From NCBI RefSeq assembly GCF_005849285.1, contig NZ_CP040517.1, positions 2,796,501 to 2,860,500 on the forward strand: a stretch of 64,000 bases of DNA, read 5' to 3'. The notes beneath the pieces were generated by a model, which did not search any database, was not told the DNA's origin, and was given only the letters and a program-made list of their open reading frames with translations. Source of the DNA: Luteithermobacter gelatinilyticus. Its GTDB lineage: Bacteria; Pseudomonadota; Alphaproteobacteria; Sphingomonadales; Emcibacteraceae. Made by a program: the position numbers and the translations under genes. Of this stretch, positions 1 to 64,000 are shown piece after piece; position 1 is the stretch's first letter; every line of letters starts with the position of its first letter.

Positions 1-2
1 TA

Positions 3-896
3 CCAGGCATGATCACCGGCGCCTTCATGCTGGCGCTACTGGCCTCCATTGACAGCCTGTTAACCTCCACAGTGGCAGATCGCATGACCCGGCGCAGTCA
101 CCAGTCCGACCGGGAACTCATCGGTCAGGGAGTAGCCAACATGCTGGCCGGGCTGGTCGGCGGGTTGCCGGGGGCGGGCGCAACCATGCGCACCGTGGTC
201 AACATCAAGGCCGGCGCGCAGAGCCGCCTGTCCGGCATAGTCCATGCGATTGTCCTGCTGCTGATCGTGGCCTTTGGCGCCGAACTTGCCGCCCATATTC
301 CCCTGGCTGTGCTCGCCGGCATTCTGCTGAAAGTGGGGTTTGACATTATAGATTGGGATTTTATCCGGCGCCTTGGGATGTGGCCCCGGGATAAGATTTT
401 CCTGATGAGTGCGGTGCTCGTCCTGACGGTGTTTTCTGATCTGGTAACCGCAATTGGTTTAGGCCTTATTCTCTCTCATATGATCTATTCCCGCCGCTTA
501 GGTCGAAGCCAGTTGCAACAGATCCGGGCGTTTGAGGAAAGTCCCAATGAACCTACATATTTGGCTGATGTGGTTCAGGTAGAAACACCCTCCTCCGACC
601 GTAAGGGCGTTACCCTGCATCTTTCCGGTCATCTCAGTTACGCTATCACCAAAGACCTGACCCGACTCATCAGTGAGGCGCTGGAACAGTATGACAAGCT
701 CACATTGGATATGGAGGACGTCCTGTCCATGGACCTCAGCCTCGCTGTAACACTGGAAGAGATTCTACAAGCGGTGCCAGAAAAGCACCGGAGCCTTCAC
801 CTACGCTTGCGCGAAGGGGAAACCCAGAAATTGCTCAATGTGATTGGCCTGTTCAAACACATCCCGGCAGAAAACTTGCATGTGATTGCCGCGTAG
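3..896 (+). CDS. SulP-family anion transporter, C-terminal part (5' end outside window)
   Basis: The reading frame is open from the left edge, so this is the C-terminal part of a longer gene. The visible half has several hydrophobic segments of a SulP (SLC26) membrane domain, with a glycine-rich GGLPGAGATMRTVVN stretch near residue 55 and then two more membrane spans. A soluble STAS domain follows (about residues 190-295), typical of sulfate/bicarbonate/dicarboxylate permeases. It would sit in the inner membrane and import an inorganic or organic anion. The substrate cannot be read from this fragment. It converges on lpdA, with a shared terminator between them. Confidence 0.85.
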   Translation, partial: PGMITGAFMLALLASIDSLLTSTVADRMTRRSHQSDRELIGQGVANMLAGLVGGLPGAGATMRTVVNIKAGAQSRLSGIVHAIVLLLIVAFGAELAAHIPLAVLAGILLKVGFDIIDWDFIRRLGMWPRDKIFLMSAVLVLTVFSDLVTAIGLGLILSHMIYSRRLGRSQLQQIRAFEESPNEPTYLADVVQVETPSSDRKGVTLHLSGHLSYAITKDLTRLISEALEQYDKLTLDMEDVLSMDLSLAVTLEEILQAVPEKHRSLHLRLREGETQKLLNVIGLFKHIPAENLHVIAA

Positions 897-930
897 GGAT
901 AACGGAAACATCTTTTTACATAACATAAAA

Positions 931-953
931 AAACGGCCCGCGCGGGGCCGTTT
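931..953. terminator. Bidirectional terminator between SulP gene and lpdA
   Basis: A perfect 9-bp stem (AAACGGCCC / GGGCCGTTT, arms 931-939 and 945-953) has a 5-base loop. A run of A lies on its left, which gives a T-run for minus-strand transcripts, and TTTCCATTTT follows on the right. It lies between two convergent genes and can end both transcripts. Confidence 0.8.
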
Positions 954-982
954 CCATTTTCATAAAACCGTTAGGCCCCCCC

Positions 983-2389
983 TCACATATGAATCGGGCG
1001 TCCTTCGGTGGCCATGGCGGCTTCGCGCACTGCTTCGGTTTCCGTCGGGTGCGCGTGGGACGTATAGGCCACATCTTCGGCCGTGAGCCCCTTTTCGACG
1101 GCCAGCGCCAGTTCGGCAATCATATTGCCCGCATCCGCGCCGATAATATGTGCGCCGAGAATCTTGTCGCTCGCCTTATCGGTCAGGATTTTCACAAACC
1201 CGTCCGTTTGCAGGTTGGATTTGGCGCGGCTGTTGGCGGTAAAGGGGAATTTGCCCACCGCATAGTCCACACCCGCCGTTTTCAGCTGTTCCTCGGTTTT
1301 GCCCACGGCGGCCACTTCCGGCATGGTGTAGATCACGCTGGGGATGGCGTCATAATTCACATGCCCAGCATACCCCGCAATGATTTCCGCCACGGCCATG
1401 CCTTCGTCCTCGGCCTTGTGGGCCAGCATGGCCCCGCGCACCACATCGCCAATGGCGTAAATACCCTGCACGCTGGTACGGAAATGATCATCAATCTCCA
1501 CCCGGCCGCGATCGTCCAGCTTGACCCCGACGTCTTCGAGTCCGAGCCCGTTGGTATAGGGCCGCCGCCCGACGGACACCAGCACCACGTCACATTTGAT
1601 CTTTTCCGCCTCTCCGCCCTTGGCCGGTTCCACCGTTACGGTCACCGCCGTTTTGGTTTTCTTCACCTCGGTCACCTTGCTGGAGGTCTTGATGGTCATG
1701 CCCTGTTTTTTCAGGATCCGCTGGAAGGTTTTGGATACCTCCCCATCCATTTCCGGGGTGATACGATCCATATATTCCACCACCGTAACCTCGGCGCCCA
1801 GCCGCCTCCAGACAGACCCCAGCTCCAGCCCGATCACACCGCCGCCAATCACCACCAGGTGTTTCGGCACCTTGGGCAGTTCCAGTGCGCCGGTTGAGGA
1901 GACGATCTGCTTCTCATCAATCTCGATACCTGGGAGACTCGCCACATCGGAACCGGTGGCAATGATGATATTTTTGGCTTCCAGGGTTTTCTCCCCGCCA
2001 TCATTCAGCGCCACATGCACCCGTCCCTGGCCCTTGATGGCGCCGGTGCCTTCGACATACGCCACCTTGTTTTTCTTGAACAGGAAAGCAACCCCCCCCG
2101 TCAGATCCTTCACGGTTTTGGCCTTGTGCGCCATCATGGCATCCAGATCGAGCGACACCTTGCCGGTTTTGATGCCGAATTTTTCCATGCCGTTGCCGGC
2201 TTCCTCGAATAGCTCGGACGCATGCAGCAGCGCCTTGGACGGGATACACCCCACATTCAAGCAGGTGCCGCCCAGAGCCCCGCGTTTTTCCACACAGGCC
2301 ACCTTTAGCCCCAGTTGGGCCGCCCGAATGGCCGCCACATAACCGCCGGGGCCGCCCCCGATTACAACCACGTCATACATTTCACTCAT
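983..2389 (-). CDS. lpdA: Dihydrolipoamide dehydrogenase (E3)
   Basis: This FAD enzyme reoxidises dihydrolipoyl groups of 2-oxo-acid dehydrogenase complexes and passes electrons to NAD+. The 468 residues match the family length. An N-terminal FAD fold ([14 protein letters not shown]) is followed by the redox-active disulfide in [13 protein letters not shown] (Cys43 and Cys48), a second NAD-binding glycine motif ([14 protein letters not shown]) and the C-terminal SHAHPTETE motif with the His-Glu acid/base pair. It is the last gene of the mdh-sucCDAB cluster, 21 bp after sucB, so it most likely serves the 2-oxoglutarate dehydrogenase complex. Confidence 0.96.
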
Positions 2390-2410
2390 TTTTCGTTTTC
2401 CCGTTAGCGG

Positions 2411-4021
2411 TTAGAGGTCAAGAATCAGACGCTGCGGATCTTCAAGATTTTCCTTGATGCGAACCAGGAAGGTCACGGCCCCCTTGCCATCCACGATCCG
2501 GTGATCATAGCTGAGCGCCAGATACATCATGGGACGGATCACAATCTGACCGTTCACCACCACCGGCCGCTCCTTGATGGCGTGCATGCCGAGGATGCCG
2601 GACTGTGGGGCATTAAGAATGGGCGAGGACATCAGCGACCCGAAAATACCGCCATTGGAAATGGTAAAGGTGCCGCCGGTCATCTCTTCCATGCTCAGCT
2701 TACCGTCGCGTGCGCGTTTGCCAAGCCGGGCAATTTCCGCCTCGATTTCAGAGAAGCTGAGGTTTTCGCATCCGCGCACCACCGGCACCACCAGACCGGC
2801 CGGGGTGCTGGCCGCCACGCCAATGTCATAATAATTCTTGTACACGATGGCATCATCGCGGATTTCCGCATTGACTTCGGGAATTTCCTTAAGCGCCTGC
2901 ACACAGGCCTTGACAAAGAAGGACATGAAGCCCAGCCGCGTGCCATGTTTTTTCTCGAACACTTCCTTGTACTGATTGCGCAGGGCAATCACCGCAGACA
3001 TATCCACCTCGTTATAGGTGGTCAGCATGGCGGCCGTGTTCTGTGCGTCCTTGAGCCGTTTGGCAATGGTGCGCCGCAGCCGGGTCATGGGCACCACTTC
3101 TTCCCGCGGCAGAACCTCACCATTGTCGCCGCGCGCGGCCGGGGCCGGAGCTGCTGCCGTCGGTGCCGCCGGTGCTTCAGTTTTCTGCCGCCCGGCCGCA
3201 TACGCCAAGACGTCAGCCTTGGTGATCACACCGCCTTCGCCGGTGCCTTTCACCTTATCCAGATCAATGCCTTTCTCCCGGGCCAGTTCCGCAGCGGAAG
3301 CCCGCACCTTCGCCCCGGATGGGGCGGCGGAGACCGCCTTGTCCTGAGCCGGCGCCGCTACCGTTTCGGCAGCGGCCGGGGCCGGCCGCGGCGTTGTGCC
3401 AAGTGATGCCGCATCAATTTTTGCCAGAAGTGCGCCCACGCCCACCGTGGCCCCTTCCTGAGCAACAATTTCCTTCAGTTCCCCGGATACCGGCGCATTC
3501 ACCTCCAGCGCCACCTTGTCGGTTTCCAGCTCACAAATCACTTCATCCTGGCTGACCCCTTCGCCTTCCTTTTTCAGCCATTTACCAACAGTGGCCTCGG
3601 TCACGGACTCGCCCAAAGCCGGCACATGCACCTCGACCAGCGTATCGCCGGACGCCCCGTTGCCAGAGCCGCCATTGCCGGATGTCTTGGACACCACCTC
3701 GGCGGACTCCCCATCCCCCTTGGCGCCGGCTTTATTCTGCGACGCGGGGACCTCTGATTTCGCTGACGGCGTTACCTGTTCGCCCTGTTCGGCAATCCGG
3801 GCCAGTAACGCGCCCACTTCCACGGTATCCCCTTCATCGGCAAGGATTTCCATGAGAGTGCCGGCCGAAGTGGCATTCACCTCAAGGGAAACCTTGTCCG
3901 TCTCCAGCTCGCAAATCGGCTCATCCATTTTGACGTTGTCGCCGACGGATTTAAACCATTTGCCGACTGTGGCATCCGTGACGGATTCCCCCAAAGCCGG
4001 AACCTGAATATCAATGGCCAT
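2411..4021 (-). CDS. sucB: 2-oxoglutarate dehydrogenase E2, dihydrolipoyl succinyltransferase with two lipoyl domains
   Basis: E2 core of the 2-oxoglutarate dehydrogenase complex: it transfers the succinyl group from lipoate to CoA. Two tandem lipoyl domains are visible, with lipoylation lysines in matching ETDKVSLEV (Lys43) and ETDKVALEV (Lys169) contexts. Flexible Ala/Pro/Gly-rich linkers separate them. A peripheral subunit-binding domain follows at about residues 237-275, then the catalytic acyltransferase domain with SYDHRIVDG (His507, Asp511). Most E2o proteins have one lipoyl domain and are about 400-430 residues; this one is 536. A clear ribosome site (AAGGAG) precedes the ATG. It lies between sucA and lpdA. 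Confidence 0.95.
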
Positions 4022-4191
4022 AAGCCCAACTCCTTATCTTTATCTTTCCTGCGCCGGCGTTCGGTGTGATCCTTCGCCTTTTTTGATCCTTTTGGAACGA
4101 CCGGCGCGCAACGGTTGTCACTCTGTTCTATGCCGGTGTCCCGGCTTGACCTGGAACCCCAATCCGATCAATGTAATTTGCCCACTCAGCA

Positions 4192-7134
4192 TTATTTGAT
4201 CGTCAGGGCCTGATTGACCAGATCACTCTGTTCCTGTTTATGCCGCGACATCAGCCCCGTCGCCGGGGAGGCTGCGGCCTTGCGTCCTGCATAAAGCGGC
4301 CGGGTCGGTTTGCAGCCCACCGCTTTCAGCGTTTCTTCGATATAGGGATTGATAAAGCCCCAAGCGCCCATGTTTTTCGGCTCTTCCTGGCACCACACCA
4401 CCGTTTCCAAGGACTTGAAGCGTTTCAGTTCCTTGACCAGAGCGTGCTCGGGATAGGGATAGAGCTGTTCCACCCGCAACAGATAGGTGTCAGCCTGTTC
4501 GCGCCGATCACGTTCTTCCAGAAGGTCATAATACACCTTGCCGGAACACAGGATCACCCGTTTGATGTCCTTGTCCTTCTTCAGCCGGATGCTGGTTTCC
4601 GGGTGGGTTTCCGCGTCGTCCCACAGGACACGGTGGAATTCCGTGCCCGGCCCCATATCCGCCAGGGTGGAAACACATCTCTTATGCCGCAACAAGGACT
4701 TCGGAGTCATCAAAACCAAAGGCTTGCGGAACTTCCGTTTCATCTGGCGGCGCAGAATATGAAAATAGTTGGCCGGCGTGGTACAGTTGGCCACCTGCAT
4801 ATTGTCTTCCGCACAGAGTTGCAGATACCGTTCCAGGCGAGCAGAGCTGTGTTCCGGCCCCTGCCCTTCATACCCGTGCGGCAGCAGCATCACCAGACCG
4901 GACATACGCAGCCATTTATGTTCGCCAGAAGAAATGAATTGGTCGACAATCACCTGCGCCCCATTGGCAAAATCACCAAACTGCGCTTCCCACAAGACCA
5001 GGGCATTGGGCTCCGCCAGGGAATACCCATATTCAAACCCCAGAACCCCCATTTCGGACAGCGCACTGTCAATCACTTCAAAAGTGGCTTCGCTGTCCTC
5101 ACTTTCCGCCAGCGCCTTGAGCGGGGTATAGCGTTCTTCCGTTTCCTGATCCACAAAAACGGAATGGCGCTGGGAGAAAGTGCCGCGCTGGCTGTCCTGA
5201 CCACTGAGGCGCACCCGGTGGCCTTCCTTAATCAATGTACCGAAAGCAAGGGCCTCTGCGGTGGCCCAGTCGATATCTTCGCCCGTTTCAATCATCCGGG
5301 CCTTGGCATCCAATACACGTTGCAGGGTTTTGTGAACGGTAAAACCTTCGGGAACTTCGGTCAGAACCTTGCCGATTTCCCTCAGCACGCTAATGTCTAC
5401 CCCCGTGCCGGCAGAACGGCGCGGGTCCTGATCCGGGCGTTCAAGGCCGCTCCAACGGCCGCCGAACCAGTCCGCCTTGTCCGGTTTGTATCCTTCGGAA
5501 GCTTCCATTTCCACATCCAGCTTGCGCTGGAAATCCCGGACCATCTGGTCCACTTCCTCCTGGGTAACCAACCCTTCCCGAATCAGCCGTTCAGCATAAA
5601 TCTGGCGAGTGCTGGGATGATTTTTAATCCGCTTGTACATCAGCGGTTGGGTGAACATGGGCTCATCGCCTTCATTGTGGCCAAACCGGCGATAGCAGAA
5701 CATGTCCACCACCACATCCGATTTAAAGGTCTGCCGGAATTCTGTAGCGATTTTCATGACATACACGACGGCCTCCGGGTCGTCTCCATTGACGTGGAAC
5801 ACCGGCGCCTGAATGGCTTTGGCCATGTCCGAAGGATATGGCGAAGAGCGGGAATAATGCGGGGATGTGGTAAAACCGATCTGGTTATTGACCACCACAT
5901 GGATGGTGCCCCCTGTCCGGTATCCTTTCAGACCGCTGAGCGCGAAACATTCCGCAACCAGCCCCTGCCCGGAAAAGGCCGCATCCCCATGCAGCAACAG
6001 GGTCATGACCGACGTGCCGGTTTTGTCCCCCCGCTGGGTCAGTTTGGCCCGGGTCTTGCCCAGCGCCACCGGATTGACCGCCTCCAGATGCGACGGGTTG
6101 GCCGTCAATGACAGATGCACACTGTTGCCGTCAAATTCCCGGTCGGAGGATGCCCCCAGATGATATTTCACATCGCCGGAGCCTTCCACATCATCCGGAT
6201 TGGATGATCCGCCGTGAAATTCATGAAAAATAGCACGATACGGTTTGCCCATCACGTTGGCCAAAACATTGAGACGGCCCCGGTGCGGCATACCGATCAC
6301 AATTTCCTTGACCCCGTTATGACCGCCCGTTTTGATAATGCCCTCAAGGGCCGGGATCAGGGACTCGGCCCCGTCCAGCCCAAACCGTTTGGTACCGATA
6401 TATTTTTTGGCCAGATACTGCTCAAAAATTTCGGCTTCGGTCAGTTTCTGCAAAATGGCCCGCTTGCCCTCGGCGGTAAAATGGATTTCCTTGTCACGCC
6501 CCTCAATCCGGCTTTGAATCCAGGCTTTTTCTTCGGGTTCATTAATATGCATAAACTCCACACCCACATGGGAACAATAGGTGCGTTTGAGAATTTCCAG
6601 GACTTCCCGCACCGTGGCGGTTTCCAGGCCAAGGACATTGTCGATAAAAATCGGCCGGTCCATATCCTCCGGCCCAAACCCATAGGTGGCCGGGTCCAGC
6701 TCCGGATGATAGGTCCGTTCCGTCAGTTCCAGCGGATCCAGCTTGGCCACCAGATGCCCACGCACCCGGTAGGTCCGGATCATCATCAGACAGCGGATGG
6801 AATCCAGCGTTGCCGCCCGGACCTCTTCCTCAGTGAATGTCCCGGTTGTTTCTTTCTTCGGAGGGGGCGGGGGCTCATACCCCGGATCGAGCGCTTCGAT
6901 ATAATCATTGGTCCCGCTGCCAAGACCGGGCCAGTCCTGACGACGCCAGGAGGCTTCTGTGCGTTCCTTGCCGGCCTGCATCAAGGCCCGGGCATCCGCC
7001 GCAAGCTCCTTGAAATAGGTCTGCCAGGACGGATCCACACTTTCGGGATCCTTGCAATAACGAAGGAAAAGTTCTTCGACAAAGGCTCCGCTGGAGCCGT
7101 TAAAGAGACCTTGAGTGTCGTATTCTGCGCTCAT
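4192..7134 (-). CDS. sucA: 2-oxoglutarate dehydrogenase E1 component
   Basis: Thiamine-diphosphate-dependent decarboxylase that oxidises 2-oxoglutarate and succinylates the lipoyl groups of SucB. The 980 residues from the chosen ATG match the family. Visible signs are the N-terminal FVEELFLRYCKDPESVDPSW helix that binds the complex, HRGRLNVLANV, the ThDP region with GDAAFSGQGLV and NNQIGFTTSP, and the C-terminal EAQFGDFANGAQ and HGYEGQGPEHSSAR motifs. An upstream in-frame ATG at 7251 would add 39 residues translated from the sucD end and has no family match, so the start at 7134 is preferred. The ribosome site there is weak, and coupling to sucD (46 bp upstream) is likely. Confidence 0.95.
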   Translation of the reverse strand: MSAEYDTQGLFNGSSGAFVEELFLRYCKDPESVDPSWQTYFKELAADARALMQAGKERTEASWRRQDWPGLGSGTNDYIEALDPGYEPPPPPKKETTGTFTEEEVRAATLDSIRCLMMIRTYRVRGHLVAKLDPLELTERTYHPELDPATYGFGPEDMDRPIFIDNVLGLETATVREVLEILKRTYCSHVGVEFMHINEPEEKAWIQSRIEGRDKEIHFTAEGKRAILQKLTEAEIFEQYLAKKYIGTKRFGLDGAESLIPALEGIIKTGGHNGVKEIVIGMPHRGRLNVLANVMGKPYRAIFHEFHGGSSNPDDVEGSGDVKYHLGASSDREFDGNSVHLSLTANPSHLEAVNPVALGKTRAKLTQRGDKTGTSVMTLLLHGDAAFSGQGLVAECFALSGLKGYRTGGTIHVVVNNQIGFTTSPHYSRSSPYPSDMAKAIQAPVFHVNGDDPEAVVYVMKIATEFRQTFKSDVVVDMFCYRRFGHNEGDEPMFTQPLMYKRIKNHPSTRQIYAERLIREGLVTQEEVDQMVRDFQRKLDVEMEASEGYKPDKADWFGGRWSGLERPDQDPRRSAGTGVDISVLREIGKVLTEVPEGFTVHKTLQRVLDAKARMIETGEDIDWATAEALAFGTLIKEGHRVRLSGQDSQRGTFSQRHSVFVDQETEERYTPLKALAESEDSEATFEVIDSALSEMGVLGFEYGYSLAEPNALVLWEAQFGDFANGAQVIVDQFISSGEHKWLRMSGLVMLLPHGYEGQGPEHSSARLERYLQLCAEDNMQVANCTTPANYFHILRRQMKRKFRKPLVLMTPKSLLRHKRCVSTLADMGPGTEFHRVLWDDAETHPETSIRLKKDKDIKRVILCSGKVYYDLLEERDRREQADTYLLRVEQLYPYPEHALVKELKRFKSLETVVWCQEEPKNMGAWGFINPYIEETLKAVGCKPTRPLYAGRKAAASPATGLMSRHKQEQSDLVNQALTIK

Positions 7135-7180
7135 CAGTTGGCTGGATGCGGGATTGAGCCCGCACCCTCCCCGAAAAAAG

Positions 7181-8056
7181 TTAATGATTAAGAAGTGAAG
7201 CCAGAGTAGTCCCCAGTTCGGAGGGCGAATCCGCCACAACAATACCAGCACTCTTCATGGCTTCGATCTTGTCTTCTGCACCGCCCTTACCGCCGGAAAT
7301 GATGGCACCGGCATGGCCCATGCGGCGGCCCGGAGGCGCCGTCCGGCCGGCGATAAAGCCGACCACGGGTTTCTTGACCTTGGAGGCTTTCAGGAATTCA
7401 GCGGCTTCTTCTTCCGCGGACCCACCGATTTCCCCGATCATGATCATGGAATGGGTATCCTCATCTTTCAGGAAAGCGTCCAGCACATCAATGAAGTTGG
7501 TGCCGTTCACCGGGTCTCCGCCGATCCCCACACAGGTGGACTGACCAAGCCCCACGGCCGTGGTCTGGGCCACAGCCTCATAGGTCAGCGTGCCGGAACG
7601 GGACACGATTCCCACATTGCCTTTTTTATGGATGTGGCCCGGCATGATGCCGATCTTGCATTCCCCCGGCGTGATCACGCCCGGACAGTTGGGGCCGATC
7701 AGACGGGTTTTGGACCCTTGCAGCGCCCGCTTGACCTTCACCATATCAAGCACCGGAATGCCTTCGGTGATACAGACGACCAGCTCGATTTCCGCATCAA
7801 TGGCTTCGAGAATGGCATCCGCCGCAAATGGCGGCGGCACATAAATCACGGACGCGTTGGCCCCGGTTTTTTCCCGGGCTTCTTCCACCGTGTTGAACAC
7901 CGGCAGATCAAGATGGGTTGTACCGCCCTTGCCCGGAGTCACGCCGCCGACCATTTTGGTGCCGTAAGCAATGGCCTGTTCGGAATGGAACGTCCCCTGC
8001 GCGCCGGTAAAACCCTGACAGATTACTTTTGTTTCGGAATTGACAAGAATAGACAT
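7181..8056 (-). CDS. sucD: Succinyl-CoA ligase, alpha subunit
   Basis: The alpha subunit binds CoA and carries the phosphohistidine in substrate-level phosphorylation (succinyl-CoA + NDP + Pi to succinate + NTP + CoA). At 291 residues it has the usual length. The CoA-binding N-terminus ([18 protein letters not shown]) and the C-terminal [15 protein letters not shown], with the phosphorylated His, are clear. Its ATG overlaps the sucC stop by one base (TGATG), so the two subunits are translationally coupled for equal synthesis. Confidence 0.97.
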
Positions 8057-9225
8057 CAGGAGGCCTCCTTCACCGCTTTCACCACTTTCTCAGCGGCATC
8101 ACCAAGATCATCTGCAGACAGAATGGTCAGACCGGACTCCGCCAGGATCTGTTTGCCTTTTTCCACATTGGTTCCTTCCAGCCGCACCACCAGCGGCACC
8201 GCCAGGGAAACCTCTCTCGCCGCCGCCACGACGCCTTCGGCGATCACATCACACCGCATAATACCGCCGAAAATATTGACCAGAATCCCTTCCACATTGG
8301 GATCAGACAGAATGATCTTGAAGGCTTCGGTCACCCGCTCACGGGTGGCGCCACCGCCCACATCCAGAAAGTTGGCCGGCTCGCCGCCTTTCAGCTTGAT
8401 GATGTCCATGGTCGCCATGGCAAGCCCGGCGCCGTTCACCATACAACCGATATTGCCATCCAGCTTGATATAGTTCAGCTCGTGCTTGGCCGCTTCCAGC
8501 TCCATAGGATCCTCTTCATCCGGATCCCGCAGCTCCACCACATCTTTGTGACGGAACAGGGCATTGCTGTCGAAGCTCATCTTGGCGTCGAGGACCACCA
8601 TGTCCCCGTCTTCGGTCACCACCAGCGGGTTGACCTCCAGCAGGGAAGCATCCTTGGCCACAAAGGCATTATAGAGCGCGGCGACCACCTTGGTGCAGGC
8701 CGAGGCGGTCTTGCCTTCAAGGCCGAGCCCATACGCCACTTTGCGGCAATGGTATCCGCTGAGTCCGGTGGCCGGATCAATGGTGATGGTGATGATTTTT
8801 TCCGGAGTCTGTGCGGCCACTTCCTCAATGTCCATGCCGCCTTCGGTGGACGCCATGATGGCCACATGACCGGTGGCGCGATCCACTAGCAGGGAAAGAT
8901 AGAGTTCATTGGCGATGGCGCAGCCGTCTTCGATATAGACTCGTTTGACTTCCTTGCCTTCGGGGCCCGTCTGATGGGTGACCAAGGTCATGCCCAGCAT
9001 TTCGCCAGCAACCTTTTTCACGTCCTCAATGGATTTGACCACCTTGACACCGCCGCCCTTGCCGCGGCCGCCGGCATGAATTTGGGCCTTGACCACCCAG
9101 ACCGGGCCGCCCAGCTCCTTAGCGACCGCTTCCGCTTCCTGGGGAGTGTAGGCCACACCGCCCCGCAATACAGGCGCGCCGAACTCCTTCAGCAGCCCCT
9201 TGGCTTGATACTCATGGATATTCAT
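8056..9225 (-). CDS. sucC: Succinyl-CoA ligase, beta subunit
   Basis: Nucleotide-binding beta subunit of succinyl-CoA ligase, 389 residues, beginning [19 protein letters not shown] as in the family. The ATP-grasp fold shows [18 protein letters not shown], and the C-terminal half holds [17 protein letters not shown], the region facing the alpha subunit. It lies second in the cluster after mdh and is coupled to sucD. A spacer of 116 bp separates it from mdh; no convincing terminator was seen there, so one transcript for mdh-sucCDAB-lpdA is possible. Confidence 0.97.
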
Positions 9226-9341
9226 AGTTCCATCCTCTTATCTTGCCGCGCGCTCAGCTTGCGGCAAATTACTGTGTCTGTGTTCCGGAAATCGTCCCGA
9301 AACAGCCAGCCCGGCAGGACCGCCTGTTCCGAAACAGAAGT

Positions 9342-10755
<1,414 letters not shown>

Positions 10756-12072
10756 TCAGACCGCATGGCCTTTCGCCAGATAATCTTCAGACTGCATTTC
10801 CATCAGCCGCGAGACGGTGCGCTGAAATTCAAAATGACCATGTCCTTCTGCATAAAGTTCTTCGGGCGGAACTTCAGCACAGCACAGAAATTTGACGTTA
10901 TTCTCATAAAGCGCATCAATGAATGTCACGAATCGTTTGGCTTCATTGCGATTGTGGGGACCAAGACGCGGGATGCCCACCATAATCACGGTATGATAAT
11001 GCCAGGCGATTTCCAGATAATCTGCCGCCCCGAGCGCTGCACCGCAAATTTTCTTGAACGAGACCACCGCTACCCCGCGACTTGCGACGGGTATGGTCAA
11101 CGTGCGGCCCTGCACCCTCAACTCTTCCGGCCCCACCTGAGAGCGGTCGGCCACATCATGATCGGTCAGGCGCCAGAACGCCTCAGAGAGCGCCCGCGTC
11201 GCCTTCTCCCCCAGCGGGTAATGATACACCGGCATGCCTTTCATACGTTCCAGCCGGTAATCCGTCGGGCCGTCCAGCGCCACCACCCGCAGTTTTTCCT
11301 TAAGCATGTCGATGGTCGGCAGAAACAATCCCCGATTCAGACCATTCTTGTACAGGTCGTCAGGAATGCGGTTGCTGGTCAGCACGATCACTACCCCTTC
11401 GGCCATCAGCTCCCGGAACAGTCGGCCCAACAGCATGGCGTCGGTGACATCGGTGACCTGAAATTCGTCAAAACACAATAACAGGCTGTCGCGCGCAATT
11501 TTCCGCGCCAGCGGCGGCAGCGGATCGTCCTGCGTCGTGCCCCATTTGGCCTGGCGGTCTTCGGGCGACATGTAGCGCCATTCATGCAGGCTGGCGTGAA
11601 TTTCCAGCATAAAGGCGTGAAAATGCACCCGTCGCTTGGCGGTCACCGGCGCCGTCTCAAAAAACAGATCCATAATCATCGACTTGCCGCGTCCCACATC
11701 GCCGTGAATATAAAGCCCTTGGGGCGGGACAGAAGAAGAAGACCGCCGAAACAGGCGCGCCCAAAAACCGGACGGCCTTTGCCGGCGACGATGCCTGTCT
11801 TCATAACCGGTGAGACGGTCATGCAGACCCTGGAGAAGCCGGACCACCTGTTCCTGGGCGGCATCAGGGTGCAACTCTCCTGCCTGACGCATGTCATGAT
11901 AACGCCGAAGCGGCCCCTCACCAGAGCGGGGAATCGCCCCGCCCCGCCCCGATTCCTGATCGCCAGCCGGTGCCGAATCAGCCCCCGCAGCCTTGGAAGA
12001 TACCGCAGAGGCCGAAGAGCCAGAAGACACTGAAGAACCAGAAGACACTGAAGAGATCGAAGACTTATCCAT
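10756..12072 (-). CDS. zapE: ZapE/AFG1-family ATPase (cell division protein ZapE)
   Basis: AAA-type ATPase of the ZapE/AFG1 family; in E. coli ZapE acts on the Z-ring late in division. The sequence shows a Walker A motif GDVGRGKS, a Walker B LLLCFDEFQVTD, VVIVLTSNRIPDDLY, and FDA-like C-terminal features such as IPRLGPHNRNEAKRFVTFIDALY. The longest frame starts with TTG at 12087; the ATG at 12072 is preferred, giving 438 residues. The first 45 or so residues are a Ser-rich low-complexity tail partly built from an 18-base in-frame duplication (SVSSGS twice), which makes it longer than typical ZapE. The upstream ribosome site is weak. Confidence 0.88.
   Translation of the reverse strand: MDKSSISSVSSGSSVSSGSSASAVSSKAAGADSAPAGDQESGRGGAIPRSGEGPLRRYHDMRQAGELHPDAAQEQVVRLLQGLHDRLTGYEDRHRRRQRPSGFWARLFRRSSSSVPPQGLYIHGDVGRGKSMIMDLFFETAPVTAKRRVHFHAFMLEIHASLHEWRYMSPEDRQAKWGTTQDDPLPPLARKIARDSLLLCFDEFQVTDVTDAMLLGRLFRELMAEGVVIVLTSNRIPDDLYKNGLNRGLFLPTIDMLKEKLRVVALDGPTDYRLERMKGMPVYHYPLGEKATRALSEAFWRLTDHDVADRSQVGPEELRVQGRTLTIPVASRGVAVVSFKKICGAALGAADYLEIAWHYHTVIMVGIPRLGPHNRNEAKRFVTFIDALYENNVKFLCCAEVPPEELYAEGHGHFEFQRTVSRLMEMQSEDYLAKGHAV
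12014..12049. repeat. Tandem duplication, 2 x 18 bp, inside zapE
   Basis: Two head-to-tail copies (12014-12031 and 12032-12049) match at 17 of 18 bases. They encode SVSSGS twice in the N-terminal tail of ZapE. The length is a multiple of three, so the frame is kept. Confidence 0.85.
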
Positions 12073-12133
12073 GCACGCCGCCGACAATGATGAACAAAAC
12101 GCCGTTATTTAAAATTTTAACGATTTGTACATT

Positions 12134-12157
12134 AGTCCTATCTAAAGTCCTATCTAA
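12134..12157. repeat. Tandem duplication, 2 x 12 bp
   Basis: The 12-mer AGTCCTATCTAA occurs twice in direct succession in the spacer between zapE and the first small plus-strand gene. It is one of several such microduplications in this window. Confidence 0.85.
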
Positions 12158-12255
12158 AATCAACCTCACCCAAACCGGCCTCGCCCAATCAGGGGCCGCA
12201 CCGGAATGAAAAAGCCCAACAGGCACCATAATCAATAACTGGAAAAGATCAAACC

Positions 12256-12468
12256 ATGAAAAAAATATTTGAAATCCCCGTCTATAATCAAGAAGTCCGT
12301 GATGCCGTGCGCGCCGGACGCTCCCACGGAGTGCTCGAAGACAGCTGGGCCGACATGCACCTGATCGAAATCCGCGCCCATACGGCCGATGAAGCGATGG
12401 AGATCTGCCGCCGTAAACATCCACAGAAAATGGGTTTTGTTCTAGGGGAAGCCGCCGAAAGTCTATGA
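12256..12468 (+). CDS. Small uncharacterised protein, copy 1 of a tandem pair
   Basis: This 70-residue protein is not recognised as a named family. It starts 8 bases after a GGAAAAG ribosome site, which supports real translation. It has no signal peptide or membrane span and is charged, with YNQEVRDAV near the start, a W-D pair at mid-protein, and EAMEICRRKHPQKMGFVLGE near the end. Hand alignment with the product of 12673-12894 gives 22 identities over 57 ungapped positions, so the two are diverged copies of one family. It runs divergently from zapE. No function is proposed. Confidence 0.7.
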   Translation: MKKIFEIPVYNQEVRDAVRAGRSHGVLEDSWADMHLIEIRAHTADEAMEICRRKHPQKMGFVLGEAAESL

Positions 12469-12672
12469 TGGCCTTAATATGATAGTGATTTCCGTATTGT
12501 AATGACGTCTTTTATTTTAGGGCGGCACAACGGCGCGTTCATATTTTCTTAAGCTTCTTTACCTAAATCATAGAGGGACCGCGTTTCCTCTCTCCCTGAC
12601 CAGACTTGGTTGCATATACATCAGAGGACACAACGGCAAAAAAATGTGTGATTAACCGGATAGCCACTGCTC

Positions 12673-12894
12673 ATGAACCGCTACGAAGTTGCTCTTTACA
12701 ATCAGGATGTGCGCGAGGCCTATGCCGATGGCAGGAAACACCCCAATTATGGTCCCGAATGGGGCGATTTGCGGTATCTAGAAGTGGAGGCCGAAACCGA
12801 GGAGGAGGCCCTAAAACTCATCCGTAAACACCATCCGGAACGTCAGGGGTTTATCATCCGGGACGTCATTCTGATCAAAGAATTCGTCGAATAA
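12673..12894 (+). CDS. Small uncharacterised protein, copy 2 of a tandem pair
   Basis: This 73-residue soluble, acidic protein is related to the product of 12256-12468. Shared features are YNQ(D/E)VR, GR(K/S)H, W-x-D, A-x-T-x-x-EA, and a C-terminal HP-x-x-x-GF motif. The two genes are in the same direction, 204 bp apart. The ribosome site here is weak. Conservation of pattern between the copies, with changes that are mostly conservative, argues that both are coding. The family is not recognised. The shape (a short beta-alpha-beta pattern rich in charged residues) would fit a small binding or modulator protein, but this is a guess. Confidence 0.68.
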   Translation: MNRYEVALYNQDVREAYADGRKHPNYGPEWGDLRYLEVEAETEEEALKLIRKHHPERQGFIIRDVILIKEFVE

Positions 12895-13001
12895 CAGCAT
12901 CATCTTTAAATTTTCCAGTGCGTTTTGCAAATTGAGGGACGCGTCATCAGCCATGCGTCATGGTTTTCAATCCGTAGAGCATGCACCATCTCAAACATCG
13001 C

Positions 13002-13039
13002 CATAGATTTTAGGCGGGGCCATAGATTTTAAGCGGGGC
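13002..13039. repeat. Tandem duplication, 2 x 19 bp
   Basis: Two adjacent 19-base units, CATAGATTTTAGGCGGGGC and CATAGATTTTAAGCGGGGC, differ at one base. They lie downstream of the GFA-family gene in the 218-bp spacer after the small-protein pair. No other feature is seen in that spacer. Confidence 0.85.
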
Positions 13040-13112
13040 GCAGCGATTCATAGGTGAGCGCAGTATGGATTGCGTCGCTGCTGGCGCGCCTCGCAATGAG
13101 GGTTCTATCCTT

Positions 13113-13553
13113 TTACAAGTCACTCTGGATGAACACAACCGTTGCGATCCAGTTTTTTTTGCGCCGCGCCAATCTGTTCGTCCCCGCTTCCCCCTCATAA
13201 TCATGAAGGTGTTGCGGGGTCGCAATCCGCTCAGCCCCATCCAGCGTGTTGACATTCACAATGCCATAAAGGCGGCCATCCAATTCACATGTTACGACCG
13301 GCATCACCCCACAAGACCGGCAGAACATAAAATCCGCCGTCTTGTGGCCGAAACGATATCGGCCCAACAGGGTCACATCTTTGACGCTGATCTCCAGCCG
13401 CCCAGACGGGTTGCTGGCATAACACGCCCCCTGCCTGACACAAAAGCTGCACCCGCATTGCCGCGGCACCACCGCATCCAGGTCTTGTGACGTCGCGAAG
13501 TCATAGCGAATGGCGCCGCAATGACAGCCGCCAGGATGAATAAATTCTGTCAT
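13113..13553 (-). CDS. GFA/CENP-V-family zinc protein
   Basis: Small zinc-binding protein of the GFA (glutathione-dependent formaldehyde-activating enzyme-like) fold, 146 residues from the preferred ATG. Zinc ligands are visible as GCHCGAIRY, CGCSFC and FCRSCG. Most members are annotated by fold only; the formaldehyde role is proven for few, and no formaldehyde genes are nearby. A GTG at 13577 would add eight residues, but the ATG at 13553 starts right before the conserved domain. It lies downstream of the M28 peptidase on the same strand, separated by a spacer with a triplicated 14-mer. Confidence 0.8.
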   Translation of the reverse strand: MTEFIHPGGCHCGAIRYDFATSQDLDAVVPRQCGCSFCVRQGACYASNPSGRLEISVKDVTLLGRYRFGHKTADFMFCRSCGVMPVVTCELDGRLYGIVNVNTLDGAERIATPQHLHDYEGEAGTNRLARRKKNWIATVVFIQSDL

Positions 13554-13614
13554 GCCGTTCAGTCTAGGAGGCTTCACCAGAAAAGGGAAGCCTTATCGGC
13601 CTCCCTCCCAGGCC

Positions 13615-13656
13615 TTTGGCTGGCGGATTTTGGCTGGCGGATTTTGGCTGGCGGAT
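13615..13656. repeat. Tandem triplication, 3 x 14 bp
   Basis: TTTGGCTGGCGGAT occurs three times without change or gap (13615-13628, 13629-13642, 13643-13656). It lies between the M28 peptidase stop and the GFA gene start, so it could affect transcription or translation of the latter. Confidence 0.92.
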
Positions 13657-13667
13657 TTGCGGGCCGT

Positions 13668-15101
13668 TTATTTGCGAAAGTCCACACCGCTTTCCGCGGC
13701 GATATAGGCAAACACCGTATAAATGGCGGTGTTGATTTTCATGGCTTCCCGATCCACCTTGTCCAGCGTGTCGTTTTCCGTATGGTGATAATCAAAATAC
13801 AGGCTGCCGTCCGGGCTGAAATTTACGGCCGGCATACCCGCTTCCCCCAGGACGCTGAGATCAGACTGTCCTTTGGCCGTATTATCCGGATTCAGTGACA
13901 CGCCGAGCGGGGCCAGAATCCCGGCCATCGCCCGAATGGTATTCAGGGCCTCAGGCCCCACCCCGGGCCGCATGTCATAAATCCTCCCTACACCGAAATC
14001 CCATTCCGCGCCGATCACATGGTGATCCAATTCGTCCCGATGCCGTTCAAGATACTGCTTAGCCCCCACCAGGCCCACTTCCTCGGCGGCAAACAACACC
14101 ACTCGGATGGACCGTTTCGGCCGTTCCGGCAGATCCAGGATATGCCGCGCCGCCGCCAGGGTGATGCCAACCCCGATACCGTCATCCACGGCGCCGGTCC
14201 CCACATCCCAACTGTCCAGATGCGCCCCCAGCACTACAAAATCCTCCGGAGTTTCCCGGCCCGTCACCTCACCGATCACATTGGCCGTTTTGATCACGGT
14301 CTGATCATGCCGCTCTGAGGTCTGACGCAGGCGCACCACCACCGGCTTGCCCCGGCTGAGTTGAGCCATCAATATGTCCGCATCCGGATTCGACAGCGCC
14401 GCGGCAGGGATTTTTCCCGCATCAGCGTCATATTTCACACTGCCTGTATGGCCCAGACGGTTATCGTCGGTCCCGATCGACCGAATCAGCAGCGCCAGCG
14501 CGCCCTTGCGGGCCGCCTCACTCGCCCCCTTGGTCCGGGCCACCACCGCTGGCCCATAGCCGGAGCCGTCGATCCGGCGTTCCATCCGGTAAGAAATAAA
14601 GGCGATTTTCCCTTCAAGACTGCCCGGCGCGGCCGCCTGCAATGCCGCGTAAGAAGGAAAATGCACAATTTCGGCCTTAAGGCCCGCCTCGGGCGTGCCC
14701 ACAGACCCTCCCAGCGCAATGGCCACCAGTTTTTGCGGATAAGGCGCGATAATTTCGGCCTCAATCTCTCCCCTTTCCCACATCACATGGGTGACTTCCT
14801 CGGTCCATACCCGGTCAAACCCCAACTCTTTCATTTTGGCCACCGCCCATTCCACGCCTTTGCGATCGCCCGGCGTGCCCACCAGCCGCGGCCCTACCTC
14901 CGTGGTCAGTTGCTCATCCAACCGGTAAGACAAATCCGATTTCAATACGGTGTCGCGCAATCGGATTGCGGTGGCCTGCATCTCCTCGGACACCCCGTCC
15001 ACACGCCCCTCAGAGAGCGCCGGGTTGACAGTTAACACACAAAACATCCCCAGTATGGAAAGGCCCAGTATGGAAAGGACACCCTGAAATACTCTGTTCA
15101 C
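13668..15101 (-). CDS. Secreted M28-family zinc peptidase
   Basis: Exported metallopeptidase of 477 residues with an N-terminal signal peptide (about 30 residues, ending near NPALSEG). A PA-type insert domain lies in the middle, followed by the M28 catalytic core: GAHLDSWDVGTGAVDDG with the first zinc ligands, FAAEEVGLVGAKQYL with the catalytic Glu, and YFDYHHTENDT with the last His ligand. Family members remove N-terminal residues or split dipeptides from peptides in the periplasm; the substrate here is unknown. A 15-base duplication inside the signal peptide repeats LSILG in frame. It is divergent from the malyl-CoA lyase-like gene. Confidence 0.9.
   Translation of the reverse strand: MNRVFQGVLSILGLSILGMFCVLTVNPALSEGRVDGVSEEMQATAIRLRDTVLKSDLSYRLDEQLTTEVGPRLVGTPGDRKGVEWAVAKMKELGFDRVWTEEVTHVMWERGEIEAEIIAPYPQKLVAIALGGSVGTPEAGLKAEIVHFPSYAALQAAAPGSLEGKIAFISYRMERRIDGSGYGPAVVARTKGASEAARKGALALLIRSIGTDDNRLGHTGSVKYDADAGKIPAAALSNPDADILMAQLSRGKPVVVRLRQTSERHDQTVIKTANVIGEVTGRETPEDFVVLGAHLDSWDVGTGAVDDGIGVGITLAAARHILDLPERPKRSIRVVLFAAEEVGLVGAKQYLERHRDELDHHVIGAEWDFGVGRIYDMRPGVGPEALNTIRAMAGILAPLGVSLNPDNTAKGQSDLSVLGEAGMPAVNFSPDGSLYFDYHHTENDTLDKVDREAMKINTAIYTVFAYIAAESGVDFRK
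15049..15078. repeat. In-frame duplication, 2 x 15 bp, in a signal peptide
   Basis: CCCAGTATGGAAAGG occurs twice in succession inside the signal-peptide codons of the M28 peptidase, giving LSILG-LSILG in the hydrophobic core. A partial third copy (CCCAGTATG) lies just upstream of the start codon. Confidence 0.88.
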
Positions 15102-15145
15102 TCTACTTATCCCCAGTATGATGATTGGTTATGCCGTCATTCTTA

Positions 15146-15182
15146 GAAATTGTTTCTTGAAATTATTTCATGAAATAATTTC
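15146..15182. promoter_or_regulatory. Three regularly spaced GAAATWRTTTC palindromes, putative operator array
   Basis: Three 11-base near-palindromes occur at 15146-15156 (GAAATTGTTTC), 15159-15169 (GAAATTATTTC) and 15172-15182 (GAAATAATTTC), starting every 13 bases. The last two together form a perfect 24-base palindrome. They lie in the 304-bp region between the divergent M28 peptidase and malyl-CoA lyase-like genes. This fits a multi-dimer regulator site controlling one or both genes. The regulator is unknown. A TATAAT-like box near 15377 and an AAGGA before the plus-strand gene are the only other signals seen in this region. Confidence 0.6.
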
Positions 15183-15405
15183 TGGCCGCAGTCTTGCGCA
15201 TCTTGGAGGGAAGTTCAACCTTTTCCCCGCGCCGCCGAAACAGTTTTTGACCCTCCAGGATCAACGCAAAGTTCAACGCAGACGCAAAAAAGACTTTTTG
15301 CGCAGTGCAGCATCTTGCCAGCTCTGCCAAAAAAGTTTATAACCATGTTTCAAAAGTTGCGGCGATAATGAAATTTTATAATACCAAAAGGATTGTGAGA
15401 AAACC

Positions 15406-16299
15406 ATGACCGATCAGCCCAAAGCCCCCTCCCGCCCCCGAAGAAGCATGCTGTATATGCCGGGTTCCAACCCGCGCGCCCTGGAAAAAGCCAAAACCCT
15501 GGCCGCAGACAGTCTGATCCTGGATCTGGAGGATGCGGTGGCCGTGGATGCCAAAGCAGAAGCCCGGCGCCTGGTCGCGGAAGCCGTCAAGGGCGGGGGC
15601 TACGGTCCACGCGAGCTGATCATCCGGATTAACGGCCTGGACACCCCATGGGGGTTGGAAGATCTTCAGGCGGCCTGCGCGGCGGGGCCTGACGCTATTC
15701 TGCTGCCCAAGGTGGAAAGCGCGGAAATGGTCCAGCATGCGGAAGCGTTGATGACACAATACGGCGCGCCGGCCCGCACCACCATCTGGTGTATGATGGA
15801 AACCCCGCGCGGCATTCTCCGGGCCGAGGAAATCGCCGGCGCCAGCAAACGGCTTGGCGGTTTTGTGATGGGCACCAACGACCTGACCAAGGAACTTCAG
15901 GCGCGGCATACCCCGGACCGCCTCCCGCTGATTCCGAGCTTTGCCCTGTGCCTGCTCGCGGCCCGGGCCGAAGGTCTCGCCATCATTGACGGCACCTTCA
16001 CAGATCTGAATGACGATGAGGGGCTGATCGCCTCCTGCCGGCAGGGTGTGGAACTGGGGTTTGATGGCAAGACCTTGTTGCATCCCAAACAGCTGGCGGC
16101 CGCCAACGAGGCCTTCGCCCCGAGTGATGCGGAAATCGAGCAGGCCCGACGCATCATTGAGGCTTTTGAAAAAGCCGAAACCGAAGGCAAGGGTGTGGTG
16201 CTGCTGGATGGCAAACTTGTGGAAAACCTGCATGTCGCCGAAGCCAAAAATCTTCTGGCTAAAGCGGAGATGATTGCCAGACTGAACGCGGAGGCCTGA
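15406..16299 (+). CDS. HpcH/HpaI-CitE family lyase: malyl-CoA lyase or malyl-CoA thioesterase-like
   Basis: This 297-residue protein has the CitE-type barrel: LYMPGSNPRALEKA at the start, LILDLEDAV with the metal-binding acidic pair, IIRINGLDTPWG, and GFVMGTNDLTKEL. The C-terminal GFDGKTLLHPKQL is typical of the family. Relatives split malyl-CoA or beta-methylmalyl-CoA into glyoxylate and an acyl-CoA (Mcl1), or hydrolyse (S)-malyl-CoA (Mcl2). The short N-terminus and MGTNDLTKEL look closer to Mcl2/CitE as recalled from Rhodobacter. It is followed after two bases by a mesaconyl-CoA hydratase-like gene, supporting a role in C4/C5 acyl-CoA conversion. Confidence 0.82.
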   Translation: MTDQPKAPSRPRRSMLYMPGSNPRALEKAKTLAADSLILDLEDAVAVDAKAEARRLVAEAVKGGGYGPRELIIRINGLDTPWGLEDLQAACAAGPDAILLPKVESAEMVQHAEALMTQYGAPARTTIWCMMETPRGILRAEEIAGASKRLGGFVMGTNDLTKELQARHTPDRLPLIPSFALCLLAARAEGLAIIDGTFTDLNDDEGLIASCRQGVELGFDGKTLLHPKQLAAANEAFAPSDAEIEQARRIIEAFEKAETEGKGVVLLDGKLVENLHVAEAKNLLAKAEMIARLNAEA

Positions 16300-16301
16300 T
16301 C

Positions 16302-17399
16302 ATGAGCCAGAATGACCCCAAAAAGAATGAACCCAAAACTTTTGCCAAAACCTTTGAAGGCAATTATTTTGAGGATTTCCAGGTCGGACAGGAACTTATC
16401 CATGCCACCCCGCGCACTGTGACAGCCGGCGACATGGCCCTGTACACCGCGCTGTATGGCAACCGGTTTGCCGTACAATCCTCGACGGAATTCGCCCGCA
16501 GCTGCGGCCTTACCCAGGCGCCGGCGGACGATCTTTTGACCTTTCATATTGTCTTCGGCAAGACCGTGCCCGACATTTCCATCAATGCGGTGGCCAATCT
16601 GGGGTATGCCGACTGCCGGTTTCTCAACCCGGTCTATCCAGGCGACACACTTTCCGCCACCAGCCAGGTCATCGGACTTAAAGAAAATTCCAGCGGCAAG
16701 AACGGCAATGTCTATGTGCGTACCACCGGATACAATCAGCGGGGGGAAAAGGTTCTGGAATATGTGCGCTGGGTGATGGTCAATAAAAAATCTCCCCAAA
16801 GCCCGGCCCCCAAAACGGAAATTCCCGACCTGCCCGACACGGTGGCGGCCAGCGACCTGACCATGCCGCCGGGACTGACGTTCAGATCCTATGACCGGGA
16901 CCTTGCCGGATCTCCCTATGTCTGGGAAGATTATGATATTGGCGAGAAAATCAATCATGTGGATGGCATGACCGTGGAAGCGGCGGACCATATGATGGCA
17001 ACCCGATTGTATCAGAACACGGCCAAGGTGCATTTCAACCAGCACATGATGAAAGACGGACGTCTTGGTGAACGCATCGTCTATGGCGGACATGTGATTT
17101 CCCTAGCCCGGGCCCTAAGCTACAACGGCCTCGGCAACGCCCAGTTTGTCGCCGCCATCAATGCCGGACGTCACGTCAATCCCTGTATTGCCGGGGATAC
17201 GGTCTATGCCTGGACCGAAATCCTGGACAAAGCGGAACTGAGCGGCAGCCCCGATGTGGGCGCGCTTCGTGTGCGGCTTGTGGCCGTCAAGGACCGCAAC
17301 CCTGCCGATTTCCCCTATAAGGATAAGGATGGCAAATATGATCCTTCGGTGTTGCTGGATTTGGATCTGTGGGTGCTGATGCCGCGGGCGACAAATTAG
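16302..17399 (+). CDS. MaoC-like double hotdog dehydratase, mesaconyl-CoA (2-methylfumaryl-CoA) hydratase-like
   Basis: At 365 residues it holds two MaoC hotdog halves. The first begins at NYFEDFQVGQELIHATPRTV and the second at VWEDYDIGEKINHVDGMTVE, each starting with the typical F/Y-x-D-F/Y-x-x-G pattern. Length and architecture match Mch, which hydrates mesaconyl-CoA to beta-methylmalyl-CoA in the ethylmalonyl-CoA pathway. The product would be a substrate of the lyase-like gene only two bases upstream, so they form one operon. No crotonyl-CoA carboxylase/reductase or mutase gene is in this window, so the full pathway is not shown. Confidence 0.8.
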   Translation: MSQNDPKKNEPKTFAKTFEGNYFEDFQVGQELIHATPRTVTAGDMALYTALYGNRFAVQSSTEFARSCGLTQAPADDLLTFHIVFGKTVPDISINAVANLGYADCRFLNPVYPGDTLSATSQVIGLKENSSGKNGNVYVRTTGYNQRGEKVLEYVRWVMVNKKSPQSPAPKTEIPDLPDTVAASDLTMPPGLTFRSYDRDLAGSPYVWEDYDIGEKINHVDGMTVEAADHMMATRLYQNTAKVHFNQHMMKDGRLGERIVYGGHVISLARALSYNGLGNAQFVAAINAGRHVNPCIAGDTVYAWTEILDKAELSGSPDVGALRVRLVAVKDRNPADFPYKDKDGKYDPSVLLDLDLWVLMPRATN

Positions 17400-17558
17400 G
17401 CTTTATCCGGTTTTGCTGTCTCTCTTTTGCTCTTTATTGGGCTCTATTGAGGGTGGCAATATTTCTGCCGTATTTTCCATATAGGGTCCTTTCCCGGACT
17501 CATCCATAACAACACATACAACATGGCTTTGAAGCCGGGAAAGGGTAAGGAAATGTTT

Positions 17559-17954
17559 ATGGCAAGATTCTTGAGGATTATTCTGCTGTCCATCACTGTC
17601 CTGTCTTTCCTGACAGGGGTGTCCAGGGCGGAAATCCTGGCCACGGACCAGGTCGTGGAAAAATACGCCACCCAGGCGGACAAGGCCCAGATCACCGCCC
17701 TGCTGAAGCGGGCGGATGTGCGCCAACAACTTAAGGAATATGGGGTAGAGCCGGAAGAAGCCGAAAAGCGCATCGCGGCACTTTCGGATGAGGAAATCCG
17801 TCAGATTGCCGACCAGCTGGAAAGTGAACCGGCCGGGGCCGGCGAGCTGGGGACGGTGCTGGGCGTGGCGCTGACCGTCTTCCTGGTCTTGCTGGTGACC
17901 GATATTCTGTGCCTCACTGATGTCTTCAGCTTCACCCGCTGCGCCCGCCGCTAG
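17559..17954 (+). CDS. PA2779-family exported protein
   Basis: Small protein of 131 residues with an N-terminal signal peptide (MARFLRIILLSITVLSFL, cleavage after GVSRA). The central region is charged and helical (VEKYATQADKAQITALLKRADVRQQL), and a single C-terminal membrane span (LGVALTVFLVLLVTDILCL) is followed by a short tail. This matches the PA2779 family of unknown function, which is usually next to a PA2778-type peptidase, as here (7 bp apart). The ATG at 17559 is 8 bases after GGTAAGG; ATG 17553 is an alternative. Confidence 0.75.
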   Translation: MARFLRIILLSITVLSFLTGVSRAEILATDQVVEKYATQADKAQITALLKRADVRQQLKEYGVEPEEAEKRIAALSDEEIRQIADQLESEPAGAGELGTVLGVALTVFLVLLVTDILCLTDVFSFTRCARR

Positions 17955-17961
17955 GGCGGTG

Positions 17962-18903
17962 ATGCCGACATTTCCATTCTGGCGTGGTATCGTGCTGATG
18001 GCTTTCAGCGCGATGCTAAGCGCTTGTTCCTCCATACCAACTACGGACCCCGCCCTGCTGTCCCATCTGCCGCAGACCGGGCGGGCGGAGGCCGTTCCTT
18101 TCTACCCGCAGGAAGAAAAATATTGCGGCCCGGCCACACTGGCGGCGGTTCTGGAATGGACCGGCAAGAGAATCAGCCAACACAAGGTGGCCCACGAGGT
18201 GTATACTCCCGGCGCCGATGGCACCTTCCGACACGACATGATTGCCGCCGCACGCCGGCATGGCCGTCTGGCGGTGCCGGTTCGCAGTCTGCCGGCGCTG
18301 CTGGAAGAAGTCGCCGGGGGAACACCGGTCATCGTGTTCCAGAATCTGGGTCTGAGCTGGTGGCCCCGCTGGCATTATGCAGTGCTGACCGGTTATGACC
18401 TTGGCAGGGAAAACGTCATTCTCAATTCCGGGGATGAGCAGAATCGCGTGACGGGCCTCACACTGTTTGAACGCACTTGGCGACGGGGCGGCAGCTGGGC
18501 ACTGGTGGTCCTGCCGCCCGACAGACTGCCCGCCACGGCAAGCATTTATGACGTCATGACAGCTGCAGCCGGCCTGGAACGGGCGGGGCGACTGGACGCG
18601 GCGGCCACCGCCTATCAGGCCATCGCCCGGCGCTGGCCCGGCCACTGGTTGGCCCTGTTGGGGCTGGGCAACATACACTACCGCCAGGGCGACTATGACG
18701 CCGCCGAAACCTCTTATAGGGCCGCTCTCGCCCTTGATCCCACAGTGGCGGAAGTATGGAACAATCTGGCATATGCGTTAAAAAAGCAGGGCCGAACGTC
18801 GGAAGCCCACGCCGCCGCACAACAGGCCGTCAAATATGGTCAGGAAAGCCGCTATGACGCCACCTTGCAGGAAATGCAGCCGGTCGCCGATTCCCCACAA
18901 TAA
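17962..18903 (+). CDS. PA2778-family cysteine peptidase-like lipoprotein with TPR repeats
   Basis: Protein of 313 residues from the ATG at 17962, 7 bp after the upstream stop. The N-terminus is a lipoprotein signal (lipobox LSAC, Cys22). A papain-like C39-type domain follows: YCGPATLAAVLEW with the nucleophile Cys, WHYAVLTGYD with the His, and NSGDEQNR. The C-terminal 100 residues are TPR-like (GLGNIHYRQGDYDAAETSY, NNLAYALKKQGR). C39-like peptidases trim leader peptides or process exported proteins; the target here is unknown. An in-frame ATG at 17920 would overlap the previous gene and add residues before the signal, so it is less likely. Confidence 0.8.
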   Translation: MPTFPFWRGIVLMAFSAMLSACSSIPTTDPALLSHLPQTGRAEAVPFYPQEEKYCGPATLAAVLEWTGKRISQHKVAHEVYTPGADGTFRHDMIAAARRHGRLAVPVRSLPALLEEVAGGTPVIVFQNLGLSWWPRWHYAVLTGYDLGRENVILNSGDEQNRVTGLTLFERTWRRGGSWALVVLPPDRLPATASIYDVMTAAAGLERAGRLDAAATAYQAIARRWPGHWLALLGLGNIHYRQGDYDAAETSYRAALALDPTVAEVWNNLAYALKKQGRTSEAHAAAQQAVKYGQESRYDATLQEMQPVADSPQ

Positions 18904-18980
18904 TACAGACCGACCTGTCTATTTTTGAAATCTTTTTGCCCCAAATTTACAAAATAAGCAAAAAAATCACAAAATCTCTA

Positions 18981-18991
18981 AGAATCATTCT
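18981..18991. promoter_or_regulatory. Putative iron-responsive (Irr/Fur-like) element upstream of sdhC
   Basis: AGAATCATTCT, an AGAA-N3-TTCT inverted repeat, lies 117 bases before the sdhC start in an AT-rich stretch. It resembles the core of the iron control element bound by Irr in Alphaproteobacteria and also half of a Fur box. The sdh genes encode iron-sulfur and heme proteins, so iron control would be sensible. The match is short and unproven. Confidence 0.35.
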
Positions 18992-19108
18992 CATAAAGGC
19001 AGGAAGCCTCTTGCTCTTGGGCGCCGAAATGACTAAGACAATTTTTCAGGGTATTCATCTTAACACATAAGACGGTCAACTCATCTTATTTGAGGAAGGG
19101 AGTAGCAG

Positions 19109-19495
19109 ATGGCTCGAGTACAGCGGCCCCTGTCGCCGCATTTGCAAGTTTACAAATGGGGCCTGCATATGGTCCTGTCCATTCTGCACCGGGCAACAGG
19201 TGCGGCGCTTGGAGCGGGCACACTTCTTTTGGCCTGGTGGCTGATTGCCCTGGCCAGCGGGCCGGAACAGTATGATCGGTTCCTCTCCTGCATGGAAAGC
19301 ATACCGGGACGAGTGGTGCTGCTGGGCTTTACCTGGGCCTTAATGCTGCATTTGTGCAACGGCATCCGCCATCTGTTCTGGGACATGGGTAAAGGTTTTG
19401 AACTTGCCACCGTCTCCCGCTCCAATCAGGCGGTACTGCTGGGCTCCATTCTGCTGACCGGGCTCGCCTGGGCCTTCGGATACGGCCTGATCTAA
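19109..19495 (+). CDS. sdhC: Succinate dehydrogenase, cytochrome b556 subunit
   Basis: Membrane anchor subunit of respiratory complex II, 128 residues with three hydrophobic spans. It starts RPLSPHLQVYKW as in the family, and SILHRATGAAL lines the quinone site. HLCNGIRHLFWD holds the conserved histidines (His81 and His88), one of which should ligate heme b. The ribosome site GAGGAAGGGAG is strong. It is the first gene of sdhCDAB, with the probable promoter in the 205 bp upstream. Confidence 0.95.
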   Translation: MARVQRPLSPHLQVYKWGLHMVLSILHRATGAALGAGTLLLAWWLIALASGPEQYDRFLSCMESIPGRVVLLGFTWALMLHLCNGIRHLFWDMGKGFELATVSRSNQAVLLGSILLTGLAWAFGYGLI

Positions 19496-19508
19496 GGGAG
19501 AAGAAAAG

Positions 19509-19883
19509 ATGAGTTTAAGAACACCTCTGGGCAAGGTTCGCGGTCTCGGCTCCGCCAAAAGCGGGACCCATCACTGGTGGATGCAAAAGGTCTCCGCCGT
19601 GGCGTTGATCCCGCTCACGGTCTGGTTCGTGGCTTCCATAGTGCAGATGACCGGCGCCGATTATGAAATGGCCGTGAGCTGGCTGTCTTCCCCCATTCCG
19701 GCGGTACTGATGATCCTGTTTATCAGCACGGCACTCTATCATTTGAAGCTGGGGCTGCAGGTGATCGTGGAAGATTACGTCCATACCGAAGGCCTGAAAC
19801 TGGCATGCCAGATGGCCATCACCTTTGGCTGCGTTCTTGTCGCCGTCGCCGCCATCTTCTCCGTTCTCAAGGTGGCTTTATAA
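19509..19883 (+). CDS. sdhD: Succinate dehydrogenase, hydrophobic membrane anchor subunit
   Basis: Second membrane anchor of complex II, 124 residues with three spans. It begins with the alphaproteobacterial pattern [20 protein letters not shown], then [32 protein letters not shown] contains the heme-ligand His78 and the Asp-Tyr pair near the quinone site. It lies 13 bp after sdhC with a GGGAGAAGAAAAG ribosome site. Confidence 0.94.
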
Positions 19884-19908
19884 GACAGATCATTATTTAG
19901 AGGGTATT

Positions 19909-21696
19909 ATGAGCAAGGCATATGAACTGACAGATCACGTCTATGACGCCATCGTCATCGGAGCCGGGGGATCCGGACTCCGGGCCGCCATGGGAATTGC
20001 CGAAGCCGGTCTCAAGACCGCCTGTATTTCCAAGGTCTTCCCCACCCGCTCCCACACCGTGGCCGCCCAGGGGGGCATCGCCGCATCGCTCGGCAATATG
20101 GGGCCGGACAAATGGCAATGGCATATGTATGACACCGTCAAAGGGTCCGATTGGCTGGGCGACCAGGACGCCATCGAATATATGGTGCGGGAGGCACCGC
20201 AGGCGGTATACGAATTGGAACATTTCGGGGTACCGTTCAGCCGTACCGAGGAAGGCAAAATCTATCAACGCCCCTTTGGCGGCATGACCACCGAATTTGG
20301 CGAGGGACCGCCCGCCCAGCGCACCTGCGCCGCCGCCGACCGGACCGGCCACGCCATGCTGCATTCGCTTTATCAGCAGTCCCTGAAATACGACACTGAC
20401 TTTTTTGTGGAATATTTCGCCATCGACCTGATCATGGTGGATGGCGAGTGCCGCGGCGTGATCGCGCTCGACATGAACACCGGCACCCTGCACCGTTTCA
20501 AGGCGCACATGACTGTGCTCGCCACCGGTGGGTACGGCCGCGCCTATTTTTCCGCCACCTCCGCCCATACCTGTACCGGTGATGGCGGCGGCATGGTGCA
20601 GCGTGCGGGCCTGCCGCTACAGGATCTGGAGTTTGTCCAGTTCCATCCGACCGGCATTTATGGCGCCGGCGTGCTGATTACCGAAGGCGCGCGCGGTGAA
20701 GGCGGCTATCTGGTGAACTCTGAAGGCGAACGCTTTATGGAACGTTATGCGCCCTCCGCCAAGGACCTGGCCAGCCGCGACGTGGTCAGCCGCTCCATGT
20801 CTTCCGAGATTCGCGAAGGCCGCGGGGTGGGGGAACACAAGGACCATATCTATCTGCACCTGGATCATCTGGATCCGGACATTCTGGCCGAGCGCCTGCC
20901 GGGCATTTCCGAAAGCGCCCGTATTTTCGCCGGTGTCGATGTGACCAAAGAACCGATCCCGGTGATCCCCACCGTGCATTATAATATGGGCGGCATTCCG
21001 ACCAACTATCATGCGGAAGTTCTGAACCCGACGCCGGATGATCCGGATCGGGTGGTGCCGGGCCTCATGGCCGTGGGCGAAGCCGCCTGTGTCTCCGTAC
21101 ATGGCGCCAACCGGTTGGGCTCCAACAGCCTGATCGACCTGGTGGTGTTCGGCCGTGCCGCCGCACTCAGGGTGGCCGAGCTGGTCAAACCGAACACGCC
21201 GCACAAACCGCTGCCGGACGACAATGCGGACCTTGCGCTCAGTCGCCTGGACAAATACCGCCATGCCAACGGCAGCATGCCCACCGCCCAGATCCGCGAC
21301 AAGATGCAGCGCACCATGCAGTCCAACTGCGCCGTGTTCCGCACCGCCGAGGTTCTGGAGGAAGGCAAGAAACTCATTGACGAAGTCTATGCCATGATGC
21401 CAGATGTGAAAACCTTCGACCGATCGCTGGTCTGGAACTCCGACCTTATCGAAACGCTGGAGCTGGAAAACCTGCTGCAACAGGCGGTGGTCACCATGCA
21501 CTGTGCAGAAAACCGCAAGGAAAGCCGCGGGGCGCATATGCATGAAGACTATCCCGAACGCAATGATAAGGAGTGGATGAAACACACCGTCGCCTGGCTT
21601 GAGGATGGCAAAGTCAGAATCGATTACCGCCCGGTTCACGATTTCACGCTGACCGAGGAAATCGACTACATCAAACCCAAGGCCCGTGTGTATTAA
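19909..21696 (+). CDS. sdhA: Succinate dehydrogenase, flavoprotein subunit
   Basis: Catalytic flavoprotein of complex II (succinate to fumarate), 595 residues. It shows the FAD-binding [20 protein letters not shown], the covalent-FAD histidine His49 in [10 protein letters not shown], the catalytic regions [17 protein letters not shown] and [16 protein letters not shown], and the C-terminal [14 protein letters not shown]-like segment (here [11 protein letters not shown]). An in-frame ATG at 19825 lies inside sdhD and is rejected; ATG 19909 has an AGAGGGT ribosome site and matches the family start. Confidence 0.96.
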
Positions 21697-21713
21697 GCGG
21701 AGGGAGAGGCAAT

Positions 21714-22496
21714 ATGGCAGAATTCAGACTTCCCGCAAATTCCCGGTATAAAAAAGGCAAAACCTGGAAAGCCCCCGAAGGCGCGACCAACATCAAACGG
21801 TTCAACATCTATCGCTGGAACGAGGATGACGGCGAAAATCCGCGCATTGACACCTATGAGGTGGACATGGACAAATGCGGGCCCATGGTGCTGGATGCGC
21901 TGATCAAGATCAAAAACGAGATTGACCCCACACTCACCTTCCGCCGCTCTTGCCGCGAAGGGGTGTGCGGATCCTGCGCCATGAATATCGGCGGCATGAA
22001 CACGCTGGCGTGCACCAAGGCGATCAGCGATTTCAAGGGCGATGTGAACATCTATCCGCTGCCGCATATGGATGTGGTCAAGGACCTGGTGCCGGATCTG
22101 ACCAATTTCTATGCGCAATATGCGTCCATCAAACCCTGGATGCAAACCCAGACCCCTGCGCCCAGCGGCCGCGAACGGCTGCAAAGCCGCGAGGACCGCG
22201 CCAAACTGGACGGGCTTTATGAATGCATCCTGTGTGCCAGCTGCTCCACCAGCTGCCCGAGCTACTGGTGGAACTCCGACCGCTATCTGGGCCCGGCGGT
22301 ACTCCTGCAGGCTTATCGCTGGCTGGTGGACAGCCGGGACGAAAATACCGGCGAACGACTGGATGCGCTGGAGGACCCTTTCCGGCTCTATCGCTGCCAC
22401 ACCATCATGAACTGCACCAATACCTGTCCCAAGGGCCTGAACCCGGCCAAGGCTATCGCCGAGATCAAGAAAATGATGGTTGAACGCCAGGGGTGA
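21714..22496 (+). CDS. sdhB: Succinate dehydrogenase, iron-sulfur subunit
   Basis: Electron-transfer subunit of complex II, 260 residues. All three cluster motifs are present: [16 protein letters not shown] for [2Fe-2S], [12 protein letters not shown] for [4Fe-4S], and [17 protein letters not shown] completing the [3Fe-4S] and [4Fe-4S] sites. It lies 17 bp after sdhA, with GGAGGGAGAGG as ribosome site, and is the last gene of the operon, followed by a strong terminator. Confidence 0.96.
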
Positions 22497-22522
22497 GTCA
22501 AAATTCAGTGAGTCAAAATTCA
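22493..22522. repeat. Tandem duplication, 2 x 15 bp, over the sdhB stop codon
   Basis: GTGAGTCAAAATTCA occurs twice in succession (22493-22507 and 22508-22522). The first copy contains the sdhB stop, so the second is a non-coding duplicate. Confidence 0.88.
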
Positions 22523-22532
22523 GACAACGTCA

Positions 22533-22560
22533 AAGCCGGGCCTCGACCAAGGTCCGGCTT
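22533..22560 (+). terminator. Terminator of sdhCDAB
   Basis: An 11-bp stem with one G:U pair (AAGCCGGGCCT / AGGTCCGGCTT) has a 6-base loop and is followed by six T. It is a classic intrinsic terminator, 37 bases after the sdhB stop. Confidence 0.88.
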
Positions 22561-22680
22561 TTTTGATGCTGAAGATACTGTCTTTCCCTCATCCTTCTAT
22601 TCTCGTCGCGCCCGACTCCCCCTCCCGTCATTGCCGTGCAGACGGCAATCCATGAAGGAAAAATGGGGAAAATGGGGAAA

Positions 22681-22761
22681 ATGGGGACAGTATACTATTT
22701 ATAATCTGGAAAATGGGGGAAAACAGAGTATATAAGATTATAAATAGTATACTGTTCCCAT
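22681..22761. repeat. Long palindromic repeat, left copy
   Basis: Two 27-base arms (22681-22707 and 22735-22761) pair at 26 of 27 positions around a 27-base loop. The core is GGGGACAGTATACTATTT. A 9-base unit (AAATGGGGA) repeated three times precedes it. The same core recurs in the palindrome at 23862-23940, on the other side of the DUF2971 gene. Confidence 0.9.
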
Positions 22762-22787
22762 TGCTGGACTTCCTTGAATGCTTGAAA

Positions 22788-23762
22788 TTATTGCTGCTGC
22801 TGTAATTCGTCTATGTAAAAATACTGGTTCAGTACGTTATAAAACTGTGTTGGCACATTTGTTTCATATTGTACGAACACAGCGGGCTTTCCGTCCCTTT
22901 CTTTATAGGTGCTGAAATCCACTAAAACTATTTTTTCACAGGAACTATCGCGGCGAACTATCTCAGCGGCTTTTGTCAAATACTCATAGAACGGCTTGTA
23001 CTCTTCTTTGATATCCTCCAGACCCGGTATGGCGGACTCTTCAATAGGCGCTAAGTGTTCTATTCGCTCTCCATCAATAGCCGTATCATATTCAAGGTCT
23101 CGCGCCACCATTGAATAAGAGTTGTCAGAAAACTCTATCTTATAATATCTAAGATCACGCCCTTTTAGTTTTCCGCGAACTTCCTGAATGAATGATCCTT
23201 CACACCTGCATCCGAAATATATTCCCGTCATAGCAGCAGGAGCATAGTGGTTTTTTCCGGCCGTTCTAGTAATTATTCTTACTTCCTTTTCATGCGCCCA
23301 GCGGCTAGACTTTGTTCCTATCATCTTGCCAAGAATTGCCGTTTCATTTTGGGTCTGAAACATATCGTCAAATACGATTTTTTGAGGTTCAGGATGATAG
23401 GCTACATCAACTATATTCCATGAAGTTCTGGCTTCATGGACAAGTCTGTTCAAATCATATTCTATACAAAACCCCTTATGACCTCCGGCATAGTAGGCCC
23501 ACATCAATTCATCAAGCGGTGTCCGGCTTAGTGAATATACGCCAACGGTATGTCGCATTTTTGTAAGATTATCGAATTCGGTTTCTACGTCCTTAGCCCC
23601 TAAAGCCTTAAAAAGGATTCTAGCATCATTTTCATTAACGTAAGCCTCAGATGGATCATTCAACTGATCGGCTGTAGATGCCCAAAAATAATTGCTCGCA
23701 ATGCTTTCCAGATCACGCGCCATGATTTCCGGGCTACCGCCTCTGTATTTATAAACTTTCAT
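22788..23762 (-). CDS. DUF2971 domain protein
   Basis: Soluble protein of 324 residues with the DUF2971 pattern: KVYKYRG at the start, FWASTADQLNDPSEAY, VYSLSRTPLDELMWAYYAGGHKGFCIEYD, and SSRWAHEKEVRII. The function of the family is unknown; members often lie in variable regions and near defence genes. The gene is visibly richer in A and T than its neighbours, with many AAA and ATT-type codons, and is flanked by long palindromes with a shared core, suggesting acquisition by transfer. It has no signal peptide or membrane span. The C-terminus ends in a run of four glutamines. Confidence 0.85.
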   Translation of the reverse strand: MKVYKYRGGSPEIMARDLESIASNYFWASTADQLNDPSEAYVNENDARILFKALGAKDVETEFDNLTKMRHTVGVYSLSRTPLDELMWAYYAGGHKGFCIEYDLNRLVHEARTSWNIVDVAYHPEPQKIVFDDMFQTQNETAILGKMIGTKSSRWAHEKEVRIITRTAGKNHYAPAAMTGIYFGCRCEGSFIQEVRGKLKGRDLRYYKIEFSDNSYSMVARDLEYDTAIDGERIEHLAPIEESAIPGLEDIKEEYKPFYEYLTKAAEIVRRDSSCEKIVLVDFSTYKERDGKPAVFVQYETNVPTQFYNVLNQYFYIDELQQQQ

Positions 23763-23861
23763 GGTGAATCCAAAAATAGCTCTGTTCTTTGGTATGCTTG
23801 ATTATAATCTAAAATAGATGATGAAAAATACACCCAAAAGAACGCTTAAAGGAAAAATGGA

Positions 23862-23940
23862 GGAAAAATGGGGCCAGTATACTATTTTTTATCTTATCCG
23901 CTCCGTTCTTGGTTAAATAGTATACTGTCCCCATTTTTCC
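23862..23940. repeat. Long palindromic repeat, right copy
   Basis: Arms 23862-23887 and 23915-23940 (26 bases each) pair at 25 of 26 positions around a 27-base loop. The core matches the left copy at 22681-22761, but the loop sequence differs. The region from 23763 to 23861 holds the AT-rich DUF2971 upstream sequence, with no other feature seen. Confidence 0.9.
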
Positions 23941-24006
23941 ATTTTTACATGACGTACTGGCCATAACTTATAAGTCTCTCCCCTTGACGGACCGTTTACC
24001 CACAAA

Positions 24007-24036
24007 AAGGGCTCTTCCGACAACGGAAGAGCCCTT
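24007..24036 (-). terminator. Terminator of the M2 peptidase gene
   Basis: A perfect 13-bp stem (AAGGGCTCTTCCG / CGGAAGAGCCCTT) has a 4-base loop. On the minus strand a T-run follows it. It lies 47 bases after the M2 peptidase stop. Confidence 0.9.
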
Positions 24037-24083
24037 ATCAAATGGTTACCCCTGCCACGGGAGGCGGGGAAATTCAGGATGGT

Positions 24084-25889
24084 TTACCAACCGCAGTTGC
24101 GGTCCTTGTTCTGCTCATCCAGCCAGGCTTTGAGCGGCGCAAAGTATTCCAGTACCGCGCTGCCGTCCATTTCACGGGTGCCGATAAAGGCTTCCAGCGC
24201 ATCCTGCCAGGGCTTGCTCTGGCCCATTTCCAGCATGGCGTTGAGTTTTTCGCCCACTTCCTTGTTGTTGTAAATAGTGCAACTGTGCAGCGGCCCTTCA
24301 AATCCGGCCATTTCGCAAGCCGTCTTGTGGAACTGGAACTGCAGGATATGAGCGAGGAAATAGCGCATATAGGGCGTATTGCCCGGAATGTGGTATTTGG
24401 CGCCCGGATCAAAGGCCTCAGGCGTCCGCTCTGCCGGTGCAGCTACCCCCTGATAGGCTTCGCGCAGTTCCCACCAGCCCCGGTTATAGTCTTCTGGGTT
24501 CAGCTCGCCGTTAAAGACTTTCCAGCGCCACTGGTCCACCAACAGGCCGAACGGCAGGAACGCCACCTTGTCCAGGGCCCGGCGCAGAAGAAGCCCGATA
24601 TCGCCTTCCGGTCCCGGCACTTTGTCAATGAGCCCCACCTGTTTCAGATATTCCGGGGTGATGCTGAGCGCGATGGTATCCCCGATGGCCTCGTGGAACC
24701 CGTCATGGGCGCCGCCCTGATACAATACGCTCTGATCCTTATAGGCGCGCTGGTAAATATTGTGCCCCAGTTCGTGATGGATGGTTTCATAATCTTCGGC
24801 CGTGATGGTGGTGCACATCTTGATACGGATGTCTTCCTTGCCGTCAATATTCCAGGCGCTGGCGTGGCACTGCACTTCCCGGTCCCGCGGTTTTTTAATC
24901 AGCGAACGTTCCCAGAATGTCTGCGGCAGGGGCTCAAAGCCCAGCGAGGTGAAGAAATTCTCCCCCGCCTTGACCATCTGAACCTCATCATAACCTTTTT
25001 CTTTCAGCCGTTCGGTGAGGTCATATCCCACATCGCTTTCTTCCGGCGCCACCAGGGGATAGATATTGCCCCATTGCTGCGCCCACATATTGCCCAGAAG
25101 ATGCGCCGGAATCGGGCCGTCCTGAGGGACCACATCGGTGCCATACTGTTCGCCCAGCTTCGCGCGCACATGACAGTGCAGGGCATCATACAACGGTTTG
25201 ACCTGACCCCAGAGCCGGTCGGCTTCCTTACGGAAATCATCCGCCGGCATATCGTATCCGGCCCGCCACATGGCGCCCACATCCTGATAGCCCAGCTCGC
25301 GCGCCCCTTCATTGGCGATGTCCACCATCCGCGCATATTTTTCCTTCATGGACGGGGAGACGGTCCGCCAGCCTTCCCAAGCCTTGCGCAACTCCGCCTC
25401 ATCCCGGGAATTAGCCATCAGCTCGGTCAACTCGCCCAGAGTGCGGCCTTCGGGGTCCTTGCCGGTGGCATACATACTGTCCAGTTCGGCGGTAATGGTC
25501 GCCAGTTCCTTATTGGCTTCCGGATCGCTCGGCGCGGGCAGGGTAATCCCCTGTTTGATGATTTCCAGCTTACGCCGGGTATCCGGGTCAAGCTCCAGAT
25601 CGTTAAACTTTTTGGCTTCATTGGCGAATTTGACCGCCAGAGCCGTCATGTCCGCGCCGACCTTGGCGACCAGCGCATTGGTATCTACGGTCATGAAATT
25701 GGCCTGAACCCAGTAGGCCCGCGCCGTATGGGGGCCCTTTTCTTCATATTCCTTTTCCACCATCGCCACAAAGGCTTTGGCGTCTTCGGCCGTGACCGCC
25801 TTGCTTTCGGCCTCTCTTTCCCCCTCCGGTGAACAGGCCGCCACAAACAGCGCAATGGCCGCGGTGCCGGCCAGAAGTGTTTTCCTCAT
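24084..25889 (-). CDS. M2-family peptidyl-dipeptidase (ACE-like), lipoprotein
   Basis: Zinc metallopeptidase of 601 residues related to angiotensin-converting enzyme, which removes C-terminal dipeptides. The N-terminus is a lipoprotein signal with lipobox VAAC (MRKTLLAGTAAIALFVAACS). The zinc site is IHHELGHNIYQ, followed by GGAHDGFHEAIGDTIALS, whose Glu supplies the third ligand as in ACE. It should be anchored in the periplasm or outer membrane and degrade imported peptides. It is on the same strand as the DUF885 protein, each with its own terminator. Confidence 0.92.
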   Translation of the reverse strand: MRKTLLAGTAAIALFVAACSPEGEREAESKAVTAEDAKAFVAMVEKEYEEKGPHTARAYWVQANFMTVDTNALVAKVGADMTALAVKFANEAKKFNDLELDPDTRRKLEIIKQGITLPAPSDPEANKELATITAELDSMYATGKDPEGRTLGELTELMANSRDEAELRKAWEGWRTVSPSMKEKYARMVDIANEGARELGYQDVGAMWRAGYDMPADDFRKEADRLWGQVKPLYDALHCHVRAKLGEQYGTDVVPQDGPIPAHLLGNMWAQQWGNIYPLVAPEESDVGYDLTERLKEKGYDEVQMVKAGENFFTSLGFEPLPQTFWERSLIKKPRDREVQCHASAWNIDGKEDIRIKMCTTITAEDYETIHHELGHNIYQRAYKDQSVLYQGGAHDGFHEAIGDTIALSITPEYLKQVGLIDKVPGPEGDIGLLLRRALDKVAFLPFGLLVDQWRWKVFNGELNPEDYNRGWWELREAYQGVAAPAERTPEAFDPGAKYHIPGNTPYMRYFLAHILQFQFHKTACEMAGFEGPLHSCTIYNNKEVGEKLNAMLEMGQSKPWQDALEAFIGTREMDGSAVLEYFAPLKAWLDEQNKDRNCGW

Positions 25890-25917
25890 TTTTTTCTCCT
25901 TAACTAATCCCCATCAA

Positions 25918-25959
25918 AGATCAAATGGCTAAGATCAAATGGCTAAGATCAAACGGCAT
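25918..25959. repeat. Tandem repeat, 3 x 14 bp
   Basis: AGATCAAATGGCTA occurs twice perfectly (25918-25931 and 25932-25945) and once imperfectly (25946-25959). It lies just upstream of the M2 peptidase ribosome site (minus strand). Confidence 0.85.
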
Positions 25960-25983
25960 AGGTCAAACAACAAAGATCAAAAA

Positions 25984-26008
25984 GCGGGCCGCCAAAAGAC
26001 CGGCCCGC
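25984..26008 (-). terminator. Terminator of the DUF885 gene
   Basis: An 8-bp GC stem (GCGGGCCG / CGGCCCGC) is followed on the minus strand by TTTTTG. It lies 16 bases after the stop codon of the DUF885 gene. Confidence 0.8.
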
Positions 26009-26024
26009 CCTTTCAGATCACAGC

Positions 26025-27854
26025 TTAGGCAGCGCCTTTCTTTTGCGCAATATACGCCTCCACCAGATCTTCGAGAATGAACAGCGGTACCGCCCCATTG
26101 GTCAGGATCACATCATGGAATTCGCCCATATCGAACCGGTCGCCTAGTGCGCGGCGCGCCTTTTCCCGAAGCTCTAGTATTTTCAGCATACCCACCTTAT
26201 AGGCCAGCGCCTGACCCGGCCAGACCATATAGCGTTCAATCTCACTGACCACATCGGACATCGCCTGTCCGGTGTTTTTATACATATAGTCGATCGCCTG
26301 TTCCCGGGTCCAGCGCTTATAATGCAGACCTGTGTCCACCACCAGGCGCACGGCCCGGAACAATTCGGCCTGCAAGCGGCCAATATCGTCAAAGGAATTT
26401 TCCAGCAGCCCCAGTTCTTTGGCCACCCGTTCCGCATACAGCGCCCAGCCTTCCACATAAGCGGTAAAGAACATATATTTGCGGAACAGCGGCACATCCT
26501 TCAGTTCCTGGGCAATGGCAATCTGGAAATGGTGACCTGGCACCGCCTCGTGATAGGTTAGCGTGCGCATGCCATATTTCGGGGTCGCCTTGATATCATA
26601 AAGATTGGCCCAAAAAATACCGGGACGGGAGCCATCCAGCGCCGGATCGGTATAATAGGCGCCGGGGGCTGATTCTTCGCTGAATTCGGGGACACGGCGC
26701 ACTTCAACCCCGGCCTTGGGTTTGACGTTGAACACATCCTGCACCCGCTCATTCACCTCCGCAATCATCTTGCGGTAATCTGCCAGAATCTGTTCCCGGC
26801 CCTCGTCGGTATCCGGATAATAAAACCGCTCTTCGTCCGCCAAGTCCTGGATCAAAACTTCAAACCCTTTCGAGATATCGTACCCTTCCTTCTCGAACAG
26901 CGCCAGCATTTCCCCCTGAATGCGGGCCACTTCGGAAAGACCGATCTGGTGAATTTCCTCAGGGGTAAGATCCGTTGTGGTCATGCGGGCCACCATGGCC
27001 TTGTAATAATTGTCGCCATCAGGGAATTTCCAGACCCCGGCATCATTGGTGGCTTTTTGGATCAGCTTTTCATGAAAAGCCGTAAGGTTGCGGAACGCCG
27101 GATAAACATCATCGGCAATGGCGGCGCGGGCCTGTTTCAGAAGGGCCAGTTTATCCGCCTCGTCCAGATCGCTTACCCCGTTCAGCTTATCCGCGAAGCT
27201 GACATAAAGCAGGTTTTCTTCAGGGGCGACAGCGGTGTAGTCTCGCCCCGTCTTGATCACTTTCTCCATCAGCATCTTCGGCAGGATAATGCCTTTTTCC
27301 GCCTGGGCCCGGATGCGCTCTTCCACCTGATCAAACACCCGACGGGCTTCTTTCAGGCGGGCGACATAATCTTCGGCATCCGCCTTGCTGTTTATGGCGT
27401 GAAAATTGGCCATAAAGTTGGGATAGTCAATAATGACCCCGCCATTTTGCGCCACGATATATCCATAGTCCCGGTATTTATCGAGCGCGATATTCTGCTC
27501 CATATCCCATTTCATAATGTCCCGGGACAGTTTCTGGGCCGGGCTCAAATCTTTGTCCTTATAGCCTTTCAGAAGTTCGTAATTGCGCACTTCCAGGTCA
27601 TGCATTTTCTGCAAATGAGCCGCAGAATAATCGTCCAGCCGGTTATGCCGCCATGCCTTGCCCCGGGTTTCCATATAGCGGGTATAGGTGAGCATTTCCG
27701 GCGATTCCATCAGGGCCTCTTCAAAGACCTCGGCAAAAAAATCGTCGATATTGGCAGGCGCCTTGTCCAGCGCCGAAGCCCCCGCCGACGTCATCAAACC
27801 GCCAATGATGCCGACAAGAAAACTGTTCCGTAAGAATTTCATGGGTTTACTCAT
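26025..27854 (-). CDS. DUF885-family exported metallopeptidase-like protein
   Basis: Exported protein of about 609 residues with a signal peptide (MSKPMKFLRNSFLVGIIGG, cleavage after GASA). The DUF885 family is predicted to be a zinc peptidase related to M2/M3; the probable site HEAVPGHHFQIAI is present, and YVEGWALYAERV is the second conserved block with a Glu. Few members have known substrates. In-frame upstream ATGs at 27866 and 27935 exist. ATG 27854 is preferred because it gives a normal signal peptide and lies 12 bases after AAGGGG. It is next to the M2 peptidase, so peptide breakdown in the periplasm is a shared theme. Confidence 0.85.
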   Translation of the reverse strand: MSKPMKFLRNSFLVGIIGGLMTSAGASALDKAPANIDDFFAEVFEEALMESPEMLTYTRYMETRGKAWRHNRLDDYSAAHLQKMHDLEVRNYELLKGYKDKDLSPAQKLSRDIMKWDMEQNIALDKYRDYGYIVAQNGGVIIDYPNFMANFHAINSKADAEDYVARLKEARRVFDQVEERIRAQAEKGIILPKMLMEKVIKTGRDYTAVAPEENLLYVSFADKLNGVSDLDEADKLALLKQARAAIADDVYPAFRNLTAFHEKLIQKATNDAGVWKFPDGDNYYKAMVARMTTTDLTPEEIHQIGLSEVARIQGEMLALFEKEGYDISKGFEVLIQDLADEERFYYPDTDEGREQILADYRKMIAEVNERVQDVFNVKPKAGVEVRRVPEFSEESAPGAYYTDPALDGSRPGIFWANLYDIKATPKYGMRTLTYHEAVPGHHFQIAIAQELKDVPLFRKYMFFTAYVEGWALYAERVAKELGLLENSFDDIGRLQAELFRAVRLVVDTGLHYKRWTREQAIDYMYKNTGQAMSDVVSEIERYMVWPGQALAYKVGMLKILELREKARRALGDRFDMGEFHDVILTNGAVPLFILEDLVEAYIAQKKGAA

Positions 27855-28033
27855 GTGATTAAACATCCCCTTGTTATGGCGCCGCCAGTGGACGCAGATT
27901 ATCGGGAGAAGGTAGCAGTCCGTGCTGTTTTCCACAGCAAAAAAACGACAAACCCCACAAAAAAAGGGACGAGCAGCACACCGCCCATCCCTATACAGAA
28001 TTTTATGTCGCTAAGTCTGGATACTGCCCTATT

Positions 28034-29053
28034 TTATGCTTTCCGGAGAAAGTTATTGCACAGGCTTTCGGCGATCTGTACCGCATTCAGCGCTGCGCCT
28101 TTGAGCAGGTTGTCGGATACACACCACAGATTGAGGCCATGTTTCACCGTTTCGTCGCGACGGATGCGACTGATATAGGTAGCGAATTCCCCGGCCGCTT
28201 CCACCGGTGTCACATAACCGCCGTCTTCGCGTTTATCGACCACCATTACCCCGGGCGACTGGCGCAGGATGTCCCGGGCCTCGTCATCGCTTAAGGGATT
28301 GTGAAATTCGATATTGACCGATTCACTATGGCCAATAAAGACCGGCACCCGCACGCAGGTGGCCGTCAGTTTAATATCCGGATCCAGGATCTTGGCCGTC
28401 TCCGCCACCATTTTCCATTCTTCCTTGGTGTCGCCATTGTCCATAAAGACGTCGATATGGGGAATGACGTTAAAGGCGATCTGTTTCGGATACACCTCGT
28501 TTTCCACCGGATCGTTGACGAAAATGGCCCGGGTCTGGGTCCAAAGTTCGTCCATGGCGGCTTTGCCGCTGCCAGACACGGACTGATAGGTGGACACCAC
28601 CACGCGTTTGATTTTCGCCCGATCATGCAGGGGTTTCAGCGCCACCATGAGCTGCGCCGTGGAGCAATTGGGATTGGCGATGATATTTTTCTTTTTATAT
28701 CCGGCAATATCTTCGGCATTGACTTCCGGCACGACCAGCGGCACATCCGGATCCATACGGAAATAGGAGCTGTTGTCGATCACCACACATCCCTGGGCGC
28801 CGATCTTTTCGGACCACGCCTTGGACACACTGCCGCCGGCGGACATCAGACAGATATCCACACCGGAAAAATCGAAATCATCCAGGCATTTGGTCTTAAT
28901 GGTCTTGTCGCCAAACGTAACTTCCTGACCGATAGAACGGCGGGACGCCAGCGGAATAATTTCCGAAACCGGGAACTGACGTTCATGCAAGACATTCAGC
29001 ATTTCGCGGCCGACATTTCCCGTCGCGCCAACGACAGCGACCTTATAAGACAT
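28034..29053 (-). CDS. asd: Aspartate-semialdehyde dehydrogenase
   Basis: NADPH enzyme that reduces aspartyl phosphate to aspartate semialdehyde for lysine, diaminopimelate, threonine and methionine. The 339 residues match the family. The N-terminal VVGATGNVGREML binds NADP, PNCSTAQL holds the catalytic Cys, and the C-terminal half shows GHSESVNIEF with the catalytic His. It follows leuB, 44 bp downstream, so it may be transcribed with the leu genes. Confidence 0.96.
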   Translation of the reverse strand: MSYKVAVVGATGNVGREMLNVLHERQFPVSEIIPLASRRSIGQEVTFGDKTIKTKCLDDFDFSGVDICLMSAGGSVSKAWSEKIGAQGCVVIDNSSYFRMDPDVPLVVPEVNAEDIAGYKKKNIIANPNCSTAQLMVALKPLHDRAKIKRVVVSTYQSVSGSGKAAMDELWTQTRAIFVNDPVENEVYPKQIAFNVIPHIDVFMDNGDTKEEWKMVAETAKILDPDIKLTATCVRVPVFIGHSESVNIEFHNPLSDDEARDILRQSPGVMVVDKREDGGYVTPVEAAGEFATYISRIRRDETVKHGLNLWCVSDNLLKGAALNAVQIAESLCNNFLRKA

Positions 29054-29097
29054 AATGTTCTCCTGATTTTTTGAGGTTCATAATACCGTATATTTTG

Positions 29098-30213
29098 TTA
29101 TTTATTCAGCTTTTCCAGCTGTCTGAGAATACTGTCGCCCATCACCGAGGTAGACACCTTGGCCTTGCCCGGCTGCATGATGTCGGCCGTGCGCATGCCC
29201 CCGGCCAGCACCCCGTTGATCGCCTGTTCGATCATGTCGGCTTCCGTCCCGAGATCGAGGCTGTAGCGCAGGGCCATGGCGAAGCTTAAAATGGCGGCAA
29301 TCGGATTGGCAATGCCCTTTCCGGCAATATCAGGGGCGCTGCCGTGCACCGGCTCATACAATGCCCCGCCTTTGTCACCGCCCAGCGATGCTGACGGCAG
29401 CATGCCTAGAGAACCGGTCAGCATGGCGGCCACATCGCTCAACAGGTCGCCAAACAGATTGTCCGTCACAATCACATCAAACTGTTTCGGCGCGCGCACC
29501 AGCTGCATGCCGCAATTGTCGGCCAATATGTGTTCCAGCGCCACATCCGGGTAGTTTTTGGCCACCTCGGTCACTTCCTCACGCCACAACAGGCCGCTTT
29601 CCATGACATTGCTTTTTTCCGCGCTGGTCACTTTCGCCTGACGTTTGCCGCCGGCGCGTTTTTGCGCCAGATCAAAGGCAATATGGGCAATACGGTGGAT
29701 TTCGCTGGTGGTATAAACCTGGGTATTGATCCCCCGGCGCTCCCCATCGGGCAAGGTTTCAATACCGCGCGGCTCCCCGAAATAGATCCCGCCCGTAAGT
29801 TCGCGCACAATCATGATATCCAATCCACTGACCAGCTCCGGTTTCAGGCTGGAGGCCTCCACCAGCGGCTCAAAACACAAGGCCGGGCGCAGATTGGCAA
29901 ACAGCCCCAGTTCCTTGCGGATTTTCAGCAAGCCGGCTTCCGGGCGTTTATCATAGGGCACATCAGTCCATTTGGGTCCACCCACTGCCCCCAGCAGAAC
30001 CGCATCCACCTCTTTGGCCTGTTCCAGCGTATCCTCGGCCAGCGGCGCGCCATAGGCATCATAGGCGCACCCGCCGATCAGGTCTTCGCTCACATCGAAA
30101 CGTATTCCCCGGTATGCCGTCAACCAGTCGATGATCCGGCGGACCTGTTCCATGATTTCCGGACCGATGCCGTCCCCCGGCAGGATCAGGAGGCTGTGGG
30201 TTGTGCTGGTCAT
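29098..30213 (-). CDS. leuB: 3-isopropylmalate dehydrogenase
   Basis: NAD-dependent oxidative decarboxylase of leucine synthesis, 371 residues. Visible are [11 protein letters not shown] at the start, [26 protein letters not shown], and [17 protein letters not shown] with the metal-binding Asp residues. [14 protein letters not shown] supplies the NAD site. It lies 79 bp after leuD in the leuC-leuD-leuB order typical of Alphaproteobacteria. Confidence 0.97.
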
Positions 30214-30292
30214 GTGGTTATGTTCCTTATGTCTATGGCCTTATATCTTATCTGTGACCCTTGTGTCTGTCGGAGATGAGCCGGCGGCGGGA

Positions 30293-30910
30293 TTATGAGG
30301 CGCCGTAAAGCCAGGGCTGCACAGTTTTCTGTCGGGCTTCAAAAGCGTCGATTTTATCCACCTTCTGCAAGGTCAGCCCAATATCATCAAGACCGCCCAG
30401 AAGGCACTGCCGGCGAAAGGGATCAATCTCAAACCTGATTTTGCTTCCGTCAGGAGCGGTGATTTCACAGTTTTCCAGATCCACCGTCACAACGGCACCC
30501 TCCCCCTGTTCGGCATCCTCCATCAGCTGGTTGACCAGCTGGCGCGGCAGGGTAATGGGCAGAATACCGTTTTTAAAACAGTTCCCGTAAAAAATATCCG
30601 CGAAACTCGGCGCGATGATGCAACGAATCCCGAAATCCAGAAGCGCCCACGGGGCATGTTCTCGACTGGAACCACACCCGAAATTATCGCCGGCGATCAG
30701 AATCCGGGCGTTACGATAGGCCGGTTTGTTCAGCACAAAATCCGGCTTCTCGCTGCCATCCTCATTATAGCGGATATTGGCAAAGGCGTGTTTGCCCAGC
30801 CCAGTGCGCCGGATGGTTTTCAGAAATTTCTGCGGAATAATCATGTCGGTATCCACATTGATCATCGGCAGGGGCGCCGCCACGCTGGTCAGTTGAGTGA
30901 ACTTTTCCAT
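30293..30910 (-). CDS. leuD: 3-isopropylmalate dehydratase, small subunit
   Basis: Swivel domain subunit of isopropylmalate isomerase, 205 residues. The conserved block [20 protein letters not shown] is present, with [14 protein letters not shown] before it. It pairs with LeuC, whose gene ends 15 bp upstream, so the subunits are made from one transcript. Confidence 0.97.
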
Positions 30911-30925
30911 CTTATCCGGCCTTCC

Positions 30926-32323
30926 TTACAATTTTCTGACATCACACAGATGCCCGGTGACAGCCGCCGCCGCCGCCATGGCAGGACTCATCAGATGCGT
31001 GCGTCCCTTGGGCCCCTGTCGACCTTCGAAATTACGGTTGGAGGTGGACGCACAGCGCTCATAAGGCTCCAGCTTGTCGGCATTCATGGCCAGACACATG
31101 GAACAGCCCGGCTCCCGCCACTCAAATCCGGCCTCGATCAGGATCCGGTCCAGGCCTTCCTGTTCCGCCTGATGCTTGACCAGACCGGAGCCCGGCACCA
31201 CCATCGCTTGGACATGATCCGCCACCTGGCGGCCCTTGGCCACTTCGGCAGCGGCGCGGATATCCTCGATCCGGCCATTAGTGCAGGATCCGATAAACAC
31301 CCGGTCAATTTTAATCTGGTCCAGCGGCGTGCCCGGTTCCAGCCCCATATAGGCCAGCGCCCGTTCCGTGGCCACCCGGCGGTCGCCGTCCTGGTCGGCG
31401 GGATCCGGCACCCGGCCGGTGATGGGTAGCACGTCCTGCGGGCTGGTGCCCCAGGTCACCTGCGGTGCAATGTCCTCGGCCTTGAGAAACACCTCCTTGT
31501 CATAGGACGCGCCCTCGTCCGATTTGAGGGTTTGCCAATAGGCCACCGCCTGCTCAAACGCCCCGCCCTTGGGCGCTTTGGGGCGGCCCTTGATATAGTC
31601 AAAGGTTTTTTCATCGGGCGCGATCAGCCCGGCGCGAGCGCCGGCCTCGATGGACATATTGCACAGGGTCATGCGCCCTTCCATGCTGAGTCCGGTGATG
31701 GCGGAGCCCGTAAATTCAATCACATGGCCCGTCCCGCCCGCCGTACCGATGGCGCCGATGATCGCCAGCGCTACATCCTTGGCCGTCACCCCAGCCCCCA
31801 GCGTGCCGGAAACATCAATGCGCAGGTTTTTCGCCTTGCGCAGAATCAGGGTCTGGGTCGCCATGACATGTTCCACCTCACTGGTGCCAATGCCAAACGC
31901 CAGCGCCCCGAAAGCCCCGTGGGTGGAGGTATGACTATCGCCGCAAACAATGGTCGTGCCGGGCAAAGTGAATCCCTGTTCGGGCCCGACAATATGCACG
32001 ATCCCCTGACGCACGTCCACCATGGGGATATATTCCACCCCGAACTCCGCACAATTCTTTTCCAGCGCCTCAAGCTGGATCTTTGACTGGGGATCACTGA
32101 TCACCGTGGCCCGGTCCTGGGTGGTCGGCACGTTATGATCGGGTACGGCCAGCATGGCGTCCGGACGGCGCAATATGCGACCGGCTAGGCGCAGCCCTTC
32201 AAAGGCCTGCGGGCTGGTGACCTCGTGAATGATGTGCCGGTCTATATAGATCAGGCAATTACCGTCCTCCTGGCTGTCCACCAGGTGGCTGTCCCAGATT
32301 TTGTCATATAACGTCTTTGCCAT
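30926..32323 (-). CDS. leuC: 3-isopropylmalate dehydratase, large subunit
   Basis: Aconitase-family large subunit that converts 2- to 3-isopropylmalate through a [4Fe-4S] cluster, 465 residues. Cluster cysteines are visible in [13 protein letters not shown] and [23 protein letters not shown] and the C-terminal [10 protein letters not shown] are conserved. It is the first of leuC-leuD-leuB. The 178 bp upstream, down to the end of rplS, contains repeated TTTTGGCG-type bases and a weak GC hairpin but no clear leader peptide. Confidence 0.97.
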
Positions 32324-32501
32324 GTTTCACGCCACTTGTTTCCCGACCGCTTGCGGCGGCCGGCACCCCATATCCAACCATAAGGGGCTCAGGTTTTGTA
32401 TACAATCTTCCCCACATATGCAAATGGGACCCGTTTTGGCGAGCCCCATTTTGGCGGGGCCTTTATGACATGGCCCCGGAATCATTATGTTGCGTACAGC
32501 G

Positions 32502-32897
32502 TTACGCGTCGTTTTCCGAAGCCGACTTCTTGACAAGCCAGTCTTTTTTCTCGGCAATACGCGCCTTTTTCCCGCGCAGTTCACGCAGATAGTACAGCTT
32601 GGCCCGGCGGACACGACCGCGGCGCACCAGCTCAATGCTGTCCACATTGGGCGAATAAAGCGGGAAGACACGCTCCACCCCTTCGCCATAAGAAATTTTA
32701 CGCACGGTGAAAGAAGAGTTCAAGCCCCGGTTGGAACGGGCAATACACACTCCTTCATAGGCCTGGATACGTTCACGTGTCCCTTCCACCACTTTCACAT
32801 TCACCCGCACCGTATCGCCCGGCGCAAATTCGGGAATGGTTTTCCCCTGGGTGAGTTTCTCGATCTGCTCTTTTTCAAACTTTTCGATAATATTCAT
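32502..32897 (-). CDS. rplS: 50S ribosomal protein L19
   Basis: Ribosomal protein at the 30S-50S interface, 131 residues. The start [24 protein letters not shown], the [20 protein letters not shown] block and the end of the domain ([18 protein letters not shown]) match L19, with a short alphaproteobacterial C-terminal tail. It is the last ribosomal gene of the rpsP-rimM-trmD-rplS set, 241 bp after trmD; that spacer has no recognised feature. Confidence 0.97.
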
Positions 32898-33138
32898 TGT
32901 TCTTCTCTTCTCTCATGTCCCTCAGAGGTTCCGAGCCCATTATTTCTTCGGAACATTCAGAGATCATTACCTCAAAAACCACCGGTTATCCCCTGGCCGG
33001 TTTTCGACCTGTCAAACGGCCCGAAGCCGCCTTCTGCCCCGGCTGCGACCCAAACTGGCAAATCCGGGTGACGGCATTTCGCTAGCCGCTTTAACAGAAG
33101 TTGCCCCAAGACGCAATTTTTTTCGGCATCCTGGCGGC

Positions 33139-33891
33139 CTATTTATCGCTTTTTTGCCGCAGATACCTTTCCCAAAGGTCCGGCCGCCGCTCCCGGGTAA
33201 GTTTCTCCGCCTGTTCCTGACGCCAGGCCCGAATCCGTTCATGATGCCCCGATTGAAGCACTTCGGGAATTTCCCGCCCTTCCCAAACTTTGGGACGGGT
33301 ATAATGGGGATATTCCAGAAGCCCGGATTCGAAACTTTCTTCCGCCAGGGTTTCCGGCTCGCCGATCACCCCCGGAATCAGCCGCACCACCGCATCCATC
33401 AGCGCAAATGCCGCCGGTTCCCCGCCGCTCAAGATAAAATCCCCCAGGCTGATTTCCTGAATCTCGCGGGCCTGAAGCACCCGTTCATCGATTCCTTCAA
33501 ACCGGCCACAGATCAGCGTGAGCCCCTTCCCGGCGGCAAACTCGCGCGCCAGGCCCTGATCAAAAACCCGCCCCCGCGGGGACAGGTAAATCACCGGCCA
33601 GTCTTCAACGCTCAGGGGTGTCTGCGGATCCGCCGGCCGTTTTTTCAATGTTTCATCCAGCGCCAGCCCCAGCACATCGGGACGCATCACCATGCCCGGC
33701 CCGCCCCCCGCCGGGGTATCATCCACATTCCGGTGTTTGTTCAGGGCATAATCCCGGATGTTCACCACATCAAGAGCCCACAGCCCCGCCTCCAACGCCT
33801 TCCCCGCCAGAGAATGCCCCAGCGGCCCCGGAAACATTTCCGGATACAGTGTCAAAACCTGCACCTGCCATTTGGGGGACGTCATGGTCAT
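33139..33891 (-). CDS. trmD: tRNA (guanine-N1)-methyltransferase
   Basis: SPOUT enzyme that methylates G37 of tRNAs using S-adenosylmethionine and so prevents frameshifts. The 250 residues match. [13 protein letters not shown] starts the protein, [14 protein letters not shown] binds substrate, and [19 protein letters not shown] with RLIPGVIG forms the trefoil knot. It starts three bases after the rimM stop, indicating coupled translation. Confidence 0.96.
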
Positions 33892-33894
33892 TTC

Positions 33895-34503
33895 TCAATC
33901 CCGTTCACCAAAGGCGGCCCGGTCAATCACCACATAGCCGGCCTCAAGGTCCACCCGGGGGACGAATTCCGTGGCAAAGGGATAGAGCCTTACGCCCGTC
34001 TCCCCATCATTGCGGGCCGGATCCAGCGCCACTTCCAGAATATCGCCCGCGCCGAAATTGAAAACCGCCCTGACAACACCGAAACCAGCATCCGTTTCAT
34101 CCCGGGCCTCCAGCCCCACCAGATCCTCGTAATAAAAAACATCATTCTCTTCTGGTTCCGGAAGGGCCTCGCGGCGGACGTAAAGTTTTTGCCCTTTGAG
34201 CGCCAGCGCCTGATCCCGGTCGGTAATGCCCTCCAGGCGCGCCGCCACCCCGGCCTTGATGTTATGAAGCAGTTCGATCCGAAAGACGCGCCCCTCGGGA
34301 TATTCCGGACTGAACAGGGTCAGCGGGCCATAGTCGGCAATGGCCGAAAAGTCCTCTGTAAAGGGTTTGAGGCGTACGGCACCCCGCACGCCCTGAGCGC
34401 CGACAATGACCCCGAGGCAAACCCATTCCGGCCCGACCCAGATGGCGCTGCTGCCCCCGTCCCGGGATGGTTTCCGGCTTTTATGCAAAGCACGGGGCGC
34501 CAT
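33895..34503 (-). CDS. rimM: Ribosome maturation factor RimM
   Basis: Assembly factor for the 30S head that binds S19, 202 residues. The N-terminal domain starts at CLGVIVGAQGVRGAVRLKPFTED; a PRC-barrel C-terminal half contains VFYYEDLVGLEARDE and FVPRVDLEAGYVVID. The N-terminal 20 or so residues ahead of the domain are basic and not conserved, so a later start cannot be excluded. It lies 5 bp after rpsP. Confidence 0.93.
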   Translation of the reverse strand: MAPRALHKSRKPSRDGGSSAIWVGPEWVCLGVIVGAQGVRGAVRLKPFTEDFSAIADYGPLTLFSPEYPEGRVFRIELLHNIKAGVAARLEGITDRDQALALKGQKLYVRREALPEPEENDVFYYEDLVGLEARDETDAGFGVVRAVFNFGAGDILEVALDPARNDGETGVRLYPFATEFVPRVDLEAGYVVIDRAAFGERD

Positions 34504-34508
34504 AGGTT

Positions 34509-34925
34509 TTAAGCTTCGGCTGCGGCTTCCTCAGCGGGAGCCTCTTCAGAAGCCGCGGCTTCCCCTTCTGCCGCAGCGGCAGCAGCTTCTTCGGCTTTCT
34601 GGCGACGCTCTTCCTCACGCTCCAGCGCCTTCTGACCCGGCTTGCCTTTGATCGGGTTGTTCCGCGCCGGGCGTTTTTTCAGACCAGCCGCATCCAGGAA
34701 ACGCAGAACCCGGTCCGTGGGCTGCGCGCCCTGTTCCAGCCAATACTGAACCCGCTCGGTCACCAGCGTAACCCGGTCTTCCCGGTCTTTGGGCAGAAGC
34801 GGGTTATAGGTCCCTACTTTTTCGATGAACCGCCCGTCGCGCGGAGCGCGGCTATCGGCAACCACGATACGGTAATAAGGACGTTTTTTAGCGCCACCAC
34901 GGGCCAGACGAATTTTCAATGCCAT
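34509..34925 (-). CDS. rpsP: 30S ribosomal protein S16
   Basis: Small-subunit ribosomal protein, 138 residues. The first 80 residues ([48 protein letters not shown]) are the S16 fold. The remaining 45 or more residues are an Ala/Glu-rich tail, a common extension in Alphaproteobacteria. It is followed directly by rimM. Confidence 0.97.
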
Positions 34926-35033
34926 GTCTTCAATCTCACTTTCTTGGTCTTCAATAAGTTTTAATACTGCTGTTCTTGAACTCTCTGCTCATCCCTTCGG
35001 GATAACGCGGTTTATGTCTTTTCCGAAACGCCA

Positions 35034-36401
35034 TCACTTCGGAAACAGATTCTCCATGCCCGGCGGCAACTGGCCCGGCAGGGGCAGACGGCCTTTTTTG
35101 CCCATCTTGCCCATTTTTTTCATCATGGTGGCCATCTGTTTCTGCATTTTCATCAGCTTGTTGATATCCTGCACGGAAACACCGGCCCCCTGAGCAATAC
35201 GTTTTTTGCGCGATGCGTTCATCAGGGCTGGATTGGCTCGCTCCTTCGGCGTCATGCTGTTGATGATGGCCTCCTGGCGAGCCAGAAGTTTGTCATCCAC
35301 ATTGGCAGCAGCGAGCTGTTTTTGCATTTTGCCAAGCCCGGGCAACATCCCGAGAACGCCGGACATCCCGCCCAGTTTTTTCATTTGACGAATCTGGGAC
35401 CGCAGATCATTAAAGTCGAACTGTCCCTTTTTCATCTTCTTGACCATTTTCTCGGCTTCTTCGGCCTCAATGGTCTCAGCCGCCTTTTCCACCAGCGAAA
35501 CTACATCGCCCATGCCGAGAATCCGCGATGCGACGCGCTCGGGATGGAACTCTTCCAGATCATCCAGTTTTTCGCCGACCCCCACCAGCTTGATAGGTTT
35601 GCCGGTTACGGCCCGCATGCTGAGTGCCGCACCGCCCCGGCCGTCCCCGTCCATACGGGTCAGCACAACGCCGGTAAGCCCCACCTGCTCGCTGAACTGC
35701 TGTGCCACATTAACCGCATCCTGACCGGTCAGCGCATCTGCCACCAACAGCGTCTCATGGGGATTGATCTCGTTACGGATCGCGGTCAGCTCGCTCATCA
35801 GACTCTGATCCACATGCAGCCGCCCGGCCGTATCCAGCAGCACCACATCAAACCCCTGCAGGCGCGCGGCGGTCATGGCTCGCTTGGCAATATCCAGCGG
35901 CATCTGGCCCGGAATAATCGGCAGGGTGGCGACCCCGGCCTGCTCACCAAGGATCTTCAGCTGTTCCATGGCGGCCGGTCGGCGCACGTCCAGTGACGCC
36001 ATCAGAACCTTTTTCTTGTCTTTCTCCTGCAACCGCTTGGCGATCTTCCCGGTGGAGGTGGTTTTCCCTGACCCCTGAAGCCCGACCATCAGGATCGGCA
36101 CCGGCGGCGGGGCAGCCAAAGAAATGGTTTCGCCTTCCCCGCCCAGCATTTCCACCAGGTGATCGTTGACAATCTTGATGACCATCTGACCGGGCGTGAC
36201 GGATTTCAGGACTTCGCGCCCGACGGCTTTCTCCCGAACCTTGTTGATAAAGTCCTTGACCACCGGCAGCGCTACGTCAGCCTCAAGCAAGGCAATACGC
36301 ACCTCGCGCATGGCCTCGTTGACATCTGCTTCCTTCAACGCCCCACTGCGTTTGAGTTTGTCAAATATGCCGCCCAGTCTATCGCTTAAGCTGTCAAACA
36401 T
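35034..36401 (-). CDS. ffh: Signal recognition particle protein Ffh
   Basis: SRP GTPase that targets inner-membrane proteins during translation; partner of FtsY, also encoded in this window. The 455 residues comprise the N domain, the G domain (GLQGSGKTTSTGKIAKRL, DVRRPAAMEQL, DTAGRLHVD, TRMDGDGRGGAAL) and a methionine-rich M domain ending KMQKQMATMMKKMGKMGKKGR. It lies upstream of rpsP by about 110 bp. The long spacer upstream of it is shared with the divergent outer-membrane protein gene. Confidence 0.97.
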   Translation of the reverse strand: MFDSLSDRLGGIFDKLKRSGALKEADVNEAMREVRIALLEADVALPVVKDFINKVREKAVGREVLKSVTPGQMVIKIVNDHLVEMLGGEGETISLAAPPPVPILMVGLQGSGKTTSTGKIAKRLQEKDKKKVLMASLDVRRPAAMEQLKILGEQAGVATLPIIPGQMPLDIAKRAMTAARLQGFDVVLLDTAGRLHVDQSLMSELTAIRNEINPHETLLVADALTGQDAVNVAQQFSEQVGLTGVVLTRMDGDGRGGAALSMRAVTGKPIKLVGVGEKLDDLEEFHPERVASRILGMGDVVSLVEKAAETIEAEEAEKMVKKMKKGQFDFNDLRSQIRQMKKLGGMSGVLGMLPGLGKMQKQLAAANVDDKLLARQEAIINSMTPKERANPALMNASRKKRIAQGAGVSVQDINKLMKMQKQMATMMKKMGKMGKKGRLPLPGQLPPGMENLFPK

Positions 36402-36561
36402 GTCTTTTCCACCATCCCCGCATCACGAGGCTTTTCACAAAACAAAAACGCACCAGTGGGCGAACTCTCGCTGACTGGTGGGTATCCTCTTTCACAAGAA
36501 GGACACTGAAATCCTGATCTCCTTACGGAATGCGGGCAAAATATGGGCTTTCTTCGCCAGA

Positions 36562-36589
36562 GTCAAGAAGTTTAGGTCAAGAAGTTTAG
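36562..36589. repeat. Tandem duplication, 2 x 14 bp
   Basis: GTCAAGAAGTTTAG occurs twice in direct succession in the ffh/outer-membrane protein spacer. Confidence 0.88.
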
Positions 36590-36629
36590 GGGCAAAAAAT
36601 AAGCCAGTCCTTTTTCCCCAGCCCTTTTT

Positions 36630-36649
36630 CCTATGCACAATTCACTCTA
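36630..36649. repeat. Half copy of the dispersed 41-bp palindrome
   Basis: CCTATGCACAATTCACTCTA matches the right half of the elements at 42906 and 52185 at 19 of 20 bases. The left arm is absent. Confidence 0.6.
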
Positions 36650-36671
36650 AACTCATTAATTGCCCCACAGA

Positions 36672-36697
36672 TGTAGGGAATAGCTGTAGGGAATAGC
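36672..36697. repeat. Tandem duplication, 2 x 13 bp
   Basis: TGTAGGGAATAGC occurs twice in direct succession about 160 bp before the outer-membrane protein start. Confidence 0.88.
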
Positions 36698-36855
36698 AAA
36701 TCAAATCCGGCCTGATGGCGGTTTTGGCATCTCTCCTGTTTTCAGCGGGGAAAAAAGCTGTAATATGGTCGCCATCTTAAAAAAGGGTGGCCTTACCAAG
36801 GCCAGCCATGCCGACAGAACCTGAACAAAACACAGGACAAAGGATACAAAAGATA

Positions 36856-37539
36856 ATGCGAAACATATTTCTTAAGCTCTTTTTGCTGATGGGACTGACG
36901 GGCAGCGCCAGCCTTGGAACCTCTTTCCTGGGCGCGACACCGGCACAGGCCGGTCTGGACAACAATCCCTTCGAAGGGTTTTATCTGGGGCTGCGTTTTG
37001 ACTACAACAAGGAAAGCGCTAACGCCGCCTATACGCAGATTGCCGGCGAAGAGACGAGCGGTTTTACCGGCATTACGGACGAAACCTCCGGCAATGGCCT
37101 TGGGGGGGGATTTTATGGCGGCTATGGCATGAGTCTCGGTCCGGTCTATACCAGTATTGAAGCCGGCTGGGCCATTGGCGGGGGTGCGGGGCGCGTCACC
37201 GATGGCACCGCCGAGTTCGGCATCAAAAATGGCAACACTTTTGACATTAACGGCCGGGTGGGGGTTGTGCCGTCCGACCGGTTCCTGATTTACGGCCTGT
37301 TTGGATACGCCGCCACAAAATATAATGGCGATGGTTTTGAAGGCGATGTCGGGGAACGGCTGAACGGTTTCCGTTATGGCGGCGGCCTGGAAGTAGGCGT
37401 ATTCGAAGACGTAGCCCTCAGGATTGAATATACCCGCGCCGAATTCGGCAGCACCACCTTTACGCAGGGTGTGGACCAGTTTACGTTTGACCCGTCAGAA
37501 CAGCGCCTGTCCATCGGGCTGGTGTTACACATGAATTAG
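36856..37539 (+). CDS. Outer-membrane beta-barrel protein (OmpA/porin-like)
   Basis: Exported protein of 227 residues with a signal peptide (MRNIFLKLFLLMGLTG, cleavage near AQA-GLDNN). The mature part has alternating hydrophobic residues and aromatic ends typical of an 8-strand barrel: FEGFYLGLRFDYN at the start, GGGFYGGYGMSLGPVYTSIEAG, FLIYGLFGYAATKYN, GFRYGGGLEVGVFEDVALRIEYTRAEFG, and a final strand QRLSIGLVLHMN. No specific channel is implied. ATG 36856 is preferred over 36787 because it opens the signal peptide and follows AAAGGA. Confidence 0.8.
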   Translation: MRNIFLKLFLLMGLTGSASLGTSFLGATPAQAGLDNNPFEGFYLGLRFDYNKESANAAYTQIAGEETSGFTGITDETSGNGLGGGFYGGYGMSLGPVYTSIEAGWAIGGGAGRVTDGTAEFGIKNGNTFDINGRVGVVPSDRFLIYGLFGYAATKYNGDGFEGDVGERLNGFRYGGGLEVGVFEDVALRIEYTRAEFGSTTFTQGVDQFTFDPSEQRLSIGLVLHMN

Positions 37540-37653
37540 CTGCACATGAGTTAACCGTCGTTTTTGTTGTGCGTAACCGGTCAACATAGACCCCAGTCAT
37601 CATAACATCACGTGAGGGACGTGTCATAAAGGGAGGCAGAACTGGGCTACAGG

Positions 37654-39078
37654 ATGATTAAACTTGCCCTGGGCATGATTCCGATCCTTCTGGTGCAGAT
37701 TTTTCCGGCACCGGACGGCATGGGCGGGACAGCCTGGATGACAGTGGGCGTGGCCGGACTCATGGCCATCTGGTGGGCGACCGAAGCCCTGCCGGTACCG
37801 ATCACCTCGCTGATGCCGCTGATCCTGTTTCCCGCCTTCGGGATCGCCCAAATGAACGAGGCCGCAGCTCCCTATGCCCGGCCGACCATATTTCTGCTGA
37901 TGGGCGGATTTATCATTGCCACGGGGCTAGCCCGATGGAACCTGCACCGGCGCCTTGCCTTGCATATTCTGGTACGCGCCGGACACCATCCCGGCGCTAT
38001 CATCGCCGGTTTTATGGCCGCCACCGCCATCACCAGCATGTGGATCAGCAATACGGCCAGTTCCATCATGATGATTCCCATCGCCCTGTCACTGGCCGGA
38101 GAACTGGTTCATGACAACAGCCGTTCTCACAAAGGGTTTGTGCTGTGTCTTATTCTGGGCATTGCCTATTCCGCCAGCATCGGCGGCCTTGGCACCATGA
38201 TTGGCACCCCGCCCAACCTGTTTGTGGTCGGCTTCATGAAAGAAACCTACAATGTGGACATCAGTTTTCTGCAATGGATGCTGTTTGGCGTGCCCACAGT
38301 AGTGGTGCTGGTCCCCGTGGCCTGGTTCGTCCTGGTAAAATGGACCTACCGGTTCGACCTGAAGGATATTCCTGCCGCCCGGGACCTGTTTCAGGCGGAA
38401 CTGAACAGGCTGGGCTCCATCACCGTGCCGGAACGGCGCCTGACGGTGGTCTTTGCGCTGATTGCCGGGGCCTGGATTTTCCGCCAGGTGATCCAGAAAG
38501 ATCTGGGGCTCATGCCCTGGCTCAGTGACGCCATGATCGCCGTTATCGGCGCCGTAGCCTTGTTTATGATTCCTTCTGGCTGCAAAAAGGAAAAAGGCAC
38601 GGCCCTGCTGGACTGGGAAACGGCGGTAAAAATTCCCTGGGGGGTTCTGCTGCTGTTTGGCGGCGGGCTCAGCCTCGCCGCCGCCGTCTCAGAAACGGGG
38701 CTGGCCCTGTGGCTGGGCGAGGCCTTGTCGGGACTGACCAGCCTGCATTTGTTTTTGATGATCATGGCGCTTACCAGTCTGGTAATTTTCCTGACCGAAC
38801 TGACCAGCAACACCGCCACGGTGGCGACCCTGCTGCCAGTGCTGGGGGCACTGGCCGGGGCCGGCGGATTCGAACCCATGCTGCTGTTTGCGCCCACGGC
38901 GCTGGCCGGCAGCTGTGCTTTCATGCTGCCGGTAGCCACCGCTCCCAATGCGGTGATTTATTCCACTGGCCGGGTGACGATTCCGGAAATGATGAATGCC
39001 GGGGTGCGGCTCAATCTTCTGGGCATTCTGGTGATCACGTCGCTTAGTTACCTGTTGGTGCCGATTCTGTTCGGCTGA
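37654..39078 (+). CDS. DASS/SLC13-family transporter
   Basis: Inner-membrane transporter of the divalent anion:sodium symporter family, 474 residues with about 11 hydrophobic spans. The two family signature sites are visible as ITSMWISNTASSIMMIP in the first half and LTSNTATVATLLPVL in the second, which bind sodium and the carboxylate. Relatives import succinate, malate or citrate, or sulfate. With the nearby TCA genes a dicarboxylate is most likely, but this is inference. It is a single gene, not coupled to dapF, which starts 90 bp downstream. Confidence 0.88.
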   Translation: MIKLALGMIPILLVQIFPAPDGMGGTAWMTVGVAGLMAIWWATEALPVPITSLMPLILFPAFGIAQMNEAAAPYARPTIFLLMGGFIIATGLARWNLHRRLALHILVRAGHHPGAIIAGFMAATAITSMWISNTASSIMMIPIALSLAGELVHDNSRSHKGFVLCLILGIAYSASIGGLGTMIGTPPNLFVVGFMKETYNVDISFLQWMLFGVPTVVVLVPVAWFVLVKWTYRFDLKDIPAARDLFQAELNRLGSITVPERRLTVVFALIAGAWIFRQVIQKDLGLMPWLSDAMIAVIGAVALFMIPSGCKKEKGTALLDWETAVKIPWGVLLLFGGGLSLAAAVSETGLALWLGEALSGLTSLHLFLMIMALTSLVIFLTELTSNTATVATLLPVLGALAGAGGFEPMLLFAPTALAGSCAFMLPVATAPNAVIYSTGRVTIPEMMNAGVRLNLLGILVITSLSYLLVPILFG

Positions 39079-39168
39079 CCCCCGCCAAGCCCATAAAACA
39101 AACAGATTTTGCCGGTTTTTTTGGCCTTTTTAGTGGACTTTTTCCCTCATCCGCCCATATAAGGCAGT

Positions 39169-40053
39169 ATGAGCCAGGAAACAGACACCACACGCACCAC
39201 CATTGAACCGCGGCCTTTTGTCAAGATGCACGGCCTCGGCAATGATTTTGTCATTTTTGACGGCCGGATGGATCGCTTTGATCTGTCCGGGGATGGCGTG
39301 CGTTATGTTGCCGACCGCAAGCGTGGCATCGGCTGTGATCAGGTGATCACCTTGTGGCCGTCGGACGTGGCCGACGCCTTTATGCGCATCCAGAATGCCG
39401 ACGGGTCCGAAGTGGCTGCTTGCGGCAATGCCACCCGCTGCGTCGCCGATCTTCTGATGCAGGAAGCCGGCACAAACGCCGTAACCATCGAAACCCTCGC
39501 CGGACTGCTCAAAGCCACCCGCGAAGGCGCCTTCATCCGGGTGGATATGGGACCGCCGCGACTGGACTGGCAGGCGATTCCGCTGGCCCGGGAAATGGAC
39601 ACGACCACCCTTGATTTTACCTTCGGGCCCCTGAATCAGCCCGTGGCGGTCAATATGGGCAATCCTCATGTGGTGTTTTTTGTGGACAATGTGGATGATG
39701 TACCACTTAGCGAATTTGGTCCCGAAATCGAATATGATCCTTTGTTTCCCGAACGCGCCAATGTCAGCATCGTGGAAAATCGCGGCGGGGGAGAGTTGCG
39801 GCTTCGGGTGTGGGAACGGGGGGCAGGCATCACTCAGGCCTGTGGTTCGGCCGCCTGTGCCGCCGTGGTCGCCGCTTCCCTGCGGGGACTTGTGGAACGG
39901 CGGGCTCGAATCGAACTGGACGGCGGGTTTCTCACTCTGGAATGGGACACCAATGATCATGTACTGATGACCGGCGCGGTAAGTTATGTGTTTGCCGGCC
40001 ATGTGTTTAGCCCCTACAGCCTGGAAGGGTCCTTTGATCAGGAGGCCGACTGA
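39169..40053 (+). CDS. dapF: Diaminopimelate epimerase
   Basis: Cofactor-free racemase that turns LL- into meso-diaminopimelate for lysine and peptidoglycan, 294 residues. The two catalytic cysteines are in AACGNATRC and ACGSAACAA. KMHGLGNDFVIFD starts the domain and GNPHVVFFVDNV is conserved. Its stop overlaps the mtaB start by one base (TGATG), so the two are coupled. Confidence 0.96.
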   Translation: MSQETDTTRTTIEPRPFVKMHGLGNDFVIFDGRMDRFDLSGDGVRYVADRKRGIGCDQVITLWPSDVADAFMRIQNADGSEVAACGNATRCVADLLMQEAGTNAVTIETLAGLLKATREGAFIRVDMGPPRLDWQAIPLAREMDTTTLDFTFGPLNQPVAVNMGNPHVVFFVDNVDDVPLSEFGPEIEYDPLFPERANVSIVENRGGGELRLRVWERGAGITQACGSAACAAVVAASLRGLVERRARIELDGGFLTLEWDTNDHVLMTGAVSYVFAGHVFSPYSLEGSFDQEAD

Positions 40054-41360
40054 TGAGCCGCGCGCCGAGCCTGTCGCCAGAAATCGTCACCTTTGGCTGC
40101 CGTCTCAACACTTATGAATCGGAAGTCATGCGCAACCATGCCCGGGCGGCGGGGCTGGAAAACACGATCATTTTCAACACCTGTGCGGTGACCGCCGAAG
40201 CCACCCGCCAGGCGCGGCAAACCATTCGCCGGATGAAACGCCGGAATCCCGGCGCAAAAATTGTGGTCACGGGATGCGCCGCCCAGATCGATCCCGAACA
40301 ATTTGCCCAAATGGCCGAAGTAGACCGGGTGATCGGCAATCAGGAAAAACTGGCTGCCGAGAGCTGGACCGAACTGCGGCAACAAAGCCCGGACTTTGGC
40401 CTGGAGACCACGGAAAAGGTTACCGTGAACGACATCATGAGCGTGCGCGAAACGGCGCCGCAGCTAATTGACGGCTATGCTGAACGGGCCCGAGCCTTTG
40501 TCCAGGTGCAGAATGGCTGTGATCATCGCTGTACCTTTTGCATCATCCCCTATGGCCGCGGCAATTCCCGTTCTGTACCGGCCGGAGAAGTGGTGCGTCA
40601 GGTGCGCCGCCTTGTGGAAAACGGTTATCAGGAAGTAATTCTGACCGGCGTGGACATCACCTCCTATGGGCCGGACCTGCCGGGTCGTCCATCGCTCGGC
40701 AAACTGTGCCAACAGATTCTTGATCATGTGCCGGAGCTCAAACGCCTGCGCCTCAGCTCTATCGACAGTATCGAAACGGACGAGGCGCTGTTCCGGGTGA
40801 TCACCGAAGAAGAACGCATGATGCCGCATCTGCACCTAAGCCTTCAGGCCGGCGATAACATGATCCTGAAACGCATGAAACGCCGCCATAGCCGCGAGGA
40901 CAGCATCGACTTCTGCCGCCGGGTGCGGGCGGCGCGGCCCGATGTAGTGTTCGGGGCCGACCTGATCGCCGGCTTTCCAACTGAAACGGAAAACATGTTT
41001 GAAAATTCCCTCAGGCTGGTGGATGACTGTGACCTGACCTTTCTTCATGTCTTCCCCTATTCCGAGCGCGAGGGGACGCCGGCAGCGCGCATGCCTCAGC
41101 TGCCCAGGGAAGTGCGCAAGGAACGGGCGGAACGGCTGCGCCGCAAGGGCGAGGAACATCTGGACCGCTTCCTCAAAAGCCAAATCGGCCGCACCGTCAG
41201 CATTCTGGTGGAAAAACCCCTGACAGCCGGGGAAAGCGTGGTCGGCCATACGGAACATTTCGCCCCGGCCCGCCTGATGGCGGATCTTCCGGCCGGTCAT
41301 ATTGCCAAAGCGGTTGTGACCGGGTATCAGGATGGCATACTTATCGCGGAACTCAAATAA
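40053..41360 (+). CDS. mtaB: tRNA t6A37 methylthiotransferase MtaB
   Basis: Radical-SAM enzyme that makes ms2t6A at position 37 of tRNAs, 435 residues. The N-terminal domain shows the three cluster cysteines in TFGCRLNTYESE, FNTCAVTAEA and VTGCAAQIDP. The radical SAM CxxxCxxC motif is CDHRCTFCIIPYGRG. A TRAM-like C-terminal domain follows. The adjacent dapF and ftsY genes are the usual neighbours in Alphaproteobacteria. Confidence 0.94.
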   Translation: MSRAPSLSPEIVTFGCRLNTYESEVMRNHARAAGLENTIIFNTCAVTAEATRQARQTIRRMKRRNPGAKIVVTGCAAQIDPEQFAQMAEVDRVIGNQEKLAAESWTELRQQSPDFGLETTEKVTVNDIMSVRETAPQLIDGYAERARAFVQVQNGCDHRCTFCIIPYGRGNSRSVPAGEVVRQVRRLVENGYQEVILTGVDITSYGPDLPGRPSLGKLCQQILDHVPELKRLRLSSIDSIETDEALFRVITEEERMMPHLHLSLQAGDNMILKRMKRRHSREDSIDFCRRVRAARPDVVFGADLIAGFPTETENMFENSLRLVDDCDLTFLHVFPYSEREGTPAARMPQLPREVRKERAERLRRKGEEHLDRFLKSQIGRTVSILVEKPLTAGESVVGHTEHFAPARLMADLPAGHIAKAVVTGYQDGILIAELK

Positions 41361-41369
41361 GTGGACTCC

Positions 41370-42308
41370 ATGAACGAAGAAGCACCCAAAAAAGGCTGGT
41401 TTCGACGCCTGAAAGACGGCCTGAAACGCAGCACCTCTGCCCTCAGCAGCGGCATATCCGGGATTTTCAACAAACGCCGGCTGGATGCCGCGACCCTGGA
41501 AGAGCTGGAAGACCTGCTGATCATGTCTGACCTGGGCGTCGAGGTCAGCCGGCGGGTCTGCGACCGGCTTGCCAAAAACAAATATGACAAGGAAATTGCC
41601 GCCGAAGAGGTGCAAAAGGCCCTCGCCGAAGAAGTTTCCGGCATTCTGGAACAAGTGGCCCGGCCGCTCGCCATCAATCCCGCGCACCGTCCGCATGTGA
41701 TTTTAATGGTGGGCGTGAACGGGTCCGGCAAAACCACCACCATCGGCAAGCTGGCCAAACAGTTCCAGCTGGACGGCAAATCAGTCATGCTGGCCGCCGG
41801 AGACACTTTCCGGGCGGCGGCCATTGAGCAGCTCCAGGTCTGGGGCGAACGCAACAAGGTGCCGGTGATTGCCGGCAAGGTGGGCGGCGATGCGGCGGGG
41901 CTCGCCTATGATGCGCTCCAGCAGGCGAAAGCCCAGAATATTGACGTGCTTCTGATTGATACGGCCGGACGGCTGCAAAACAAGAATCACCTCATGGAGG
42001 AACTGGCGAAAATTGTGCGCGTCATCAAGAAATTCGATCCCGAGGCGCCCCATGATACCGTACTGGTGCTGGATGCCACCACCGGGCAGAATGCGCTGAT
42101 GCAAGCGGAAGTGTTCCGTGAAGTGGCCCAGATCACCGGCCTGATCATGACCAAACTGGATGGCACGGCCCGCGGCGGGGTGCTGGTGGCATGTGCGGAA
42201 AAATTTGCCCTGCCCATTCACGCCATCGGCGTTGGCGAGAGCATAGATGACCTTCAACCCTTTGACGCCGATGAATTTTCCCGTATGCTCGTAGGGCTGG
42301 AAGCGTAA
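41370..42308 (+). CDS. ftsY: SRP receptor FtsY
   Basis: Membrane-associated GTPase that receives SRP-ribosome complexes, partner of Ffh. The protein has 312 residues from ATG 41370; GTG 41361 would add three residues and directly abuts the mtaB stop. The N-terminal A region is short and basic (KKGWFRRLKDGLKRST). The NG domain shows GVNGSGKTTTIGKLAKQF, DTFRAAAIEQLQVW, DTAGRLQNK and TKLDGTARGG. Confidence 0.95.
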   Translation: MNEEAPKKGWFRRLKDGLKRSTSALSSGISGIFNKRRLDAATLEELEDLLIMSDLGVEVSRRVCDRLAKNKYDKEIAAEEVQKALAEEVSGILEQVARPLAINPAHRPHVILMVGVNGSGKTTTIGKLAKQFQLDGKSVMLAAGDTFRAAAIEQLQVWGERNKVPVIAGKVGGDAAGLAYDALQQAKAQNIDVLLIDTAGRLQNKNHLMEELAKIVRVIKKFDPEAPHDTVLVLDATTGQNALMQAEVFREVAQITGLIMTKLDGTARGGVLVACAEKFALPIHAIGVGESIDDLQPFDADEFSRMLVGLEA

Positions 42309-42342
42309 CAATACGCCGGAGAGAAAAGGGATCTGACACCAG

Positions 42343-42903
42343 ATGAACCAGCTTTATAAACTGTTGATCGAGGCCGGCCCGCTGGTCATTTTCTTTATTG
42401 CTAACGGCCAGTGGGGCATATATGCGGCGACGGCGGTTTTCATGACAGCCATGATTATTTCCATGGTGGCAAGCCGAATTTTGCTCAAGGAAATCTCGCT
42501 TATGTTATGGCTGTCCGTGGCGCTGGTGACCATTTTTGGCGGCGCGACGCTGTATTTTGAGGATGAAGCTTTTATCAAGATCAAACCGACCATTCTCTAC
42601 AGCCTGTTTGCCGCCGTACTACTGCTGGGCACGCTGCTCAAGAAACCCTTTATCCGCAATGTGATGGAGGCAGGCTTTCCGCCATTGGAAGATGTGGCCT
42701 GGACCAAGATGAATTTCCGCTGGGGGGTGTTTTTTCTCTTTTGTGCCCTGCTCAACGAATATATCTGGCGCACCTATGACACCCAGACCTGGATCGCTGC
42801 CAAACTATGGCTGTTCATGCCGCTGAGTTTTGTCTTTGCCATGGCCCAAGTGCCGCTGATCATGAAATACCAGATCGAAGAAGACGCCCCGGAAAAGGAA
42901 TAA
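42343..42903 (+). CDS. yciB: YciB/IspZ-type septation membrane protein
   Basis: Inner-membrane protein of 186 residues with five to six spans. It begins LIEAGPLVIFFIANGQWGIYAATAVFM and contains LYFEDEAFIKIKPTILYSLFAAVLL and FRWGVFFLFCALLNEYIWR, all signature blocks of the family. YciB is linked to cell-envelope synthesis and septation. GAGAAAAGGG is the ribosome site. It lies 34 bp after ftsY and ends this plus-strand cluster, followed at once by a palindromic repeat. Confidence 0.92.
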   Translation: MNQLYKLLIEAGPLVIFFIANGQWGIYAATAVFMTAMIISMVASRILLKEISLMLWLSVALVTIFGGATLYFEDEAFIKIKPTILYSLFAAVLLLGTLLKKPFIRNVMEAGFPPLEDVAWTKMNFRWGVFFLFCALLNEYIWRTYDTQTWIAAKLWLFMPLSFVFAMAQVPLIMKYQIEEDAPEKE

Positions 42904-42905
42904 GG

Positions 42906-42947
42906 TCTAGAGTGAATTGAGCCAACCTATTCACAATTCACTCTAGA
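42906..42947. repeat. Dispersed palindromic repeat, copy 1
   Basis: Perfect 14-bp arms (TCTAGAGTGAATTG at 42906-42919 and its complement at 42934-42947) enclose AGCCAACCTATTCA. It starts 2 bases after the yciB stop, between convergent yciB and Nudix genes. 42907-42947 matches 52185-52225 at 39 of 41 bases. It could also act as a terminator, but no T-run follows. Confidence 0.92.
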
Positions 42948-43014
42948 GCGTGGCCTGGCAGCCGCGCTCTTTTATCGCGGGGTTGCGGCAATGCTTCCGG
43001 CCGATCTCTGGCCC

Positions 43015-43581
43015 CTATCTCTGGCCGGTGGCGCCGTCAGGGTTGGTAAAGGGGGCAAAGACGTCCCGATCCGCGACCTCGCGGTAATGGTGAAGCGCCC
43101 AATGCACGCTGGGGAAAGCGATGTCATCCCAGGGAATCTCCTCCCAACGGAACAGGGCCACTTCCTCGCTTTCCTCCCCGGCCTTGATCTCTGGGGTCTT
43201 CAGGTCCGCCACATACATCATTTGCACCTGGGAAATATGCCGGATGGAATAGACGGCAAGCAAAGCGCGCGGACGAATTTCAGCGCAAGCCTCTTCCCGG
43301 GCCTCACGCATGGCCCCTTCTTCGGGGCTTTCTTTTTCTTCCAGAAATCCCGCCGGAATGGTCCAATAACCTTTGCGCGGGTTGATTGCTCGACGGCACA
43401 GCAAAAAACGGGGCTCTGCTTCGGGGCTTTCCCGCCAGACCGCGACCGATCCCACCACAATCTTGGGATTTTCGTAATAGACAAAATCACAGGTGTCACA
43501 GACATGACGTTCCCGATTGTCCCCGTCAGGCACGCGCCGGGAAAAGGAATGTTTGTTATAGGGCTGGTTTTCAAAAGGCAT
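43015..43581 (-). CDS. Nudix hydrolase with N-terminal zinc-ribbon-like segment
   Basis: Hydrolase of nucleoside diphosphates linked to another group, 188 residues. The Nudix box [20 protein letters not shown] fits G-x5-E-x7-R-E-x-x-E-E. Before it, [19 protein letters not shown] is the N-terminal pattern seen in NudC-like and ADP-ribose-type enzymes, but only one Cys pair is visible. The substrate is not determined. It converges on yciB across the palindromic repeat. Confidence 0.9.
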
Positions 43582-43624
43582 GGCGGATGTTCTGCATCAT
43601 AAGAGTCATTCAAGGATAACAAGC

Positions 43625-44020
43625 TCAGATTTTGATATCAATGATCTGACCCAGGCGTTCGAACCGGGGTTGTCCCACTGGCCCGCCGAGACTTTCCCGC
43701 AGATTGAGGTTCGGAGCGCCCGCCATGCCGCTCCCGGGGGCCTCATCCGATCCGGCGGCAAGAACATGACTCAGCTTTTCCAGATTCCGGTTGCGCAGCT
43801 CTTCCTGAATCCGGCTAAGGGCATCGCGGTTCTCCTGAATCTGAGTCTCGCGAATTTGCGCCTGCCGATCCAGTTCCCGGGCCTGCTGTCGTTCGGACCG
43901 GGCCTGCATCTGTTCCCTGGTTTGCTGCTGGTCTGCTAACTGCTGCTGGGCCTGGCGTTGATTAGGGTCCGCCAACCCGATCAAAGACGACAGCAAATGT
44001 GAATGTGATGTGATTTTCAT
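43625..44020 (-). CDS. Uncharacterised coiled-coil protein
   Basis: A 131-residue protein that is not recognised. Residues 20-80 are a long charged helix rich in Gln, Arg and Glu (QRQAQQQLADQQQTREQMQA), predicted to form a coiled coil. The C-terminal 45 residues are Gly/Pro-rich and end IIDIKI. It has no signal peptide or membrane span. It lies downstream of ccmI on the opposite side of a 110-bp spacer, and upstream of the Nudix gene on the same strand by 43 bp. No function is proposed. Confidence 0.6.
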   Translation of the reverse strand: MKITSHSHLLSSLIGLADPNQRQAQQQLADQQQTREQMQARSERQQARELDRQAQIRETQIQENRDALSRIQEELRNRNLEKLSHVLAAGSDEAPGSGMAGAPNLNLRESLGGPVGQPRFERLGQIIDIKI

Positions 44021-44130
44021 CGGTTCTCAGCCGGGGATCTCACCCCCATAAACAAACGGAACGTTTCTCTAAGACTTTGTGTCCATTTTTTCTAATGGGA
44101 ACCGCCAATTTCTGTGACAGGGCATCTATT

Positions 44131-45288
44131 TTACTCTGAATCCCCCAGTTTATCCAGTTCTTTCCGAATCGTCGGACGGTCACTTTCCTGTGAATATTCG
44201 AGCGCCTTTTCATACGCGGCCCGGGCTTTGGCTCTCTCGCCCAGGACCCGATATGCCCGCCCCAGCCGCGCCCAGCCCGCCCCATCCTGGGGGTTTTCCT
44301 GCAACCGGGCGGCAAGGCGTTCAACCATGTCCCGGATCATGGCCTGCTGCTGTTCGGGGGACATGTTTTCAACGGCCTGGATCTGTTCCTCGCTCAAGGG
44401 CGGCATATTTGGGGCTGGATTTTGGGCCGGAGCCCCCTGACGGGAGCTGTCTTTGCGGGGCCTGCCGTCGCCCCGGGCCGCCGCCATTACCGTCTTGACC
44501 TGATCCACCCACGGGGCGTCCGGTGGCGAGATTTCAAGGATTTTCGTCCACAGCGTAAGAGCCTTGTCCACCTGCCCCGCCTGATATTCAGCCAAGCCCA
44601 AATAATAGAGCGTGCCGGGCTGGTCCGGCCGCAGTCTGTCGGCCTGTTGCAAAGCAAACAGCGAGGCCGGCGTGACGCGCCCCTCAGCAGCGGCGATCAG
44701 GGCTTCTGCATACATCAGCAACAGATCGAAATTGTCCGGCTCCAGTTGCCAGGCGTTCTGTAACGCCCGGGCCGCCGCCCCATAATTGCCGCGCCGGTTT
44801 TCCAGTTGCCCCAGCAGCAGCCAGCCGGTTTTTTCCTCCGGATGGTCCGCAAGACGCGCTTCTACCTTTTCAATGATTTCCAGGACCTTGCGGCTTTCGT
44901 CATCAACCGGCGCATCCTGCGCAGGGCTTGCCGTCGGAAAGTCCGGCATACCCGGACGCCCCAGCTCCAGATAAAGCGCTGACATGGCGAAGATAATCAC
45001 CACCGCCAGCAACGCCGTCCGCGGCATGACCTGCCCTGCCTTAACGCTCCCTTCTTCACGTTCTGCCGCCCTGAGAAGACGCCGTTCAATTTCCAGACGG
45101 GCCGCGGCGGCGGCCTCTTCGGCCAGGCGGCCATCGGCCACATCCTGCTCCAGCTCCCGAAGCTGCGCGCGGTAAACCGCAAGATCCGCCCGCTCATCCT
45201 CAGCACAAGGTTGCTTTTTCAACAGCGGCAGCACTACAAAGATCAGCGCGCTCACCAGCAGCAGCACCATAACCAGCCCGGTCATCAT
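44131..45288 (-). CDS. ccmI: Cytochrome c maturation protein CcmI
   Basis: Chaperone that holds apocytochrome c for heme attachment, 385 residues. Two N-terminal membrane spans (MMTGLVMVLLLVSALIFVVL and TALLAVVIIFAMSALYLEL) are separated by a charged cytoplasmic loop with a leucine-zipper-like helix. The periplasmic part has TPR-like repeats (WLLLGQLENRRGNYGAAARAL, LYYLGLAEYQAGQVDKAL, WARLGRAYRVLGERAKA). The ATG overlaps the ccmH stop by 4 bases. It is the last gene of the ccm cluster. Confidence 0.9.
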   Translation of the reverse strand: MMTGLVMVLLLVSALIFVVLPLLKKQPCAEDERADLAVYRAQLRELEQDVADGRLAEEAAAAARLEIERRLLRAAEREEGSVKAGQVMPRTALLAVVIIFAMSALYLELGRPGMPDFPTASPAQDAPVDDESRKVLEIIEKVEARLADHPEEKTGWLLLGQLENRRGNYGAAARALQNAWQLEPDNFDLLLMYAEALIAAAEGRVTPASLFALQQADRLRPDQPGTLYYLGLAEYQAGQVDKALTLWTKILEISPPDAPWVDQVKTVMAAARGDGRPRKDSSRQGAPAQNPAPNMPPLSEEQIQAVENMSPEQQQAMIRDMVERLAARLQENPQDGAGWARLGRAYRVLGERAKARAAYEKALEYSQESDRPTIRKELDKLGDSE

Positions 45289-45815
45289 GGCCGCTCTCCT
45301 TGTTTTGTTTCTTCTGGGCCCGTTTCTTCTGAGCCCGTTTCTTCTTTCGGCAACAACCGGGCCAGCCGCTCCTGTTCTTCCGGACTTAGTGGTGTCACAT
45401 CAGGAGTGCGGGGCGTGCGGCGCAGATACAGAATGACCAATATTCCCCCCAGCAGCAGAAATCCGACCGGCAGGAACCACAGCGCCAGAGTTTCTTCCTT
45501 AAGCGGTGGTTTCAGCAACACCCAGTCACCATAGCGCGACGTCATGAACGCGATGATTTCCGCATCCGTATCGCCCGCCATGACCCGCTCGCGCACAATC
45601 ATCCGCAGATCCCTGGCCAGATCCGCATTGCTGTCTACAATCGACTGATTCTGACACACCAGACAGCGCAACTGCTTCATAAGCGTCTGGGCGCGGGCCT
45701 CGGCGGCAGGGTCCTTCAGGCGCTCGTCATCGACCCCGATGGCAAAGGTGGCCGTCCCGGAAAAGGCCAACAAGGCAAACACGACAAGAGCCCCCCCTAA
45801 GAACAGCTTTTTCAC
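45285..45815 (-). CDS. ccmH: Cytochrome c maturation thiol oxidoreductase CcmH
   Basis: Periplasmic, membrane-anchored protein that reduces apocytochrome c cysteines, 176 residues. It has a signal peptide, the redox motif LRCLVCQNQSI, RYGDWVLLKPPL, and a C-terminal membrane span (LWFLPVGFLLLGGILVILYL). It begins with GTG overlapping the ccmG stop. The last 20 residues contain EETG-type repeats made by an in-frame 15-base duplication at 45307-45336. Confidence 0.93.
   Translation of the reverse strand: MKKLFLGGALVVFALLAFSGTATFAIGVDDERLKDPAAEARAQTLMKQLRCLVCQNQSIVDSNADLARDLRMIVRERVMAGDTDAEIIAFMTSRYGDWVLLKPPLKEETLALWFLPVGFLLLGGILVILYLRRTPRTPDVTPLSPEEQERLARLLPKEETGSEETGPEETKQGERP
45307..45336. 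repeat. In-frame duplication, 2 x 15 bp, in the ccmH tail
   Basis: GTTTCTTCTGGGCCC and GTTTCTTCTGAGCCC lie head to tail, followed by a partial third copy. On the coding strand they give repeated GPEET / GSEET residues near the C-terminus of CcmH. Confidence 0.85.
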
Positions 45816-46342
45816 CGGTCAAGCTCCCGTATCTTGGGCAAGATCCTGTCTTCCAGATCGCTTTCATGAATGGGACCAATATGTTTGTGCACAATGCGCC
45901 CCTCCTTGACAAAATAGGTCTCCGGCACCCCGTAGACGCCCCAGTCGATGCTGACCCGGCCCTTAAGGTCCGCCCCGGTCTTTACATAGGGGTCGCCCAG
46001 CGCAGTCAGAAACCTCAAAGAATCTTCCGGTTTATCCTTGTGGCTGATGCCGTAAATGCGCACGCCATACTCCCGCGTGAGTTTTTCCAGCTGTGGATGT
46101 TCCACCCGGCAGGGCGCACACCAGGAAGCAAAAAAATTGACCAGCACCAGTCCTTCTTCCGCCCGCAGATCCGCCGCACTGAGGCCCGGCCCCGGTCCGT
46201 TCAACCCCGGCAGGGAAAATTCCGGAATCGGTTTATCAATCAGTGCCGAAGGAATTTCCCGCGGATTGAGCGTGAGCCCCACGCCCAGCGCTATGGCCAG
46301 CGCCACGAAAAGAATCAAAGGAACAAGAGCCTTAAGACGCAT
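45812..46342 (-). CDS. ccmG: Thiol:disulfide interchange protein CcmG/DsbE
   Basis: Membrane-anchored thioredoxin that supplies electrons to CcmH, 176 residues. The N-terminal anchor is LVPLILFVALAIALGVGLTL; the fold starts with IPEFSLPGLNGPG and the active site is FFASWCAPCRVEHP. GVYGVPETYFV carries the cis-Pro. ATG 46342 lies 11 bases inside the ccmF end; a longer frame from 46438 would be read from ccmF sequence and is rejected. Confidence 0.94.
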   Translation of the reverse strand: MRLKALVPLILFVALAIALGVGLTLNPREIPSALIDKPIPEFSLPGLNGPGPGLSAADLRAEEGLVLVNFFASWCAPCRVEHPQLEKLTREYGVRIYGISHKDKPEDSLRFLTALGDPYVKTGADLKGRVSIDWGVYGVPETYFVKEGRIVHKHIGPIHESDLEDRILPKIRELDR

Positions 46343-48383
46343 GCACTGTCTCTCCCGAAGGTTTTTGAGCCGCCGCTGTTTTTGGCATTTTCTTTTTAGG
46401 GGCGCCGACCCGGAACCGCCGATCGCTAAGTGAAACAAATCCTCCCAGCACCATTATCGCCGCCCCGCTCCACAACCACAGCTGCAAGGGCTTGTAATAT
46501 ACCCTCACTCCCCAGCGCGGCGCGCCGCCCGGGGTTTCGCCCTGCGCTTCACCAAGGGCAATAAACAGATCACCCCAGAAGGTGGCATGAATGGCCGCTT
46601 CGGTGGTGGACATGGGCGGGCTGGTATAGGTCCGGCTTTGCGGATAAAGATGTTTGAGCACCGCACCCTCCTGATCCCGCAGCACAAAATCGCCCTCAAG
46701 AGCCGTATAATTAGGTCCGGCCACCGGGGTCACCCCCTGAAACTCTACCACATAACCGCCAAGCGTGACCTCATCACCGGCCCTTAACACGTCCAGATGT
46801 TCCCGCTGCCAACCGGACGTTACCGTCATCCCCAGAATGGCAATGGCCAGCCCCAGATGCCCCAGAGTCATGCCCCAGCTCGCCCGGGGTTGCCGCCCCA
46901 GCCGTCGCAGGCTGTCTCCAAGGGAGGTGCGAAACAGCTTGATCCGTCCGGCAAGCTCCAGCAGCGTGCCCATGAGCAACCACACCCCCAGTCCCATCCA
47001 CAGCGCCATCATGACCTGAACCGATGTCACCCCGTCGCCGCCGATGAGCAGGGTTGCGACCACCGCCACCAGACTGATCAGCAACATCAGCCCCAGACGC
47101 TGGCTGATCCCGCGAAGGTCGGCCCGTTTCCAGGTCAAGAACGGCCCCACCGCCATAATCAGCACCAGTGGCATCATCAGCGGCACAAAAGTCCAGTTGA
47201 AATAGGGGGCCCCGACGGAAATCTTCTCGCCCGTGAGGGCATCCAGCAGCAGCGGATATAATGTACCAAACAGCACCGTCGCCGCCCCCACCGTCAGCAG
47301 CATATTATTGAACACCAGCGCCCCTTCGCGGCTCATGGGCGCAAACAGTCCGCCGGGCTGAAGCTTGTCCACCCGTAAGGCATACAGGGTAAGACTGCCG
47401 CCAATGACGAGCAGCAGAAACAGCAGGATAAACACGCCCCGCTCCGGATCAGTGGCAAACGCATGGACCGATGTCAGGACACCGGAACGCACCAAAAACG
47501 TCCCCAGCAGGCTGAAGGAAAAGGCGATAATCGCCAGCAACACCGCCCAGCTCTTCAGGGTATCGCGTTTTTCCACCACAATGGCCGAATGCAGCAGCGC
47601 CGTCGCCACCAGCCACGGCATGAACGAGGCGTTTTCCACCGGGTCCCAAAACCACCATCCCCCCCAGCCCAGTTCGTAATAGGCCCACCAGCTGCCCAGT
47701 GTGATCCCGATGGTCAGGAAACACCAGGCCAGCAGGGTCCACGGCCGCACCCAGCGGGCCCAGGCCGGGTCCACCCGGCCTTCGAGCAATGCGGCCACCG
47801 CAAAGGAAAAGGCCACCGACAGCCCCACATATCCCAAATACAAAAACGGCGGATGAAAGGCGAGTCCCGGATCCTGTAGTAACGGATTAAGGCCGTTGCC
47901 CTCCATCGGCACCGGATTGAGCCGTTCAAACGGGTTGGAAGTCAAAAGCAGAAACAGATAAAACCCTACGCCCACCAGCGCCTGAATGGACAGAACCCGG
48001 GCATAAAGACTGGGCGGTAAGTGCCGGCCGAACCGGGCCACCAATGCCCCGAACAGCGCCAATATCAGCACCCACAGCAGAAGCGAACCTTCATGATTGC
48101 CCCAGACGCCGGAAATTTTATACAGCATCGGTTTCAGGGTATGGGAATTGGCCGCCACATTCTTAACGGAAAAATCGGAGGTGACATAGGCCTGGGTCAG
48201 GGCGAGAAACGCCAGAAACACAAACACAAACTGTCCGTATGCCGCCGGGGCGCCCACCCCCATGAGCCGCCGGTCCCGCCGGGCCGCGCCCACAAAGGGA
48301 AAACCCGCCTGAATTATGGCCAGCGCCAGCGCCAACACCAACGCAAAATGGCCGGCTTCCACAATACCCGGGCCCATATTCAT
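46332..48383 (-). CDS. ccmF: Cytochrome c heme lyase subunit CcmF
   Basis: Large membrane protein of the heme ligation complex, 683 residues with many spans. The WWD domain GWGGWWFWDPVENASFMPW is the heme-handling motif. ISGVWGNHEGSLLLWVLIL and other histidine-bearing segments near the membrane face are typical. It accepts heme from CcmE and attaches it with CcmH/CcmI. The ATG overlaps the ccmE stop by 4 bases. Confidence 0.96.
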   Translation of the reverse strand: MNMGPGIVEAGHFALVLALALAIIQAGFPFVGAARRDRRLMGVGAPAAYGQFVFVFLAFLALTQAYVTSDFSVKNVAANSHTLKPMLYKISGVWGNHEGSLLLWVLILALFGALVARFGRHLPPSLYARVLSIQALVGVGFYLFLLLTSNPFERLNPVPMEGNGLNPLLQDPGLAFHPPFLYLGYVGLSVAFSFAVAALLEGRVDPAWARWVRPWTLLAWCFLTIGITLGSWWAYYELGWGGWWFWDPVENASFMPWLVATALLHSAIVVEKRDTLKSWAVLLAIIAFSFSLLGTFLVRSGVLTSVHAFATDPERGVFILLFLLLVIGGSLTLYALRVDKLQPGGLFAPMSREGALVFNNMLLTVGAATVLFGTLYPLLLDALTGEKISVGAPYFNWTFVPLMMPLVLIMAVGPFLTWKRADLRGISQRLGLMLLISLVAVVATLLIGGDGVTSVQVMMALWMGLGVWLLMGTLLELAGRIKLFRTSLGDSLRRLGRQPRASWGMTLGHLGLAIAILGMTVTSGWQREHLDVLRAGDEVTLGGYVVEFQGVTPVAGPNYTALEGDFVLRDQEGAVLKHLYPQSRTYTSPPMSTTEAAIHATFWGDLFIALGEAQGETPGGAPRWGVRVYYKPLQLWLWSGAAIMVLGGFVSLSDRRFRVGAPKKKMPKTAAAQKPSGETVHAS

Positions 48384-48895
48384 GGCATATACCCTTCTTC
48401 CGGGCCGTCTGCGCCATGCTGCCAGAGGCCGCGTTTTTTTAACGAGTCGGCCACTTCCCGGGGCATGTAGTTTTCATCATGTTTGGCCAGCACTTCGCTA
48501 GCCCGAAAGGTTCCGTCGGCTGTCAGTTCGCCTTCGGCCACAACCCCCTGGCCCTCGCGGAACAAATCCGGCAACAGGCCCCGGTAACTGACTTCGATGC
48601 GTTCATTGCCATCAGTGATGGCGAAACTGTAGGCCAGTTCATCGCCCCCCTTGCGGAAACTGCCTTCTTCCACCAAACCGCCCAGACGGAACGGCCGGCC
48701 CGGACCGATTTGCTTTTCCTTCACTTCGGTGGGATCGTAAAACAGGCGCACACTATCGCCCAACGCCAGAATCACAAGCATGGTCGCCAGTCCCAGCACC
48801 AGCAGAGATGACAGCACCAGAATCATGCGGCGACGTTTGCGCCCAGCGGCCCTTTTACGAGGCGGGAGAGGGGGCATGGTCTGCGTATCCGTCAT
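48380..48895 (-). CDS. ccmE: Heme chaperone CcmE
   Basis: Periplasmic heme carrier anchored by one N-terminal span (RMILVLSSLLVLGLATMLVIL), 171 residues. The OB-fold contains FRLGGLVEEGSFRKGG and GVVAEGELTADGTFRASEVLAKHDENYMP, where the His of HDENY forms the covalent heme bond and the Tyr is the axial ligand. The start overlaps ccmD by 4 bases. The spacer-free order ccmD-ccmE-ccmF-ccmG-ccmH-ccmI implies one transcript. Confidence 0.95.
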   Translation of the reverse strand: MTDTQTMPPLPPRKRAAGRKRRRMILVLSSLLVLGLATMLVILALGDSVRLFYDPTEVKEKQIGPGRPFRLGGLVEEGSFRKGGDELAYSFAITDGNERIEVSYRGLLPDLFREGQGVVAEGELTADGTFRASEVLAKHDENYMPREVADSLKKRGLWQHGADGPEEGYMP

Positions 48896-49098
48896 GAAAC
48901 GCTACTCTCCTGTTGCTCTGAGTGTAGTTTTTCCTGTTGTCCAGACTGTTGACCGGATGATTCCCGGGGCAGAGCCCGTTCCAGTTTTTCCAGTTCGGCT
49001 TCGTCCCGCCGCCGCCCGATCCAACTGCCCAGCGCCAAGGCGGCCATCACCCCCACGACAATGCCAAAACTCGGCCAGACAAAAATTCCATATTCCAT
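48892..49098 (-). CDS. ccmD: Heme exporter accessory protein CcmD
   Basis: Small one-span protein, 68 residues, that helps release holo-CcmE from CcmABC. WPSFGIVVGVMAALALGSWIG is the membrane segment, followed by a charged helix (RRRDEAELEKLERALPRE) and a Gln/Ser-rich tail. It sits 13 bp after ccmC, the standard position. Confidence 0.85.
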   Translation of the reverse strand: MEYGIFVWPSFGIVVGVMAALALGSWIGRRRDEAELEKLERALPRESSGQQSGQQEKLHSEQQESSVS

Positions 49099-49111
49099 CG
49101 CGCCGCCCCCT

Positions 49112-49843
49112 TCAGTCCACGACCTTAGCTGCCAGCTTGAGGCGCAGGGTCCGAATGCGCCGTTTGAGAATAAGGCTTTGCAGCCGCCAGATCAGCACCA
49201 TGACAAAATAGGCATTAAAGGCCAAAATCATGATGATCAGCGGCCACAGCATATCCGGGTGAATGCTGGGCCCGTCGAGCCGCATCAGGCTGGCCGGCTG
49301 ATGCAGGGTGCTCCACCATTCCACGGAAAATTTGATAATCGGAATATTCACCAGCCCCACAATGGCCACGATGGCGGCCACCCGGGCGGCGCGGGCCTGA
49401 TCCTCAATCGCCTGCCATACCGCTAGATACCCCAGATACAGGAAAAACAGAATCAGTACCGATGTCAGCCGCGCATCCTGCCACACCCAATAAGCGCCCC
49501 ACATGGGTTTGCCCCACAGGCTGCCGGTGATCAGCGCCAACAGGGTAAAAGCCGCACCGATGGGCGCGGTGGCACGGGCGGTATAATCCGCCAGAGGGTG
49601 TTTCCAGATGATGCCCACAATACTGGCCAACGCCATGAGTACATAACCAAACATGGCCATATAAGCAGACGGCACATGCACAAAAATAATCCGGTAAGCG
49701 TCCCCCATTTGGTAATCAGCGGGCGCCACAAACAGCGACAGATAAAGCCCCACCGCCAGCAGCCCCGCCGCCAAAAGCGCCACCCAGGGCAGGATTATTT
49801 TACTGAGCCGCATAAAGCGGGCCGGATTCGCGAACTTATGCAT
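49112..49843 (-). CDS. ccmC: Heme transporter subunit CcmC
   Basis: Six-span membrane protein that loads heme onto CcmE, 243 residues. The tryptophan-rich WWD-type segment is WGKPMWGAYWVWQDARLTS, flanked by the His-bearing IIFVHVPSAYMAMFGYV and SVEWWSTLHQPASL. It leads the ccmC-D-E-F-G-H-I run. Upstream lie 253 non-coding bp and then a divergent small gene, so this run probably has its own promoter. Confidence 0.95.
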   Translation of the reverse strand: MHKFANPARFMRLSKIILPWVALLAAGLLAVGLYLSLFVAPADYQMGDAYRIIFVHVPSAYMAMFGYVLMALASIVGIIWKHPLADYTARATAPIGAAFTLLALITGSLWGKPMWGAYWVWQDARLTSVLILFFLYLGYLAVWQAIEDQARAARVAAIVAIVGLVNIPIIKFSVEWWSTLHQPASLMRLDGPSIHPDMLWPLIIMILAFNAYFVMVLIWRLQSLILKRRIRTLRLKLAAKVVD

Positions 49844-50096
49844 AGGTGTGGTCTATCGCCAACTGTTCCCTGAATCAAGTCAAATAACCTCATAAACCGC
49901 ATATTTCCGGTCGGTCAGCCGATGCTAGGGCCTAAAACATTAACATCACGGCAAGCGCCCTTCGTCGCACACCATGAAACTTTCATCGACAAGCCATAGT
50001 TTTGCCGTCATCCTATGGCGTAATATGATATGTTAGAAATAATACAAGGCCTTGTTTTCAAACTTTTATTAACAAAATGGCGGTAATTTTCGCTTC

Positions 50097-50381
50097 ATGA
50101 TCTGGTATGTGATTAAAAAACCTCTGAAACTTCTGATCGGCTGGATCCTGTTTATTATCGGCCTGATCATTGCGCCGCTGCCCATGCCCATCGGGCAGAT
50201 CATTGCGCTGGTGGGGCTGAGCGTTCTGGTATCCGAAAGCGAAACCGTGCGGATCGGAGTGCAAAAACTGCGCCGCAAACTTCCCGGTCTCTGCCGCCAG
50301 TTAAAAAGAGTCCGCCCGCACATGCCCCGTTTCCTGAAAAATCTGATCGACACCACCGACCCCCTACATCTGGGAGAATGA
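50097..50381 (+). CDS. Small membrane protein, PGPGW-like
   Basis: A 94-residue protein with two hydrophobic spans (LLIGWILFIIGLIIAPLPM and IGQIIALVGLSVLVSES) joined by a PMPIG turn, then a basic tail (KLRRKLPGLCRQLKRVRP). The layout resembles the PGPGW family of small membrane proteins of unknown function, in which the turn reads PGPGW. It lies on the plus strand between ccmC and ccmB, breaking the cluster. The ribosome site is weak. Its real coding status rests on the hydrophobic pattern and lack of a better frame. Confidence 0.62.
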   Translation: MIWYVIKKPLKLLIGWILFIIGLIIAPLPMPIGQIIALVGLSVLVSESETVRIGVQKLRRKLPGLCRQLKRVRPHMPRFLKNLIDTTDPLHLGE

Positions 50382-50439
50382 GTCCCGGCCCGCCAAAGAT
50401 TGAGCGGAGCGGAGATGAGTCTGAAAGAACCCTGCCGGC

Positions 50440-51108
50440 CTATTCCAGACCCGACCGCAGCGCCGCCGCTGCCGCCCAAGGACTGAGCGCCCCGCTGCCC
50501 AAAGTCACCCCCGACAGCAGCATGATATGGGACTGCATCTCGTAACCGCCGACAGCCGCCTCCACCGCCAGGACGCTGAAAATCAGCACGGGGATATACA
50601 ACGGCAGCACCAAGAGCGACAACAGCACCCCACCGCGCCGTAAGGTTACTGTAAGAGAGGCCCCGATTGCGCCGATAAAGCTCAGCGCCGGGGTGGCCAA
50701 CGCCATCACCAGAACCAACGGCACATATCCGCGGGCCGGCAGGTTCATCATCAGCCCCAGAAGCGGAGCCAGCAGAATAAGGGGCACCGCCGTTGTCAGC
50801 CAGTGCGCCACACATTTGGCCAGAACCACCAGCTCCAGAGGCAGGGGACTGAGCAGAAACTGGTCCAGCGACCCATCCTCATAATCCGCTTGAAACAGAC
50901 GGTCCAGCGACAACAGACACGATAACAGCGCCGCCACCCACACGATACCCACGGAAATGCGGGCCAGAATATTCTGTTCGGGGCCGACCCCAAACGGAAA
51001 CAACGACACCACAATGGCAAAGAAGGCCAGCACCATGCCGGTGCTGCTGCCCTGCCGCCAGGTGAGGCGAATATCCCGGGCCATAATGGCCACAAACCGT
51101 CCCGTCAT
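50440..51108 (-). CDS. ccmB: Heme exporter subunit CcmB
   Basis: Membrane subunit of the CcmABC release complex, 222 residues with six spans. DIRLTWRQGSSTGMVLAFFAIVV at the start, FPFGVGPEQNILARISVGIVWVAALLSCLLSLDRLF, and DYEDGSLDQFLLSPLPLELVVLAK are family blocks. Its ATG overlaps the ccmA stop by 4 bases. Confidence 0.95.
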   Translation of the reverse strand: MTGRFVAIMARDIRLTWRQGSSTGMVLAFFAIVVSLFPFGVGPEQNILARISVGIVWVAALLSCLLSLDRLFQADYEDGSLDQFLLSPLPLELVVLAKCVAHWLTTAVPLILLAPLLGLMMNLPARGYVPLVLVMALATPALSFIGAIGASLTVTLRRGGVLLSLLVLPLYIPVLIFSVLAVEAAVGGYEMQSHIMLLSGVTLGSGALSPWAAAAALRSGLE

Positions 51109-51797
51109 GCTCCCGCTCTTTCCGTGGCCCCGGCTGCAATGTTCCCTGACAGTGGCGCGTCCTGCCTGCCGGGCACCAGCCGGGAATAGCTCTCCAGGTC
51201 AAGCTGGCTCACATAACCAGGCTCAAGCCCCAGATCCATATGGGTGGCGGCCATAATCATGCCTCCCTCCGCCAGATGCCGATTCATCAATCCGGCCAGC
51301 CGCTCGACCCCGCTTCGGTCCAATCCCACAGTCGGTTCGTCCAGAAGCCAGATTCGCCCGGGCTGACACAAAATCCGCGCCAGCGCCGTGCGCCGGGCCT
51401 GTCCCGATGATAAATATCGCGCCGGCTGGTCCTCTAGATGAGCAATTCCCAGCGCCGCCAAGGCGTCCTTTACGGCCAGCCCCCTGTCTCCATGAACATG
51501 CCGCCAGAAAACAAGATTTTCGCCAACCGTCAGTTCCGGCTTCAGACCATTTTTATGGGCCAGATAACAGATGTTGCGGGCAATCCAGTCTCGCTCCCCC
51601 GCCAGACTTTCGCCCTGATAACGAATCTCTCCTATAGCCACCGGAAGAATACCGGCCAGGCTTTTCAGCAGGCTGGATTTTCCGGACCCGTTAGGCCCGC
51701 GTAAGATCAGCGCCTGTCCGGGTGCCAGCGCAAAGGACAATCCCGAAAAGACGACCGTCTCGCCGCGAATGACTGTAAGCTGTTCTGCCGTAAGAAT
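51105..51797 (-). CDS. ccmA: Heme exporter ATPase CcmA, apparently with a non-standard start codon
   Basis: ABC-type ATPase that powers release of heme-loaded CcmE. Walker A is LRGPNGSGKSSLLKSL, the signature is YLSSGQARRTALARIL, and Walker B is IWLLDEPTVGLD. The conserved N-terminal strands can be read as LTAEQLTVIRGETVVFSGLS, upstream of the first in-frame TTG (51740). No ATG, GTG or TTG occurs in frame between the upstream stop near 51917 and 51740. An ATT at 51797, 6 bases after GGGGG, gives the expected start (230 residues), so a non-standard initiation or a sequence error is likely. A TTG start at 51740 would lose about 19 residues including the first strands. Confidence 0.88.
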   Translation of the reverse strand: MLTAEQLTVIRGETVVFSGLSFALAPGQALILRGPNGSGKSSLLKSLAGILPVAIGEIRYQGESLAGERDWIARNICYLAHKNGLKPELTVGENLVFWRHVHGDRGLAVKDALAALGIAHLEDQPARYLSSGQARRTALARILCQPGRIWLLDEPTVGLDRSGVERLAGLMNRHLAEGGMIMAATHMDLGLEPGYVSQLDLESYSRLVPGRQDAPLSGNIAAGATERAGA

Positions 51798-51906
51798 GAT
51801 GTGCCCCCGTATAGTATCGTTATGGGATAGAGGTTTTGATCTATCGGGAGCTATAACATTTTGTGCGGGCTTTAAGAAGCAAAAAGCAAACCCCGTGATG
51901 GCCCCT

Positions 51907-52137
51907 TCAGCGCTTTAAACGCCGATATTTGTCCGCGGCATGAAAGGCCAGCGCCACCGCCAGGGCAAAGGCCAGGCTGCCGATCAATACATCCCCCAGC
52001 CGCCCGCCATCTCCAGCCAGGGACATGTCAGTGGAAAAGACCAGAAATACGCTTACCATCAGAATGAACACCACCGCCCGAACCCAGCGCCTGAATCGGG
52101 TGTCAGCGGATGAGGTGTTGCGGGTTCTGATTTTCAT
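51907..52137 (-). CDS. Small membrane protein of unknown function
   Basis: A 76-residue protein, not recognised. It has a basic N-terminus (MKIRTRNTSSADTRFRRW), two probable membrane spans (VVFILMVSVFLVFSTDM and LIGSLAFALAVALAFHAA), and a basic C-terminus (DKYRRLKR), predicting both ends in the cytoplasm. A good ribosome site (AGGAGG, on the minus strand just before the ATG) supports translation. It lies 109 bp upstream of ccmA on the same strand, and no functional link is known. Confidence 0.68.
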   Translation of the reverse strand: MKIRTRNTSSADTRFRRWVRAVVFILMVSVFLVFSTDMSLAGDGGRLGDVLIGSLAFALAVALAFHAADKYRRLKR

Positions 52138-52184
52138 GTGAACCTCCTGTTTGTACTGTCGGGGGTTTTGTTCGGGAGACTACA

Positions 52185-52225
52185 CTAGAGCGAAGTGAGC
52201 CAACCTATTCACAATTCACTCTAGA
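52185..52225. repeat. Dispersed palindromic repeat, copy 2
   Basis: This 41-base element matches 42907-42947 at 39 of 41 bases; the two differences are in the left arm, so its palindrome is less perfect. The central GCCAACCTATTCAC is unchanged. It lies between the small membrane protein and the chemoreceptor gene. The rest of this 192-bp spacer shows only a short repeated ACCTATATCGCC (52309 and 52328). Confidence 0.9.
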
Positions 52226-52329
52226 CAACAAATGCGGTCAGGCCGGGGCGGCATTATGGAAAAAACACGGCAGGTCATGATCCTTCCGCCATAATTCGCC
52301 CGGACAGGACCTATATCGCCCAGAAAAAC

Positions 52330-54411
52330 CTATATCGCCTTGACGTCACTCAGGAATTTTTCGAACTTTTCGGCAAGTAACGCAGATTCCTCACCGAGCC
52401 TGTTGGCATTGCGCAACACATCCGTGGCGACAAGCGTGCCCTTGCTGGCACCGTCACTGACCGTCGCAATGGTCTCCAGCATGAACGACATCTCCGCCGA
52501 AACCTCGTTCACATTGCGGACGATGCCGTGGGTGGAGTGCTCCTGGCTCTTGACGGAAGAGGTGATCTGTTCAGAAGCACAGGAAATCTGGTGAATGATC
52601 TCACTGATCTGGCGCATAATGCGCACCGCCCCCTCGGTCGCGCTGCGCATGTCGCCAACCTGGGCGGAAATTTCCTCGGTCGCTTCGGCAGTCTGCCCGG
52701 CCAAGGTCTTGACCTCATGAGCCACGACGGCAAATCCCCGCCCGGCCTCCCCGGCCCGGGCCGCCTCAATGGTGGCGTTCAGCGCCAGAAGGTTGGTCTG
52801 TTCTGCAATATCATGAATCAGCTTGATAACATTGCCAATGCGCGCACTCGCCTCTTCCAGTTGCCCGATCTGAAGGTTGACCCTTTCGATTTCCGCAACT
52901 GCATGGGTCGTGGACTGATGGGCTTCCATGACCTGCACGGTGACTTTATCCACGCTATGCAGCAGCTCACCGGATGTCGCCGAAACCTGCGACATGTTCC
53001 GGCTGGACTGGTGTGACGCCTCGGTCAGCGCCCGGGTTTTTTCGCTGGTCTTGTCCGCCATGGAAAACATCTGTTGTGCGGAGCCTTCCATTTCCCGCGC
53101 GGCAGTGCGCAGCTGAGACAACACACCGCGCATGGTCTGTTCGAAGGTTCGGCAGACCTGCTCCAGCCGTTCGCGCTTCTCTGCGGCCCGCTTATGCTCC
53201 TCTTCTTCTTTGCGCACCCGCTCCAGAGCCTGTTGGCGTTCCTTTTCCATCATCCGTTTTTCCGCCGCCAGACGCCGTTCCTGTTCCTGCGCCTGTTGGC
53301 GCTGAACCCGTTCCATTTCCTCGCGGTTTTTACGAAAGGTTTCGATGGCCTCGATCATCTGCCCAAGTTCATGTTTTTGCGGCGGAATACGGGCAATCAT
53401 TTCTTGCTCACGGATCCGATCCCCGGCCGTCAGGGCCCTCAAAGACTCCGTTATCAGCCGGATCGGGCGGGTCAGGCTCAAAGACAGAGGGATGCTGACC
53501 AGAATATAAAGCCCCAGGGTGACCAGCGCTATCCCCCCCATCATGACTAGGAACCGGTTTTTTGCCGCGGCATAAGAAATGGCGGCAGCCTGCTGGCCCT
53601 CACGAGCATAACGGGAAATGGCGGCAAAGTCGGGCGCCATGTCCTGATAGCCCTCTTCCAGCAACCGCACGGCGTCTTTTACCTTCGTATCGGTTTTTAC
53701 ATATTCCACAAAACCCTTCTCATATTTCTGCACCAGGGCGAGGATCTTTTCCCTGCGTTCTTCGGACATATTGCTTAGCGAGAGGGCACGGGTCACATTG
53801 CGTAAATGAATCCCGAACCAGCGCTGGCTCAGCTCGTCTGGCTCCACCAGATAGGATTTTTCGAATTTGCGCATTTTCAGGAAGTCCGTGCGAAGGGACG
53901 GCAGGTTGGTTTCATCCAGAGCCTCTTCAGCCTTGACCCCTGCCTGTTTCAGCGCACCGCGCAAACCGCTGTCACTGGTAAAACCCATGCGACGGACCCC
54001 TGCGCTCACCGTCTCAAAACGATTCTGATATCGCTGTATTTTTTCTTCCAGGGCGGCAAGGGAACGGATCAGGTTTTCATCGGCAGCACGCTGGCGATAT
54101 TCTTCAAGAACCGCCATGACCTCCCGGCGCACGCCGCTGTGTTTCGCCAGATTCTTTTCCTCACGGGAAAGCAGAAAATCCTTCTCGGCCTGACGCAGTT
54201 GGAGTCCCAGCCGATACAGTTCCGCGCCCAACCGCCCCTGTTCCTGAAAATTTCTGTATTTCAGAAAACTGTCATGCATGCGCGCGTAATTCCAGGCAAA
54301 ACCCGACGCCAGAAAAATCATGGAGATGACGGTAAGACCGGTCAGAAAGGATATTCTGCGGCTAATGGAAAACCGGCTGAAAAAAGCTACGGCGCGAGAC
54401 GGACGGATCAT
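52330..54411 (-). CDS. Methyl-accepting chemotaxis protein
   Basis: Transmembrane chemoreceptor, 693 residues from ATG 54411 (a TTG at 54426 is also in frame). A first span ([20 protein letters not shown]) is followed by about 240 helical residues, probably a four-helix ligand-binding module, then a second span ([20 protein letters not shown]). A HAMP-type region follows, then a long charged coiled coil ([19 protein letters not shown]). The signalling tip is [20 protein letters not shown]. No CheR-binding pentapeptide ends the protein. The ligand is unknown and no other che gene is in the window. Confidence 0.93.
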
Positions 54412-54453
54412 AATGTCATTTCCCAATGTTCAAAACAGTTTTCAGGGCCCAAC

Positions 54454-54525
54454 GTCCCAATAAGTGTCCCAATAAGTGTCCCAGTGAGTATCCCAGCAAA
54501 TACCCTGGTAAATGTCCCAACACAT
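54454..54525. repeat. Six-unit 12-bp degenerate tandem array upstream of the chemoreceptor
   Basis: Six successive 12-mers run from 54454 to 54525: GTCCCAATAAGT twice, then GTCCCAGTGAGT, ATCCCAGCAAAT, ACCCTGGTAAAT and GTCCCAACACAT. They lie 43 bases before the chemoreceptor start (minus strand), within its probable promoter region. The rest of the 433-bp spacer to acnA has no gene; it ends in the acnA ribosome site. Confidence 0.85.
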
Positions 54526-54844
54526 CACACACCTGCAACGCACTGAACCACGGACACAAATGTATGTGCCGGCTCCCTTAAAAAAGGGTTATCCGTCCGT
54601 GAAGCTTTTGTGACAGTTTCGCCTCTGCTCCCGGGTTGGTGGGCCACAAACACAATTAACGCGCCTGAACCGGCCCCCTATCTCTCTATTAAGAACCTCT
54701 CGCAATAACATATTTTCCCTTGAGAAATCCGGCTTTTTGGTGCAGAAAACGGCTATATTTCCCCGCAGACCGGAAATGTTGCGCCAAGCCACCAGGAGGT
54801 TTTCGGTCTGCCACCATGATAACATTACCCAAAGGAGAAGAGTT

Positions 54845-57529
54845 GTGGCATCTGTTGGTCAAGACAGCCTGAAAACACGCCGGACCCTCAATGTGGACGG
54901 CAAGGAATATGATTATTTTTCCCTTCCCGCCGCCGGCGAGGCGCTCGGTGATGTAAGCCGTTTGCCATTTACCATGAAAGTGCTTCTGGAAAACCTGTTG
55001 CGGCATGAAGATGGGGTCACCGTCACCACCGAGGATATTCAGGCGCTTGTCGACTGGCAGAAGGAACGTCGTTCCGACCGCGAAATCCAGTATCGCCCGG
55101 CCCGCGTACTGATGCAGGATTTCACGGGCGTTCCCGCTGTGGTGGACTTGGCCGCCATGCGCAACGCCATGGTGGAGCTTGGCGGGGATCCGGACAAGAT
55201 TAACCCGCTCAGCCCTGTGGATCTGGTGATCGACCATTCCGTCATGGTGGATTATTACGGCACACCGGATGCTTTTCAGCAGAATGTGGACCTGGAAATG
55301 GAGCGTAACAAGGAACGCTATCAGTTCCTGAAATGGGGCCAGAAAAGTTTCAATAACTTTTCCGCCGTGCCCCCGGGCACGGGCATCTGCCACCAGGTGA
55401 ACCTGGAATATCTGGCGAAAACCGTCTGGTCCGCCGACGTGGACGGGCGCACCATCGCCTATCCCGACACCTGTGTGGGCACCGACAGCCACACCACCAT
55501 GATCAACGGTCTTGCGGTGCTCGGCTGGGGTGTGGGCGGTATCGAAGCCGAAGCGGCCATGCTTGGCCAGCCGGTTTCCATGCTGGTTCCCGAAGTGATC
55601 GGCTTTAAACTGACCGGCGCCATGAAAGAAGGCATCACCGCCACCGATCTGGTGCTGACCGTGGTGCAGATGCTGCGTGAAAAAGGCGTGGTCGGCAAAT
55701 TTGTGGAATTTTATGGGGACGGTCTGGATCATCTGACCATTGCCGATCAGGCCACCATCGCCAATATGGCCCCGGAATACGGCGCCACCTGCGGCTTCTT
55801 CCCCATCTCCGCCCAGACGCTGGACTATCTGCGGTTCTCCGGCCGGAATGAAGAAACCATCGCGCTGGTGGAAGCTTATGCCAAGGCACAGGGCATGTGG
55901 CGTGACAGTAACACGCCGGATCCGGTCTTCACCGATACGCTGGAACTGGATATTTCCACGGTTGAGCCCAGCCTCGCCGGTCCGAAACGGCCGCAGGACC
56001 GCATCCTGTTGGCCGAGGCCCCGCAAGGATTCGCCAAAGCTCTGGACGGCTTCGGCAAAACGGCTGAAAAAGACAAAGGATTCGCCGTCGAGGGTGAGGA
56101 TTATGAACTTCATCATGGCGATGTGATGATCGCCGCCATCACTTCCTGCACCAACACCTCCAACCCCGGCGTGCTGATGGCGGCCGGTCTCGTGGCCAAA
56201 AAGGCCAACGCGCTGGGGCTCAAGACCAAGCCCTGGGTCAAGACCTCCCTCGCCCCGGGGTCCCAGGTGGTGACTGACTATCTGAAAAAAGCCAGGCTGC
56301 AGGAACATCTGGACGCGTTGGGATTTGATCTGGTGGGGTATGGATGTACCACCTGTATCGGTAACTCCGGGCCGCTGGCCCCGGCGCTCAGCAAAACCAT
56401 CAACGACAATGATATGGTTTGCGCCTCTGTGCTCAGCGGCAACCGCAACTTTGAAGGCCGCGTCAGCCAGGATCTGAAAACCAACTTCCTGGCCTCACCG
56501 CCGCTGGTGGTGGCTTACGCCCTGGCCGGCAACATGAACATCAATCTCACCACCGATCCGATCGGTCAGGACAAGAACGGCAATGACGTGTATCTGAAGG
56601 ACATCTGGCCGACCAACGCGGAAGTCCAGGAAGCCATCAATGCCGGACTGAGCCGCGAGATGTTCATTGAACGCTATAAGGACGTCTTTGCCGGCACGCC
56701 CCAGTGGCAGGCCATCGACGTGGCCGAAGGCAAAACCTATGACTGGGACCCCAAAAGCACCTATATCCAGCACCCGCCCTATTTCCAGGGCATGTCCAGA
56801 GAGCCTGGCGGCTTTGCCGACATCACCGGCGCGCGGCTGCTGGCGCTGCTCGGCGACAGCATCACCACCGACCATATCTCCCCCGCCGGCGCCATCAAGG
56901 CCGACAGCCCGGCCGGCAAATATCTTCTGGAACATGGCGTGGAGCCCAAGGACTTCAACTCCTATGGCTCCCGGCGCGGTAACCACGAGGTGATGATGCG
57001 TGGCACCTTCGCCAATATCCGCCTGCGCAACCTGATGGCGCCGGGCACCGAAGGTGGCTGGACCACCCATTATCCGTCCGGCGAGGTGATCAGCATCTAT
57101 GACGCCGCCATGCGCTATAAAGAAACCGGCACGCCGCTGGTCGTGGTGGGCGGCAAGGAATACGGCACTGGCTCCTCCCGTGACTGGGCCGCCAAGGGCA
57201 CCAATCTTCTGGGTGTGAAAGCCGTGCTGGTGGAAAGCTTCGAGCGGATTCACCGCTCCAATCTCGTCGGCATGGGCGTGCTGCCGCTACAGTTCAAAGA
57301 TGGGGATAACCGCGAAACCCTCGGCCTCACCGGTAAGGAGACCTTTGACATTACCGGCATTGCCGGCGGCATCACCCCGCGCCAGGATGTGGATGTAAAG
57401 ATCACCTACGAAGACGGCTCCACCCGGGAGATCAAGGTGCTGTGCCGCATCGACACTGCCAACGAGGTGGATTATTACGTGGGCGGCGGCATCCTGCATT
57501 ACGTACTGCGCAACCTCGCCACGTCATAA
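54845..57529 (+). CDS. acnA: Aconitate hydratase A
   Basis: [4Fe-4S] enzyme that interconverts citrate and isocitrate, 894 residues. Cluster cysteines are Cys435 ([10 protein letters not shown]) and Cys501/Cys504 ([12 protein letters not shown]). [20 protein letters not shown]-like sequence and [19 protein letters not shown] near the end are conserved. The start is GTG at 54845, eight bases after AAAGGAGAAG; an ATG at 54737 would add 36 non-conserved residues. It is followed by a strong terminator. Confidence 0.96.
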
Positions 57530-57552
57530 AGCGGGCTCAGGAAATCACACGG

Positions 57553-57582
57553 AAAAGGCCGGGTCATCCGATCCGGCCTTTT
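57553..57582 (+). terminator. Terminator of acnA
   Basis: Arms AAAAGGCCGG (57553-57562) and CCGGCCTTTT (57573-57582) form a perfect 10-bp stem with a T-run, 24 bases after the acnA stop. The left A-run would also give a T-run to minus-strand transcripts of the next genes. Confidence 0.88.
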
Positions 57583-57599
57583 TTATAACCTTATCAGGT

Positions 57600-57776
57600 T
57601 TAATCCAGATCCTCGCGGGCGATGGTGATGGCGTCCCGGACCGCATCGGCGTCGCCCAGCTTATGGGCCAGGGTGAGGCTCAGCTTTGCGAGAAACAGGG
57701 CGTGCCGGTCTTCCCCCACCTCATCCAGTGTTTCCGCCATCAAATCGTAAATCCGTTCCAGGTCGGTGAACTTCAT
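57600..57776 (-). CDS. DUF2783-family small protein
   Basis: A 58-residue protein beginning MKFTDLERIYDLMAETLDEV. LFLAKLSLTLAHKLGDADAV fits the family pattern in which a helix LILLLANHIGD is conserved. DUF2783 genes commonly sit next to flavin monooxygenases. Its ATG overlaps the monooxygenase stop by 4 bases (ATGA), so it is co-translated. The function is unknown; it could assist the monooxygenase. Confidence 0.7.
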   Translation of the reverse strand: MKFTDLERIYDLMAETLDEVGEDRHALFLAKLSLTLAHKLGDADAVRDAITIAREDLD

Positions 57777-59464
57777 GACCGCTCTCCCAGAGCAATATGA
57801 AAGGCCCGCAAAACCTCTTCGGGATTGATCTGCCGCCAGCGGGCCGTCACGTGCCGGTCCGGACGGATCAGATAAAAACTGCCCGCCGCCGCCCCATAAG
57901 CTTTGAACACAGGGGCATGGATGCGCCGGTCGAGGATAATGGGCGTGAAACTTTCCTCTCCCACGGCCAGCCGCTCAAACAGCGCGCGGACCTTCCCGGG
58001 CACCGTCCCGTCTTCGGAAAAATAAAAACCGCTGAACCCCCGGCCCAGATGGTCCAAGAGATAATCGTTATCCCCCAATCTGCGGTTGAAGACGGCCGCA
58101 CCCCGGCCCGGGCCGGCGCTGAACTCGGCATCCCGGTCCGCAAAACTGGTCAGCGGGCTGTCCACATAGGTATAGGGCTGTACCTGTCGGGGATCGACAA
58201 ACTGCCGGGTGAAATCATGATGCAGCGCCAGCGACAAAGCGGCCCGGCGCATCAGCGCATAGCCGGGGCTCGGCGGGGTCATGAACTTCGCACTTTTGGA
58301 GGCATTGGCGAACACGTCCAATGTGGCGCCGCGCCGTTCGGGCGTGTAACTGTCCAGCAGGCTCTCGGGCGCAAACCCCTGGACCACATAAGCCAGTTTC
58401 CAGGCGGCATTGGTGGCGTCCGAAAAGCCGTTATTGAGCCCCCGCACCCCGAATATGGGCACCAGATGGGCGGAATCGCCGATAAACAGCACCCGCCCCA
58501 CCCGATACTCATCCAGGCACAGACTATAAGCCTTATACAGGCTCCACCATTCCAGGGCCCACGGACCCCGGTGGCCAATCATGTCCAAAATGGCCTGAAT
58601 GCGTCGGCGGATCTCCCCTTCCTCCAACGCCGTCTCTTCCGATTCCCCCTCCTGAAGCTGATAATCTATGCGCCAGATATTATCCGGCTGTTTGTGGATC
58701 AGAATGGTCGCCTTGGCGGCATCCCGCGTAATGCCTTCCGGTTCGAAAAAGGCGCGGCGTTCGGTGGGGAAATCATGATCCATCTGAATATCCACAATCA
58801 CATAACGGCCTTCATACGCCTCCCCTTTCAGTTTCAGGCCCAGCGTCTCGCGCACCCGGGACCGCCCGCCATCCGCCGCCAACAGCCAGTCCGTTTTCAA
58901 CTCATAGGCCCCTTCCGGCGTTTGCACCGTGAGCCGCACCCCGTCCATATCCTGCCGGACATCCGTGACCTTATTCTGCCAACGCATCTCAATCAGCGGT
59001 GAAGCCATCGCTTTTTCCGCCAGAAACTGTTCAATATATTGTTGTTGCAAGTTATACATGGGTTTGAAGCGGTCTTCGGCGCTGTGCGGCATTTCCAGCC
59101 GGTAAATCATCCTGTTTTTGTAATAACAGCGCCCATGGGTCCAACCGAGTCCCTTGGCGGTGAACGCCTCATGCACCCCGAGTTGTTGCAGGGTTTCATA
59201 ACTATGGCGGGAAATGCAGATGGCCCGACTGCCATCATTCAGCGTGTCCTTTTCATCCATCACCACTACGCGCACCCCGTGCCGCGCCAGTTCCAGCGCC
59301 GCCGTAAGGCCCACCGGCCCCGCCCCCACAATGGTCACGGGGTGGCGGATGTCCAGCTCGTGCGCCGCTTTTTCCATTTCTTCCATTTCCGGGGGCCGGA
59401 CAAAAGGAAAATGCGGATACCGGAAATATAACGAGTCATTCGGGTTTTTGCCGGCCGGGCGCAT
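57773..59464 (-). CDS. FAD-dependent aromatic monooxygenase (PHBH/MhpA type)
   Basis: Single-component flavin hydroxylase, 563 residues from ATG 59464, which follows an AGAGGTG ribosome site by 5 bases. The FAD motif is TIVGAGPVGLTAALELARHG; the middle DG motif is WLLAADGGRSRVRETLG; and GRVLFIGDSAHLVPIFGVRG is the second FAD site, followed by NNGFSDATNAAWKLA. The C-terminal thioredoxin-like part resembles phenol/3-hydroxyphenylpropionate hydroxylases. The substrate is unknown. No ring-cleavage gene is adjacent. The divergent LuxR-type gene 135 bp away is a likely regulator. A longer frame to 60145 runs through that regulator and is rejected. Confidence 0.88.
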   Translation of the reverse strand: MRPAGKNPNDSLYFRYPHFPFVRPPEMEEMEKAAHELDIRHPVTIVGAGPVGLTAALELARHGVRVVVMDEKDTLNDGSRAICISRHSYETLQQLGVHEAFTAKGLGWTHGRCYYKNRMIYRLEMPHSAEDRFKPMYNLQQQYIEQFLAEKAMASPLIEMRWQNKVTDVRQDMDGVRLTVQTPEGAYELKTDWLLAADGGRSRVRETLGLKLKGEAYEGRYVIVDIQMDHDFPTERRAFFEPEGITRDAAKATILIHKQPDNIWRIDYQLQEGESEETALEEGEIRRRIQAILDMIGHRGPWALEWWSLYKAYSLCLDEYRVGRVLFIGDSAHLVPIFGVRGLNNGFSDATNAAWKLAYVVQGFAPESLLDSYTPERRGATLDVFANASKSAKFMTPPSPGYALMRRAALSLALHHDFTRQFVDPRQVQPYTYVDSPLTSFADRDAEFSAGPGRGAAVFNRRLGDNDYLLDHLGRGFSGFYFSEDGTVPGKVRALFERLAVGEESFTPIILDRRIHAPVFKAYGAAAGSFYLIRPDRHVTARWRQINPEEVLRAFHIALGERS

Positions 59465-59599
59465 GGAACACCTCTTGTGTTTGTGGACCGGACAATCATA
59501 TCCGGTTTGCAGGGGGCTGTCTGTCCCCTTTGCCGGGGGACAGGCCCCGCTGAGCCCCGCCATATTGCCCGGGTCCATCCCATATGGTATAGCCGGGTT

Positions 59600-60340
59600 A
59601 TGGTCACGAAATCCCCCAAATCCTTTCCCTTCAAAGCCCTGGCTGAATGTACTCGCGATTCCGGCGGGGCGGCATTTGCGGATGCGTTTGCCCGGATGCT
59701 GGAACAAGAACTTCGGGTCGATCAGTGTATGTTGTTTGTCTGGCGCGAAGACCAGCCCATGCGCTGTCTGCTGTCGCTGAACTTCCAGGATAAAACCCTG
59801 GCGCGCCCTCTCGCCGGCGCCTATATCGGGGGCGGCTACCTTCAGGACCCCAATCTCGACCTTCTGAAAAATGCGCCGTCTGGAGAATGGCAAATTATCC
59901 GTTTTCGGGACGTGGAACAGGGGTTCCCGGAAGAGTATCGCAACCGTTTTTTCAGCATTCCGGGCATCATCGACAAGATCTCCCTGATCCGCCGGGATCA
60001 GGACCAAGTTTATTACCTCAATCTCTATCGCAGCCGGGATCATGGCCCGTTCGGCGACCAGAACCCCTTGCAGGAAGAGGATTTTGCGGCCCTGATCGGT
60101 TCGCTGCTGCTCAGCCATTTTCGGCATATGAGGCCGGGTCTCCATGCTGGCCCCCTGTCTTTCCTGTCACCGCAGGAACAAACCGTTTGCAGCGGCATTC
60201 TCCAAGGCCAAAAAACCGAACGCATTGCCCATGAAATGGGGGTCTCTCCCCATACCGTCACCACCTACCGCAAGCGGGCCTATACCAAGCTGGGCATACG
60301 TTCCCGGGCAGAATTGTTTGAGTTATGCCGTGAAGCATAA
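59600..60340 (+). CDS. LuxR-type transcriptional regulator
   Basis: Regulator of 246 residues with a C-terminal LuxR helix-turn-helix: LSPQEQTVCSGILQGQKTER, then IAHEMGVSPHTVTTYRKRAY and TKLGIRSRAELFEL. The N-terminal 170 residues are a GAF-like or otherwise unnamed sensing domain (VDQCMLFVWREDQPMRCLL). No phosphorylation or homoserine-lactone residues are obvious. It is divergent from the flavin monooxygenase gene, a typical regulator-target layout. ATG 59600 is preferred over 59477, which lies in the monooxygenase leader. Confidence 0.85.
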   Translation: MVTKSPKSFPFKALAECTRDSGGAAFADAFARMLEQELRVDQCMLFVWREDQPMRCLLSLNFQDKTLARPLAGAYIGGGYLQDPNLDLLKNAPSGEWQIIRFRDVEQGFPEEYRNRFFSIPGIIDKISLIRRDQDQVYYLNLYRSRDHGPFGDQNPLQEEDFAALIGSLLLSHFRHMRPGLHAGPLSFLSPQEQTVCSGILQGQKTERIAHEMGVSPHTVTTYRKRAYTKLGIRSRAELFELCREA

Positions 60341-60358
60341 TTCCGCCCCGCGTTCCGC

Positions 60359-61276
60359 CTATTCCGGCTGGGGCAGGGCAGCCTCTCTTCTGGGGCCGGC
60401 ATTGGCACGATGCGGCGCATCCCCTTCGCGGACGCCAATCAATACCCGAAAAGCTTCTGCATTGGCGGCCACCACAATCGCCAGCATGAAAAAGGTCAGC
60501 AGCCCCGCCGGAATATTCACCACCAGCGTCGCCACCACATAATGCAGATCAAGCTGTTCGGTTATGGCCTGCAACAGCCGGGTCATCACATAGGCATAAA
60601 TGGTGATGGGCAAAAACGCCCGAAAGGTCAGCAGCCACAGCGCCAGACTATATCCCCGGGTTTTGTCCCAGACATCCCGCAAGGTCATGCTGCGCCGGCC
60701 GAGCGCGATACCGGCCGTAAAAAGGGACAGGCGCACCAGAAAAGGCGAAACCAGCAACATCACCACAAAGGTGCATTTAAGGACAATTTCGTTCAACTGG
60801 TTCTGACTAAAAGCCTCTCCCTGACTTTGATAATAAAACAACGCCACAAGTGACAGCAGGATGGTTGGGATTACCAGTGCCAGAGAAATCACCACCACCC
60901 GCAAAAGGCTGCGCAGCAAACGGCCCGGGGAAAACCCACCACCGGTGAACCCCTGTTTAAGCAGCCGGCCATAGGTCGCCAGTTCCGCCCCCAGCAGAAA
61001 CTGCCGGTACCAGACCAGGGCAAAAGCCGCCGTCACCAGACTGAGCAGATAAGAGGCCTCAAAGGAAAGCCCATAGGCGCGGGGCAGATATTCTTCCAAA
61101 AGCCGCAGCAACAGCCAGAGCACGAGCGGCCCCAAGGACAGCCGGATAAAATGACGGATATGATTTTGGAAGAATGTGTAACTTTCCGAAATGGACGACC
61201 CGACATGAAATTTTTCTGTTTTACTCAAAACCCGTCGCTCCCTTGCCGACATGCCCCCTTTTCGGGCACGGTTCAT
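60359..61276 (-). CDS. Polytopic membrane protein of unknown function
   Basis: Membrane protein of 305 residues (from ATG 61276) with about six hydrophobic spans, for example FIRLSLGPLVLWLLLRLLEE, LLRVVVISLALVIPTILLSL, FVVMLLVSPFLVRLSLFTAG and VVATLVVNIPAGLLTFFMLA. The N-terminal cytoplasmic part is basic and the C-terminal 25 residues are soluble. No family was recognised. ATG 61276 has AGGGA five bases upstream; a TTG at 61336 and an ATG at 61252 are alternatives. It converges on the LuxR-type gene and is divergent from the DUF1223 gene. Confidence 0.7.
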   Translation of the reverse strand: MNRARKGGMSARERRVLSKTEKFHVGSSISESYTFFQNHIRHFIRLSLGPLVLWLLLRLLEEYLPRAYGLSFEASYLLSLVTAAFALVWYRQFLLGAELATYGRLLKQGFTGGGFSPGRLLRSLLRVVVISLALVIPTILLSLVALFYYQSQGEAFSQNQLNEIVLKCTFVVMLLVSPFLVRLSLFTAGIALGRRSMTLRDVWDKTRGYSLALWLLTFRAFLPITIYAYVMTRLLQAITEQLDLHYVVATLVVNIPAGLLTFFMLAIVVAANAEAFRVLIGVREGDAPHRANAGPRREAALPQPE

Positions 61277-61401
61277 GCGCGTCCCTACCAAACGCCCCAG
61301 GGCCGGAGACCTCCCGGGCATCTGCCGCCATCCCAAAACTGTGTCGTTTCATCACCATAGTGTGATTGGCAGTTGAACGTTAAAAAATATACCTTTAAAG
61401 C

Positions 61402-62169
61402 ATGAAAAAGACATTATCATTTGTGCAGTTTTTATCTTTTTTTGTGGTTCTCTTGCCGGGACTGGTTCTGCATGCCCCCGCCCTGACGGAAGAACGGCTT
61501 TCCGTTGTTGAGCTGTTCACGTCCCAGGGATGCAGTTCCTGCCCGCCAGCAGACGAACTGCTGCATGAATTAAGCCAGCAGGAAAATATTCTGGCGCTGA
61601 GCTTCAATATTGACTACTGGAATTATCTGGGCTGGAAGGATAGTTTCGCCAAGCCGGAATTTTCCGCCCGGCAACGGGAGTATAACCGCAGCCTGGGACG
61701 CCGCAACGTCTATACGCCGCAAATGATCATTAACGGTCGGGAAGCCGTGGTCGGATCGCGTAAGGAACAGGTGTATCGCACCCTGGAAGATGCGGACCTG
61801 AAACCCGCCGCCCGTCCCCGGATCACCCTGAACCACCAGAAGAACCTGATCCACCTTACCATAGCCGCCGGAGAAACCCGCCGCCCAGCAACCATCTGGC
61901 TGATTGCCTATGACATTGATGAAACCGTAGACATCAAAGGCGGCGAACTGGCCGGACAGACCCGCCATTACCGTAATGTGGTGCGGGCGCTGAAACCGCT
62001 TGGCAGCTGGACGGGACAGGAAACCCGGCTCACCTTTGACCCGTTGACCACGGTGGGGGGACTTTGTGACCGGCTGGCGGTGCTGGTCCAGGCACAAAAA
62101 ACCGGACCGATTCTGTCCGCCGCGCAAATCGATTTTAAAGCTTCTGTCTATAATAATAACCCCGAGTAA
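61402..62169 (+). CDS. DUF1223 thioredoxin-like exported protein
   Basis: Exported protein of 255 residues with a signal peptide (MKKTLSFVQFLSFFVVLLPG). The DUF1223 start is VVELFTSQGCSSCPPADELL, a thioredoxin-like fold with a CSSC motif. YTPQMIINGREAVVGS is the second conserved block. The role is unknown; the CSSC pair suggests periplasmic thiol chemistry. In Alphaproteobacteria the gene is commonly near acnA, as here. It ends in a strong terminator. Confidence 0.88.
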   Translation: MKKTLSFVQFLSFFVVLLPGLVLHAPALTEERLSVVELFTSQGCSSCPPADELLHELSQQENILALSFNIDYWNYLGWKDSFAKPEFSARQREYNRSLGRRNVYTPQMIINGREAVVGSRKEQVYRTLEDADLKPAARPRITLNHQKNLIHLTIAAGETRRPATIWLIAYDIDETVDIKGGELAGQTRHYRNVVRALKPLGSWTGQETRLTFDPLTTVGGLCDRLAVLVQAQKTGPILSAAQIDFKASVYNNNPE

Positions 62170-62195
62170 CCTCTCATTACCCCCCACAACTGGAT

Positions 62196-62227
62196 GGGCT
62201 TTGCCATACATTTTGCCGGCAAAGCCC
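62196..62227 (+). terminator. Terminator of the DUF1223 gene
   Basis: A perfect 10-bp stem (GGGCTTTGCC / GGCAAAGCCC) with a 12-base loop is followed by TTTTTT, starting 27 bases after the stop codon. Confidence 0.9.
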
Positions 62228-62281
62228 TTTTTTATGGGGGAGTAATGGCTTATAGAGGAGTAATGCAGGCCACTGTCTCAT

Positions 62282-62321
62282 TTTGGGACACTTTGGGACA
62301 CTTTGGCACATTTCAGCACAG
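62282..62321. repeat. Degenerate 10-bp tandem array upstream of the SBBP gene
   Basis: TTTGGGACAC occurs twice, then TTTGGCACAT and TTCAGCACAG, in four successive 10-base units. The spacer 62228-62473 shows in addition a 7-bp hairpin (GGACTCC / GGAGTCC, 62394-62400 and 62421-62427) and a tiny 15-codon frame at 62406-62453 that is not claimed as a gene. Confidence 0.7.
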
Positions 62322-62473
62322 GGACTAGGCAAAATCGTCCTATTGGCAGGGTTTCGGGGCCGTGATAGAGTTTTGATATCAAGAAAATATTAAGGACTCC
62401 GGGCCATGATCAGTCCTGAAGGAGTCCGGTCGGGAAAGAGGCTCCCGTCATAGCGTTGAACAAAGTGGTCCCC

Positions 62474-64000
62474 ATGTCGAACTTTACGCTGATCACTCTG
62501 GATACTGGCTTACTGGGCAGTTATTACACGGCGCAGTCCAATTTGCGTACCCTGGCGACGGCCTCCGCCTCTTCGGTGCCCGCAACACCCCCTTCCGGCT
62601 CCAGCCCAAAGGACATCACCCCTTGGGCCAATGAAGGGGAGCAGGACAGTCTTCTGGTCAGCCGATACAACAAGATCCGCAATGAAACCAGCTTTCTTGA
62701 TTTGAATGACGAAGCGGTGAAAAAGGCCGATGGGGATGCGGATTCCGAGGCCCTGTTTGCGCTGTATGTGGCGCTCGACAAACTCAAGACCATTGCCGAC
62801 TATGCCGCCGATGACAACACCCTGGACTCACAGCTCGGCCGCCTCAGCAGCCAGTTCAATACAGGCATGAAGGAAGTCCTGGACTATGTGGCGAATGTGG
62901 AATTGGACAAACTCACACTCCTGGCCGGGGAAAAGAAAGCCGGATATGAATCCGGTATTGCATTGGGCAAGGATCAGTTTGACCTGGTCGGCCGGGTGGT
63001 TTCCATCGGGTCTGCCGACAAGGTCATCTCTGGCCTGAACGGCACGGAATCTTTCACCCTGAACATCAGCAAGTTCACCGATAATGACGATATCCAGATC
63101 AATCTGGCGGACATTGCCGGAGACATCACCCTCAATAGTCTTGTCAGCCATATCAATGCCCAGATCGCGGCGGTCAAGACCCTGAACAGCGAAGGGGAAG
63201 AGGTTGGTAAATACACCACCCGGTTTGCCGTGGAAGAAGTCAGCGAAGGCCGGTTCGCCCTTAAAATCGACGGTCTCAGTTCGGAAAAGCTGACTTTCAC
63301 CGCTGCGGCACCAGAGCCGGCCCTGTATATTACCGGCACCACCAGAGCCTTTGGGGAAAACCGGGAACAGGCCACGCTCAGCAAACTTGAAGATGTGCTT
63401 GCCCCCGCCAGCAGCCGGAAATTTACCGACACCATAGCCGCCACGGATCTGAGTACGCCTCTGCCACCGCTGGAAGATGAGGACGGCAACGAGATAGAGG
63501 CAGAACAGGATCCCTTGCACACCACGGCGGCGGGCACGGCCGTGGACAGTCAGGGAAATGTCTATATCCTGGGTTCCACCGAAGGAGATTTTGACACCCA
63601 GCGCAACGCTGCCGAAACGTCCGATGTCTATCTGAACAAATATGACGCCAATGGCCGGCTGTTATGGTCCCGGCTGGTGGGCGGCACTGGCGCGGCCACA
63701 GCCTATGACATTGCCATTGATGGCGAAGACAACGTCATTATTGCCGGCCAGGCCGACAGTGAACTGGTCAGTTCGGACGTTTTCGACGGCGCGGACAGCT
63801 TTGTGCGCAAATATGATTCGCAGGGCGAAACTTTATGGACCCGCCAGCTTGACACCCTGGCCGAGGATCAGGCCAACGGTCTGGCCATCGACACCAATGG
63901 GGACATTTATGTGACCGGAACCATTCGCGGGCGGCTCGACAGCACCACCACGCCGGGCGGCGGGGAAGATATTTATGTGCTCAAGTTGAGCGGGGAAGAC
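62474..64000 (+). CDS. SBBP beta-propeller repeat protein, 5' part (runs off the window)
   Basis: An open frame of 509 codons runs from ATG 62474 to the right edge without a stop. The first 350 or so residues are not a propeller; residues about 195-232 (FTLNISKFTDNDDIQINLAD, then TLNSLVSHINAQI) resemble the short motifs seen in flagellar hook-associated proteins. From about residue 355 come repeats of some 57 residues: AVDSQGNVYILGSTEGDFD, IAIDGEDNVIIAGQAD and LAIDTNGDIYVTGTIRG, the SBBP propeller pattern. No signal peptide is obvious at the N-terminus. The Caulobacter flagellar regulator FlaEY is a possible relative, from recall and not certain. Confidence 0.8.
   Translation, partial: MSNFTLITLDTGLLGSYYTAQSNLRTLATASASSVPATPPSGSSPKDITPWANEGEQDSLLVSRYNKIRNETSFLDLNDEAVKKADGDADSEALFALYVALDKLKTIADYAADDNTLDSQLGRLSSQFNTGMKEVLDYVANVELDKLTLLAGEKKAGYESGIALGKDQFDLVGRVVSIGSADKVISGLNGTESFTLNISKFTDNDDIQINLADIAGDITLNSLVSHINAQIAAVKTLNSEGEEVGKYTTRFAVEEVSEGRFALKIDGLSSEKLTFTAAAPEPALYITGTTRAFGENREQATLSKLEDVLAPASSRKFTDTIAATDLSTPLPPLEDEDGNEIEAEQDPLHTTAAGTAVDSQGNVYILGSTEGDFDTQRNAAETSDVYLNKYDANGRLLWSRLVGGTGAATAYDIAIDGEDNVIIAGQADSELVSSDVFDGADSFVRKYDSQGETLWTRQLDTLAEDQANGLAIDTNGDIYVTGTIRGRLDSTTTPGGGEDIYVLKLSGED

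Follow-up and report, generated by a model that had tools for sequence, protein, structure and literature searches.

The 64,000-nt window analyzed here is positions 2796501-2860500 of contig C1, the single contig of the 3,145,891-bp genome of Luteithermobacter gelatinilyticus (denoted G000). Between sdhB and a gene for an M2-type peptidase (name judged from sequence), it contains an AT-rich insert of 1.29 kb that carries a single gene, encoding a DUF2971 protein, with a palindrome on each side. The features of the locus are as follows (window coordinates):

13060-13100, minus strand: CGTC-type repeat near the left inversion breakpoint, in opposite orientation to the one at 22626 (sequence)
13113-22496, plus strand: block of sdh genes, inverted with respect to both flanks relative to genomes G001 and G010, with the insert at its right end
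21714-22496, plus strand: sdhB
22626-22658, plus strand: CGTC-type repeat at the right inversion breakpoint, adjoining the insert; likeness to CGTC REPs (PMC3733652) judged by eye
22656-23948, unstranded: whole insert, comprising tails, two palindromes and the DUF2971 gene
22656-22679, plus strand: outer left tail of GGAAAATGGGG-type units (sequence)
22680-22762, unstranded: left palindrome, 28-nt arms and 27-nt loop, inner part chimeric
22788-23762, minus strand: DUF2971 gene, 324 aa, matching PADLOC PDC-S31; ADP-ribosyltransferase-like fold weakly predicted
23862-23940, unstranded: right palindrome, 26-nt arms and 27-nt loop, a complete copy in reverse orientation
24084-25889, minus strand: M2-type peptidase gene

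The base composition of the insert is clearly foreign: its GC content is 40%, compared with 57% for the window, and the GC3 of the DUF2971 gene is 0.38, compared with 0.75 for sdhB and 0.70 for the peptidase gene, in agreement with the first-pass annotation of this DNA, which had described an AT-rich DUF2971 gene. No other open reading frame of at least 90 aa was found within 22656-23948. A/G-rich tails made of GGAAAATGGGG units lie outside the palindromes, and similar tails are present beside other genomic copies. Because of these tails, the insert, first placed at 22681-23934, is slightly larger, spanning about 22656-23948. It had also been placed between two terminators: terminator-like hairpins are visible by eye on both sides, for sdhB at about 22536-22566 and for the peptidase gene at about 24006-24036, but neither is listed by a simple terminator scan. 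A perfect 15-bp tandem duplication (GTGAGTCAAAATTCA) at 22493-22522 begins at the sdhB stop codon.

Near-perfect hairpins, as reported previously, flank the gene on each side: the arms of the left palindrome (22680-22707 and 22735-22762) and those of the right palindrome (23862-23887 and 23915-23940) are 96% complementary. As single-stranded DNA, both palindromes fold far better than shuffled sequences, on both strands (z from -8.4 to -10.9), and none of the shuffled sequences folded as well as either of them. With up to 3 mismatches allowed, the core GGGGACAGTATACTAT matches the window four times, compared with 0.14 expected. The shared core and the perfectly inverted outer ends noted in the first pass are both present, the perfect pair comprising the outermost 22 nt (22680-22701 and 23914-23935); given that both palindromes are copies of one sequence, such a pair arises automatically. 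In the copies inspected, the foot of the hairpin reads AATGGGGACAG or a close variant, which rules out classical GTAG REPs, and the GT[AG]G tetranucleotide is absent 5' at the foot. Several copies adjoin tandem feet of the form GGGGACAG-GAAAAAAT-GGGGACAG, suggestive of repeated insertion beside the foot. The left palindrome of the window resembles a chimera in which a GGAAAATGGGGG piece connects two similar halves, so that more than one event is implied for the left border.

The palindrome family and its Y1 transposase

The 18-mer GGGGNCAGTATACTATTT has 15 matches in the genome at up to one mismatch, compared with none for the reversed 18-mer used as a control. The core occurs at four loci besides the window, among them both ends of a Y1 transposase gene, with palindromes at 714.8 and 716.5 kb on either side of this gene. 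The other loci are two solo palindromes (871578-871648 and 2650528-2650590) and a palindrome with a half copy (1468026/1469326). The transposase gene (714897-715568, with the Y1_Tnp match at 714939-715259), located 2.1 Mb from the insert on the contig, is the only Y1/RAYT gene of G000; the Y1-type RAYT transposase for which the first-pass annotation proposed a search is thus encoded in this genome, with the palindrome core at its ends. Given that this sole Y1 gene lies elsewhere and that DUF2971 is the only open reading frame inside the insert, the latter can be at most a non-autonomous relative.

The transposase contains the motifs NHVH, LWQ and YVELNP and matches PF01797 (42 bits) and the NCBIfam model REP_Tyr_transpos (82.6 bits, cut-off 80). 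Sequences beginning with GGGGACAGTATA are present at the ends of the transposase gene in G000, G007, G015, G002 and G103, and the protein is 224-234 aa long. We considered the IS200/IS605 group (Y1 subclass 1.1), characterized by a Y---Q motif and a length of about 150 aa, and rejected it given the length of the protein and its YVELNP motif. TIRYT transposases are described as surrounded by long inverted repeats with GGGGWSAS, forming TIRtrons (PMC3733652), and are placed in Y1 subclass 2.1 (PMC6006769). They have an HuH motif N-H-[VFY]-H and a Y motif Y--LNP, and a C-terminal helix-turn-helix-like domain is typical of the subclass. By its motifs and the GGGGACAG foot, the system formed by the transposase and the palindromes fits the TIRYT (subclass 2.1) kind. 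The palindromes, initially taken to be REP-like, fit the GGGGWSAS inverted repeats of the TIRYT type (PMC3733652, PMC6006769).

The pairing of palindromes in the genome is non-random. Among the ten repeat clusters of G000, there are four adjacent pairs with members no more than 1.5 kb apart, compared with 0.04 expected under random placement and 0.08 in a model with 2800 intergenic slots; without the 5' flank of the transposase, there are three close pairs compared with 0.03-0.06 expected (P about 2e-5 or less). The half site at 3023521, which counts among these clusters, falls inside a coding gene and is probably a chance match; its retention in the permutation count makes the test conservative. 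The pair at L019 3007-4345 (G000:C1 about 1468006-1469344) encloses an AT-rich open reading frame of 291 aa without a Pfam match, in an RHS-like region. This pair is weak: one border is a half palindrome, and the left border, separated from the open reading frame by about 210 bp, falls within GC-rich RHS-like DNA. The transposase unit of G103 (L123) likewise lies in an RHS-like region.

Beyond these genomes, the exact 18-mer core was detected (L074-L118) in metagenome-assembled genomes (MAGs) titled Mariprofundaceae, Phycisphaerae, Planctomycetota and Rhodospirillales, a distribution suggesting that the element has spread horizontally, unless binning errors are responsible. One Mariprofundaceae transposase is 62% identical to that of G000. 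No palindrome core was found in viral contigs.

The transposase gene of G000 is part of a palindrome-bounded block of ~1.8 kb (L017 3285-5110, G000:C1 about 714784-716609), with the order palindrome, transposase, two half repeats, Phd antitoxin and PIN toxin, palindrome. This block lies between lrp and greA, which are convergent neighbors in many relatives. The gap between these genes is 1.88 kb in G000 vs 49-87 bp in the six relatives measured, and in none of the other 29 genomes did tblastn detect the transposase or the toxin-antitoxin genes next to greA. The repeats of G000 start about 10 bp past the lrp stop codon and end beside a terminator-like hairpin of greA. The short gap and the absence of these genes in relatives indicate that a repeat-bounded block including non-transposase genes entered a clean intergenic site, and we regard it, on this comparative evidence, as a genuine example of passengers with palindrome borders at a site that is empty in relatives. 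Although outside the window, it is the strongest case in favor of the cassette proposal made below. In a few relatives, the same gap holds other genes, without repeats; evidently, this site takes genes by other routes too.

The site downstream of sdhB in relatives

In the comparison with relatives that had been suggested for this locus, every family relative in which the site was seen lacks the DUF2971 gene there. A DUF2971 relative is encoded in only 1 of the 31 family relatives (30% identity). The site itself is occupied by repeats and other genes in several genomes. In G007, the order is repeat, transposase, partly masked repeat, small lipoprotein, repeats, sdhB; in G015, it is repeat, two small membrane open reading frames, palindrome, sdhB; and in G006 and G017, half repeats follow sdhB at 30-33 bp. 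Beside its transposase gene, G002 has a lipoprotein gene, with a third repeat on the far side. The distance from the sdhB stop codon to the repeat is 30-34 bp in the genus that includes G006, G007 and G017, in which this repeat may be inherited, and 187 bp in G000. The G007 MAG contains two sdhB ends (G007:C45 and G007:C7; L073 and L062), one of them a contig-end fragment, each followed by a repeat half, and therefore probably mixes two strains or species.

Because the insert of G000 lies at an inversion breakpoint, an exact empty site for it is not demonstrable with these genomes. Palindrome-driven inversion was considered and rejected: the left breakpoint (12087-13113) contains no palindrome of this family. 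The inverted CGTC-type repeats located at both breakpoints would be a sufficient and simpler cause.

The DUF2971 family and the predicted product

The protein encoded in the insert matches DUF2971 (PF11185; 37.3 bits, cut-off 22) and the PADLOC family PDC-S31, a phage-defence candidate (E = 2.4e-41), of which no mention was found in the literature searched. DUF2971 is sparse, being present in 13 of the 385 genomes of the class; across the domain, the nearest homolog is 34% identical. GGGGWSAS pairs are absent from all 12 of the other alphaproteobacterial DUF2971 loci. We therefore reject a link with the palindromes as a rule: there is no general association between this family and the repeats. 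The first-pass annotation had listed palindromes at sites unconnected with this gene family as an observation that would contradict its proposal; for the family, this is the case, but insertion of this particular copy is not refuted thereby.

The closest full-length relatives that we found are in proviruses (34-37% identity over about 300 residues), beside integrases. Two DUF2971 genes lie between an Ogr/Delta gene (P2-like) and an integrase in L224 (737-2570), and two more lie beside an integrase in L228 (1184-3017). The place next to a prophage integrase commonly holds accessory and defence genes. More distant relatives are found on enterobacterial plasmids and in SSU5-type phage records. 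In viral contigs, an alignment search identified 179 relatives; single-sequence patterns identified none.

A sequence search of the PDB with the DUF2971 profile gave no match. An AF2 model built from 33 sequences (alignment from viral contigs) has a pLDDT of 81. The best eight re-aligned PDB matches, covering residues 1-226, were to DarT, tRNA 2'-phosphotransferase and the ADP-ribosyltransferase CteC, with Z-scores of 5.0-7.0, in a range (below 8) where similarity can be fortuitous; Foldseek alone yielded nothing at E <= 0.001, with Hsp90-type structures on top of the insignificant matches. The predicted fold thus shows a weak resemblance, closest to DarT-like ADP-ribosyltransferases, which we treat as a lead given the Z-scores below 8 and the insignificant Foldseek result. 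The invariant residues W88, Y91, G97, K151, W155, E158, E160 and R162 are candidates for an active site. The gene probably encodes an effector of anti-phage defence whose fold would resemble that of ADP-ribosyltransferases, and such a fold would provide a biochemical hypothesis that could be tested for DUF2971, a family of unknown function.

Origin of the insert and comparison with known systems

We propose, at a confidence evenly balanced between acceptance and doubt, that the insert is a passenger cassette that relies on a transposase acting in trans. In this view, an AT-rich DUF2971 gene of horizontal origin has at each end a palindromic terminal repeat of a Y1 (HUH) transposase of the TIRYT (subclass 2.1) kind, and the only such enzyme of G000, encoded at 714.9 kb, would serve it in trans. 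Each palindrome would fold on single-stranded DNA and be recognized by the transposase, which would cleave the DNA next to the GGGGACAG foot of each outer arm; the strand between the feet would then be excised and joined into another single-stranded site, by analogy with IS200/IS605 transposition. We infer the cutting position, the action in trans and the arrival of the DUF2971 gene between the palindromes, rather than its later bracketing.

Several observations are consistent with this proposal. The insert shares its core with both ends of the only Y1_Tnp gene, its edges coincide with the palindromes, and its composition is foreign; close palindrome pairs exceed the random expectation, and the repeat-bordered block at lrp/greA occupies a site that is empty in relatives. 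Other genes lie by or between repeats after sdhB (G007, G015) and beside the transposase (G002), and the closest full-length DUF2971 relatives are adjacent to prophage integrases. Against it, each border is a whole palindrome, resembling a MITE-like unit, and not a single inverted end, the chimeric left border fits a series of separate insertions, the insert lies at an inversion breakpoint, and DUF2971 genes elsewhere are unflanked. The original suggestion of a non-autonomous insert movable by a RAYT in trans gains from the single Y1 gene with the core at its ends and from the absence of the DUF2971 gene in relatives, but not with respect to movement of the unit, for which no second or vacated copy was found. 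In an all-against-all comparison of 384 open reading frames near repeats in many genomes, no recurrent passenger family was identified between repeats, and the transposase was the only recurrent bracketed gene. Diverse, unrepeated passengers fit either a cassette system with a wide range of cargo or repeats that insert around anything present, and because both readings predict them, our confidence in the cassette proposal stays where it is. The 'Mobile mystery' A and B (Fic) pair was tried as a recurrent passenger and rejected, with repeats at 1 of 17 copies above the cut-off. That copy (L086/L169, from a Mariprofundales MAG) matches the TIGR models and has GGGGACAGTATACTAT repeats outside; its Fic pair lies between direct repeats resembling integron attC sites, and we discount it as support on both counts.

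As the main alternative, the DUF2971 gene could have arrived by ordinary horizontal transfer into a variable site, with MITE-like palindromes, which would favor short intergenic gaps and tend to reinsert beside existing copies, landing on either side later and the transposase never moving the gene. We consider this a substantial possibility, short of an even one: it would account for the solo palindromes, for the tandem GGGGACAG feet beside many copies, which suggest local reinsertion, for the lack of a recurrent passenger family and for the several accessory genes that occupy the sdhB and greA sites of relatives without repeats, but it leaves unexplained why pairing around single genes is far above random, why both edges of the insert are repeats and why the block with the transposase and the toxin-antitoxin genes is bordered by repeats at a site empty in relatives. 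Homologous recombination, in which palindromes already present after sdhB would have served as short homology for swapping or inserting DNA, possibly along with the rearrangement of the sdh block, appears improbable. At about 80 bp, the repeats are short, and they have diverged; those of the other genus lie at a different distance from sdhB, and the left breakpoint lacks a palindrome and has a CGTC-type inverted repeat that accounts for the inversion; these points outweigh, in our view, the sdhB-downstream repeats with different genes in G006, G007, G015 and G017 and the position of the insert at a breakpoint. That the palindromes are bidirectional terminators or mRNA hairpins of the flanking genes, unrelated to transposition, is highly improbable despite their strong folding and their location just outside coding regions: sdhB and the peptidase gene seem, by eye, to have terminator-like hairpins of their own, and the near-identical dispersed copies, among them those flanking the transposase gene and those in MAGs from other phyla, largely refute this explanation.

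Returning to the cassette proposal, a broader generalization, which we advance tentatively and consider rather unlikely, is that subclass 2.1 Y1 (HUH) transposases and GGGGWSAS palindromes form a cassette system in which the enzyme works on folded single strands to move and stack small accessory genes between palindromes. The cargo would comprise toxin-antitoxin pairs, ADP-ribosyltransferase-like defence genes and small lipoproteins, collected at hot spots, one of which would be the stretch following sdhB. Such a system would be a functional parallel to integron cassettes and their attC hairpins. RAYT and TIRYT transposases are usually viewed as domesticated, at most spreading short palindromes; the repeat-enclosed toxin-antitoxin and defence-like genes, at one site empty in relatives, suggest that subclass 2.1 enzymes may carry accessory genes too, and the repeat-bounded blocks offer a concrete substrate for testing these enzymes.

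TIRtrons (TIRYT; PMC3733652, PMC6006769) share with the present system a Y1 transposase that is encoded by a single-copy gene, is about 224-234 aa long and contains NHVH, WQ and YVELNP motifs, flanking long inverted repeats with GGGGWSAS, here GGGGACAG, and a dispersed repeat family of low to moderate copy number that also occurs as dimers. In contrast to TIRtrons, the repeat-bounded blocks described here include Phd/PIN toxin-antitoxin and DUF2971 genes; no description of passenger genes was found in the sections consulted of the two papers using the term TIRYT. The system is best regarded as Y1 repeats of the TIRYT type accompanied by passenger genes, the window holding a non-autonomous, putatively mobile example. 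REPtrons and REPINs, with RAYT transposases and GTAG REPs (PMC3116915, PMC8266576), similarly combine a Y1 RAYT with dispersed palindromes forming single-strand hairpins, but the family analyzed here lacks the GTAG foot; its near-perfect arms are 26-28 nt long and have a GGGG foot, its copies are few, and it is accompanied by passengers. The DUF2971 product matches both PADLOC PDC-S31 and Pfam DUF2971 (PF11185) in sequence; unlike the nearest full-length relatives, which are in proviruses, this copy lies in a palindrome-bounded insert. In mobile insertion cassettes (MIC/MICE), a passenger gene stands between terminal repeats belonging to an element that has its transposase elsewhere, and the DUF2971 gene shows this arrangement. 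The qnrS2 cassette (PMC5444012) likewise has a passenger between element ends, no internal transposase and presumed mobilization in trans; its ends are simple 22-bp inverted repeats, whereas those of the present, putatively mobile insert are whole palindromes of a single-strand Y1 enzyme.
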